From Candidatus Endomicrobiellum devescovinae (GTDB lineage Bacteria > Elusimicrobiota > Endomicrobiia > Endomicrobiales > Endomicrobiaceae), in the NCBI GenBank assembly GCA_031267795.1, contig JAIRYK010000006.1:1-64000 (forward strand): DNA of 64,000 bases. Direction: 5' to 3'. How positions within the stretch are numbered: the stretch's first letter is position 1; every line of letters begins with the position of its first letter. Below, one piece after another: positions 1 to 64,000 of the stretch. The position numbers and the translations under genes were made by a program. The notes under the pieces are model-generated. The model did no database searches, was not told where the DNA came from, and was given only the letters and a program-made list of their open reading frames with translations.

Positions 1-1768
1 TTTCTAGCTTCTCTACCATACACCTACTCATTCCTTTCCCATTGTCCTTCACCCTTATCTCTACATAATCTCCATCTATTCTATATGAAACCTTTATCTC
101 CCCCTTCTTCCCTTCTATTGCTTCTACTCCATTCTTTATTATATTCACCATCATCCTTCTAAAGTCTGTCTTATCCCCTTTTATACATACTATCCCTTCC
201 TCTTTTTCTCTTTCTATCTTTATTTCTACTCCTTCTCCCTTACTCCTATATCTCATGTTTTCTACTATATCTCCCAACATCTCTTTCACCAATATCTCTT
301 CCTCCTCTTTCTTCTTCCCCCCTTCCTCTTTTCTCCCTTCTTCTCTATTCCTGTTTATCCTGTAATTATCCAACATCTTCCCTGCCATTCCTTCTATGCT
401 TCTTATTGCCGTATTTAGCATTCTTTCATCTTCCTCTGTTAGTTTCCCTTTATATACTTCTTCTATTATTTTTAGTGATGTAACTGGTGACGCTATATCG
501 TGTGACACTTCTTTGGCTATCTTATACAACTCTTCTCTCATCTTTAACTTATTTTCTAACTCTTCTATTTTCTTCTTTTCTGTTATGTCAAAAGAAACCC
601 CTAACAAACCTATACATTTACCGTAAATGTTAAAGATAGGAATTTTTTGCGATAAATAAGTTTCATATTTGCCATTAATCAATGCAGGCTCTTCTCCCTT
701 ATAAGACTTTCCTGTTGACATAACAAGTTCATTAATTTTATTAAGCTCATTTGCAACATTTTCTTCATGAAAATCAAAATTTGTTTTCCCAACAACTTCT
801 TTTGCTGATTCTAACCCAAAATCTTTTGCCTGAACTTTATTACACCCCAAGTATACATTCTCACGGTTTAACCAGTATATATGTGAAGGAAGTTTCTCAA
901 TAATGTGTTGGAGCATTACAGTTTCTGTATTTTCAAATCCTAAATGCAATGAATTTTCTTTTAAATCTATATCTTGAATAAAATTAAAGTTTTTTATAAC
1001 ACTTTTATTCTGCAGCATAGGATAGGAACAGCCCACATAGCTGTTTACATTGTAATACATTAAAAGATCGGCTTCATTTTGAAACGTAAAATGCCTAAGG
1101 CGCGGAGATAACCATTTCACAGCCTTGTTTAAATTCGGGAAAATCTTAAACATTTCTTTTATTGCGGTGTTATCATTCCCTACGTGCACTAAAAATATAT
1201 ATTTATTTAAATGAACTAAAGGTAAACTAAATATCCAAGAAATTTCTTCCAAAATATACTGCTCACCATTTTTTAGGCTTGTTCCGTGTCTTTGGGCATA
1301 AGAACTAATACTTTCTTTAAAAGCATTATAAAAATCTTTATTTTTCTTCAATTCTTTTTGTATTAAGTATTTACACTGTCTATAGTAAGAATTTTCTTTT
1401 TCAGAAATGCAGTCTTGCCAATCTTTAGATATAAAATTAACCAAGTCAGGATTGCATCTTTTTAACCAAATATTTTGTTCCTCATAACCCTTTTTTATTG
1501 CTTCTTCTATCTCTTCAGAAGACATTTGATCAATATCTTTAGGCATATAATTCCAACGGCTAAGATACCCTGTACGAACTTCATACTTTTCGTATTCCAA
1601 TAGATTAGTTCTATTCAACAAATTTGAAGTTGCTTGAATATTTTCTTTATCCTCGGGATTTTTGGTATGCGATTCCCAAAAGTATATAACAGAGCCTTTT
1701 GTCTGTCTGTCTGTCTGTGGTAGAAAATTGTTAAACATAGCTACTGTAGTCTTAATTTCATTACTCAT
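1..1768 (-). CDS. Soluble sensor histidine kinase with CDPS-like N-terminal domain (partial, 3' end outside window)
   Basis: The frame is open from an ATG at 1768 (GAGGAG 7 nt upstream) to the window edge, 589 codons, with no stop. No membrane segment is visible, so it is probably cytoplasmic. Residues about 20-215 contain QYILEEISWIFSLP; Tyr171 and Glu175 sit where cyclodipeptide synthases (AlbC type) have their catalytic Tyr/Glu pair, but the usual G-x-S-x-x-N motif is not seen. Residues about 300-400 form a PAS domain ending GVSFDITEKKK. A HisKA box follows (EVSHDIASPVTSL, phospho-acceptor His423), then the N box (NIIKNGVEAIEG) and the G1 box (DNGKGMS). The rest of the ATPase domain lies beyond position 1. 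The last 180 codons are extremely purine-rich on the coding strand, unlike the first part. A tetranucleotide repeat covers codons 17-23. It follows the SemiSWEET gene by 21 nt, so the two are probably cotranscribed. The kinase call is firm; the CDPS-like assignment is by eye and tentative. Confidence 0.85.
   Translation of the reverse strand, partial: MSNEIKTTVAMFNNFLPQTDRQTKGSVIYFWESHTKNPEDKENIQATSNLLNRTNLLEYEKYEVRTGYLSRWNYMPKDIDQMSSEEIEEAIKKGYEEQNIWLKRCNPDLVNFISKDWQDCISEKENSYYRQCKYLIQKELKKNKDFYNAFKESISSYAQRHGTSLKNGEQYILEEISWIFSLPLVHLNKYIFLVHVGNDNTAIKEMFKIFPNLNKAVKWLSPRLRHFTFQNEADLLMYYNVNSYVGCSYPMLQNKSVIKNFNFIQDIDLKENSLHLGFENTETVMLQHIIEKLPSHIYWLNRENVYLGCNKVQAKDFGLESAKEVVGKTNFDFHEENVANELNKINELVMSTGKSYKGEEPALINGKYETYLSQKIPIFNIYGKCIGLLGVSFDITEKKKIEELENKLKMREELYKIAKEVSHDIASPVTSLKIIEEVYKGKLTEEDERMLNTAIRSIEGMAGKMLDNYRINRNREEGRKEEGGKKKEEEEILVKEMLGDIVENMRYRSKGEGVEIKIEREKEEGIVCIKGDKTDFRRMMVNIIKNGVEAIEGKKGEIKVSYRIDGDYVEIRVKDNGKGMSRCMVEKLE
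1701..1718 (-). repeat. Tetranucleotide repeat (4.5 units) in the kinase N-terminus
   Basis: The plus strand reads GTCT four and a half times in succession. On the coding strand this is ACAG repeated, encoding residues 18-23 (QTDRQT) of the sensor kinase. The unit length is not a multiple of three, so gain or loss of one unit would stop translation just after the start. This is the layout of contingency loci, although the copy number is small. Confidence 0.75.
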
Positions 1769-1789
1769 ACTCGTACTCCTCAAGCTTTG

Positions 1790-2071
1790 TTAATTATTAT
1801 TTTTTCTATACAATAAAATCAATAAAGTAACGCTCCCAGCAATAAAAAGGGTTAAAATATAGCCGTACATCAATATATAATCTTTATATAAATAACCATG
1901 CAAAACTGTAGCTATCTGTATAAAATTAAATCCTGCAAAAGTTATTAACGAAAGACTGCTTGAATCTTTAGTTTTGTAAAGTTTAATAAATTGGGGAATA
2001 AAAAGCACAGCGTTAAGAAACATTGCAAATACAAAAATTAAATCAATAAAATATTTTACATACTCTTCCAT
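1790..2071 (-). CDS. SemiSWEET / PQ-loop family small sugar transporter
   Basis: The protein has 93 residues, three predicted membrane segments and a PQ motif at the end of the first (LFIPQFIKLYKTKDSSSLSL). This is the size and arrangement of bacterial SemiSWEETs, which dimerise in the inner membrane and pass sugars by facilitated diffusion. A longer frame starts at 2125, but the ATG at 2071 has AAGGAG seven bases upstream and gives the normal family length, so it was chosen. The sensor kinase follows within 21 nt, suggesting that a small solute and a sensory response are linked. The substrate cannot be read from the sequence. Confidence 0.8.
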   Translation of the reverse strand: MEEYVKYFIDLIFVFAMFLNAVLFIPQFIKLYKTKDSSSLSLITFAGFNFIQIATVLHGYLYKDYILMYGYILTLFIAGSVTLLILLYRKNNN

Positions 2072-2307
2072 TTTTAAACTCCTTTTAAAATTTAATTTTA
2101 GTATGCAGACACAAATACATCTCATTGATAAACAGGCAAGTATTCCAAATGAAGCTTTTTAAGTATATTGAATTATTCCTTGAAAAAACTTCAAAGAGCT
2201 ACTGTACACGTTAGAGAGTTCTATATTTACATTGCATATTTATATTATGCTTTATTGCTTTTTATTAATTATATTATATTAAATTAATTATAGAGTTATA
2301 TTGTTGA

Positions 2308-3372
2308 TTATTTTTGTCTTTTATAAAACGGTTTTTGAACTATTTTGATTTTTCTTCTGTTGTTGTGAATTGCAACTTCTAAGTTATCAGATTGAACGTC
2401 GGACTCAATCAATGCCATGCCTATAGCTCTTTTTAAAATTGGAGAAAACGAACCGCTTGTAACATATCCTATTTTTTTATCCCCCAAAAAAACTTCGTTA
2501 GAATTTCTGGCAATACCCGATAAGCATTCAAAAGCGACTGATTTTCTTAAAGGTTTGTCTTTTAAAGGTATGAGTTTGTCTTTGCCGATAAAATCATTAT
2601 CCCAGTTTATTGTTTTTTGAAATCCCGCTTCTAGCGGATTTATATTTTCGTCAATTTCATGTCCGTGTAACGGCATACAGGATTCAAGTCTTAAAGTATC
2701 GCGACATCCTAATCCGCACGGTTTTACAGAAAGATTTATCAATTTTTCCCAAAGTTCTATAGTTTTATCTTTTGATATAAAAATTTCAAAACCATCCTCC
2801 CCTGTATATCCTGTTCTTGCGATTCTGCAAAAATCAGCTGCAATATCTTTTAATTTTAGCTCTGATACCGTAAAATATTTCATGCTAGTTATGTATGTAT
2901 TTGAGATGCTTTGCAATATTGAAGCTGCTTTTGGACCTTGAACTGCAAGAAGAGAAATATCTTCACTGATATTTCTTATATTAATACTTTCAGATTTATG
3001 TTTATTCAGCCATTCAAAATCTTTATCAAGATTTCCTGCATTTACAACAATCATATACTCATTGCCAAATTTATAGACTATAACATCGTCTTTTATTCCA
3101 CCTTCTTCGTTTAAAAGCATGGAATATCTTGCCTTTCTATCTGGAAGTCCGGACATATTGCCAAGAGTTACGTAATTTAAAAATTTTTCAATATCATTTC
3201 CTGAGAAGATAAAAGTACCCATGTGAGAAGTATCAAACATACCTACATTTGCCCTTACTGCATTATGTTCATCAATAATTGACGTATATTGAACAGGCAT
3301 TTCCCAACCGCTAAACTCCGTAAACTTTGCTTCAAGTTTTTTGTGTTCGTCGTACAAAGACGTTCTCTTCAT
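2308..3372 (-). CDS. gcvT: Aminomethyltransferase, glycine cleavage system T protein
   Basis: The 354-residue product has the normal GcvT length. It begins with the family signature around TEFSGWEMPVQY and carries GMFDTSHMG, the GYTGEDGFEIF folate-site segment and the RLESCMPLHGHEID region. It transfers the methylene group of the aminomethyl-lipoyl H protein to tetrahydrofolate, releasing ammonia, in the cytoplasm. The start at 3372 has GGGAG about nine bases upstream. It is the last gene of an apparent unit with the permease, lpd and the LTA-synthase-like gene. The lpd gene supplies the L protein of the same complex; gcvH and gcvP are not in the window. Confidence 0.95.
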   Translation of the reverse strand: MKRTSLYDEHKKLEAKFTEFSGWEMPVQYTSIIDEHNAVRANVGMFDTSHMGTFIFSGNDIEKFLNYVTLGNMSGLPDRKARYSMLLNEEGGIKDDVIVYKFGNEYMIVVNAGNLDKDFEWLNKHKSESINIRNISEDISLLAVQGPKAASILQSISNTYITSMKYFTVSELKLKDIAADFCRIARTGYTGEDGFEIFISKDKTIELWEKLINLSVKPCGLGCRDTLRLESCMPLHGHEIDENINPLEAGFQKTINWDNDFIGKDKLIPLKDKPLRKSVAFECLSGIARNSNEVFLGDKKIGYVTSGSFSPILKRAIGMALIESDVQSDNLEVAIHNNRRKIKIVQKPFYKRQK

Positions 3373-3387
3373 CTTTAAGGTCTCCCA

Positions 3388-5364
3388 TCAGTCCACTTTA
3401 TACCATCTATTAATTTTAATTAATTCTGTAATTGACTTGTCTAAAGATAACAGTGTTTCATTAAGAGAATTATATTTGTCACTATTTTTATCAACCGAAG
3501 ACTCAATAACATTAAGTCTGCTGCTAGCTAAGTAGTCACCCTTTTCATCAACAAAAACTAAATTCATTCCGTCAACTATTAGCGCAAAATGATTAGCGCT
3601 CTCATCAAGTGCATTAACCCCGATACAAGAAAAGGGTTCATCTATACCCACCAAGTGATATAAAGTTGGAATTAAGTCTGACTGAGAAACTGTGTATTCA
3701 ACAACTTTTGGACTAAAAATTTTTGGAGCATATATAACCATAGGGATTTTAAATCTTTTTTTTGTATCTCTGTAAGTTTCAGCAAAATTTCCTGCAATAT
3801 GATCTGCCATAAAAATAAAAATTGTGTTATCAAAATATCCATCTTTTTTTGCCTGCTCAATGAAATGACCTATAGAATAATCAGCATAGTATAAGTTATT
3901 CAAATATTTGTTTTCATCTGAAGTTAGAGGATATTTTTCAAATTCTTGAGTAGTTTGAATAAATGGAATATGTGTTGTTCCTGTAAAAGCGTATAAAAAA
4001 AAGGGATTCCCTTGTTTATGACTTGTGGATGCTTTTTTTGAGACAAAGTCAAGCATGTCATAGTCATACGGAGTATTGTATTTATAATCCATCAACCGAG
4101 GAAAATTTTCTTTCCCATAACTTACATCAAAACCTAACATATTCTCAGCTACAGAACACATCATTATAGATTTTCTTTCAGTAGATTGGGCATATAAAGT
4201 ATCGTACCCTCTTTTCTTAAAAGCAGAAGCAATCTTTGTAAAATGGCTCATGAAATCAAAACCATAATAATGAACAGTCCCCGGAACTATTTGCATACCA
4301 ACAAGAGATGAAATTAACCCAAATTGGCTTCTTGGTCCTGTAGAATAAGCATTTACAAATTTAATTCCATTATTTGCTATTTTGTCAAAAACAGGAGTAG
4401 CCCCATATCCAACATTCCCATTAAAAGAATCAATATATTGTGGTGTCCAACTTTCCAATAAAAAAACTACAATATTGTAATTTGAACTTTTCTCCACTAT
4501 TTTTAAACAACGCATTATAGGATATTTTTCATCTATAAAAATTTCATTTTTGCTTAAAAGAATTTTTCTTGTGTTTTTTAATGCCTGTTCCACAGGATAG
4601 CTAGAATTTATTACACTTTTTGTATCGTTTGTCCCTTTAAGGAAATAATATTGTGTAAATATGCCATTTAAGATAAGTTGAATATTCTCAGGTCTTTTCT
4701 GAATTTTATATGCATCTATTAAATTTAGTGGCATTCCAGAAAAATTAAAGCTGCCCCTTCTTCCTAAAAGCACAAGAAAAATAACTAAAAGAAAAATTCC
4801 TATACTCTTAACCATACTTACAGGTTTTGGATTATAATGTTTCCTTATAAATTTAATAAGTTTTATTCCAGAAAAAAAAGATAACCCTAAAATCAGAAGC
4901 AATACTAGAAGATAATGTTTAAATACATAGCCAATTATAAATTCTTTGTCTCGCCAAGCCAAAAAGAGATCTTCTGTCATATGCCGACTTACTTGCTCAT
5001 AATAAAAGAAATCTGCACTTAACATAAGAATCATCAAAAATGATACCAAGCTTAACAATATGGAAGAAATTACAATAATATTTCTATTTTGCCCCCCCCC
5101 AAACGGCAAAAACAAAAGTATTATAAATGGTCCTTGGAACATACAAAGAGTAGCAATATCAAAACGCAAACCATATAAAAAACTAACAGCTTTATCCCAA
5201 AAAGACAACTCAGAAAACATAGAAGGGTAACTTACTATAAGTAAAAAACGAAATAGGGCAAACATTCCTAGCATCAAAAAAAGGACAGTAAGCGCTATTT
5301 TTATTTTTTGTTTTATATCTTGAGAATATGTAATATTTAACAAATGTTTTATACAAGTAGTCAT
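3388..5364 (-). CDS. LTA-synthase-like phosphoglycerol transferase (sulfatase fold), membrane protein
   Basis: The 658-residue protein has about five N-terminal membrane segments (to residue ~200) and then an extracytoplasmic alkaline-phosphatase/sulfatase domain. Visible pieces are LLESWTPQYI (metal-binding Glu), STGPRSQFGL (region of the catalytic Ser/Thr) and FMADHIAG (the Asp-His metal pair). Family members move phosphoglycerol or phosphoethanolamine groups onto glycans or lipids at the outer face of the inner membrane. In a diderm this would be an OpgB-like or surface-glycan modifier rather than true LTA synthase. It lies ten bases after lpd and fifteen before gcvT, with no metabolic link to either. 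A G9 tract in the coding strand at codons 89-91 could switch the gene. The acceptor is unknown. Confidence 0.85.
   Translation of the reverse strand: MTTCIKHLLNITYSQDIKQKIKIALTVLFLMLGMFALFRFLLIVSYPSMFSELSFWDKAVSFLYGLRFDIATLCMFQGPFIILLFLPFGGGQNRNIIVISSILLSLVSFLMILMLSADFFYYEQVSRHMTEDLFLAWRDKEFIIGYVFKHYLLVLLLILGLSFFSGIKLIKFIRKHYNPKPVSMVKSIGIFLLVIFLVLLGRRGSFNFSGMPLNLIDAYKIQKRPENIQLILNGIFTQYYFLKGTNDTKSVINSSYPVEQALKNTRKILLSKNEIFIDEKYPIMRCLKIVEKSSNYNIVVFLLESWTPQYIDSFNGNVGYGATPVFDKIANNGIKFVNAYSTGPRSQFGLISSLVGMQIVPGTVHYYGFDFMSHFTKIASAFKKRGYDTLYAQSTERKSIMMCSVAENMLGFDVSYGKENFPRLMDYKYNTPYDYDMLDFVSKKASTSHKQGNPFFLYAFTGTTHIPFIQTTQEFEKYPLTSDENKYLNNLYYADYSIGHFIEQAKKDGYFDNTIFIFMADHIAGNFAETYRDTKKRFKIPMVIYAPKIFSPKVVEYTVSQSDLIPTLYHLVGIDEPFSCIGVNALDESANHFALIVDGMNLVFVDEKGDYLASSRLNVIESSVDKNSDKYNSLNETLLSLDKSITELIKINRWYKVD
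5092..5100 (-). repeat. Homopolymer G9 tract in coding strand of the LTA-synthase-like gene
   Basis: Nine consecutive C on the plus strand encode the Gly-Gly-Gly at residues 89-91, between membrane segments. In a genome about one-third GC such a tract is unexpected, and a slip of one base would shift the frame in the first seventh of the protein. As written the frame is open (state ON). Confidence 0.8.
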
Positions 5365-5374
5365 ATTTTATCCA

Positions 5375-6715
5375 TTATAATCTTTTGGGGAGCTCAGTAC
5401 ATTTTCCTAAAGCGTCTTCAGAGGCGTTGAGCAAACTCTCGCTTAAAGACGGGTGAAAAAATGATTCTCTTGATATATGATTTGCACTATTTGCAAGAAT
5501 CTGCGAAGCTGTATTTATAAGCTCGTCCGAATGAGCGCCAAGCAGCCAAAAAGCTAACGGTTTTTGAGTAACCTTATCCACTGCGCATTTAACAAATCCT
5601 GCTCGCTCACCTTCAATAAAAGCTCTACCGCTTGCAGTAAAAGGAAATTTTCCTAGAGACACATTTTTGTAGTTTGAGAAATCCACAACTTTTACTGAGG
5701 CACTTTGCGGCATTGAAAAAACTACTTGAAGAATAACTTTATTATTTATTTTCAAAGAGTTGCCTTTGACAGCATTCTCTGCAGCTATGCATCCCTCATT
5801 TTGAGCAGTGTAGGCAAGCAAATTTTTGCCTGCAATGTCGCCGACAGCATAAATATTTTCTATATTTGTTTGGCAAAATTCATTAGTTTCTACAAATTTA
5901 CTTGCCGTAGTTTTAACGCCGATTTTATCTATGCCAAAATCGTTAACTGGAGATCTTCCGGTTACTATCAATATCTTTTCATATTTGTCTGCATTATTTA
6001 ATGAGTTTACACAAGACGTAAGCACTTCTACGCCTTGTCTTGATAAATTCTTTTTTATTTCTTCAGATATTTCGCCATCTTCATTTGGAAGAAGTTGTCC
6101 CTCGCATTCGGCAAGAGTTACGCTACAACCAAAACCTGAAAAAATAGTCGCCATCTCAATACCAATCGCTCCGCCACCGACAACCAGCATAGTTTTAGGA
6201 ATCTTAGTAAGACTTAATGCATCTGTTGAGCTTATTATTTTATTTCCGTCAAAATCAAAACCTCTGATTGAAGACGGTTTTGTTCCTGATGCAATAATTA
6301 TTTTATCGGCTAAAATATCAAGGTGTCTTCCTTCATTTGAAACAGACAACATGTTTTTATCTTTAAATGATGCTGTTCCTTTGACAACATCAATAGAGTA
6401 AGAAGATAAAATTAACTCCATTCCTTTTCTTATATTAGAGATATTCTTATCTCTTTTATTTATAACATCTGAAAAAACAACAGGATCTAATTTTGAATTA
6501 AACCCGTATTCGTAAGATTTTTGAATCTTCTGTTTTAGCTTTAACGCTTGCCATAAGAACTTAGTGGGCATACAACCACAATTTAAACACGTTCCGCCAA
6601 CAAATGACTTTTCTATTACAACAGTCTTCGCACCCAATTGTGCAGCTCTTACAGCTGCGGCAAAACCTCCTGGTCCCGAGCCTATTACAGCTACATTATA
6701 TCTTGACGAATCCAT
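5375..6715 (-). CDS. lpd: Dihydrolipoyl dehydrogenase (E3 / glycine cleavage L protein)
   Basis: The 446-residue flavoprotein starts with the FAD-binding GSGPGGFAAAVRAAQLG, followed by the redox-active disulfide in GGTCLNCGCMPTK. A NAD-binding GGGAIGIEMA, the second FAD motif YAVGDIAG and the C-terminal FFHPSLSE catalytic-His region are all present. It reoxidises dihydrolipoamide of 2-oxoacid dehydrogenases or of the glycine cleavage H protein. A TTG six codons upstream is possible, but the ATG at 6715 has GAGG five bases upstream and begins right after the permease stop at 6717, so it was preferred. The presence of gcvT two genes downstream favours a role in glycine cleavage. Confidence 0.93.
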   Translation of the reverse strand: MDSSRYNVAVIGSGPGGFAAAVRAAQLGAKTVVIEKSFVGGTCLNCGCMPTKFLWQALKLKQKIQKSYEYGFNSKLDPVVFSDVINKRDKNISNIRKGMELILSSYSIDVVKGTASFKDKNMLSVSNEGRHLDILADKIIIASGTKPSSIRGFDFDGNKIISSTDALSLTKIPKTMLVVGGGAIGIEMATIFSGFGCSVTLAECEGQLLPNEDGEISEEIKKNLSRQGVEVLTSCVNSLNNADKYEKILIVTGRSPVNDFGIDKIGVKTTASKFVETNEFCQTNIENIYAVGDIAGKNLLAYTAQNEGCIAAENAVKGNSLKINNKVILQVVFSMPQSASVKVVDFSNYKNVSLGKFPFTASGRAFIEGERAGFVKCAVDKVTQKPLAFWLLGAHSDELINTASQILANSANHISRESFFHPSLSESLLNASEDALGKCTELPKRL

Positions 6716-6716
6716 T

Positions 6717-8135
6717 TTAGCCTCTAATTGCAATTATGACGAAATTGATTAAAAACAGAATAGCCGTACCTGACAATATTGGGTGAACTTCTTTTATCTT
6801 GCCTTGAAATAGCTTTATAATACAATGGAATATAAACCCTGCCGCTATTCCATAGCTTATATTAAATGCAAAAGCCATTATACTTATTGTCAAAAATGCA
6901 GGAATAGCTTGTTCAAGGTTAGACCAATTAATATTCATAACTGAAGACATCATAAGAACCCCAACTATAATCAAAGCAGGAGCCGTAGCTTCAGAAGGAA
7001 CAATGCTAAAAAGTGAAGCAAACGGAAGACAAAGCAAAAACAATATAGCGACTACAAGCGACGTTAAACCTGTTCTGCCTCCAACCGATATACCCGCAGC
7101 GCTCTCAACATAGGTTGTAACGCTGCTAGTACCAAAAAGACCACTAAATGCTGCTGCAATACCATCTGAAAACAAAGCTTTTTCAAATTTTGAATTTATA
7201 CCTTTTTTATTTGCAAGACTTTTTTCTTCTTCAGTATCAAAAATTCCGCTTACTCTGCCTGCTCCGATAAATGTACCTATAGCGTCAAAAGTTACAGATA
7301 ACAGTAAAGCAAGTATTGCAGTTATTGTAAGAATTATCTTGTTCCAATCAGAAAAAAGATTTCCAATACCTTCTTGGCTGAAAGCCGCAAAAGCAACGTC
7401 TTTTAGTGCACTCAGAGAATAGAAATCAAAAAGTTTAACGTTTGAAAGGTCAACTATTTCCATAGGAATGCCTATTAGAATAGTCGCAACTATTCCTATA
7501 AAAATTGAACCTCTGACTTTTTTTATAACAAGTAAGGACATTATTATAAGACCTATAAGACCCAACAATGCATGAGGATTGTTAAAAGAAGCTAAAGATG
7601 GAACCACAGCACTGTTTGCAATAATACTGCCATTGTCTAACAAGCTATAATTCCCTGAATCAGATAAGAATTTTAAGAAAGATGCATTTTTAAAACCTAT
7701 GTATGCTATAAACAGACCTATACCGCCGCTGATAGAATCTTTAAGAAAATCTGGTATTGCTTTAACGATCATTTTTCTAAGTTCTGTAACAGTTATTAGG
7801 ATTATAAAAAAACCGCATATTGTTACTATAAATAGAGCTTCTTGCCATGAAAAACCCATTTGTTTGCATATAACAAATGTGAAGAATGCGTTGGCACCCA
7901 TTCCGGGAGCAAGAGCAAAAGGAACATTTGCAAACAAAGCCATAAATATCGTCCCAAAAGCCGAAGCTAAGATTGTAGCGGCAAAAATACCAAACCACGG
8001 CATTCCCGGGTTGAGTGACAAAATAGCAGGGTTTACAAAAATAATGTATGCCATTGTAAAGAATGTCGTTATACCTGCTATTATTTCAGTATAGACCGTA
8101 GTATTATTTTCTTTGAGTTTAAAAAAATCCTTCAT
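6717..8135 (-). CDS. NCS2-type purine permease, AzgA/PbuG subfamily
   Basis: The 472-residue protein has a dozen or more hydrophobic segments typical of the adenine/guanine/hypoxanthine permeases. Landmarks are EIIAGITTFFTMAYIIFVNP at the N-terminus and ALAPGMGANAFFTF. It probably imports purine bases by proton symport across the inner membrane. The start has a GGGAG site nine bases upstream. It is first in the unit leading into lpd, whose ribosome binding site overlaps its 3' end. No purine riboswitch could be recognised in the 116-base upstream gap. The precise base transported cannot be told. Confidence 0.9.
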   Translation of the reverse strand: MKDFFKLKENNTTVYTEIIAGITTFFTMAYIIFVNPAILSLNPGMPWFGIFAATILASAFGTIFMALFANVPFALAPGMGANAFFTFVICKQMGFSWQEALFIVTICGFFIILITVTELRKMIVKAIPDFLKDSISGGIGLFIAYIGFKNASFLKFLSDSGNYSLLDNGSIIANSAVVPSLASFNNPHALLGLIGLIIMSLLVIKKVRGSIFIGIVATILIGIPMEIVDLSNVKLFDFYSLSALKDVAFAAFSQEGIGNLFSDWNKIILTITAILALLLSVTFDAIGTFIGAGRVSGIFDTEEEKSLANKKGINSKFEKALFSDGIAAAFSGLFGTSSVTTYVESAAGISVGGRTGLTSLVVAILFLLCLPFASLFSIVPSEATAPALIIVGVLMMSSVMNINWSNLEQAIPAFLTISIMAFAFNISYGIAAGFIFHCIIKLFQGKIKEVHPILSGTAILFLINFVIIAIRG

Positions 8136-8210
8136 TTTTTATTCTACTCCCGCTTACTTTTATTGACTAACAAAATCTACGATACAAAAATTATTAAACA
8201 TTAAAAGACT

Positions 8211-8245
8211 ATATCGCCAAAGCGCTTTTTATGCAGAGGCGATAT
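8211..8245 (-). terminator. Possible terminator after proS
   Basis: Arms ATATCGCC and GGCGATAT (8211-8218 and 8238-8245) pair perfectly around a 19-base loop just after the proS stop codon at 8252. On the minus strand the hairpin is followed by AGTCTTTTAATG, a weak T stretch. It would end proS transcription ahead of the purine permease. Confidence 0.45.
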
Positions 8246-8251
8246 TTTAAG

Positions 8252-9958
8252 TTACTTGTTAAATATTCTTATTATTTCAGACGAAGCTTCTTGTGGGCTT
8301 AAAAGTTTAATACCTTCTTTGCCATCTCTTCTTGCTTTTAATTCAACATGCCCTTTTTCAAGATTTTTTTCTCCAATAGTTATTCTGTATGGAATACCTA
8401 TCAAGTCGGCATCTTTAAACTTGATACCAGCTCTTTCATCTCTGTCATCAACCAAAACGTCTATGCCTTTTGAAGTTAACTCTTTATAAAGTTTATCTGT
8501 TGTTTCTTTGATTTTCGCATCGGCGTAATTTACAGGTATTACTACGACGTTGAAAGGAGCCATATTGTCAGTCCATATTATTCCATTGTCATCGTGAGAT
8601 TGTTCTATAGTAGCGGCAAGAATTCTTGTAACACCTATACCGTAACAACCCATCACTATAAGATTTTCTTTACCATTTGTGTCCAAATAGGTCGCATTCA
8701 TAGATTTAGAGTATTTTGTACCCAATTTAAAAACATGCCCAACTTCAATGCCTCTTGAAAATCTTAAATTTTCTTTCTTACATTTCGGACAGATGTCTCC
8801 ATGCATAACTTTTCTTATATCAGCGACAATATCCGCATTATAATCTCTATTATAATTTACATTTTTAAGATGATAATCTTTTTTATTTGCTCCACTAACT
8901 GCATTTGAAATCTTAACTACAGACAAATCTGCAATAATTTTAACGCCTTTAAGTCCCACAGGACCAGCAAAGCCTAAAGGAGAATTAGTTATAGAAACAA
9001 CTGTCTGCTCATCGGCAAGTACAATATCATCTGCACCAAGCAAGATCTGAAGTTTTATTTCGTTTATTTCATGGTCTCCTCTCACCAAAACAACAACAGG
9101 GTTGCCGTCGGCTTTATAGATCATAGTTTTAATAAACTTTTCTGGAGAAGCCTCTAAAAACTTTGCAACGTCTTCAACAGCTCCGACGTTATGGGTTAAA
9201 ACTTCTTCCAAAGATAAAGACTCTTCTTTTGGCTGAGATATGGGTAAGCATTCTGCTTTTTCACTATTTGCTCCATACCCACAATCGCACCATGCGATTT
9301 CTTCCTCACCAGTATCTGCCAAAATCATAAATTCGTGGGAAAAAGATCCGCCTATAGCACCTGAAGCAGCCTCAACTGCACGAAACTTAAAACCACACTT
9401 TCTACAGACATTTGTATAAGCGTCAAACATAATTTTATAATATCTTTCCAAATCAGCTTCGTCACTATGAAATGAATATGCATCTTTCATCAGAAATTCT
9501 TTAGCACGCATAACGCCAAACCGCGGACGAATTTCATCTCTAAACTTTGCACCAAACTGATATAACATCAAAGGAAGCTGCTTGTAAGATTTGATTTCTT
9601 TTCTTACTAAATCTGTTACAGCTTCTTCCGCCGTAGGAGCTAAACAAAATTCAGCTTCTTTTCTATCTTTAAGTCTAAAAAGCTCTTTACCGTAAATATT
9701 CCACCGTCCAGTCTCAACCCACAAATCTTTAGGAAATATCAAAGGAAGACTTATCTCTTGACCGCCAGCAGCATTCATTTCTTCTCTTATTATATTTTCA
9801 ACCTTTCTTAAAACTTTTAAACCTAAAGGCAAAAATTCATAAAATCCCGAAGCCAGCTTGCGTATCATTCCAGCTCTAATCATCAGTTTTGCAGATATTA
9901 TATCTGCATCTGAAGGAGCTTCTCTTAAAGTCGGGATTAACATCTTCGTAAAAAACAT
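8252..9958 (-). CDS. proS: Prolyl-tRNA synthetase (bacterial type, with editing insertion)
   Basis: The 568-residue class II synthetase charges tRNA-Pro. Motif 1 lies near LASGFYEFLPLGLKVL, motif 2 around QFGAKFRDEIRPRFGVMRAKEF, and motif 3 near YGIGVTRILAATIEQ. Residues about 220-390 form the YbaK-like insertion that edits mischarged Ala, and the C-terminal anticodon-binding domain follows. This is the long bacterial form, not the archaeal/eukaryal one. The ATG has AGAGG five bases upstream. It appears to be transcribed alone, with a dispersed repeat upstream and a hairpin downstream. Confidence 0.97.
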   Translation of the reverse strand: MFFTKMLIPTLREAPSDADIISAKLMIRAGMIRKLASGFYEFLPLGLKVLRKVENIIREEMNAAGGQEISLPLIFPKDLWVETGRWNIYGKELFRLKDRKEAEFCLAPTAEEAVTDLVRKEIKSYKQLPLMLYQFGAKFRDEIRPRFGVMRAKEFLMKDAYSFHSDEADLERYYKIMFDAYTNVCRKCGFKFRAVEAASGAIGGSFSHEFMILADTGEEEIAWCDCGYGANSEKAECLPISQPKEESLSLEEVLTHNVGAVEDVAKFLEASPEKFIKTMIYKADGNPVVVLVRGDHEINEIKLQILLGADDIVLADEQTVVSITNSPLGFAGPVGLKGVKIIADLSVVKISNAVSGANKKDYHLKNVNYNRDYNADIVADIRKVMHGDICPKCKKENLRFSRGIEVGHVFKLGTKYSKSMNATYLDTNGKENLIVMGCYGIGVTRILAATIEQSHDDNGIIWTDNMAPFNVVVIPVNYADAKIKETTDKLYKELTSKGIDVLVDDRDERAGIKFKDADLIGIPYRITIGEKNLEKGHVELKARRDGKEGIKLLSPQEASSEIIRIFNK

Positions 9959-10016
9959 AAATACCTCTGTCTATTATTCTCGTTATACCTAAAAATAGTT
10001 ATGATACACTTGTCAT

Positions 10017-10083
10017 CGTCACTCCTGCAAAAACCTAAGAATCTCTATGCCATTTAAGATTGCGGGTCAAGCGTGCAATGACG
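10017..10083. repeat. Palindromic intergenic element (CGTCA...TGACG ends)
   Basis: The 67-base segment begins CGTCACTCCTGC and ends GCGTGCAATGACG, so the ends are imperfect inverted copies. It fills about half of the proS-greA gap. The end motif (TGCAATGACG next to GCGGGTCAAGC) resembles small mobile palindromic elements seen between genes in many bacteria; that resemblance is from memory. No reading frame is evident inside. Confidence 0.45.
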
Positions 10084-10098
10084 CATAAAACCATAAAG

Positions 10099-10563
10099 CT
10101 ATCTTGAAATTTTTAATATTTTAAACTTTGTTTTGCCTGCAGGTAGCTCAACTTCAACAGTTTCTCCAGCTTTATGTCCAAGCAGTCCTTGCACAAGAGG
10201 GGACTGAACAGATATTTTATTTGTAGAAGGATCAGCCTCTTCTAAATCTACAACGGTATATTCGTACTTATCACCATCTTCATCTTGTATGGTGACTTTA
10301 ACTCCTATAAATACTTTATCGCCTTCTATATTTTGATCTTCTATAATTTTTGCTCTGGCAATTTTTGAGTCTAACTCCATTATTCTTCGCATAAGATTTG
10401 TAAGAGCTTCTTTTGCGGCATGGTACTCCGCATTTTCCCTTAAATCGCCGTGTTCTCTAGCTCTTGCTATTTCGTCTTGAATTAAAGGCTTTCTTTTTTG
10501 TAGCTCTTCCAATTCTTTAATAAGTTTTTCTCTGCCGTCTCTTGTCAAATAAATCTCTGCCAT
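10099..10563 (-). CDS. greA: Transcription elongation factor GreA
   Basis: The 154-residue protein has the GreA layout: an N-terminal coiled coil (residues 1-75, with YLTRDGREKLIKELEEL and EHGDLRENAEYHAAKEA containing the two acidic tip residues) and a C-terminal FKBP-like domain. It inserts into the RNA polymerase secondary channel and stimulates cleavage of backtracked transcripts. The start has GGAGG eight bases upstream, inside the end of ispG, so translation is probably coupled. It closes the fic-ispG-greA unit. Confidence 0.96.
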   Translation of the reverse strand: MAEIYLTRDGREKLIKELEELQKRKPLIQDEIARAREHGDLRENAEYHAAKEALTNLMRRIMELDSKIARAKIIEDQNIEGDKVFIGVKVTIQDEDGDKYEYTVVDLEEADPSTNKISVQSPLVQGLLGHKAGETVEVELPAGKTKFKILKISR

Positions 10564-10566
10564 TTT

Positions 10567-11664
10567 TTAGTCCTCCGAACTGTTGGTCAGGCGATCTTTT
10601 ATCATAGAAACAAGCTTTGGAACCCAGTTATCAGGTTTTACTTTTCCGATAATCTCGCCATTTTTGAACAATATTCCGCCATCTTTGCCGCCAGCTATTC
10701 CGAAATCCGCATCTTTTGCTTCTCCTGGACCATTAACGACACAACCCATCATCGCAACCTTTATAGGCTTGGAAAGTTTTCTTAAATTTTTTATTGTTGC
10801 CACTCTATTTTCCATATCTGAAACTATTTTTATCAAATCAACTTGAGTTCTTGAACAAGTAGGACACGAAATTATTTCTATTCCAGAACTTCTAAGTTCT
10901 AAAGATTGTAGGAGAGAATACGCAACTTTTGCCTCTTCAACAGGATCTGCAGTTAAAGATACTCTTACCGTGTCGCCTATCCCATCGTAAAGCATAATAC
11001 CAAGACCCGCCGAAGACTTTATAGTACCGCTAAAAATTGAGCCAGATTCAGTTATGCCTAAATGTAATGGATAATTTCTTTTTGAAGCAAAAATTTTATA
11101 CGCTTGTACCGTTGTATCAACATTTGAAGCTTTTAACGAAATAACTATATCAAAAAAATCATGATTTTCTAAAATCTTTGCATGCTCTATTGCTGCGTTG
11201 GCAAGAGCTTTAGCGCGTGAAGCGTTGTCAAAGAAATTATGAACTTCTTTTAGCGACCCTGCATTGACTCCAATTCTTATAGGAATATGAGCTTTTTTAG
11301 CTTCTTTTACTAAAATTTCAACTTTGTCTTTTGAGCCTATATTTCCAGGATTGATTCTCAATTTATCTACGCCTTGTTTTATTGCTTCTAAAGCTATTTT
11401 GTAATCAAAATGAATGTCCGCTACCAATGGAATTTTTATATTCTTTTTTATTCTGCTTACGTTATAAGCAGATTCCATGTCGGGTAGAGAAACTCTTACT
11501 ATTTCGCAACCAACTTCTTCAAGTTGCTTTATTTGTTTTACGGTCGCTTTCCAGTCTTTTGTATTTGTGTTAGTCATAGACTGTACAGCAATAGGCACAC
11601 CGCCGCCTATTATAACACCGCCGATATTAACTTTTCTTGTTTGATTTCTCTTATAAAATTTCAT
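10567..11664 (-). CDS. ispG: 4-hydroxy-3-methylbut-2-enyl diphosphate synthase (IspG/GcpE)
   Basis: This 365-residue enzyme performs the penultimate step of the MEP pathway, reductive ring opening of MEcPP. Seen in the sequence are VAVQSMTNTNT-like N-terminal residues, the iron-sulfur cysteines in SCPTCSRTQVDL and GCVVNGPGEAKDADFGIAGG. It is the short bacterial form without the plant insertion. An upstream TTG is in frame, but the ATG at 11664 lies one base past the fic stop codon and gives the usual N-terminus. Ferredoxin or flavodoxin is the usual electron donor; a small ferredoxin is encoded at 16429-16602. Other MEP genes in the window are dxr and ispE. Confidence 0.96.
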   Translation of the reverse strand: MKFYKRNQTRKVNIGGVIIGGGVPIAVQSMTNTNTKDWKATVKQIKQLEEVGCEIVRVSLPDMESAYNVSRIKKNIKIPLVADIHFDYKIALEAIKQGVDKLRINPGNIGSKDKVEILVKEAKKAHIPIRIGVNAGSLKEVHNFFDNASRAKALANAAIEHAKILENHDFFDIVISLKASNVDTTVQAYKIFASKRNYPLHLGITESGSIFSGTIKSSAGLGIMLYDGIGDTVRVSLTADPVEEAKVAYSLLQSLELRSSGIEIISCPTCSRTQVDLIKIVSDMENRVATIKNLRKLSKPIKVAMMGCVVNGPGEAKDADFGIAGGKDGGILFKNGEIIGKVKPDNWVPKLVSMIKDRLTNSSED

Positions 11665-11665
11665 T

Positions 11666-12427
11666 TCACTTACCAAAATAATGTTTTAACAATCTGATGT
11701 AATCTCTGGAACTTTCGTATTCAACATTTGATATAAAATTGTAAAAAGGTTCAATTATACCTTTATTAGCCAATCTTATAGACGATATATAATCGCTTCT
11801 TAATATAGGCGGGACAATGGCTATAGGATAGCCTGCTTGGAGTAAAGCAAGATTCATAACCAGCCTTGCAGTTCTGCCGTTACCGTCGCTAAAAGGGTGG
11901 ATAGTCGCAATTCTCTCATGAAGTTTAGCAGCATAATGAACAGGATGAAGCGACTCTTTTAGTTCTGGCATTGAACTTATGAACTCCTTCATGAGTTTTG
12001 GAACATCACTAAATTTAGAGGGTAAATAATCTGTACCTGAAATAAAAACTTGTTCAGTTCTATATTTGCCAGCTTTGCTTTCATCTAGTCTAAAATAAAA
12101 TAACCTGTGCAATTCAAGAATATTAAACTCGGTAATCGTATCGTTCCCTGCAAGTTTCTCAAACAAAGTATAAGCATCACTATGTCCTAAAGCTTCGTTA
12201 TGCTCCCTTATTGATTTACCGCCTACAGTAAGACCGTGCTCAATGATGACTTTTGTCTCAGACTCGGTTAAAGAATTGCCCTCAAGCGCATTACTCGTAT
12301 AAGCAAAACCTATGCGATAATACTCTTGCAACTCTTTTATTAACTCTTTGCCAAAAGGGCGATATTTGTCTATCTCCGCTTTTAACTCGTCAACTTCTTG
12401 ATTTCTATCTTTATAAATATTGGACAT
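11666..12427 (-). CDS. Fic domain protein (putative AMPylase with N-terminal inhibitory helix)
   Basis: The 253-residue protein has the complete active-site motif HPFSDGNGRTAR (residues ~180-191). Its N-terminal motif SNALEGN fits the S/T-x-x-x-E-G/N inhibitory helix of class II Fic enzymes. Such proteins transfer AMP from ATP to hydroxyl side chains of target proteins and are held off by the Glu of that helix. A longer frame reaches 12514, but the ATG at 12427 has AAGGA just upstream. It overlaps the ispG control region closely and probably shares its transcript. No partner antitoxin is adjacent. A second, broken Fic gene lies at about 34290-34700. Confidence 0.9.
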   Translation of the reverse strand: MSNIYKDRNQEVDELKAEIDKYRPFGKELIKELQEYYRIGFAYTSNALEGNSLTESETKVIIEHGLTVGGKSIREHNEALGHSDAYTLFEKLAGNDTITEFNILELHRLFYFRLDESKAGKYRTEQVFISGTDYLPSKFSDVPKLMKEFISSMPELKESLHPVHYAAKLHERIATIHPFSDGNGRTARLVMNLALLQAGYPIAIVPPILRSDYISSIRLANKGIIEPFYNFISNVEYESSRDYIRLLKHYFGK

Positions 12428-12552
12428 CTTGTCCTTTTGAAAATTTACTTTCTTAAACATACAAATATAACAAAGTATTTTAACTTGGATTCCTGATAAA
12501 GACTTCCGTGGCATAGCGACAAAGACAAAAAACTAGAAAGCTCACATTATTT

Positions 12553-12592
12553 AACTTTATGCGAAGTACCACCACAGAAGGAACATAAAGTT
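12553..12592. repeat. Palindromic element B downstream of rseP
   Basis: AACTTTATG and CATAAAGTT form a perfect nine-base inverted repeat (12553-12561 and 12584-12592) around a 22-base spacer. The arm and following bases (minus strand, TTTATGTTCCTT) resemble the start of the neighbouring element at 12615-12698, so the two may be related copies. Confidence 0.55.
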
Positions 12593-12614
12593 TTAAATTT
12601 AAAGAACCATAGAG

Positions 12615-12698
12615 TTTTGAGTTTAAGCGATACTTGCTACAACGAAGTGTACGCTGTTAGGTACACGAGTTGGAACGTAAGGAAGCATAAACTCAAAA
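12615..12698. repeat. Palindromic element A downstream of rseP
   Basis: TTTTGAGTTTA at 12615-12625 pairs perfectly with TAAACTCAAAA at 12688-12698. Inside, GTGTAC and GTACAC pair around a short loop, so the whole segment can fold into one long imperfect hairpin. It lies just beyond the rseP stop codon and could terminate the long rpsB-to-rseP transcript or protect its 3' end. No frame is visible in it. Confidence 0.55.
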
Positions 12699-12709
12699 AC
12701 CAAGCTCTA

Positions 12710-13765
12710 TTACTTGCCAAATAGTTTGCCTATGCCTAATCTCAAAAAGTCGCTATACGTTGCAAAGATAAAAATTCCAAGAACAAAAACCAAACCAATA
12801 GTATTATAAACTTGCACGACTTTCGTACTTATCCGTTTTCTAATTATGCCTTCTATAACAAACAAAACTATCATACCGCCGTCAACCATAGGTATAGGAA
12901 ATAAATTAAACATGCCTAAAGCCACCGATATAACAGCAAGAAATTTCAAATAATCAGCCATACCAGACTTAGTAGCGTCGCCCATCAACTGCATTATGCC
13001 TATAGGTCCTGAAATGTCAGGCTTTTCAAATGAGATTAGTTTGACAAAAAGGTATTCAACTGTCATAAAAGTTTGGGAAAGAGGAGCTTTTATGCCCAAA
13101 TAAACAGACTCAAAAAACCCTGCTTTTGATTTTTCTATGAAAGGAGCTATGCCAATAACGCCTGTGCCAGTAGCAGGATTTTTATCTACAGCTAAGGTCG
13201 CATCAAAAGTATAGGTGCCTCGCTCAATTACAAAAATAGCCCGTTTATCAGCTTTATTTTTTAAATTTTCCGTCATTTCGCTCCACGTATTTACTTCTAC
13301 CCCATCAATGGATTTTATTCTGTCTCCGCTTAGAAGTCCAGCTTGAGCAGCAGGCTTATTTTTTATGACACTTCCTATTAAAGATGTTTTTGAAATAGTA
13401 GTAACACCCCATATGTTAAAGACAAAGACAAACAAAAAAACTGCCAAAATATAGTTTGAGAATGGTCCTGTAAAAGATATAAATACTTTCTTATACCATT
13501 CTAGAGACAAATACTCACCTTCTGCTCCAGTTGCTTCTTCAGGATTTTCTCCTGCCATAGAAACAAACCCACCGAACGGAATAGCTTTTATACAGTACTT
13601 AGTATTTTTGTAAGTATATTTTATTAAGTCTGGACCAAAACCAAAAGCAAAAGTTAATATTCTAACCTTGCATGCTCTCGCAGCAAGAAAATGCCCAAGC
13701 TCGTGTATAAAAACTAAAAAACCAAATCCTATAGCAACTCCAAGTATCTGGATGATTATTGTCAT
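12710..13765 (-). CDS. rseP: Site-2 intramembrane zinc protease RseP
   Basis: The 351-residue M50 protease has HELGHFLAARA in its first membrane segment (zinc His, His and catalytic Glu) and the second metal site in FPIPMVDGG near the C-terminus. A PDZ domain occupies residues ~110-190, with GLLSGDRIKSIDG visible; only one PDZ is evident against two in E. coli. It cuts anti-sigma factors or leftover signal peptides within the inner membrane. The start overlaps the dxr stop by ATGA. The dxr-rseP adjacency behind cdsA and uppS is conserved in many bacteria. Confidence 0.95.
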   Translation of the reverse strand: MTIIIQILGVAIGFGFLVFIHELGHFLAARACKVRILTFAFGFGPDLIKYTYKNTKYCIKAIPFGGFVSMAGENPEEATGAEGEYLSLEWYKKVFISFTGPFSNYILAVFLFVFVFNIWGVTTISKTSLIGSVIKNKPAAQAGLLSGDRIKSIDGVEVNTWSEMTENLKNKADKRAIFVIERGTYTFDATLAVDKNPATGTGVIGIAPFIEKSKAGFFESVYLGIKAPLSQTFMTVEYLFVKLISFEKPDISGPIGIMQLMGDATKSGMADYLKFLAVISVALGMFNLFPIPMVDGGMIVLFVIEGIIRKRISTKVVQVYNTIGLVFVLGIFIFATYSDFLRLGIGKLFGK

Positions 13766-14928
13766 AATTTGAATTCCTTTTCTATTAAATTACGTGCATA
13801 AACTCTTGCCCAAGAGTCTGATTCAAAAAAATTTTCAAAAAATATATTTTTTGAAATTTTATGAGCCTTCATTGTTTTATCAACTATTTTTGCAATATCT
13901 GTAAATTTTATTTCTTTGTCTAAAAAACTCTTTACTGCAATTTCATTAGACGCATTCATAACAGTAGGTAACGAGCCTCCTTTTTCAGCCGCCAAATACG
14001 CCAACTTTAAACACGGAAACTTATTAAAATCAGGTTTATAAAATTCTAACCTGCCAACTTCCACAAGATTCAAAAACTTTATATTAGATTTGAATCTCTC
14101 GGGGTAGGTCAACGCATATTGTATTGGCAGTCTCATATCAGGAGTTGAGAGCTGAGCTATAATAGAACCGTCAATATACTCTACCATAGAATGAACTATA
14201 GACTGGGGATGTATAACTATTTCAACTTTATCTATTGGCACGCCAAAGAGTATGGAAGCTTCTATGGCTTCAAGACCTTTATTCATAAGCGTAGCACTAT
14301 CTATTGTTATCTTTTTCCCCATTTTCCACGTAGGATGGGCTAAAGCCTGCTCTACAGTTATCTTAGAAAAATCGCCAGCATATTTATAAAAGGGACCTCC
14401 GGAAGCCGTAAGTATTATTTTTCTTATTTGACTTTTTTTCTCTCCAACACAGCATTGGAATATCGCCGAATGTTCACTATCTACAGGAAGCACAGAAACG
14501 CCATTTTTCTCTGCAAGTTTTATTATGTAATCTCCAGCCATAACAAGAGACTCTTTATTGGCAAGAGCAACATTTTTTTTTGCTTTTATCGCTGCTATTA
14601 TTGATTTCAAGCCAACAGAACCAACAATTGCAGCTAAAACCGTGTCCACTTTAGGCATAGTTGCGAGTTTTTCAAGACCACTCTGCCCACTGTAAACATT
14701 AGTTTTTATTTTATTTGAAATGCACCATTTTTTCAGTTCTATGGCATCCAAATCATTTGCAATAGACACTGCTGAAGGATTAAATTTTTTAATCTGGGCT
14801 TTCAAAACTTTTAAATTAGAACCAACGGCAAGCACCTCAACATAAACTTCTTCTTTCATTTTTGACGCTAAATCAATTGCTTGCTTGCCGATAGAACCTG
14901 ATGAACCTAAAATTGCTATTCTTTTCAT
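13762..14928 (-). CDS. dxr: 1-deoxy-D-xylulose 5-phosphate reductoisomerase
   Basis: The 388-residue enzyme makes MEP from DXP, the first committed step of isoprenoid synthesis. The NADPH site is at the extreme N-terminus (ILGSSGSIGKQAIDLA). ANKESLVMAG and DSEHSAIFQC, which carry the divalent-metal ligands, follow, and the C-terminal helical domain is intact. It overlaps cdsA upstream and rseP downstream by ATGA, so all three are translationally coupled. Together with ispG and ispE it indicates a MEP rather than mevalonate route. Confidence 0.97.
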   Translation of the reverse strand: MKRIAILGSSGSIGKQAIDLASKMKEEVYVEVLAVGSNLKVLKAQIKKFNPSAVSIANDLDAIELKKWCISNKIKTNVYSGQSGLEKLATMPKVDTVLAAIVGSVGLKSIIAAIKAKKNVALANKESLVMAGDYIIKLAEKNGVSVLPVDSEHSAIFQCCVGEKKSQIRKIILTASGGPFYKYAGDFSKITVEQALAHPTWKMGKKITIDSATLMNKGLEAIEASILFGVPIDKVEIVIHPQSIVHSMVEYIDGSIIAQLSTPDMRLPIQYALTYPERFKSNIKFLNLVEVGRLEFYKPDFNKFPCLKLAYLAAEKGGSLPTVMNASNEIAVKSFLDKEIKFTDIAKIVDKTMKAHKISKNIFFENFFESDSWARVYARNLIEKEFKL

Positions 14929-15740
14929 TTTATAAACATTAAAACGTAATATACGGCAGGAGCCGCAAAAATATAAGAATCAAACCTATCAAAAACGCCG
15001 CCATGTCCAGGAATAATTTTACCGGAATCTTTAACATTCCCATCCCTCTTAATCAGAGATTCTGCAAGATCCGAAAACTGCCCGACAACAGATATAACTA
15101 AACCTAATACCACAACTTCGCATAAAGTTAAAATATTACTTATAAACAAATACCTACACACAACAGCCGTAAGAACACCAAAAACAACTCCAGCTATAGC
15201 TCCTTCAATAGTCTTTTTAGGGCTAACTTTTTTGGCTAGTTTATGTTTACCAAACATATATCCAAAAGTATAAGCCGCAGTATCCAAAACCCAAACTTCA
15301 ATAAAAATAAGAAATATCAATTGCATTCCACCATTTAAATCACGGATATAAACCATATGGGCGAGAGCTAAAGGAATAAAAAAAGCCCCTAGAAAAGACG
15401 TAGCAATTCTCTCAATGCTGAGATCTGCCTTCCCTTTAAAAACTTCCACAACAAAGAAAATAAGAAGAATTAAAATTGCTGAAATTGAAGATTTGTCCAT
15501 ACAGCAGCAGCCACAACCGCAGCATATTTCGCAAAAGCACAGAAAAAGAAAAAATCCCGCTGCCATAATTAAAGACGCAACTGCGTGAGGTTTATACTTT
15601 TTTACTATCAGCAGATACTCATACACTGAAAGCACGGAAACAAAAAACATCATTGCGTAGAACGAAATGCCACCAAAGTATATGCACAAAAAAACTAAAG
15701 GCATACCAATAACAGCGGTAAGTATTCTGGTACTAAGCAC
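14925..15740 (-). CDS. cdsA: Phosphatidate cytidylyltransferase
   Basis: The 271-residue integral membrane enzyme makes CDP-diacylglycerol from phosphatidate and CTP, the branch point for phospholipids. The family signature is clear near the C-terminus (SDLAESLIKRDGNVKDSG, then PGHGGVFDRFDS). A cluster of cysteines sits in a hydrophobic stretch near residues 70-80 (CGCGCCC), which is unusual for CdsA. It starts at a GTG directly after the uppS stop codon and overlaps dxr by ATGA. Confidence 0.95.
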   Translation of the reverse strand: MLSTRILTAVIGMPLVFLCIYFGGISFYAMMFFVSVLSVYEYLLIVKKYKPHAVASLIMAAGFFLFLCFCEICCGCGCCCMDKSSISAILILLIFFVVEVFKGKADLSIERIATSFLGAFFIPLALAHMVYIRDLNGGMQLIFLIFIEVWVLDTAAYTFGYMFGKHKLAKKVSPKKTIEGAIAGVVFGVLTAVVCRYLFISNILTLCEVVVLGLVISVVGQFSDLAESLIKRDGNVKDSGKIIPGHGGVFDRFDSYIFAAPAVYYVLMFIK

Positions 15741-16418
15741 TTAAATCCCCCCAAAACGCCTATCTCTCTTTTGAAATTCAGAAATTGCATCTTCTAAATC
15801 TTTAGGAGTAAAATCAGGCCAAAGTTTATTGGTTACATAAATCTCGGAGTATGCTATTTGCCACAAAAGAAAATTTGATATTCTAAACTCTCCCGATGTA
15901 CGGATAAGCAAGTCTGGATCCGGTTGACCAGCAGTGTACAAAAAAGACGACACAAGTTCTTCCGTTGGATTTTTTATACCTTGTTTTAACATTTCTTCAA
16001 AGGCTTTTACAATTTCTTGTCTTGCTCCGTAATTTAAAGCTATATTCAACTCTAAATCCGTATTATTTTCTGTGTCTTTGCAAACAGAAAGAATCTCGGA
16101 TTTCAAATCTTGCGGGAATTTTGACAAGTCTCCAAGTATTCTAAGTTTTATACCAGCATTACTTAACTCTTTCAAATCTTTCTTTATAAATCGCGAAAGC
16201 AAAGAAAAAAGTGCGTCAACTTCGGTTTTAGGTCTTTTCCAATTTTCAGTAGAAAAAGCATAAAGGGTCAAAACCTTGACTCCAAGCCTGTTGGCAGACT
16301 TAACAATCTTTTTTACGGTTTTGACCCCTTGCCTATGACCAAAAACTCTGGGTAATGACCTTTTCTTAGCCCATCTGCCATTCCCGTCCATTATAATCGC
16401 TATATGTTCGGGTATCAA
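15741..16418 (-). CDS. uppS: Undecaprenyl diphosphate synthase
   Basis: This cis-prenyltransferase adds isopentenyl units to farnesyl diphosphate to make C55-PP, the carrier lipid for cell-wall synthesis. HIAIIMDGNGRWAKKR (catalytic Asp), GHRQGVKTV and RTSGEFRISNFLLWQ are all present. A GTG at 16448 would give ten extra residues and overlap the ferredoxin gene. The TTG at 16418 instead has AAGGA six bases upstream, placed at the ferredoxin stop codon, and gives the usual N-terminus, so it was chosen (225 residues). Function is certain; the start is about 70 percent sure. Confidence 0.94.
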   Translation of the reverse strand: MIPEHIAIIMDGNGRWAKKRSLPRVFGHRQGVKTVKKIVKSANRLGVKVLTLYAFSTENWKRPKTEVDALFSLLSRFIKKDLKELSNAGIKLRILGDLSKFPQDLKSEILSVCKDTENNTDLELNIALNYGARQEIVKAFEEMLKQGIKNPTEELVSSFLYTAGQPDPDLLIRTSGEFRISNFLLWQIAYSEIYVTNKLWPDFTPKDLEDAISEFQKRDRRFGGI

Positions 16419-16428
16419 AAAGTCTTCC

Positions 16429-16602
16429 TTACTTTTGAGAAATTGCACTTACAGGGCAGGTAGATTCACATGCTCCGCAGCTTACGCATACGCTGGCATT
16501 TATTTCATACTTATCGTCTTTCTGCTCAATAGCTGAAACTGGACAATTGCTCGCACATGCTCCACAACCTACACATATATTCTTATCAATTTGATAAGCC
16601 AT
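16429..16602 (-). CDS. Small 2[4Fe-4S] ferredoxin
   Basis: The 57-residue protein is two mirror-image clusters, CVGCGACASNCP and CVSCGACESTCP, each binding one [4Fe-4S]. This is the clostridial-type ferredoxin, a low-potential electron carrier. An in-frame ATG five codons upstream exists, but the ATG at 16602 has GGAGG eight bases upstream. It sits between frr and uppS inside a run otherwise given to translation and lipid synthesis. It could feed ferredoxin-dependent enzymes such as IspG, which is inference from pathway only. Confidence 0.93.
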   Translation of the reverse strand: MAYQIDKNICVGCGACASNCPVSAIEQKDDKYEINASVCVSCGACESTCPVSAISQK

Positions 16603-16632
16603 TTTTTTATCCTCCATTTTTTCTTTTTTGCG

Positions 16633-35064: not shown

Positions 35065-35748
35065 TTACATATTTTTATTGCCGTTATATTGGGAAATTGG
35101 CACCCCTCCCCCCCCCCCGCACCCCAATTTATTTAAGTCATCTTGTCTAAAATTGCCTTGTAAGTATTTTTTGCCGTATATAGCACTTGTTAACAAATTG
35201 GTAGTTATGCTCCAATCATTACAATTCTTCCCTCTATTAGTGTGTAAATTTACATCGGGGAATACGACAATACAATTTTCACTTAGATATGGTAAAACCA
35301 TCAAGAAATCTAATATTTCTCCTGGATTTACATGCCTCGTATCAATTAAACAAAAATCTATCTCATTGCCGATTTCTTGAATAAATTTTAAAGCTAGTCC
35401 CCCTGTATACAATTTCCATTTTTCTTTTAGGTAAGAGTAGTTATCCACAAAATATCCAGTTTTATGGTATTTTTCAAACTCTCTATACCAATAATCAAGG
35501 TAATCTATAGAATATAATTTTGAGGATTGCATATCTTTTATTGCGTTCAGTATTACAATAGAAGAACCTCCTGCACTAACACCTATTTCTAACAATTTCT
35601 TAGGTTTATTTCTTAAAATTAAAGCATTTAAATATTCTCTTTCGTATTGTGTCATTTCAGATATTTGCGTAAATGCGTTATTTAAAGTATTTAAATGTTG
35701 TGTTTCATTTTGTGTGGGAATTAGAAATTCTATATTAGAAGTGTTCAT
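35065..35748 (-). CDS. Class I SAM-dependent methyltransferase, truncated in present G11 state
   Basis: The 227-residue product has the SAM motif KLLEIGVSAGGSSIVIL and the later DFCLIDTRH, as in the Methyltransf_24/CmcI-like group that often modify sugars in surface-glycan clusters. AAAGAGG precedes the ATG. Near the 3' end an 11-G tract puts the ribosome into a frame that stops 12 codons later (VPISQYNGNKNM). With ten G the frame runs on for about 100 residues. The gene follows the GT8 remnant by 14 bases, so a role in glycan decoration is likely. It may be off, or active as the short form, in this copy. Confidence 0.8.
   Translation of the reverse strand: MNTSNIEFLIPTQNETQHLNTLNNAFTQISEMTQYEREYLNALILRNKPKKLLEIGVSAGGSSIVILNAIKDMQSSKLYSIDYLDYWYREFEKYHKTGYFVDNYSYLKEKWKLYTGGLALKFIQEIGNEIDFCLIDTRHVNPGEILDFLMVLPYLSENCIVVFPDVNLHTNRGKNCNDWSITTNLLTSAIYGKKYLQGNFRQDDLNKLGCGGGGGVPISQYNGNKNM
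35108..35118 (-). repeat. Homopolymer G11 tract (phase-variation switch candidate)
   Basis: Eleven consecutive C on the plus strand, G in the coding strand of the methyltransferase. The tract sits exactly between the catalytic part and a C-terminal part that is one base out of frame. Loss of one G or gain of two restores a 329-codon frame. Confidence 0.85.
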
Positions 35749-35762
35749 AAGCTACCTCTTTA

Positions 35763-36577
35763 CTATTTATTTCTTGATGCGATTCTACAATAGATAATAT
35801 CCAAAATCCTGCTATAATACTTTTTTTTCAAAAAAAACAATGGCTGTTTTCGTAAAAATTTTATAATATATTTTACATAAGCCTTAGCCTTTTCTGATTT
35901 AGAATTTATTCTCCACGGATTTTGATCTGTATATTTCCAATATATCTCTTTAAACGTACGTGGATGCAAGCATGTCGGCTCCCATGGCTTACTACCGCCA
36001 AAATGAACCACAATCGTCTTATCTGAAAATAGCTTGCTATTATAGCAATTATAATCTTCAGATAAGAGCATAATTCTGTCTTCTGTTATAGCATTTAGAA
36101 TATCTTGATCTCCAAATTTAAGCTCAAAAATATTAGGGTGTGTTTTTGAATAATTTTTCCATTTATTATAAAAATCAAAATCTCTCAGTTCTTTTAAATT
36201 CAAAAACATAAACCCGGAATTAAAATAGGTATCTTTGTAATCTTTATACAATTTGTCTCTAACAGCTGCTAACAGATAATTATTTATGTCTATTTCCCAT
36301 ATATGTTTAATATCTGCATTTAGTACTATATCACAATCTAAATAAATAATTCTGCTGACTTCTTTCGGCAACATTTTAGTTGCCATCAGTCTATTATATC
36401 CTGCAATAGTAATATTTGCCGGCAGTTTAGGTAATCCATCAAATTCACTTGTATCAATTTCTAAAAATGTATCTTATTTTCATCAGAATGTAATTTATGA
36501 TTTTGTAAAATGGATATGATTGTAGTAGCGCAATATTTGGCATATTTTTCGTCCAATCCAAAAAGAACATTGATCAT
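35763..36577 (-). pseudogene. GT8-family glycosyltransferase, broken by an internal deletion/frameshift
   Basis: From an ATG at 36577 (AAGGA upstream) the frame reads INVLFGLDEKYAKYCATTI, a typical GT8 start, and stops at a TAG near 36465. The adjacent frame then gives IDTSEFDGLPKLPANITIAG and all later GT8 parts: YLDCDIVLNADIKHIWEI (DxD motif), FNSGFMFLNLKEL, KFGDQDILNAI and VHFGGSKPW. About 40-50 codons normally lying between are missing, so this looks like a deletion rather than a single-base slip. A protein from the ATG at 36386 (207 residues) would lack the nucleotide-binding N-terminus. Such enzymes transfer glucose or galactose to LPS or other surface glycans. Confidence 0.8.
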
Positions 36578-36864
36578 CTTTTTTGATCCTTAGCTCAATT
36601 ATTTTTATTCAATACTTTTCGCATTTTTAATGGGAATATTTTCTCTAAGATAAGTCCACTCTTTTAACAACATTAAAATTAAAATCATCAACATATTGCT
36701 TGCAGTATTCTATAATTTTACCGAATCATACTCTTAAAAACTATAATTCTTTTTCTCATGGAATTCTCCTATAAGGTGGAGTATTTTTTCAATCAAAAAC
36801 CTTAATTTAAGAATCCTAATTTTTATTTATTCCACCCCCTGCTAACCATTTTCAAGATTTTTAC
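36578..36864. other. Gene-poor stretch with possible glycosyltransferase debris
   Basis: On the minus strand a good ribosome site (TAGGAG) precedes an ATG near 36761 that gives only 13 codons (MRKRIIVFKSMIR). Short open bits follow in other frames. The start resembles the first residues of some surface-glycan enzymes, but too little remains to name it. Confidence 0.3.
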
Positions 36865-37188
36865 TTATATTTTATGTTGTCCATCGTAGATTACAATATA
36901 TTTTTTTTCAATTTCTTTTTTAAAATTAGTTGGCAAGCTATTAAACTCCAAAACGTCTATTAAAAAAGGTATATTGCTTTCTTGGAAAGCTTCTCTAAGT
37001 GCAAAGATGTCATGGTTATCTTGTCCAAAGTCTTTAATTGCTAAATCCAAATCGCTGCCGTTGTGAACATTGTTGGCATCGTACCCGACTCTACTTCCAT
37101 ACGCCCAGACAATAGCTTTCGGATACAATTTTTTTATAATTGACCGCAACTCTTTTAACGATTTATTATCTATAAAAATATCATTCAT
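36865..37188 (-). CDS. Minimal nucleotidyltransferase (MNT) antitoxin of a HEPN-MNT module
   Basis: The 107-residue protein has the nucleotidyltransferase motif YGSRVGYDANNVHNGSDLDL (G-S then D-x-D) and a later Asp in FLIDVLEF. In studied pairs the MNT protein adds AMP residues to the HEPN toxin and so silences it. The start overlaps the HEPN gene by eight bases, the standard operon order (HEPN first). It is of HI0073 type. Confidence 0.88.
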   Translation of the reverse strand: MNDIFIDNKSLKELRSIIKKLYPKAIVWAYGSRVGYDANNVHNGSDLDLAIKDFGQDNHDIFALREAFQESNIPFLIDVLEFNSLPTNFKKEIEKKYIVIYDGQHKI

Positions 37189-37597
37189 TATCTATAGCTT
37201 TCTTAAGATTTTGCGCATCTTTTATGAAATCTTTAATAAAAGACAAAGTTTCTTGTGCAAATTTCTGTCCGTAATCATGAGCTGTATTGTTTCTGTTATC
37301 TCTATATTTTAACCATCTTTCCACTTCATCTTGAGATAATAATCCATATCTAGCAGCACTACGGAACAAGTCTTTGAAAACCAAAGTATCAGCTGATTTT
37401 TTTGTAGGAAAATATGGAGTTATTTTCTTCCTTAAAAGTTTGCCACTTTGTTCTAAAGTCATTTCAAATGCTTTCACCAAAGCATTGCGATACATTTCAT
37501 AATCTATACTCCCTTCTTTGCTTTTCATCAATAATTCATAAGATTTTTCAAGCGTTGCTATGCATCTTTCTAAAAATTCAGTATTGATTTCGCTCAT
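37181..37597 (-). CDS. HEPN domain protein (HI0074 type), putative RNase toxin
   Basis: The 138-residue all-helical protein belongs to the nucleotidyltransferase substrate-binding group. It contains the R-x4-H motif as RNNTAH (within RDNRNNTAHDYG), the signature of HEPN ribonucleases. It would be a tRNA- or mRNA-damaging toxin neutralised by the adjacent MNT protein. AAGGAG precedes the ATG, and the gene begins nine bases after recN, so the module rides on a housekeeping DNA-repair transcript. Toxicity is inferred from the family, not shown. Confidence 0.88.
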   Translation of the reverse strand: MSEINTEFLERCIATLEKSYELLMKSKEGSIDYEMYRNALVKAFEMTLEQSGKLLRKKITPYFPTKKSADTLVFKDLFRSAARYGLLSQDEVERWLKYRDNRNNTAHDYGQKFAQETLSFIKDFIKDAQNLKKAIDNE

Positions 37598-37606
37598 TGC
37601 AACTCC

Positions 37607-39280
37607 TTATTTACTACAAAACACTTGAGAATTAGTTATTAAATTTCTTGCATGGTCTAAAGCTGCTTTTGATATTTTTTCACCTGATACCATTCTGGCA
37701 ATTTCTTCAATATGTTCGCATTCTTTTAAAACTTTAGCTCTTGTGTATGTTCTTGAATTTTCTATTTCTTTATAAATTTTAATGTGCGTTTTGGCAAAAG
37801 AAGCAACCTGCACAAGATGCGTTATAGAAAATACTTGCTTTCTTTTAGCAAGCTCTGCAAGTTTTTCACCAATTTTTTCTCCTGTTTTTCCGCCAGTGCC
37901 TGTATCAATTTCATCAAATACTGAAGTTTGATAGTTGTGAATTTTTGTAGATAATTCTATTGCAAGCAAAACTCTTGAAAGTTCGCCGCCTGAGGCAGTA
38001 CTTCTCAAAGGAAGAATTTTCTCACCTTTATTGGCACAAAACATGAACTCTGCAACATCGTATCCGTTAGCCGAAGGTTCTTTTTTCTCAAATTTAACTT
38101 CAAACACAGCATTTTTTACTTCCAATTCCAAAAGTTTATCTTGAACAGATTTTGAAAAAACTTTGGCTGTTTTTTGTCTTTTTAAGCTTATTGCTTCGCA
38201 GACTTCTAACAAGTGTTTTGTATTTTCTTCAAGCTCTTTTTTAAATCTATCGGAATTTTCTTTATAACCACTTAAGGAGTTGAGTTCATAAACAATTTTA
38301 TCTTTGTATTTAATAATTTCTTCTATTGTATTGCCATATTTTTTCTTTAACTTTTTTATAAGTTCCGCCCGCTCAAGTGAAGCGTTTAATCTTTCAGGGT
38401 CTAAGCTTGTCTTTGAAAGTATATTTTCAACTTCTCTATACGCTTCTTCAGCCTGATAATACGATTGCTCAATTAATGATAATGTCTCAGAAGCGTCTTC
38501 ACCGTAAGAATTTATCAACTCTATACTCTTTTTAGCTTTTAGAATACCGTCTAAAACCGCATTGTCTGACGAATATAATATAGCTATTACTTCTTTAGAT
38601 AAAGAAGTAATTTTCTCGGCATTTTTTAATTTAGGAAGTTCTGCTTCAAGTTTTTCATCTTCGCCAAGTTCAAGTCTCGCATCGTCAATCTCTTTAATTT
38701 GGAAAAAATACAAATCAATTTTTCTTGCTCTTTCTGCATCAGAGAGATTCACAGCCTCAATCTTTGATTCTAAATCTTTAACTTTATCATATAAATCAGC
38801 TGATTTTTTTAGCAAAGGTTTTAAGTCTTCAACTTCATTATCTAATATTTCTAGCTGAGAATCTAAATCAAGAAGAGAATGCTTTTCATTTTGTCCGTGA
38901 AAATCTATGAGCAGCTCTCCAATAGAAGCAAGAGCCGATATGCTAACTTGCGAATCATTTATAAAAGCTTTGCTTTTTCCAGTATTTTCTATGGTTCTGC
39001 GGATTAGAATTATATTGTCGTCAAAAGGTATTGAAAAATTATTTAAAAACTCTGCTATCTTATCGCTTTTAGTTTCAAAAGAGGCGCTAATTGTGCATAC
39101 AGAACAACCTGCGCGTATAAGAGCTAAATCTGCTCTAGCTCCAGTAAGAAGCTCCATAGATTTTATTAATATAGATTTCCCAGATCCAGTCTCTCCACTG
39201 ATCACTGTAAATCCGCTTGAAAAATCTATACTTAAATCCTCAATCAAAGCAAAATTCTTAACTGACAGAGAGGACAACAT
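37607..39280 (-). CDS. recN: DNA repair protein RecN
   Basis: The 557-residue SMC-like ATPase has Walker A GETGSGKSILIKSMELL, a long coiled coil in the middle, the signature TASGGELSRVLLAIELS and Walker B SVFDEIDTGTGG. It acts early in double-strand break repair. The ATG at 39280 overlaps the nadK stop (TAATG). nadK-recN adjacency is widespread. Confidence 0.96.
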   Translation of the reverse strand: MLSSLSVKNFALIEDLSIDFSSGFTVISGETGSGKSILIKSMELLTGARADLALIRAGCSVCTISASFETKSDKIAEFLNNFSIPFDDNIILIRRTIENTGKSKAFINDSQVSISALASIGELLIDFHGQNEKHSLLDLDSQLEILDNEVEDLKPLLKKSADLYDKVKDLESKIEAVNLSDAERARKIDLYFFQIKEIDDARLELGEDEKLEAELPKLKNAEKITSLSKEVIAILYSSDNAVLDGILKAKKSIELINSYGEDASETLSLIEQSYYQAEEAYREVENILSKTSLDPERLNASLERAELIKKLKKKYGNTIEEIIKYKDKIVYELNSLSGYKENSDRFKKELEENTKHLLEVCEAISLKRQKTAKVFSKSVQDKLLELEVKNAVFEVKFEKKEPSANGYDVAEFMFCANKGEKILPLRSTASGGELSRVLLAIELSTKIHNYQTSVFDEIDTGTGGKTGEKIGEKLAELAKRKQVFSITHLVQVASFAKTHIKIYKEIENSRTYTRAKVLKECEHIEEIARMVSGEKISKAALDHARNLITNSQVFCSK

Positions 39281-40101
39281 TAAATACTCCAATGCAATTT
39301 TGTCTTTAAAGTCTCAAAATAAGATTTACTACGGTTTTTTATAAGCTTTAATGGTTTTTTATAGAGATAAAACTTTACTACAGAGCCGTTAGGCAAAGTG
39401 TAATTCTCCTGACCATCTATTGATATCATAATTTTTCCTGCCCCGTATTTATTTTTGGCAGTAAAAGAGACGCAACTTTTGTCAGATAATATCATAGGTC
39501 TTTGAGTTAATGTGTGTGGAGAAATGGGAGTAAGAATAAATACTGGAATATTGGGATAAACTATAGGACCAGAAGCGGCAAGCGAATAAGCCGTTGAGCC
39601 TGTTGGCGTAGATATAATCATTCCGTCGCATTTATATTCCGCCGTAAAATCTTTATCTATGTTTACGTCAACAGTTATAAGTTTTCCACCAGCTAAAGAA
39701 CGAACCACACAGTCGTTTGCAGAGATTGTTCTTACTTTTTTGCCATTGTATTCAAATTCAACAGACAATAAGATTCTCTTTTCTATCTTAAAACCAGAAG
39801 AAAGCAAATTTTTTAAGAACTCAAAAACTTCATTTGCGTCAGTATCGGTTAGAAATCCAAGAGAGCCAAGATTTATGCCTTTTATCGGAACTGACAACGG
39901 CGAAAATGTCCTTATAACTTTTAGCATTGTTCCATCACCGCCGACAGACAATATAAAATCAAATTTTTTAGGTCTTACTGAAATAGAGTCACTTAAAAAT
40001 ACTTTGCACTTGTTATTTTTAAGCCATGTCGCAATTTCAAGTGCAAGTTTTTTAGCGTTTGCTTTAGATTTGTTATAAATAACGCCGGCATTATATTTCA
40101 T
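39280..40101 (-). CDS. nadK: NAD kinase
   Basis: The 273-residue enzyme phosphorylates NAD to NADP. GGDGTMLKVIR and STPTGSTAYSLAASGP are the conserved loops. No ribosome binding site precedes the ATG; instead TATAAT ends six bases before it, so the message may lack a leader. It shares a 118-base divergent control region with pbp1A. Confidence 0.95.
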   Translation of the reverse strand: MKYNAGVIYNKSKANAKKLALEIATWLKNNKCKVFLSDSISVRPKKFDFILSVGGDGTMLKVIRTFSPLSVPIKGINLGSLGFLTDTDANEVFEFLKNLLSSGFKIEKRILLSVEFEYNGKKVRTISANDCVVRSLAGGKLITVDVNIDKDFTAEYKCDGMIISTPTGSTAYSLAASGPIVYPNIPVFILTPISPHTLTQRPMILSDKSCVSFTAKNKYGAGKIMISIDGQENYTLPNGSVVKFYLYKKPLKLIKNRSKSYFETLKTKLHWSI

Positions 40102-40107
40102 GTGGTT

Positions 40108-40137
40108 ATTATAATATTTTAGCAGAAACTTTTACAA
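40108..40137 (-). promoter_or_regulatory. Putative promoter of nadK giving a leaderless transcript
   Basis: On the minus strand TTGTAA (40137-40132), 18 bases, then TATAAT (40113-40108). The ATG of nadK is only six bases further, so transcription would begin at or next to the start codon. Confidence 0.55.
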
Positions 40138-40180
40138 TCGTAGGACACGTAAATAAGCCTGAAAACCGTTTTTGCTGCTA

Positions 40181-40209
40181 TTGAAACAATCTGCATTTTA
40201 AAATATAAT
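40181..40209 (+). promoter_or_regulatory. Sigma-70 promoter of pbp1A, near-leaderless
   Basis: TTGAAA (40181-40186), a 17-base spacer and TATAAT (40204-40209). The ATG is at 40220, so the 5' leader should be about 0-5 bases and carries no ribosome binding site. Confidence 0.75.
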
Positions 40210-40219
40210 TCTTTACATT

Positions 40220-42352
40220 ATGAGATATCCGCTTAAATTAAAAAAAAACACCTTTTCTAGGTTTATCTTTATCACGGTATTTTCTGCACTAGCTATAATC
40301 GTCTGCGGTAAAATTATTTCAGATTTTATAGACAACCTCCCATCAATACAACAGCTGGGAGACTACACGCCTAATTTATCAACGAAAATTTATGATAAAG
40401 ATAATAACTTAATAGCTGAGCTTTTCACGGAAAGACGCACTCTCGCTGCTATAAATGATATACCGGCAAATTTACAAAATGCGTTTATTTCAATTGAAGA
40501 TAATGATTTTTTCAAACACTGGGGAATTTCAACAAAAGGCATAATAAGGGCTTTCTCAAGGATGTTATTAAAAGGAAGGGCTGCCGAAGGCGGGTCCACA
40601 ATTACTCAGCAATTAGCAAAAACTATATTTTTGACTCGCGAAAAAACTATAGTAAGAAAAATTAAAGAAGCTTTGCTTACCATACAACTTGAAAAAAATT
40701 ATTCAAAAAACGAAATTTTACAATTTTACATAAACCAAATTTATTTCGGCAGCGGAGCACACGGAGTACAGGCAGCGGCAAAAATATATTTCAATAAAGA
40801 CATAAAAGACTTAAATCTGGCAGAATGCACCATGCTTGCAGCAATACCTAAATCACCAAATTATTATAATCCCTTTAAAAACGCAAAAGCCGCTCTTTTA
40901 AGAAGGAATCTAGTTCTATCAAGAATGAGGCAGCTTGGTTATATAACACAAGAGCAAGAGAAAGAAGCTATTGAAACGCCTTTGCCTGTACAAGATACTT
41001 CGCTAAAAGAAGAAAAAGGACATTATTTTGTGGAAGCTTTAAGGCTTATCCTTGAACCAAAATATGGAACAAACGTTTTGTTTAGGGACGGTTTATCAAT
41101 TTATACTACTCTGGATATGCAGGCGCAAACAGCAGCTGAAAAAATAATTGAACAATCTCTCAGTGATTTTGATAAAGGTAAAACTGGTTTTTTTAAGAGA
41201 ACAAAACAAGTGCCAGTTAAAGTTCAGGGCGCTCTTATAGCAGTAGATCCAAAAAATGGTGCAATTAGAGCAATGGTTGGCGGTCGCAGTTTTAAAGAGT
41301 CACAGTTTAACAGAGCAACTCAAGCTAAAAGACAAGCGGGCTCGGCTTTCAAACCGTTTGTATATCTCACAGCAATCCAACAAGGGTTTACGCCTGCGTC
41401 CACGCTTGAAGACAAGCCTTTGGTTTTTGTGTATAACAGAGGTTCTTGGGATTTAGTTTCAAGAGATATAACTTATCTTGAAATAATAGCCGAAAATGTT
41501 TCTGAAGATGATTTAATTGACACAAACAAAGTTTGGGCTCCAAAAAATTACAGTAAAAAATTTAGAGGAGAAGTAACTTTAAGAACGGCTTTGGCATTAT
41601 CAATAAATACTTGTGCGGTTGAGTTGATAATGAAAACAACCCCTGTAAAAGTTATTGAAGCAGCAAAAAATCTTGGTATAAAAACTCCTCTTATAAACTC
41701 CTATTCTCTTGCACTTGGAGCAAGTGACGTTATTCTTGAACAAATGGTCTCGGCTTTTGCAGTTTTTGCTTCAGGAGGAATTAAAACAACACCTTACATA
41801 ATAACGCGAATACTTGATAAAGATGGAAAAGTATTGGAAGAAAACATTCCAGAACAAGAAGAAGTTCTATCCCCTCAAGTATGCTTTATTTTAACCAATA
41901 TGCTTAAAGCTGTTGTTGAAAAAGGAAGCGGTTGGTATGCCCAAAATTTAGGAAGACCTTGCGCAGGAAAAACCGGAACCACAAACGATGGAAGTGACGC
42001 TTGGTTTGTTGGATATACCCCTCAACTTGTTGCAGGCGTTTGGATTGGATATGACAATCGTTCAATGCCTCTGGGTGATAGAGTTACTGGAGGAGGTCTC
42101 GCATGCCCCCTATGGACTAAATTTATGAAAGAAGCACTTGAAGGAAAGCCTGTATTAGATTTTAAACAGCCCGATGGTATAGAATGGGCGCTTATTGACC
42201 CAAGCACGGGTCTTTTGGCGTTAAGTAAAACGCCTGGATCATTTTTAGAAGCGTTCAGACAAGGAACTGCTCCTACTCAATATTATAATCAATCAATTAA
42301 TAATTCCGACGACCAAAAAAAGCAGGATTTGGGTATAGAAGAAGGATTCTAG
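40220..42352 (+). CDS. Class A penicillin-binding protein 1A
   Basis: The 710-residue bifunctional murein synthase has one N-terminal membrane anchor, a GT51 glycosyltransferase domain (AFISIEDNDFFKHWG with catalytic Glu; GGSTITQQLAKTIFL) and a transpeptidase domain with the three motifs GSAFKPF (active Ser), SINTCA and KTGTTND. It polymerises and crosslinks peptidoglycan at the outer face of the inner membrane. An inserted segment lies between the domains, as in other PBP1A proteins. It converges with rng, four bases beyond its stop. Confidence 0.95.
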   Translation: MRYPLKLKKNTFSRFIFITVFSALAIIVCGKIISDFIDNLPSIQQLGDYTPNLSTKIYDKDNNLIAELFTERRTLAAINDIPANLQNAFISIEDNDFFKHWGISTKGIIRAFSRMLLKGRAAEGGSTITQQLAKTIFLTREKTIVRKIKEALLTIQLEKNYSKNEILQFYINQIYFGSGAHGVQAAAKIYFNKDIKDLNLAECTMLAAIPKSPNYYNPFKNAKAALLRRNLVLSRMRQLGYITQEQEKEAIETPLPVQDTSLKEEKGHYFVEALRLILEPKYGTNVLFRDGLSIYTTLDMQAQTAAEKIIEQSLSDFDKGKTGFFKRTKQVPVKVQGALIAVDPKNGAIRAMVGGRSFKESQFNRATQAKRQAGSAFKPFVYLTAIQQGFTPASTLEDKPLVFVYNRGSWDLVSRDITYLEIIAENVSEDDLIDTNKVWAPKNYSKKFRGEVTLRTALALSINTCAVELIMKTTPVKVIEAAKNLGIKTPLINSYSLALGASDVILEQMVSAFAVFASGGIKTTPYIITRILDKDGKVLEENIPEQEEVLSPQVCFILTNMLKAVVEKGSGWYAQNLGRPCAGKTGTTNDGSDAWFVGYTPQLVAGVWIGYDNRSMPLGDRVTGGGLACPLWTKFMKEALEGKPVLDFKQPDGIEWALIDPSTGLLALSKTPGSFLEAFRQGTAPTQYYNQSINNSDDQKKQDLGIEEGF

Positions 42353-42356
42353 AAGA

Positions 42357-43784
42357 TTATTCAAAAATTATTTGGTACTCTTCTCTATCTATTTCCTGAC
42401 TTGTTTTTATTTCAAACTCTGCATTAAACAACTCTTTTAGTCTGGACTTTCTTTCTTTGAAATAATCTACAATATCAGGGTGAAGATTTATTCTTATTTT
42501 GCCGCGATATTCGTCAAACTTTAATTGTTCTATTTCATCACAAACATTTATAAAAATAGATTCTTTTGACAAAACAAGCCCTAACCCTTTGCATATAGGG
42601 CATGTATCGCCAAGTAAAGAAAACAAAGATTCTCTTTTTCTTTGTCTTGTCATTTCTATAAGCCCGAGTTTTGTTATAGGCCATATTTTTATTTTCGCTT
42701 TATCACCTTTAGTCGCCTCGCGTAGTTTTTCCAAAATTTTCTGACGGTTAGCGGCTTTTTTCATATCTATAAAATCTATAACTATAATTCCGCCTATGTT
42801 CCTGAGTCTGAGCTGTCTTGCTATTTCAGATGCCGCTTCAATATTTGTAACTGTAGCCGTGTCTTCTTGAGAAGTCTTTGCCGTAAACTTTCCACTATTT
42901 ACATCTATAGCGCAAAGAGATTCCGCTTCTTGTATAATCAGGTATCCTCCTGATTGAAGCTTTGTTTTATTTGAACGAAGCCTTTTAATTTCTTCTTCAA
43001 TACCATAAGCCTTAAATATAGGAACATTTCCGTCATATAAAACTATTCTGTTAAGCAATTCTGGAGAAACTATTTTTACAAACTCAGTTACATCTCTGAA
43101 TTCCCTAGTAGAGTCTATATGCATAAGGCTTACATTATCCGAAAAATAATCTCTTATGGTCTGGAAAACAACTCCTAAATCCTTATGTATAAGACTCATT
43201 GGCTTAGCGTCGTTAAACCTTGAAACAATAGACGCCCAAAGCCTTGTCAAATACTTTATCTCATTTCTAATTTCATACTCATCGGCGTCTTCAGCTTCTG
43301 TTCTTACAATTATACCGCCAGGAATATCTTTTTTTATTTCAGTAATAATACTTTTTAATCTATCGTGTTCTTTTTCATCTCCGATATTTTTTGATACACC
43401 TATATTATTGCTAAAGGGCATGTACACAAGCAATCTTCCAGGTAAAGAAATGTCCATTGTAACTTTAGGACCTTTGGTACTGATAGGCTCTTTATAAACC
43501 TGAACCATCACGTCCTGCCCTACTTTAATCATATTTTCTATATTTTTTTCTTTCAGCTGAGCAATTATATCGTCAACTCCTAGATAAGCACTTTTGCCGA
43601 AACCTATATCAATAAAAGCAGAACCTAGTGCAGGCACGATATTTTGCACAGAGCCTTTATATATATTGTTTAAAATTTTTTCTGACTCTCTTCTCTCAAT
43701 AAACAAGTCAAAAAGCTTGCCGTCTTCAAGCACTGCAACTTTTATCTCTTCAAAAGTTCTGTTTACTACTATTTCTTTATTCAC
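42357..43784 (-). CDS. rng: Ribonuclease G/E family endoribonuclease
   Basis: The 475-residue protein has the N-terminal S1-containing part (NIYKGSVQNIVPALGSAFID), the DNase-I-like catalytic core with the metal-binding AIDVNSGKF and IVIDFIDMK, and the zinc-link cysteines in CPICKGLG. It lacks the long C-terminal scaffold of RNase E, so RNase G is the better label. The start is a GTG with AAAGG upstream. It follows the radical SAM gene by 20 bases, a common pairing. Confidence 0.94.
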   Translation of the reverse strand: MNKEIVVNRTFEEIKVAVLEDGKLFDLFIERRESEKILNNIYKGSVQNIVPALGSAFIDIGFGKSAYLGVDDIIAQLKEKNIENMIKVGQDVMVQVYKEPISTKGPKVTMDISLPGRLLVYMPFSNNIGVSKNIGDEKEHDRLKSIITEIKKDIPGGIIVRTEAEDADEYEIRNEIKYLTRLWASIVSRFNDAKPMSLIHKDLGVVFQTIRDYFSDNVSLMHIDSTREFRDVTEFVKIVSPELLNRIVLYDGNVPIFKAYGIEEEIKRLRSNKTKLQSGGYLIIQEAESLCAIDVNSGKFTAKTSQEDTATVTNIEAASEIARQLRLRNIGGIIVIDFIDMKKAANRQKILEKLREATKGDKAKIKIWPITKLGLIEMTRQRKRESLFSLLGDTCPICKGLGLVLSKESIFINVCDEIEQLKFDEYRGKIRINLHPDIVDYFKERKSRLKELFNAEFEIKTSQEIDREEYQIIFE

Positions 43785-43804
43785 CTTTTTCCTACTTCAA
43801 CGAA

Positions 43805-46270
43805 TTAGGGCAAAAATAACTCTCCCTTCTTCGTTTCAATATACAAATTTGTTCTTTCTATAGCGTACATTCTGCCATAATTTTCTTTATTTTCCAATAA
43901 TTTATTTAAAATAGCTTCAGGCTTTACAGTTTTGCCGCTACCAAAACGGAGCTGAAGCTTTAAAGTTCCACTTGCACTACTAAATTCTCTAATTAAGGGC
44001 TTAGCATTAACAGTTATAATTTTGTCTTTTTTTATTTTTTCAATCATTATTGAATCTTGCATTAAAAACTTGTCAATTTCTGTTTGAATTAGTTCGGTAT
44101 CGTTTATCTTATATTCTGCAACATTTGACAAAATATCAATTGAAGGAAAATTTAAAGGCACTCTTTTGGCGCCGAGTAATTTAAAACCTTCTGGCAAAAT
44201 TCTTGCAAATTCTTTTTTAACTTCTTCTATATCAACTTTTTGCGTAAAATACAACTCCATGTATTCGCTTGTGCTTTCTTGCCCTATAGATAAAGGAGGT
44301 CCGTAAGAAGATTTTACTTGCGGACTAAATCCTGCAGTAAAAGCTATAGGAAGATTTGAACGTCTTGAGGCTCTTCTGAAAACTTCTATTTGTTCCAAGT
44401 GAGATATAAATTTGACTGCCCCTCTCTTTGAGAAACGGAGGCGGAAACGCATAACAGGAGGCAAAACGGATATTGTGGGTTCAACATAATTTGCAGGCAG
44501 CGAACAGTTTGACAAGTCAAACTGTTCAACTAAAGTATCTGCTGTTTCATTTATGCCTTTAACATAATCTTTGTATAGTTCTTGCTTAGACATGCCGAAA
44601 AATAAATGATCCCAAGGGAAGACCTCATCAGGTTTTCTGTTTCTGTATATGTAAAAATTTAAATCTATATTACTTTCAGCAAGAGCTTCATTCCATATAT
44701 TATTGTCAAACTTATCAGCCCACTGGTCAAACCTTGCACCTTTCTGCCACGCTTTATAAATAACCATTGATAGACGTCTGTCTCCTTTTGCTATCAACGC
44801 CTCTAATACGCTTACTCTGTGATTGTGAGCTTTAACATCTGCAGGAAGCAATTTATTCAAAAAATCTATCTTTTGTTTTATAGTATCTACCTCTGCCATA
44901 GATGCCCACTGAAACGCAGTTTGAGATTTTGGAACAAAAGGCGAAACCGTTACGGTAAAATTTAATCCTTTTGCTTCTTTTTTAACAAGTTTCACCAGAC
45001 GCTCAATTCCCGATAAATCTTCGTCACTTTCCGTAGGAAGACCTATCATAAAATAAAGCTTTATTGCTTTCCAGCCCATAGCATTTGCAGTAAGCAAAGT
45101 CTCAACTATCTGTTTTTCTGAAAGGTATTTTCCTATGACGTTTCTCAACCTGTCAGAGCCTGCTTCTGGAGCAAATGTAAGAGTAGGTCTTTTACTTCTG
45201 TTTATATATTGTGCAACTTTTAAAGAACGTTCATTGCATCTTAAAGATGGCAAAGAAATATTTAATTTGGATTTGCCGTACAAATTATTTGTTTCAATGA
45301 GAAGCTTGTCTAAATGCTTATAGTCGCTGCAGGAAAGAGAAGAAAAGGCTACTTCTTCAAAACCTGTAGATTCTATACCCTTTTTTACAAGCTCTAACAA
45401 TTTCTCAAGAGGTCTCTGCCTCCAAGGACGATAGTATTTTGAGGCTTGGCAAAAACGGCACTGTCCCGGACAACCTCTTGCAACTTCAATATTTAATCTA
45501 TTGTGTACAGTTTCAACAAAAGGGATTATTTTTTTCTCCGGGAAATATGCGTTTTCAAGATTTAAAAGCCTCTTTTTTACTATAGGCTTTATATCAGAAG
45601 AAATAGGCGTTATGGACTTTACTGTGTTATCTTCGTTATATTCTACATTGTAAAAAGACGGAACATAAACTCCTTCTATACTTGAAAGTTTTTTTAATGT
45701 CTCTAGTCTTGAAAGTTTACCCTTTTTGGCTTCCTTGCATACCATTATTATATCTTGCAATACTTCTTCACCATCACCCAAAACAAATAAATCAAAAAAA
45801 TCGCAAAAAGGTTCTGGGTTGGTTAATGCTGGACCGCCCGCTATAACAAGTGGATCCTCTTCATTTCTGTCTTTTGAAAGTATTGAAATACCAGATAAAT
45901 CTAAAATATTAACAATATTAGTTGCAACCAACTCGCACTGTATTGATATTCCAAGAATGTCAAAGCTTCTTAATTGACTGTGAGATTCTAAAGAGAATAG
46001 CTTGAGTTTTTGCCTTCTTAATATATCTTCTAAATCTGTATCTGGAGCAAAAGCTCTTTCGCAACGAGCAAGGTTCTTCTCGTTTACTAAGTGATATAAT
46101 ATTTCAAGCCCTAAGTTTGATGCTCCAACTTCATAAATATCCGGAAAACACAAAACTAGAGAGAAGTCCGCAGACATATCAGCTGGATGAGAATTAAGTT
46201 CGCTATTTATATATCTTGCTGGCTTTTGTACTAGATTTAATATCTTTTCAATTTTTGATAAATTTTTCAT
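43805..46270 (-). CDS. Radical SAM protein fused to a DUF2344 domain (TIGR03960/TIGR03936 type)
   Basis: The 821-residue protein has a B12-binding-like N-terminal region, a radical SAM core with the cluster motif CPGQCRFC (RGCPGQCRFCQASKYY), and a C-terminal part of about 220 residues starting near VMRFRLRFSKRGAVKFISHL that is the DUF2344 unit. The chemistry is unknown; it commonly precedes rng, suggesting a role in RNA or ribosome modification. The frame opens at a TTG at 46315, but the ATG at 46270 fits the family start. TATAAT ends ten bases before it and no ribosome site is seen. Confidence 0.9.
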   Translation of the reverse strand: MKNLSKIEKILNLVQKPARYINSELNSHPADMSADFSLVLCFPDIYEVGASNLGLEILYHLVNEKNLARCERAFAPDTDLEDILRRQKLKLFSLESHSQLRSFDILGISIQCELVATNIVNILDLSGISILSKDRNEEDPLVIAGGPALTNPEPFCDFFDLFVLGDGEEVLQDIIMVCKEAKKGKLSRLETLKKLSSIEGVYVPSFYNVEYNEDNTVKSITPISSDIKPIVKKRLLNLENAYFPEKKIIPFVETVHNRLNIEVARGCPGQCRFCQASKYYRPWRQRPLEKLLELVKKGIESTGFEEVAFSSLSCSDYKHLDKLLIETNNLYGKSKLNISLPSLRCNERSLKVAQYINRSKRPTLTFAPEAGSDRLRNVIGKYLSEKQIVETLLTANAMGWKAIKLYFMIGLPTESDEDLSGIERLVKLVKKEAKGLNFTVTVSPFVPKSQTAFQWASMAEVDTIKQKIDFLNKLLPADVKAHNHRVSVLEALIAKGDRRLSMVIYKAWQKGARFDQWADKFDNNIWNEALAESNIDLNFYIYRNRKPDEVFPWDHLFFGMSKQELYKDYVKGINETADTLVEQFDLSNCSLPANYVEPTISVLPPVMRFRLRFSKRGAVKFISHLEQIEVFRRASRRSNLPIAFTAGFSPQVKSSYGPPLSIGQESTSEYMELYFTQKVDIEEVKKEFARILPEGFKLLGAKRVPLNFPSIDILSNVAEYKINDTELIQTEIDKFLMQDSIMIEKIKKDKIITVNAKPLIREFSSASGTLKLQLRFGSGKTVKPEAILNKLLENKENYGRMYAIERTNLYIETKKGELFLP

Positions 46271-46335
46271 AATGTCGTATATTATACATAATTTACTTAT
46301 CACATCTTTGTTCAATTTCTTTGGGCGGAATATAA

Positions 46336-48114
46336 ATGCACGAATATAAATTGCTTGAAATCATGGCTATAGGATTTGGTCTCGCACTAACTTTTGGCTT
46401 TATAACACAAAAGCTTGGGCTTTCTTCTATAGTAGGATATTTATTAGCAGGGTTTCTTATAGGACCATCTTCGCCTGGTTTTATTGCAGATCCCGCTCTA
46501 GCATTCCAGCTTTCCGAAGCTGGAGTTATTCTTTTAATGTTTGGTGTTGGGCTGCATTTTAAACTTGATGATCTGATAGCGGTTAAAGGTGTGGCTATAC
46601 CCGGAGCTATTATACAAAGCAGTATCGCTACTGTGTTTACTACATTTTTGGGTTTAGCATTGGGTCTTAGTTTGAAGTCTGCCTTGATATTAGGTTTTGG
46701 ACTTGCTGTTGCCAGTACTGTAGTACTTTTAAGAGTCTTGGAAGATAATGATATAACAAACACAATACATGGGCATGTAGCAGTAGGTTGGCTCGTTGTA
46801 GAAGACATTTTGACCGTACTAATACTTGTCGTTCTTCCAAGCCTTTCAACAGTATTGTCAAGCTCAAACGCAACGGAAGGAAGCTTTGATATACTTAAAG
46901 TAGTGAGCATAGCTATATTACGCATAACGCTTTTATGGATTATTGTAATGAAAGGCGGGGGAAAATTTGTCCCTTGGATTTTATCAAAAATTGTAAACAC
47001 ACGATCTCAAGAGTTATTTACTCTTGCAGTATTGGTTATAGCGTTTGCAACAGCAGTTTTAGCTGCATTTGTATTTCAAGCATCGTTTGCTTTAGGAGCT
47101 TTCTTAGGTGGAATGGTTGTTGGAAAAAGCAAATTAAGCCATCAAGCCGGTGCTGATATTCTACCGCTTAGAGACGCTTTTGCAGTTCTGTTTTTCTTAG
47201 CAGTAGGAATGCTTTTTGATTTTAAATTTTTAATTGAATATCCTGCTCTTATATGCATATGTCTTGTAATAGTTCTCTTGATAAAACCTTTAACTGCATT
47301 AATTACTGTCTCCATACTTGGTTATTCACCAAAAACTGCACTTACTGTTGCGGCAGGTCTTGCTCAAGTTGGAGAATTTTCATTTATACTAGCTCAGGAA
47401 GCGAGACGTTTAAATCTTGCAGGCAGCGAGGTTTACAATGCAATAGTAGTGTGTTCAATTATTTCAATAACCTTGAATCCATCAGTATTTGCAAGAATAA
47501 CGACACTTGAAAACTTTTTAAGAACAAAGAAAGTATTATGGAATCTTTTAAATTTCAAAGTTGAAAAGAAAGGTATTAAAAACAATAAAAGTAACCAGTT
47601 TGTACAAAACATTCTGCCTGCAAAAGACTTTCCTGCTCAAAAGAATGCAATCGTCGTTGGCTATGGTCCAACAGGAAAACAAGTTGTAAATGTCCTAAAA
47701 GAACAAAATCTAAACCCTGTCATTATTGACATAAACATAGATACCATAAACAGTTTAAGTACTCAAGGATTTTCCGTAGTATATGGAGATTCTTCGCAAA
47801 AAGAAATTTTATTTGCAGCAGGAATAAAAAATGCAGAGTACTTAATTATTACCATACCATCTTTACCATTAACGTTGGAGACAGCTACTCTTGCTTCATC
47901 GTTAAACCCTAAAACAAGAATACTTGCCAGAGCGAGGTTTTTAGACCACAAAGAAAATCTTAAACAAGCAGGCGTTTCACAAGTTGCCTTTGAAGAAGCT
48001 GAAGTGGCAAAAGCCTTGACATCATTACTTCTTGATGACTTAGAAAACCAGAATCTACTTGCCACAGCCTCAGAAATGGCTTCTCAATCAACAGAAGAAG
48101 AAAAGCATAAATAA
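46336..48114 (+). CDS. CPA2 cation:proton antiporter with RCK/TrkA-N domain (KefB/YbaL type)
   Basis: The 592-residue protein has about 12-13 membrane segments (residues 1-395, including GYLLAGFLIGPSSPGF and LAVASTVVLLRVLEDND) and then a Rossmann RCK domain at ~430-550 (AIVVGYGPTGKQVVNVL). It probably exchanges K+ or Na+ for protons, gated by nucleotide binding. It lies divergent to the radical SAM gene and ends at a strong bidirectional terminator. Confidence 0.92.
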   Translation: MHEYKLLEIMAIGFGLALTFGFITQKLGLSSIVGYLLAGFLIGPSSPGFIADPALAFQLSEAGVILLMFGVGLHFKLDDLIAVKGVAIPGAIIQSSIATVFTTFLGLALGLSLKSALILGFGLAVASTVVLLRVLEDNDITNTIHGHVAVGWLVVEDILTVLILVVLPSLSTVLSSSNATEGSFDILKVVSIAILRITLLWIIVMKGGGKFVPWILSKIVNTRSQELFTLAVLVIAFATAVLAAFVFQASFALGAFLGGMVVGKSKLSHQAGADILPLRDAFAVLFFLAVGMLFDFKFLIEYPALICICLVIVLLIKPLTALITVSILGYSPKTALTVAAGLAQVGEFSFILAQEARRLNLAGSEVYNAIVVCSIISITLNPSVFARITTLENFLRTKKVLWNLLNFKVEKKGIKNNKSNQFVQNILPAKDFPAQKNAIVVGYGPTGKQVVNVLKEQNLNPVIIDINIDTINSLSTQGFSVVYGDSSQKEILFAAGIKNAEYLIITIPSLPLTLETATLASSLNPKTRILARARFLDHKENLKQAGVSQVAFEEAEVAKALTSLLLDDLENQNLLATASEMASQSTEEEKHK

Positions 48115-48155
48115 AAAAGCCTTCGGCGTGCAAATTATACATGCCGAAGGCTTTT
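48113..48155. terminator. Bidirectional terminator
   Basis: AAAAGCCTTCGGC (48115-48127) pairs exactly with GCCGAAGGCTTTT (48143-48155), with A and T runs on both flanks. It sits between the converging antiporter and phasin genes and can end both transcripts. Confidence 0.9.
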
Positions 48156-48164
48156 AGTTTAGCT

Positions 48165-48497
48165 TTACTTTTTCTTTTTTTTGACTTTTGATTTAGATCT
48201 CTTAGGTTGAATCAACTGTTTTTTAAAGTGATGCAATTCATCTTTTAGCGCTTTTACTTCTTTGTGGGTCATAAAGCCCATTTTATCAACCGCATTTTTT
48301 ACAGCTCCGTTAATCTTTTTTGATAAGTCCTTTTTCGCAGACTCCACGTGTTTAACTGTTTTGTCTATAAACTTTTTCCCTTCTGCAGCCTCAAGTTTGT
48401 TGTCTTTAACAAACTTCCTTGCCGCAGCTTCAACCTTATCCTTACTCTTCAGCACAAGACCCACACTCGCATAAAACGCGTTTTTCAAGTTTGACAT
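48165..48497 (-). CDS. Phasin-like coiled-coil protein
   Basis: The 110-residue protein is helical with an N-terminal YASVGLVLKSKDKVEAAARK, as in the small phasin group (COG3937, polyhydroxyalkanoate granule regulator type). The end is strongly basic (KRSKSKVKKKKK). Proteins of this size class occur in organisms without PHA, and no PHA synthase gene is in the window, so granule binding is not assured. GGAGG precedes the ATG. Confidence 0.75.
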   Translation of the reverse strand: MSNLKNAFYASVGLVLKSKDKVEAAARKFVKDNKLEAAEGKKFIDKTVKHVESAKKDLSKKINGAVKNAVDKMGFMTHKEVKALKDELHHFKKQLIQPKRSKSKVKKKKK

Positions 48498-48542
48498 GTT
48501 TTCTCCTCCCTTGAAAAAAATATTAACAAATAATTATACAAA

Positions 48543-49244
48543 TTACAGCTTGCTTGTTGCACGTTTTGCTAGTAAATCAGCTTTATCATTTTTTATATTT
48601 CCCGTATGGCTTTTTATATGCCGCCACTCAATTTCCACCTTTGTTTGACGAATAAAGTTTACATAATCTTTTGAAAGCTCGTTGCCAGATTTCCATTTAC
48701 CCGACGCAAATTTTTCTATTCCCTCATAGTCATAGTTAATTCTTATCTTTTTAACATTGTTTTCATCGCACCATTTTAAAGTTTCAATAACAGATTTCAA
48801 CTCTCCACCAAATTGTCTAAACTGCGTATTGGGAACCGTTCCTGAAAGTTCTGCTTTTATTTCATTACCCAGATAAATGACGGCACCGTAACCTGTAGTT
48901 CCATTAATATAGGAACCGTCAACAAATGCCTCGTAAATACCGCTCTTAGCTGTATAAATTTCTGAACCATTGAGTTTGTTCCATAATGAATCTATAAGCA
49001 AATCTGTTTGGACGTCTTTTATTTGCCGTTTCAAAGAATACGTATCTTTTGTCGGTTTATAATAGATAAACAAATTTTCTTTTGTTATTCCTTTTTTTGT
49101 TTTAACAACAATCTTTAAAAGATAATCTTTAAAAGAATTATCATCAAAAATAAGATCTAAACCATTTTTATCAAATTCTTCTCTAAGTTCTAGTGCTTTA
49201 TTTTTAAGTTCGTTTTTATACAATGTTGTTTTCTGTACGTTCAT
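48543..49244 (-). CDS. RNase HI-like protein with a ~100-residue N-terminal extension
   Basis: Residues ~105-233 form a type 1 RNase H domain with all four acidic positions: FVDGSY, GGELKSVIETL, NYDYEGI and KNDKADLLAK, plus the His in KSHTGN. It would cut RNA in RNA-DNA hybrids. The first 100 residues are not the usual Caulimovirus-type binding domain; one can see a mixed helix-strand segment with YYKPTKDTYSLKRQ. It lies 12 bases after rmuC, so a role in nucleic-acid upkeep fits. Confidence 0.85.
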   Translation of the reverse strand: MNVQKTTLYKNELKNKALELREEFDKNGLDLIFDDNSFKDYLLKIVVKTKKGITKENLFIYYKPTKDTYSLKRQIKDVQTDLLIDSLWNKLNGSEIYTAKSGIYEAFVDGSYINGTTGYGAVIYLGNEIKAELSGTVPNTQFRQFGGELKSVIETLKWCDENNVKKIRINYDYEGIEKFASGKWKSGNELSKDYVNFIRQTKVEIEWRHIKSHTGNIKNDKADLLAKRATSKL

Positions 49245-49256
49245 TTTCTCCTCAAC

Positions 49257-50438
49257 TTACATGACGCTATTGGTGTCGTTTAGCAGATCTTTAGGAATCT
49301 CTTTGTTTGTAGGAGATCCCAATTCTTTTAACTTTTGAGCCCTTGCTACCAAACTGTCCTCTTTCTTATCAGAAGAAGAAAGCCTTTTTAAGGCTTCTTC
49401 CGTCTTGTCTTTTGCTTCTGTTATTTTTCTATTGGCATCAAGCAAAATTTCAGCAAAAGTTACAAATTTATCGTAAAGATTTCCTCCTACTTTGGCTATT
49501 TCAAGAACATTTTTTTTCTGGTTTTCTTGACGCCAAATATACTCAACGGTTTTTAGAGTAGCTAAAAGCGTTGAAGGTGCAACTATTATAATATTTTTCT
49601 TAAATGCATAGCCTACTAAATCTGGCTTATCTGCAACTGCCAGAGAAACAGCACCTTCTATAGGCACAAACATTAAAACATATTCAGGTTGGTTAAGTCT
49701 CTGCAAATTGGCATAATCTTTTTCCGCAAGCTCATCAATGTGTTTTTTTATACTTACGGAATGCTCTTTTAAATAAATCTTTTTATCAGCTTCATTTTGA
49801 GAATTATAATATTTTTCGTAAGCTCCTAGAGATGTTTTTGCGTCAACAACTATGCGTTTTCTATCGGGTAAGTTAACTATATAGTCTGGAATCTTTCTTC
49901 CGCTTTCTTCTTTAAACTGCTCTTGAGAATTATAATGCACACCTTCTATCATACCCGCATACTCAAAAATTCTTTCTAAAGTAAGCTCTCCCCATATCCC
50001 TTGTAATTTATTCTCACCTTTTAAGGCTCCTGCGAGATTATTGGCTTCTTCGCTTACCTGCTTATTAAGATTAATCAATTTTTCCAATTCTTTCTGTAAT
50101 CCAGATATTTTTTCTGCTTCATATATTTGGAGATTTTCAACCTTGTTTTTAAACTCATCAATTTTTACTTTAAACGGTGCGACTACATTTTCCAAAGAAG
50201 TTTTATTCAAATCCGTAATTTTCGCATTTTTTTCCTCTAAAACTTTTGAAGCAATATTCTCAAATTCTATTTTCAAAGAATCGTTTATGCCCAATTGTCT
50301 TTTAATATTTTCCTCTAAATCTTTTATCTTCTGTTCTTTAGCCGCATTATCTTTTACAACCGCCATATACTTGTGCAGAAGAAAAGAAACTCCAGCGATA
50401 ATTCCAATCAAAATATATAAAATCGCACTCATATTCAT
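49257..50438 (-). CDS. rmuC: DNA recombination protein RmuC
   Basis: The 393-residue protein has one N-terminal membrane helix, a long coiled coil (residues ~25-140) and the RmuC core (GIWGELTLERIFEYAGMIEG, VVDAKTSLGAYEKYY, VLMFVPIEGAVSLA, IIVAPSTLLATLKTV), a PD-(D/E)XK-like fold. It limits rearrangements at inverted repeats in E. coli. The start overlaps the stop of the upstream kinase gene by ATGA. Confidence 0.93.
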   Translation of the reverse strand: MNMSAILYILIGIIAGVSFLLHKYMAVVKDNAAKEQKIKDLEENIKRQLGINDSLKIEFENIASKVLEEKNAKITDLNKTSLENVVAPFKVKIDEFKNKVENLQIYEAEKISGLQKELEKLINLNKQVSEEANNLAGALKGENKLQGIWGELTLERIFEYAGMIEGVHYNSQEQFKEESGRKIPDYIVNLPDRKRIVVDAKTSLGAYEKYYNSQNEADKKIYLKEHSVSIKKHIDELAEKDYANLQRLNQPEYVLMFVPIEGAVSLAVADKPDLVGYAFKKNIIIVAPSTLLATLKTVEYIWRQENQKKNVLEIAKVGGNLYDKFVTFAEILLDANRKITEAKDKTEEALKRLSSSDKKEDSLVARAQKLKELGSPTNKEIPKDLLNDTNSVM

Positions 50439-53400
50439 TTTAGTATCGGAAATTTTATATAGAAAGTTGTACCTTTTCCTATAACACTCTTAACCGATAT
50501 TTCTCCTTTCAAATTTTTTACTATGCCATAACATATTGATAAACCAAGACCTGTACCTTTGCCAGTTTCTTTTGTCGTGAAAAATGGATCAAATATTTTA
50601 GAAAGAATCTCGGGAGCAATTCCAGATCCTGTATCAGATACGCTCAAAATATAATTACCACTTTCCTCTTCAGTTTTTATAGTAATTTTTCCTCCGTTAG
50701 GCATAGCGTCTTTAGCATTCAGTAAAATATTTAAGATTACTTGCTGCATTTGCATAGCGTTTGATTTAATAAAAATAGAAAATTTTATTAAATCTTTAAT
50801 AATTTCTATTCCAGCTTTGGCAAAACCTTTTTCAATTATAAGTAAAGTGGACTCCACAACATTATTTAAATCTATGTCGCGAATATCCGCTGAATTCATT
50901 CTTGCAAATTCAAGCATATTTTTAATAATCTTTTGGCTTCTTAAAGCGGCGTCATAAATATTTTTAAGCCCTTTTTCGGTTTCGCTGTCAAGTTTTTTAT
51001 TTCTGGATAACACTTGAGCAAATCCTATAATAATACTTAAAGGGTTGTTTAACTCATGAGATATGCTTCCTGCAAGTTCTCCAAGTGCAGCTAATTTATT
51101 TTTTTGTATCAATGAGGCTTGAAGGCTATCTCTTTCAATCTGCATTTTTCGCTCTTCAGTTACATCTAACAATACTCCTATTATTCCTCCAAAGTTTCCA
51201 TCAATATTTTTAAACGCTGCCTTATAGAAAATCAAATTTTTTATTCCCTTATCTGATAAAGATACTGGTAGTTCGTAGGAAATTGGCTTCATATCTTTTG
51301 ATATTTGTAAATCAGTTTTCATTGAAAATAATATAGCTTTTTGATCAGAAAATAAGTATTCGGTTGAATTTCCTATTATTTCGCTCTTTGAGTGCGATAC
51401 TATTTCTTCAAATGCCTTATTGCAGCCTGTTAAACGCATTTGTGCGTCTTTATAGTAAACAGCCACTGGAATATTATCCAATAAAGATTGCAAAAACTGA
51501 AACTGCTCTTCAAGAGCTTTTTCAGCTTTCTTTGCCTCTGTTATATCAAGACCCGAGAAAATATAGCCAATCACTTTCCCAGAAACAGAAAATTGAGGAA
51601 TAATATACATAAGAACATCTATGTATGTTCCGTCTTTTCTGCGGCAAAGCCATTCAAGACCACTTTTTCTTTCTGAACTTACTGCTTTGTTAAATGTTAT
51701 GGATTTTTTATTTTTATCAAAAAATATTATTTCAGAAAAATCTGTCTGAATAAGCTCTTCAATATCATAACCAGTTAAAATGCGAGTTCCTCCACCACAA
51801 ACCACTATTCTGCCTTGCAAATCTGTTGAAAGTATAATGATAGATTTTGCAGAATCCAAAATATCCTGATGCAATAATGCCAAGGCTAAAACTTTATTGG
51901 ACTGATTTATTGAATAAGATATCAAGAGCAATATAATGACCAAAGCGCTTGTTATAAAATACCCTAAAGATTTAGACTGGTTTATAGTGCCTAAATGCGT
52001 TAACTTTACTACAGACCATTTTTCTCTATTTAAGAATTTTTTTGACACATAAAACTGTTTGTTATTTATTGAAATAATATCTTTATCTCTTACTTCCGAC
52101 AATAGCAAAGACTTTCTTTTTCCCAATACACCATCAGGGTTCCATAAATTTTTAACACTTGCATTTTCCTCGCCAGATATTAAAATTCTACCACGCTCAT
52201 TTATTATAAAAGCATTATCAAACTCATTTAATTTCTTAACAATCCCAAGTACTGAATCTTTTACAAAAACAATACCATCTTTGCCATATATACTATTATT
52301 AATTACATAAGCACAGTAAAAAGATCTATCGTTTATATAACTATTTTCCTTAATAAGAGCTTTATTTTTAATCAATGTTTTCAAATGTTTAAAAAATTTT
52401 GCGTTTTCATTATAGATTTTATTTTTTTGTGAGAAATTCATATCCGGATAATTTGAATAGAAAACAATTTTACCATCCATGTCCAAAACACCCACTAAGG
52501 AAACATCAAAACTATTTTTATATGCATTTAGCATTTTGGCAATTCTAGGAGCATTATCAGAAGATGGATTAGACAAAGATTCTTTTAAAAATGGCGAATT
52601 GGATAAAGATTTGGATATTTGATCTATTTTCTCAAAAATAATTGAAGATGTTACAAGTATATCTGTACTTGCTGAATCTGTATTTTCTATAATCGTCTTT
52701 TTTGCATCTGTTTCAAGATAATTGGAAAAGAAAAATCCCAAGAGAAACAACAAAACTAAAATAGAAGCCAAAGGAATGTGTTTCCAATAAAACGGAATAT
52801 AATCGTATATTTTTACATTTTTCTCTTTTAAGATTTTAAAATATTTGAAAATTAAATTTGATATTGCAAACACCGAACAAGCTATTATCGTCCGTATCAT
52901 AGCAAATATTTCTGTGGAATCTACATTCAGAAATATTAAAATTTTTAAAATGCAAACATTAATACCAAAAAACGCCGAACAGACAATTATCGCCAAGATT
53001 TTGTTTTTCTGTTCAGAAGCAGCTTCGTAATATCTGTACTCCATAAGCAAAATAAGCAGCCAAGCCGTAACAAAGAAACAAATAAACAAAAGCATTTTAA
53101 ATACGACAATACCGTAAAAACAATATCCAATCAAAGGGATAGTAATCAGCGGAAATATAGAATACTTTATTACACTACTGCGTTTAGAGATTTTTAAATA
53201 TGCGACTTCTGCTCCGAGAAACAGAAAAATATCGCAGACATAAACCAAAAACCAATATATAGCTGATAGAAGTGTGCTTGAAATAACATCACCGTATGAG
53301 AAGGTCTCTATAAACTTAACAAATGCTTCGCAAACGGCAAATAAAATAAACCAATGATATGAAATTTTATTTAATTTTGTTCTTTGCCCAATAAAGCAAG

Positions 53401-53473
53401 CCAAAGCAAGAAATATATATGACCATGCAGAAATAAAAAGTATGTAATTATAGTTTTTACCAAGGAAATCCAT
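50435..53473 (-). CDS. Membrane-bound PAS-domain sensor histidine kinase
   Basis: The 1012-residue protein has about seven N-terminal membrane segments (residues 5-215), a further segment near 235-250, an extracytoplasmic sensor of about 250 residues and another membrane segment near 505-525. Two PAS domains follow (~535-775), then HisKA ([17 protein letters not shown], His near residue 800) and a full HATPase ([36 protein letters not shown]). No receiver domain or adjacent response regulator is present, so its partner lies elsewhere. It is coupled to rmuC. Confidence 0.92.
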
Positions 53474-53499
53474 TTAATGCCCGATAAAATGAATCAATT

Positions 53500-54390
53500 T
53501 TAAAATTTGCTTGCGCGGCAAATTTCTTTATAATTGCAATATTTGCAAAAAAAAGTGTTACAGGCAACAGGGAACTCTTTTTTATCTTTAGGTATGTTTT
53601 TCTCAATATCAATCAAATACTCATACATATCTTTTGTCTCTAATTCTACAGTATTTGCAAATTCAGATACAGATATATCATTGATTTTTACATTTTTTTC
53701 TTTGTATTCAGGATAAAGATATACAATCATTGGCACTATATCTGCAGCTTTCTTTTCAAAATGGTAGTTCGCCCAGAGAGAGTATCCAGTCAATTGCTTT
53801 GAATGTTTAACATCGTCACATTTGCCGGTTTTCCAATCTATAATATATATTTTATCTCCTATGGGAAATAAAAAATCTACTTTGCAAAACGCTTTATAAT
53901 TATTTATTCTTGTTTCTCCAAAACCTGCAGGCTCTATAACCCACTCTGAGCTTTTGGGAACGGCATTTTTTTCAATCCAAGAAAAACGAGAGCTATTTAA
54001 AAAATTCTCAAGTATATTTTTAACTTTTAAGTATATTTCTTGAACGGGAATTAAATCGCCATTGTAGTAATGTTCAAAGAAAGTTTTAGTACCACAATAT
54101 TCTTGAGTCATATTAAACGCATATTTAAAAAATTTATCTTTGTTTATTGGTTTTGAGCTCTTTTGAAATCTTTGAAGCATGTCTCTTATAACGTCATGGA
54201 CAATATTTCCTATTTCTAAAGCCTTTGAAGTTAAACTCTTTAAAAATACAATTTTCTCAAGAGGATTTTCTTTATCATACTTTGCATAATAATCATAGAA
54301 ATATTGACGTTTACAGTTTGAAAATCTGTCGTACCTTGATATAGACCAACCCAAAATATCAGTATATGGAAACTTCTTTATTTCATTCAT
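53500..54390 (-). CDS. RecB/Cas4-like PD-(D/E)XK nuclease with likely Fe-S cluster
   Basis: The 296-residue protein begins ISRYDRFSNCKRQYFYDYY and has an EIGNIVHDVIRDML helix. The nuclease core is IYIIDWKTGKCDDVKHSKQL (D-x-K) with an upstream VDFLFP. Three cysteines at the C-terminus (CKYCNYKEIC) plus the N-terminal Cys fit a [4Fe-4S] cluster as in AddB and Cas4. No CRISPR array or cas1/cas2 is nearby, so a general repair or processing nuclease is most likely. It precedes the sensor kinase by 26 bases. Confidence 0.85.
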   Translation of the reverse strand: MNEIKKFPYTDILGWSISRYDRFSNCKRQYFYDYYAKYDKENPLEKIVFLKSLTSKALEIGNIVHDVIRDMLQRFQKSSKPINKDKFFKYAFNMTQEYCGTKTFFEHYYNGDLIPVQEIYLKVKNILENFLNSSRFSWIEKNAVPKSSEWVIEPAGFGETRINNYKAFCKVDFLFPIGDKIYIIDWKTGKCDDVKHSKQLTGYSLWANYHFEKKAADIVPMIVYLYPEYKEKNVKINDISVSEFANTVELETKDMYEYLIDIEKNIPKDKKEFPVACNTFFCKYCNYKEICRASKF

Positions 54391-54430
54391 CGTTGAAAAT
54401 CTCCGAAATCGCTTATCATAATATTATAAA

Positions 54431-55141
54431 TCAATGTCCTATTATACGCTCTACCGCAAGAACAACAAACACTCCTGCAAACAACATAACCGACGTAATT
54501 TTATCCTTTGACTTATGTGTTTCTGGTATCAAATCTGAAGCTGAAAGAAAAATAAAAGACCCTGCCGTTATTCCTAAAAATGCCCCTACCATATGTAAGG
54601 GCATTCCTTTAAACAGACATAGACCGAGTATTGTGCCAAGAGGCGTAAATAACGCAGTAAGAAGAGAAAAAAGAAAAATTTTCTTTTTAGAACTACCTTT
54701 ATGAAGCAAAATTCCAGAAATAGTTATTCCATCTGGAAGTTTGTGAAGCAAAATAGCAAGCGTTGTAAGAATTCCTAATTCTGCATTAGCCTCAAAGCCA
54801 ATAGCTATCATAAGTCCATCAATAATTGAATGTAGAGATAAACCTACAACAGAAGCTACATGCGTGTGAGTGTGGCACTCATGATCGTGGCATGGGTGAA
54901 ATAAAACAATAAATTGCAAAAAAAACATAAACAAAAAACCAGTTAAGACATAAAACATCGTATTGGAATTTAACTCAAATCCCTCTGGTATTAAATGAGC
55001 AAAAGCAAGAGTAAGCATAACGCCAGCTGCAAAATTTATTATAAGAAAAGAATTTCTTTCAGACCATTTATGAAATGTTAAAATTATTAAAGCTCCCACC
55101 ATCGCTGCACTTGCAGCTATCAAGGAATAAACAATTTCCAT
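54431..55141 (-). CDS. ZIP family divalent metal transporter
   Basis: The 236-residue protein has about eight membrane segments, a His-rich loop (HPCHDHECHTHTH) and the two metal-site helices LSLHSIIDGLMIAIGF and LLHKLPDGITISGILLHKG. It probably imports zinc or iron. A TTG-type frame opens at 55162, but the ATG at 55141 has GGGAG upstream. It lies 93 bases downstream of pyruvate kinase. Confidence 0.9.
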   Translation of the reverse strand: MEIVYSLIAASAAMVGALIILTFHKWSERNSFLIINFAAGVMLTLAFAHLIPEGFELNSNTMFYVLTGFLFMFFLQFIVLFHPCHDHECHTHTHVASVVGLSLHSIIDGLMIAIGFEANAELGILTTLAILLHKLPDGITISGILLHKGSSKKKIFLFSLLTALFTPLGTILGLCLFKGMPLHMVGAFLGITAGSFIFLSASDLIPETHKSKDKITSVMLFAGVFVVLAVERIIGH

Positions 55142-55234
55142 TTTTTCTCCCAATCTAATCAAAAGAAAGAGCCTGCCGAAAAATTAGCAAAAACTAATAT
55201 TACAACGGCAGGCAGCACTCTTTGTATAAAAAAG

Positions 55235-56257
55235 TTAAGCTATCTTTGATTTATTTTCCAATGTGTATTTTATAACATTACCCATCATAGCAACAGCTTT
55301 CTCAGGATAATGCCCTACTGATGTTTCAGCTGAAAGCATTGTATAGTCAGTTCCGTCCAAAACCGCATTAGCCACATCGCTGACTTCTGCTCTTGTAGGC
55401 ACAGGATTTTTAATCATACTTTCCAACATTTGCGTAGCCGTAATTACAAACTTATTGCGTAATTTGCATTTCTTTATTATGTATTTTTGCATTACAGGCA
55501 CAGAATAAACAGGCAAAGACACGCCCATGTCACCTCTAGCAACCATTATTCCGTCAACAACATTAAGAATTTCATCAATATTATTGATTCCAGACATATC
55601 TTCAATTTTAGCTACAAGATTACATTTAGCTTTCTGTTCTTTTATTATGTCTATTATGGGTTGCATGTCAGCAGCATCTCTAACAAAAGAATTTGCCACG
55701 TAATCAACCTTTTGACCCAAAGCAAAAAGCAGACCTTTAAGATCTTTATCTTCTAAAGGTTTAAATTTTAGTTTTGCATCAGGAATGTTTACACCTTTAT
55801 GGGTTTTTAAAACATAGTCCATCTGAACTTCAGTAACAAGCTCATCTTCTTTTGAAGATAAAACTTTTAATACAAGGTTCCCATCGTCTATAAAAATTGT
55901 AAGACCTTTTGTAATATCCGTAAGAGGATTTAGATAATCTATTGAAATTTCTTTACTGTTTCCTACTATATCTTTATTAGTAAGAATAAGCTGTTGACCT
56001 TTCTTTAATTCTACTTTCCCCCCTTCAATTTTCCCGACTCTTATTCTGTGACCTTCCAAATCGGCAAGAATTTTTATATCTTTCTTATACTCTTCGTTCA
56101 AAGTCCTTATCAAAGAAATATCTTTTTCATACTCCGCAAAAGTCCCGTGTGAGAAATTAAGCCTTACTATAGCCATACCGCTATCAGCTAGATTCTTCAA
56201 AATTTCAAGGGAACGTATTGCTGGTCCCATTGTACAAACTATACCTATTTTGTTCAC
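55235..56257 (-). CDS. Short pyruvate kinase lacking the C-terminal regulatory domain
   Basis: The 340-residue protein holds the A and B domains of pyruvate kinase: [10 protein letters not shown], the B domain at ~70-160, VAKIEDMSG (catalytic Lys, metal Glu), VARGDMGV (metal Asp) and TATQMLESM. It ends where the ~130-residue C domain, which binds the allosteric effector, should begin. [11 protein letters not shown] and [11 protein letters not shown] depart from the usual VARGDLGVEIP and LSGETAKGKYP. It may be an unregulated or divergent second enzyme. The start is a GTG with AAGGAG upstream. Confidence 0.88.
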
Positions 56258-56531
56258 CTGCTACTCCTTTATTTTACCATTTATCAAGACTAAAAATTAA
56301 AATTAACTAATAAAACACCCTGACAATTGGATAATTACATATTTATATGGCGCTGTATTACATATAACACATCTAATATTAATGTTTGCTTGGATAGGGC
56401 AGAAGTCGGAAGAAAAATTTTCACAATCAAACAATATAATGCAAACAAAATACCATCTTAAGAGATTCTATTTTATATAAATCCTAACCCTGAAGTCAAA
56501 CTTAAACATGCAATTTTGTATAATGGCTTCT

Positions 56532-58517
56532 ATGAATAAAATTGAGTTATTATCACCCGCAGGGTCAAAAGAAGCGTTTATTGCCGCAATTGAAGCCGGT
56601 ACAGATGCAGTATATTGCGGATTACAAAATTTCAGCGCAAGAAGTAAAGCTCAAAACTTTAGCAGTTATGATTTTTATAATTATACAGCTTATGCTCACA
56701 AAAAAAATGTAAAAGTTTATGCTGCTTTTAATACTCTTTTACAAGAAAATGAAATTCATGCAGCTGTAAAACAATTAAACTTTTTATCTCAATCTGGAGT
56801 TGATGCGTTAATTGTACAAGATTTAGGAATAGCAAACATTGTAAAAAAATATTTTCCTAATTTAAAACTCCATGCAAGCACACAACTGTCAATACACAAC
56901 AGCTACGGTGTTTTTGAAGCTCAAAAAGCAGGTTTTAAAAGAGTAGTTTTATCCAGAGAACTATCTTTCCAAGAGATTAAATCTATTGCAAAAAACACAG
57001 ATATTGAACTTGAAATTTTCGGACATGGAGCCTTATGCTTTAGCGTATCAGGTCTTTGCTTAATGTCCAGCTTTATCGGCGGCTGCAGTGGAAACAGAGG
57101 CAAATGCACACAGCCTTGCAGAAGAAAATGGGAAATTAGTAATAAAAACGGCTTTTATCTGTCTCCAAAAGATTTTGATTTATCAGGACATATAAAAGAA
57201 CTCAAAGAGTCAGGCATAACTTCCTTAAAAATTGAAGGACGAATGAAAAATCCACAGTATGTTTATAATACTGTAAAAGCGTACAAAACTCTGATTAATA
57301 GTTGCGATGACAACCTATGTAAAGATGCTAAAGAGTTACTCAAGCAAGACTTAGCAAGGACAAAAACAACTTTTAATTTCATAAGAAAATCTGAAGATAT
57401 TTTTACGCCAGAAATGCCAAAACAGATAGGCTTATATTTAGGTAAAATTATATCTGTAAATAATAACACTATAACATTAGACACAGATACAAGTTTAAAT
57501 ATCGGTGACGAACTAAAAATTGCAGACGCATTAAAAGATATTTCTTATAAAGCTCAAATTCTAAACATAAAAAATGTTTCAGGAAAGTATGAGTTAGAAA
57601 TTAATTCAAGTCTTGTAAAAAAAGGCATGCTTGTTTTTAAAACTTCAGACATAAAAATAGCAAAAATTATTGAATATATATTTACTAAAACTGCTATCTC
57701 AAAACAAAAGTTTACAATAAAAGATAAAAGTTTAGCTTTACCTGTATTTAAAAGCAACAAAACTTTAGAAGAATTATTTTTAAAAATTGACGATCCCAAC
57801 TGGCTTGCATATATTAAAGATAAAAATATATATCCTGTTTTTGTTTTAAATAAAGAAAATATTAAAAACACAGATTTATTCAAACGCTTTAATTATTTTG
57901 AACTACCTGCATACATAGAAGAATTTGATTTGCAAGAATTTCAAAAAGCTGTAGATACTATAGCAATGCACGACAAAAACAAATTTTTTATAAACAATTT
58001 ATCTCATTTTCACTTTTTTAAAAATAATAAAATTTCTCTTTATGCTGGAAGTTTTATATACACTTTAAATTCTTTTTCTGTAGATTTTTTATTTAGCAAA
58101 GGCATTAAAAATTTTACATTTTCCCTAGAAGACGATTTGAAAAACATTACCATTCTTGCAAAAAAAAATCTTTACTCAAACAGCATTTTTTATATTTCAG
58201 GATTCCCTGTTTTAGCTGTTTCTCTTATGACACCGCATAAAGATTTAATTCAAAACAAACAATTTATAATAAATTCTTCAAGGGATTCATTTCAAGTAAT
58301 AAACAAAAATGGCAAAATTTATATTACCACTCAGTTTCCTGTAATGCTTTTTAATAAACTTAATACTCTAAAAAAACTAAAAATAAATAAATTTATAATA
58401 GACCTTTCTTTTATTAAACCTAATAAAATTTATTTAGATTTTATTCTGGATGCATATAAAAAACAATATCTCCTTCAAAATGATGTTGAGTTCAATTTTG
58501 AAAGAGGACTTAAATAA
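56532..58517 (+). CDS. U32 peptidase family protein (RlhA/TrhP-like)
   Basis: The 661-residue protein opens with KIELLSPAGSKEAFIAAIEA and has the U32 core with four cysteines typical of an Fe-S site (HGALCFSVSGLCLMSS, then GGCSGNRGKCTQPCRR). The second half is beta-rich, including a likely RNA-binding region. Related E. coli proteins (RlhA, TrhP) are needed for hydroxylation of rRNA or tRNA bases, so RNA modification is likelier than collagenase activity. The frame opens at 56508; the ATG at 56532 fits the family. TATAAT ends seven bases before it and no ribosome site is visible. Confidence 0.88.
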   Translation: MNKIELLSPAGSKEAFIAAIEAGTDAVYCGLQNFSARSKAQNFSSYDFYNYTAYAHKKNVKVYAAFNTLLQENEIHAAVKQLNFLSQSGVDALIVQDLGIANIVKKYFPNLKLHASTQLSIHNSYGVFEAQKAGFKRVVLSRELSFQEIKSIAKNTDIELEIFGHGALCFSVSGLCLMSSFIGGCSGNRGKCTQPCRRKWEISNKNGFYLSPKDFDLSGHIKELKESGITSLKIEGRMKNPQYVYNTVKAYKTLINSCDDNLCKDAKELLKQDLARTKTTFNFIRKSEDIFTPEMPKQIGLYLGKIISVNNNTITLDTDTSLNIGDELKIADALKDISYKAQILNIKNVSGKYELEINSSLVKKGMLVFKTSDIKIAKIIEYIFTKTAISKQKFTIKDKSLALPVFKSNKTLEELFLKIDDPNWLAYIKDKNIYPVFVLNKENIKNTDLFKRFNYFELPAYIEEFDLQEFQKAVDTIAMHDKNKFFINNLSHFHFFKNNKISLYAGSFIYTLNSFSVDFLFSKGIKNFTFSLEDDLKNITILAKKNLYSNSIFYISGFPVLAVSLMTPHKDLIQNKQFIINSSRDSFQVINKNGKIYITTQFPVMLFNKLNTLKKLKINKFIIDLSFIKPNKIYLDFILDAYKKQYLLQNDVEFNFERGLK

Positions 58518-58542
58518 AAATAATATATTTTACAGTTTTTTT

Positions 58543-59190
58543 TCATTTCCGTTTCTTGTAAATTTCATACAAAATTACTGCACAAGCGCATGAAGCGTTA
58601 AGTGAAGATATGGTGTTTTTTTGAGGTATTGATATTAAAAAATCACAGCATTTTTTGGTTAAACTGTGAAGTCCAAAACCTTCGCTTCCTATGATTACAG
58701 CCAACGGAAAAGGCAAATCTGCATCTTCTAAACTTTGTTCGCCGTTTTCCGCACCGACTATCCAAAAGTTATTTTCTTTTAATAAATCTATTGCCTGATT
58801 TATATTTGCAACTTTTGATATTGGAATATGTTCTACAGCTCCAGCAGATGCTTTTGAAACGGTTTCATTTACACCTGCAGCTCTCCACTTGGGTATTACA
58901 ACACCGTCAGCTCCAAAAGCTACGCAATTCCTTATTATTGCACCCAAATTATGAGGATCTTCTATACCGTCTAATATTACAAGTAACGATTTTGGCGAAG
59001 ATTTTGATTGTTTTATTAAATCTTCAAGCTCTATGTACTCTGTTGGCGAGACTTCTACAGCAATGCCTTGCGATTTCTCTGAAAACCTGTCAAGTTTTTC
59101 AGGAGGAACTGTATGCACGGCAATACCTTTTTGTTTTGCAAGATTAATAATTTCTGTAACTGCAGAACCTCTTGCAGTCTGCGAAACCAT
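58543..59190 (-). CDS. TrmH/RlmB-type 2'-O-ribose methyltransferase, N-terminus shortened
   Basis: The SPOUT domain is complete: LDGIEDPHNLGAIIRNC, HIPISKVANI, VIIGSEGFGL and IPQKNTISSLNASCACAVIL. The L30e-like N-terminal domain starts only at VSQTARGSAVTEII, about 25 residues late. In the same frame upstream of the ATG one can read ILKGTECIGKRTVNKL, which looks like the missing part, but that stretch has no usable start codon before the pth stop. Either the gene has suffered a small 5' lesion or it begins at TTG/ATG 59193/59190. RlmB methylates G2251 of 23S rRNA. Confidence 0.82.
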   Translation of the reverse strand: MVSQTARGSAVTEIINLAKQKGIAVHTVPPEKLDRFSEKSQGIAVEVSPTEYIELEDLIKQSKSSPKSLLVILDGIEDPHNLGAIIRNCVAFGADGVVIPKWRAAGVNETVSKASAGAVEHIPISKVANINQAIDLLKENNFWIVGAENGEQSLEDADLPFPLAVIIGSEGFGLHSLTKKCCDFLISIPQKNTISSLNASCACAVILYEIYKKRK

Positions 59191-59282
59191 CAATTTGTTT
59201 ACAGTACGTTTCCCTATACATTCGGTACCTTTTAAAATTTTAATATTCCCAAGACATAGTTGCGAAAATTTTATATAAAAAA

Positions 59283-59876
59283 CTATTCAAGGGTTCTATT
59301 TTTATCTGCCAATTTAGAAGCCGCTTTGTCAATATTAGATGCATTTATTTCATCAAAAATTTCAACAGAAATTTTTTTTACTAAATTTATTTTATTTTCA
59401 TCTTCTTTTGCAAATTTTGACAAAACAAAATCAGACATGTCCATAAATTTTGGCAAAGGACCTATGCCGAATTTTATTCTTGGAAATTTATCCGTATGAA
59501 GCCGTTCTATGATGGATTTTATGCCATTGTGTCCGCCTGCAGAACCTGACATTCTAATTTTATATCCGCCAAGAGGGATAGAAAAATCATCGTAACAAAT
59601 AACTATCTCTTCCGTACTGATTTTATAATATTTTGCAAAAGATGATACGGCGTCTCCGGAAAGATTCATAAAAGTAGTAGGCTTCAAAAGCCATACTCTC
59701 CCTATAGAAGAACCCTCATAAAAAGAAATATCCGCCACATTGTCCCAATTTTTAAACTCAAGACCTTTAGCCAAAGCTATTGAGTCTAGAACCATAAAAC
59801 CGAGATTATGACGGGTATTTTTATATTTATGACCAGGATTGCCAAGTCCGACAAAAAGCTTAATCTGTTTAGACAC
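59283..59876 (-). CDS. pth: Peptidyl-tRNA hydrolase
   Basis: The 197-residue enzyme releases peptides from drop-off peptidyl-tRNA. FVGLGNPGHKYKNTRHNLGF (catalytic His in TRHN) and DDFSIPLGGYKIRMSGSAGG are intact. The frame opens at a TTG at 59882, but GGAG lies directly before it. The GTG at 59876 is six bases from GGAG and was chosen. The order prs-rplY-pth is conserved in many bacteria. Confidence 0.95.
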   Translation of the reverse strand: MSKQIKLFVGLGNPGHKYKNTRHNLGFMVLDSIALAKGLEFKNWDNVADISFYEGSSIGRVWLLKPTTFMNLSGDAVSSFAKYYKISTEEIVICYDDFSIPLGGYKIRMSGSAGGHNGIKSIIERLHTDKFPRIKFGIGPLPKFMDMSDFVLSKFAKEDENKINLVKKISVEIFDEINASNIDKAASKLADKNRTLE

Positions 59877-59899
59877 CGGCAACTCCGTAATCTATTTTA

Positions 59900-60589
59900 T
59901 TATTTCTTTGCTGCTGGAGAAGGAACTGCCGCTGCTGCTCCTTCCTCACCTTCTTTATCCTTCTTGCCTTTGCTTATAACCTCTGGCTGAGCAGGCTCTG
60001 TTCCCACTGCCGCTTCTGCAGGCTTTTCTTCCTCAACTTTTGCAGCTATAACATTAATAATCAATGTTGAAGGATCCTGAATATAATCAATACCTTCAAG
60101 TTTAGGCAAGTCAGCTATGGTTATTCCCTGACCTATGCCAAGCGCACTTACATCTACGCTAATCTTTTGAGGAATATTTTTAGGTAATGCTTTAACTTTA
60201 ACTTCTCTAACGATAAATTCCATTGTTCCGCCAAAATTCTTAACGCCGTCTGCAACGCCGTCAATGTGTATAGGAACTAAAACTTCAACTTTATCTTCAA
60301 GAGAAATGGAGCGAAAATCTATGTGAATAGGAACCTGAGTCAAAACATCTCTTTGAATTTCTTTCACAATAGCTGGCTTCTTGCCGTCTTTAAAGTTTAA
60401 ATCTATAATTACATTTGCTCCATTTGCTTCTATTACTGAAGCAAAAGCTTTAGCATTAACAGATATAGATTCATGTTTAACATTTTTTCCATAAAATACA
60501 GCTGGAATTTTTCCTTCTTTTTTCAAAGAAGAAAGTTCTCCCTTAGTACCTGATGCTCTTAATTCAACATCTAAAATTACTTCATTCAT
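59900..60589 (-). CDS. rplY: 50S ribosomal protein L25 (general stress protein CTC)
   Basis: The 229-residue protein has an N-terminal 5S-rRNA-binding L25 domain (GELSSLKKEGKIPAVFYGKN) and the beta-rich TL5/CTC domain (HIDFRSISLEDKVEVLVPIH). The last ~45 residues are an Ala/Glu/Lys/Pro low-complexity tail (KGKKDKEGEEGAAAAVPSP). It sits between prs and pth. Confidence 0.94.
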   Translation of the reverse strand: MNEVILDVELRASGTKGELSSLKKEGKIPAVFYGKNVKHESISVNAKAFASVIEANGANVIIDLNFKDGKKPAIVKEIQRDVLTQVPIHIDFRSISLEDKVEVLVPIHIDGVADGVKNFGGTMEFIVREVKVKALPKNIPQKISVDVSALGIGQGITIADLPKLEGIDYIQDPSTLIINVIAAKVEEEKPAEAAVGTEPAQPEVISKGKKDKEGEEGAAAAVPSPAAKK

Positions 60590-60626
60590 TACAATCCTCC
60601 ATTGTTATTACAACAGCAGTTTATTT

Positions 60627-61559
60627 TTATAGGAATAATGCGCTTATTGACTCATCATCTGAAATTCTCTTAATAGCTTCTGCCAATATTGGCGCAACAC
60701 TCAGCACAACAATCTTGTCATTTGGTCCCTCTTTTGACAAGGGAATAGTATCAGTTATTACAAGCTCTTCCAAAGCTGAATTTTGAACTCTCTGCTTTGC
60801 TTCTCCAGAAAGAACTCCATGGGATGCTGCAGCAAGAATTTTTGCAGCGCCTTTTTCTTTTATGACATCTGCAACTTTTGTCAACGTACCTGCAGTATCA
60901 ACTAAATCATCTAATATTATACAAGTTTTATCTTTTACTTCTCCTATAATGTTCATTATAGAAGCCTCATTAGGGCGAGGTCTTCTCTTATCAACTATTA
61001 CCAAGTCCGCATGGATAAGCTTTGCAAAAGACCTTGCTCTCTCTACGCCACCTGCGTCAGGAGAAACCACAGCCACGTCTTTTAAATTTTTATCCTGAAA
61101 ATATTTTGACAAAATAGGCTTGGCATAAAGGTGATCAACAGGGATATCAAAAAAACCCTGAATCTGCCCAGCGTGCAAATCCATAGTTAAAAGCCTTGTA
61201 ACACCAGACGTTGCTAAAAGATTTGCAACAAGTCTTGCCGTAATAGGTACTCTAGGTTCGGCTTTTCTATCTTGTCTTGCATAACCATAATAAGGAACAA
61301 CAGCAGTTATTCTTCTTGCAGACGCTCTCTTTAAAGCGTCCGCTATAATTAAAAGTTCCATTAAGTTTTCATTAACTGAAGGGCATGTAGGCTGAATTAT
61401 GAAACAATCTGCTCCTCTGACGTTGTCAACTATTTTTACCTGAATTTCTCCATCGCTAAAATGCCCAACTTTTGCTTCGCTCAGCTCAACGCCAAGCTTT
61501 TGAGTAATTTGCTTTGCAAGCTCTATATTAGCGTTACCTGAAATAATCTTAAGTTTCAT
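60627..61559 (-). CDS. prs: Ribose-phosphate pyrophosphokinase
   Basis: The 310-residue enzyme makes PRPP from ribose 5-phosphate and ATP. VSPDAGGVERARSFAK and the PRPP loop DDLVDTAGTL are clear, as is YYGYARQDRKAEPRVPIT. It is the class I form with phosphate/ADP regulation. It follows glmU by 56 bases in the same direction. Confidence 0.97.
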   Translation of the reverse strand: MKLKIISGNANIELAKQITQKLGVELSEAKVGHFSDGEIQVKIVDNVRGADCFIIQPTCPSVNENLMELLIIADALKRASARRITAVVPYYGYARQDRKAEPRVPITARLVANLLATSGVTRLLTMDLHAGQIQGFFDIPVDHLYAKPILSKYFQDKNLKDVAVVSPDAGGVERARSFAKLIHADLVIVDKRRPRPNEASIMNIIGEVKDKTCIILDDLVDTAGTLTKVADVIKEKGAAKILAAASHGVLSGEAKQRVQNSALEELVITDTIPLSKEGPNDKIVVLSVAPILAEAIKRISDDESISALFL

Positions 61560-61615
61560 AATGCCCCTCTTAGCCCTTCTTTAAACGAAAACAACGTTTA
61601 TTTCAAAATAATTCT

Positions 61616-62977
61616 TTATTTTATTATTCTACGCTTTAATTCTTGTCTTGCTCTTGCTATTGCAAGTTTACCTGCCGGGACATCGCGGGTTACAGTTGAT
61701 CCTGCAGCTATTAAAGCATTATTGCCGACTTTAACAGGAGCAATAAAATTAACATTAGAGCCTACGAATGAATTTGAACCAATAACCGTTTTATGCTTGT
61801 TTATCCCGTCATAATTACATGTAATCGTACCAGCGCCTATATTTACATCTTCTCCTACTTCGGCGTCGCCTATATATGAAAGATGATTAACTTTAGAATT
61901 CTTTGCTATTACAACTTTTTTCGTTTCCGAGAAATTTCCTACTTTTACGTTGTCTTTTAAAACTGATCCCGGTCTTATATGCGAGAAGGGACCGATTTTA
62001 ACATTCTTGCCAATCACGGCTCCATTTATGTAAGAATAAGAAATTATGCTCCCGTCGTCTATCTTAGCATCAGTTATATAGCTTGAGCCTTTCAAAACGC
62101 AGCCTTTGCCTACAACAACACTTGTGTCAATAAAAACGCCCGGATATATAATAGTATCCTGCCCTATTTTTGCATCGTAAGAGATATATACTTTATCTGC
62201 GTCTATAATGCTTACGCCGCTTTCAAAAAGCCTTTTTATTTTTCTATCCTTTAATAGAGCTTCTGCTTGCGAAAGTTCTAATCTGTTATTTATACCCTTT
62301 ACTTCATTTTCATCTTTTGTAACAGTTAGAGACACACTTTTGCTCATACTTTTAAGTATTGCAACCGTATCGGTTATATAGTATTCTTTTTTAGAATTAT
62401 TAGGCTTAACTTTTGAAAGAGCCTTCCATAAATTCTTATCAAAACAATATATACCAGAATTTATCAGATTTATCCGTTTTTCAGAAATATTTGCATCTTT
62501 TTCTTCAACTATTCTTTCCAAAAAACCATCTTTTTTTACTATTCTGCCATAGCCAAACGGATTTGCAACTTCAGCAGCTAAAACAGTAAGAGAAGAAGCA
62601 GTTTTGTCATTATTTTTTATCAAGGCTGACAATGTTTTAGCGTTGATAAGAGGAACATCACCGCTTAAAACCAAAATATTTCCATTGTAATTCTTTAAAA
62701 CTTTCTCCGCCTGCATAACTGCATGTGCGGAACCAAGCTGCTCTTTTTGATAAACAATCTTTAAATTCTTTACGCTTATTTCTGATAAATATTCTTCAAC
62801 TTTGTCCGCTTCATAACCCAACACTAAAACAATATTATCAGGCTTTAAAGAGGAAACAGAATCTATAACCCACTTTATCAATGGTTTGCCTGAAAGATTG
62901 TGCATAACTTTCGGCAAAGAAGACTTCATTCTTGTTCCTACGCCTGCGGCAAGTATAACTGCTGAGAAATTTTTCAT
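61616..62977 (-). CDS. glmU: Bifunctional GlmU: GlcN-1-P acetyltransferase / GlcNAc-1-P uridyltransferase
   Basis: The 453-residue enzyme makes UDP-GlcNAc, the precursor used by MurA. The N-terminal pyrophosphorylase has ILAAGVGTRMKSSLPKVMH, and the C-terminal half is a left-handed beta helix with hexapeptide repeats (GAGTITCNYDGINKHKT). No clear ribosome site is visible, and a terminator-like hairpin ends only about 15 bases before the ATG. glmU-prs order is common. Confidence 0.97.
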   Translation of the reverse strand: MKNFSAVILAAGVGTRMKSSLPKVMHNLSGKPLIKWVIDSVSSLKPDNIVLVLGYEADKVEEYLSEISVKNLKIVYQKEQLGSAHAVMQAEKVLKNYNGNILVLSGDVPLINAKTLSALIKNNDKTASSLTVLAAEVANPFGYGRIVKKDGFLERIVEEKDANISEKRINLINSGIYCFDKNLWKALSKVKPNNSKKEYYITDTVAILKSMSKSVSLTVTKDENEVKGINNRLELSQAEALLKDRKIKRLFESGVSIIDADKVYISYDAKIGQDTIIYPGVFIDTSVVVGKGCVLKGSSYITDAKIDDGSIISYSYINGAVIGKNVKIGPFSHIRPGSVLKDNVKVGNFSETKKVVIAKNSKVNHLSYIGDAEVGEDVNIGAGTITCNYDGINKHKTVIGSNSFVGSNVNFIAPVKVGNNALIAAGSTVTRDVPAGKLAIARARQELKRRIIK

Positions 62978-62991
62978 AATAAATCCAAAAA

Positions 62992-63022
62992 ATTCCCTTT
63001 ATATAATTACTCTAAAGGGAAT
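62992..63022 (-). terminator. Terminator between the small secreted protein and glmU
   Basis: ATTCCCTTTA (62992-63001) and TAAAGGGAAT (63013-63022) form a perfect ten-base stem. On the minus strand it is followed by TTTTTT, the classic Rho-independent form. It ends the Rrf2/secreted-protein transcript but also lies within 15 bases of the glmU start. Confidence 0.8.
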
Positions 63023-63100
63023 ATTCATACACAATTGTTAAGCTAAATTATACAAAATTATTGGCAAAACCCAAAATGGGAAGCGGTTAAACGAAAATTT

Positions 63101-63358
63101 TTAAATCAAATCGTCATCACCAAGAGGCAGTAAAGGTTCTCCCGAGGCTTGAAAAAGTATATTTTCACGGTCAATAAACCTAATAAAGTAATAAACCCAG
63201 CCAAATTCATTAAACTCATTATCTTCCTGCTGTATAAACTCACCTACTTCTTCATTAGGATTTTCCCAAATTCTAGGGGATGTCAAGCTGCCGTTCCATG
63301 GATGTGCGTCACATTGAGCTCCTAAAAAAAGCATACTCATTAATACTAATTTCTTCAT
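63101..63358 (-). CDS. Small secreted protein, second member of the shared-leader pair
   Basis: The 85-residue product has the signal peptide MKKLVLMSMLFLGAQCDA (cleavage likely after CDA). The acidic mature part of about 67 residues contains several aromatic residues (FGWVYYFIRFID). No family was recognised. The leader matches that of the protein at 23862-24173 at 12 of 18 residues, with the first 22 bases of the genes identical, while the mature parts do not align. GAGG precedes the ATG. It lies 47 bases after the Rrf2 gene and is probably under the same control. Confidence 0.72.
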   Translation of the reverse strand: MKKLVLMSMLFLGAQCDAHPWNGSLTSPRIWENPNEEVGEFIQQEDNEFNEFGWVYYFIRFIDRENILFQASGEPLLPLGDDDLI

Positions 63359-63405
63359 TATAATTCCTCTTTAAATTAAATTTTAAAAGCTAAAATATTT
63401 TTTAA

Positions 63406-63852
63406 TTATAGATAAAACATATAACCATTTTCTGACGAATACTTTTGAGCGTCAAGAACAAGATTTTCAAGACTTATTGCCAAAAGCGTTGCTTTAATTG
63501 AAGCGTCCAATTTTTCTAAAACAGAATTTTGAATTGTCTTCTCTATACCATTCTCGCCTTCAATAAAAGATTCCTGAGACTTCTCAAATAATGAGACTTC
63601 TATAGCTGATAATATGTCAAATGCAGTTATACTATTGGAAGGTCTTGCAAGCTGATATCCTCCGCGAGATCCTTTTATGGACGACACAAGATCAGCGCGT
63701 TTAAGAAGGGAAAATACTTGTTCCAAATATATCTTTGAAATCTTTAGTCTTTCAGCTAAACTCAAAACTGTAACATATTCGCCAGTATTATATTTTTGCG
63801 CTAAACATATCATAGATGCAAAACCATATTTAACCTTAATAGATACTCTCAT
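63406..63852 (-). CDS. Rrf2 family transcriptional regulator without the Fe-S cysteines
   Basis: The 148-residue protein has the Rrf2 winged helix (KVKYGFASMICLAQKY, LKISKIYLEQVFSLLKRADL, SIKGSRGGYQLARP) and a dimerisation helix. The three cysteines that bind the cluster in IscR and NsrR (around residue 90-110) are absent, so it senses something else. A palindrome overlapping its own -10 suggests autoregulation. No isc/suf genes are beside it; the gene downstream is the small secreted protein. Confidence 0.9.
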   Translation of the reverse strand: MRVSIKVKYGFASMICLAQKYNTGEYVTVLSLAERLKISKIYLEQVFSLLKRADLVSSIKGSRGGYQLARPSNSITAFDILSAIEVSLFEKSQESFIEGENGIEKTIQNSVLEKLDASIKATLLAISLENLVLDAQKYSSENGYMFYL

Positions 63853-63884
63853 ACAAGAACCCCTTAATATTTAACTGTTTAAGT

Positions 63885-63913
63885 ATTCTATACATAGAAA
63901 AAATAAATGTCAA
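63885..63913 (-). promoter_or_regulatory. Promoter of the Rrf2 gene with overlapping palindromic operator
   Basis: On the minus strand TTGACA (63913-63908), 17 bases, then TAGAAT (63890-63885). The palindrome TTCTAT-AC-ATAGAA (63886-63899) covers the -10 and part of the spacer. A further ATAGAA half-site occurs about 40 bases upstream near 63937. Confidence 0.7.
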
Positions 63914-64000
63914 TTTTCAACAAAATATTAATGTTCATAGAATAATTTTGTATAATTATGCTGATTTATAAATTGAGAATTTATAAACTAAAAGGTGGAT
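63914..64000 (+). promoter_or_regulatory. Probable promoter and ribosome site of a plus-strand gene beyond the window
   Basis: TATAAT lies near 63950 on the plus strand, and the last bases read AAAAGGTGGAT, a good ribosome binding site. A divergent gene may start just after position 64000. It would share its control region with the Rrf2 gene and so be a likely target. Confidence 0.4.

Follow-up and report, generated by a model that had tools for sequence, protein, structure and literature searches.

A PAS histidine kinase headed by a predicted, diverged cyclodipeptide synthase domain in Candidatus Endomicrobiellum

What does a PAS histidine kinase respond to if the domain at its head resembles a cyclodipeptide synthase (CDPS)? 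The question is raised by a gene at the edge of the window analysed here, 64,000 nucleotides at the start of contig C4 in the 1.28 Mb, 24-contig genome of Candidatus Endomicrobiellum devescovinae. Candidatus Endomicrobiellum (Elusimicrobiota) comprises symbionts of termite-gut flagellates. A first-pass annotation of the window had read the gene product as a soluble PAS kinase whose sensor domain looks like a CDPS, and had proposed that it either senses tRNA charging or is an enzyme-kinase hybrid.

The gene lies on the minus strand (2..1768) and has 589 codons up to the contig end, which is also the window edge; the frame ends there without a stop codon. It starts with an ATG at 1768 on that strand, with a GAGGAG box ahead of it. 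Pfam identified a PAS_4 domain (residues 291-399, 572..898, minus strand; E 1.5e-10) and the first half of a HATPase_c domain (residues 531-585, 14..178, minus strand) with its N and G1 boxes. Between them is a HisKA-like dimerisation and phosphoacceptor region (residues 418-461, 386..517, minus strand) that contains the H box (HDIASP, His423) and is below the Pfam cut-off. A G2 box was not found in the frame, itself cut at the contig end. The most hydrophobic 19-residue segment has a mean hydropathy of 1.41, and "soluble" is a fair description. No Pfam family worth naming was found in residues 1-280. Elsewhere in the window, a 1012-residue frame (50435-53473, minus strand) encodes a membrane-type PAS histidine kinase of a different kind, which looks ordinary and has 22% identity to the PAS-kinase part of the gene described here.

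We found that the N-terminal region is predicted to have the fold of a CDPS. The AlphaFold2 model of residues 1-258 (995..1768, minus strand), here called the X domain, had a pLDDT of 89.6, and comparison with the PDB using Foldseek and VIA gave a CDPS (HUP/Rossmann) fold with high confidence. Profile alignment of the X domain with three XYP-type CDPSs from the PDB gave Prob 94.6 and P 6.5e-8. With a standalone XYP-like CDPS found in this analysis (L254) added to the XYP profile, the alignment covered 161 columns (Prob 95.7, E 9.7e-9); both profiles are small and the pairwise E-values are rough. The score against the three XYP CDPSs was 56.1, whereas none of 200 column shuffles exceeded 23.8 and the reversed profile scored 13.0, indicating that the resemblance is beyond chance. 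In a plain hmmsearch with the X profile, the same three sequences ranked 1-3 among 2000 shuffles (E 0.017, 0.047 and 0.21; best shuffle 0.25), the third only just ahead. Structure and XYP profile agreed over residues 20-215, the stretch for which a CDPS-like fold had been claimed, and matched Tyr171 with the catalytic Tyr and Glu175 with the catalytic Glu. By modelled fold and homology, the X domain is almost certainly a diverged XYP-type CDPS.

Several searches by sequence alone gave a different answer. The Pfam CDPS family (PF16715), which the first-pass annotation had named as a check, did not match the window protein up to E 10 or any of 29 X-domain members up to E 1. A hmmsearch of PDB sequences with one X alignment (A1, n=17) returned no CDPS up to E 10, and hhalign of this and a second alignment (A3, n=29) against NYH-type CDPSs alone was insignificant (P 0.025 in one run). 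On these results alone we would have rejected the CDPS relation; the XYP type is the right comparison. The negative searches, together with a plain hmmsearch that barely beat shuffles for one of the three XYP sequences, are what could be said for a chance resemblance or a generic Rossmann fold with no relation to CDPSs. We give that reading virtually no weight, as the fold and the XYP profile match already refute it.

The sequence likenesses that had first suggested a CDPS were of uneven value. The motif QYILEEISWIFSLP is in the X domain with Tyr171 and Glu175 correctly numbered, and the AlbC motif NYVLAEAPLFADSP given for comparison was found as stated. The Y...KKNKDF / Y...EEDAEF match falls within a stretch that aligns in register. 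In contrast, the VHVGN / YHIDT match is off by one, as His195 falls on Tyr202 and not on His203, and the KDIDQM / THIDEM match is probably due to chance; judging from the alignment, the equivalent strand appears to be KYEVRTGYLSR.

We compared the active-site positions of the X domain with those of CDPSs, using AlbC numbers and, for Nbra-CDPS, numbers taken from PMC13062777. In CDPSs, Ser37 accepts the acyl group, Tyr178 and Glu182 hold the first aminoacyl group and form the dipeptidyl enzyme, and Tyr202, described as strictly conserved in active CDPSs, is the proton relay of ring closure (PMC5935735). Tyr171 (1256..1258, minus strand) is at the place of Tyr178 (Nbra Tyr172), and Glu175 (1244..1246, minus strand) at that of Glu182 (Nbra Glu176). 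The cyclisation residue Tyr202 (Nbra Tyr194) is replaced by His195 (1184..1186, minus strand), followed by Val196, which aligns with Nbra Pro195 at the place of CDPS residue 203. Ser33 (1670..1672, minus strand) corresponds in position to the serine that accepts the acyl group, which is Ser37 in AlbC and Ser34 in Nbra-CDPS. Ser33 lies outside the default local alignment and falls on the Ser of L254 in extended and global alignments, and its spacing to Tyr171 (138 residues) equals that between Ser34 and Tyr172 in Nbra-CDPS. The earlier reading had noticed a serine nearby and judged the nucleophile not evident; the serine stands and is at the nucleophile's place in those alignments.

We found the same pattern throughout the X class. 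In a recount of all frames with no motif filter (53 distinct X frames and 75 distinct frames of a second class, Y, described below; gaps set aside), the Ser33 place was Ser in 42 of the 42 distinct X frames that cover it, the Tyr171 place Tyr in 37/37, and the Glu175 place Glu in 36/37, with Lys in one broken copy (L008). This conservation is partly a product of locus selection, since loci from named genome contigs still had to match one of two motifs, which include Ser33 or Tyr171-Glu175. The Tyr202 place was His in all 37 frames, and the Pro203 place was Val in 24 and Ile in 13; the class thus carries neither the N40-H203 (NYH) nor the X40-P203 (XYP) signature. The recount is quoted here in place of the alignments (A1, A3 and, for Y, A5 with n=20 of 25 passing segments from 63 loci), whose members were picked with motif filters including Tyr/Phe-x-x-Glu-Glu and, for Y, a Tyr-Pro pair. 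Invariance in these alignments is therefore partly built in, and a chance estimate of 9e-4 was not used. L058 and entries without a clean frame (L008/L031, L024/L032 and other broken copies) were handled manually or dropped. Judged by these residues, the X domain keeps those of the first steps and changes that of the last, and the replacement of Tyr202 by His in every frame argues against ordinary cyclodipeptide synthesis. The net charge of X domains, taken over the whole domain with no patch analysis, averages -5.0 (range -13 to 2) compared to +2.8 for six local canonical CDPSs, and RNA binding is not favoured by this value.

Other PAS kinases with a CDPS fold, for which the first-pass annotation had proposed a search, do exist. 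The X domain matched in 15 of the 59 genomes around that of the window (its own included), all from the same genus and some only as broken pieces. Of 49 genomes from the order that includes a Holosporaceae MAG, nine had a match; Y domains matched in both sets as well. Among named contigs, 34 loci contain the X domain, all in records of Endomicrobiellum/Endomicrobium and of Holosporales or other Alphaproteobacteria. Beyond these two symbiont groups, no match was found in plasmids or viral contigs, and none of the CDPS patterns in viral contigs was confirmed. Identity to the window copy is 36-76%. Among the long X frames listed, the X domain heads a PAS kinase, and the longest relatives have frames of 770-935 residues that combine PAS, kinase and receiver-like domains; stop codons or contig ends interrupt the other frames. 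The receiver domain was above the Pfam cut-off in one relative (L058) and below it in two (L054, L070). Simple patterns for the kinase boxes found H in 12, N in 15, G1 in 13 and G2 in 14 of 15 long relatives, so that by sequence pattern the boxes are present in most.

A tree of 29 X domains requires at least five changes between the two bacterial groups, which shows that the X gene has moved between the Endomicrobiellum group and Alphaproteobacteria. A nucleotide transporter gene is reported to have passed from alphaproteobacterial flagellate symbionts of the orders UBA3830 and RUG11792 to Endomicrobiellum (PMC11257099).

The window copy itself may be damaged or failing. Contigs C4 and C19 have an exact 119-base end in common (positions 1-119 of each), and C19 prolongs the kinase frame, which there lacks the HATPase second half and passes on to a receiver domain. 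The window copy has a receiver domain only if C19 is the continuation of C4; the two contigs form an assembly branch, at which other continuations of the kinase frame are possible. Read through C19, the gene would possibly have an in-frame deletion of half of the HATPase.

A gene for a SemiSWEET-like PQ-loop transporter of 93 aa (1790..2071, minus strand) lies 21 bp upstream of the kinase gene on the same strand. It matched PF04193 above the cut-off (E 7e-6) and NCBIfam SemiSWEET_2 (E 3e-7), the SemiSWEET models being below their cut-offs. In 24 genomes chosen for carrying X or CDPS genes we counted 19 close copies (E up to 1e-10). Three adjoin an X kinase, five a Y kinase and five a CDPS or its remnant; four adjoin none of these and two are at contig ends. 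Only 4 of 37 distinct X loci have such a neighbour, one of the four being broken, and some loci start near a contig end. The link between transporter and X kinase is a lead and not a fixed operon.

Following the transporter gene led to a second class of kinases with a CDPS fold, the Y class. The Y domain was found in 15 of the 59 genomes around that of the window and in 24 of 49 in the order of the Holosporaceae MAG, compared to 9 of 49 for X. The window's own genome has five matches on four contigs, some of them broken; two are at C8:38839-39552 and C10:109597-110301 (L210 and L196). Relation of Y to XYP CDPSs was readily detected. The Y profile searched directly against the PDB found 5OCD (E 3e-8), Nbra-CDPS (9e-8) and the Rickettsiella grylli enzyme (1.7e-7), and hhalign with XYP CDPSs gave E 4.9e-15. 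Foldseek with the AlphaFold2 model of Y (pLDDT 85.7) listed CDPSs in its top 32 rows (best E 1.0e-10). Pfam, as with X, failed to reveal a CDPS in 20 Y members. In 385 Alphaproteobacteria the Y profile had one match, a standalone CDPS. The direct match between X and Y profiles was not strong (P 0.0025).

The two classes appear, from their residues, to depart from working CDPSs at different places, Y less strictly. In Y the Ser place is Ser in 57/61 frames and missing in four; the Tyr178 place is Phe in 57/59, one of the two exceptions with Tyr being the standalone CDPS L254; and the Glu182 place is Glu in 51/59 and Lys in five. The Tyr-Pro pair at the cyclisation site is kept (Tyr 54/57, Pro 57/57).

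We found that canonical CDPSs are also partnered with PAS kinases in these symbionts. Contig C23 of the window's genome encodes a CDPS (L087, 5162-5848) that matches PF16715 (E 2e-45) and TIGR04539 (E 1.5e-52). It has Ser30, Tyr172 and Glu176, a Tyr 24 residues after Tyr172, and then Lys where NYH enzymes have His203. A PAS-PAS kinase gene starts 22 bases downstream on the same strand. The tandem of CDPS and PAS kinase is present in all six Endomicrobiellum loci that have an intact CDPS and sequence beyond it (L087-L092, own included), a count that leaves out one CDPS cut by a contig end (L093) and one that is broken (L094); in L089-L091 a SemiSWEET-like gene is added. In a Holosporales MAG, a bona fide CDPS directly behind a SemiSWEET-like gene reads in frame into a likely PAS start (L103, 1194-2341), where the contig end cuts the frame. 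The last 60-odd residues had no Pfam call and a weak NCBIfam kinase match (E 0.0011), and they are likely the start of a PAS domain from their likeness to neighbouring PAS sequences. On a Legionella lytica plasmid (L144, 4965-7719), a CDPS gene overlaps the gene of a PAS-HisKA-HATPase-receiver-Hpt kinase, which is annotated only as "response regulator". A search for PF16715 in 398 Pseudomonadota genomes had 0 matches at E 1e-8; that search gave no signal at all, and absence is not thereby established.

There are thus three arrangements of CDPS and PAS kinase in these symbionts: canonical CDPS with kinase (in tandem, perhaps fused), X, and Y. The most economical view is that CDPSs were first partners of PAS kinases and that two lineages then became input domains. 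Broken copies of X, Y and CDPS genes with stops or frame breaks were seen in L101 (4284-4894), L095, L096, L016 and L018, and in Endomicrobiellum porotermitis (L075, 6001-8267) a CDPS remnant comes immediately after an X-domain kinase, both on one strand. The many broken copies across the genus point to rapid gain and loss.

Our best explanation, to which we give about even chances as a whole, is that the gene product is a sensor kinase for charged tRNA. A cytoplasmic PAS histidine kinase, ending in a receiver-like domain in long relatives, would have adopted a diverged XYP-type CDPS as its input domain. The CDPS pocket would still bind the acceptor end of aminoacyl-tRNA, and Ser33, Tyr171 and Glu175 may have retained their part in accepting or holding the aminoacyl group. 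With His for Tyr202, the usual ring closure would be slowed or absent. Occupancy or acylation of the pocket would set kinase activity through the PAS domain, and the kinase output would report charged tRNA, and so amino acid supply, in the symbiont cytoplasm. The parts of this explanation differ in strength. That X is an input domain rather than an ordinary synthase seems somewhat probable. That aminoacyl-tRNA is its ligand is tentative and somewhat doubtful: the acyl-transfer residues, strictly kept in X members from two phyla, favour it, and the negative net charge and the coexisting canonical CDPS favour cyclodipeptides. A more specific version is rather unlikely in our judgement. In it, Ser33 takes the aminoacyl group from tRNA, the ring is unclosable, and the acylated state is the signal; X and Y read different stages, and the classes have spread between unrelated flagellate symbionts.

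Other readings keep the enzyme or give up tRNA. His195 could take over the role of Tyr202 and leave an active enzyme. The protein might then be a self-contained signal system: a dipeptide, cyclic or linear, would still be made, detected by the attached PAS domain and carried by the small transporter. Such a hybrid would fit the kept Ser, Tyr and Glu places, the in-frame CDPS behind a SemiSWEET-like gene in the Holosporales MAG, and the tandems in all six Endomicrobiellum loci and on the Legionella lytica plasmid; PAS domains near CDPS genes, with quorum sensing proposed, are also in print (PMC5767969). It is nevertheless doubtful and, we think, improbable, as the residue reported as strictly conserved in active CDPSs (PMC5935735) is replaced in every X frame and the Y class is usually without Tyr178. 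Alternatively, X could bind cyclodipeptides that a canonical CDPS makes, either in its own cell or in neighbouring symbionts, with no handling of tRNA. The CDPS tandem and the X and Y kinases do coexist in the window's genome, X domains are negatively charged, and several paralogues per genome would be expected of receptors for different products. We consider a product receptor quite unlikely, as Ser33 in 42 of 42 frames is unexpected if there is no acylation, and 9 of the 10 alphaproteobacterial genomes with X kinases that were searched gave no PF16715 match, a weak point given small and partly incomplete MAGs. Finally, a decayed CDPS could serve as a ligand-free spacer or dimerisation module. 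Broken copies are many in Endomicrobiellum genomes, half of the HATPase may be missing from the window copy, and Y varies at the Ser and Glu places; however, the active-site places of X hardly vary at 36-76% identity, and a structural relic is very unlikely.

Our results suggest that this symbiont of termite-gut protists may monitor charged tRNAs or ring peptides in its own cell. The work joins two separate fields, tRNA-dependent peptide enzymes and two-component signalling, and poses a testable question: can a converted enzyme let a bacterial kinase detect charged tRNA or cyclodipeptides? The work also adds an example of genes exchanged by unrelated symbionts that share a type of host, and it provides a handle on why intracellular bacteria carry CDPSs, a spread remarked upon in an account of 2010 that describes CDPSs only as standalone proteins (PMC2922099). 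Later papers report CDPSs fused to methyltransferases (PMC5767969) and CDPSs that carry an unknown C-terminal domain (PMC5816076). The claim that no such system had been described holds in that we found no report of a CDPS-kinase fusion or a CDPS-fold kinase input among the open-access PMC papers listed, nor of a sensor kinase with an aminoacyl-tRNA-synthetase-like domain; it does not hold for the genomic association, as PAS domains are already described as frequent neighbours of CDPS genes (PMC5767969).

The closest known systems are the XYP CDPSs of Fluoribacter dumoffii (5OCD), Nocardia brasiliensis (5MLQ/9I5M) and Rickettsiella grylli (5MLP). The X domain differs from them in having His at Tyr202 and Val or Ile at Pro203, in being fused to PAS-HisKA-HATPase, and in being unseen by Pfam. 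NYH CDPS genes beside genes for PAS proteins, a pair of which is also in the window's genome on C23, are canonical, separate and of another subfamily, whereas the X domain has been remodelled and belongs to the kinase itself. Cytoplasmic hybrid histidine kinases with PAS domains have the PAS_4, HisKA, HATPase and receiver-like domains that are also present in long X relatives; the input domain is different. In eukaryotes, the Ser/Thr kinase GCN2 senses tRNA with a class II HisRS-like domain, an aminoacyl-tRNA-synthetase relative beside its kinase. In both GCN2 and the X kinases a domain from the tRNA world is joined to a kinase, and the likeness is one of analogy only.
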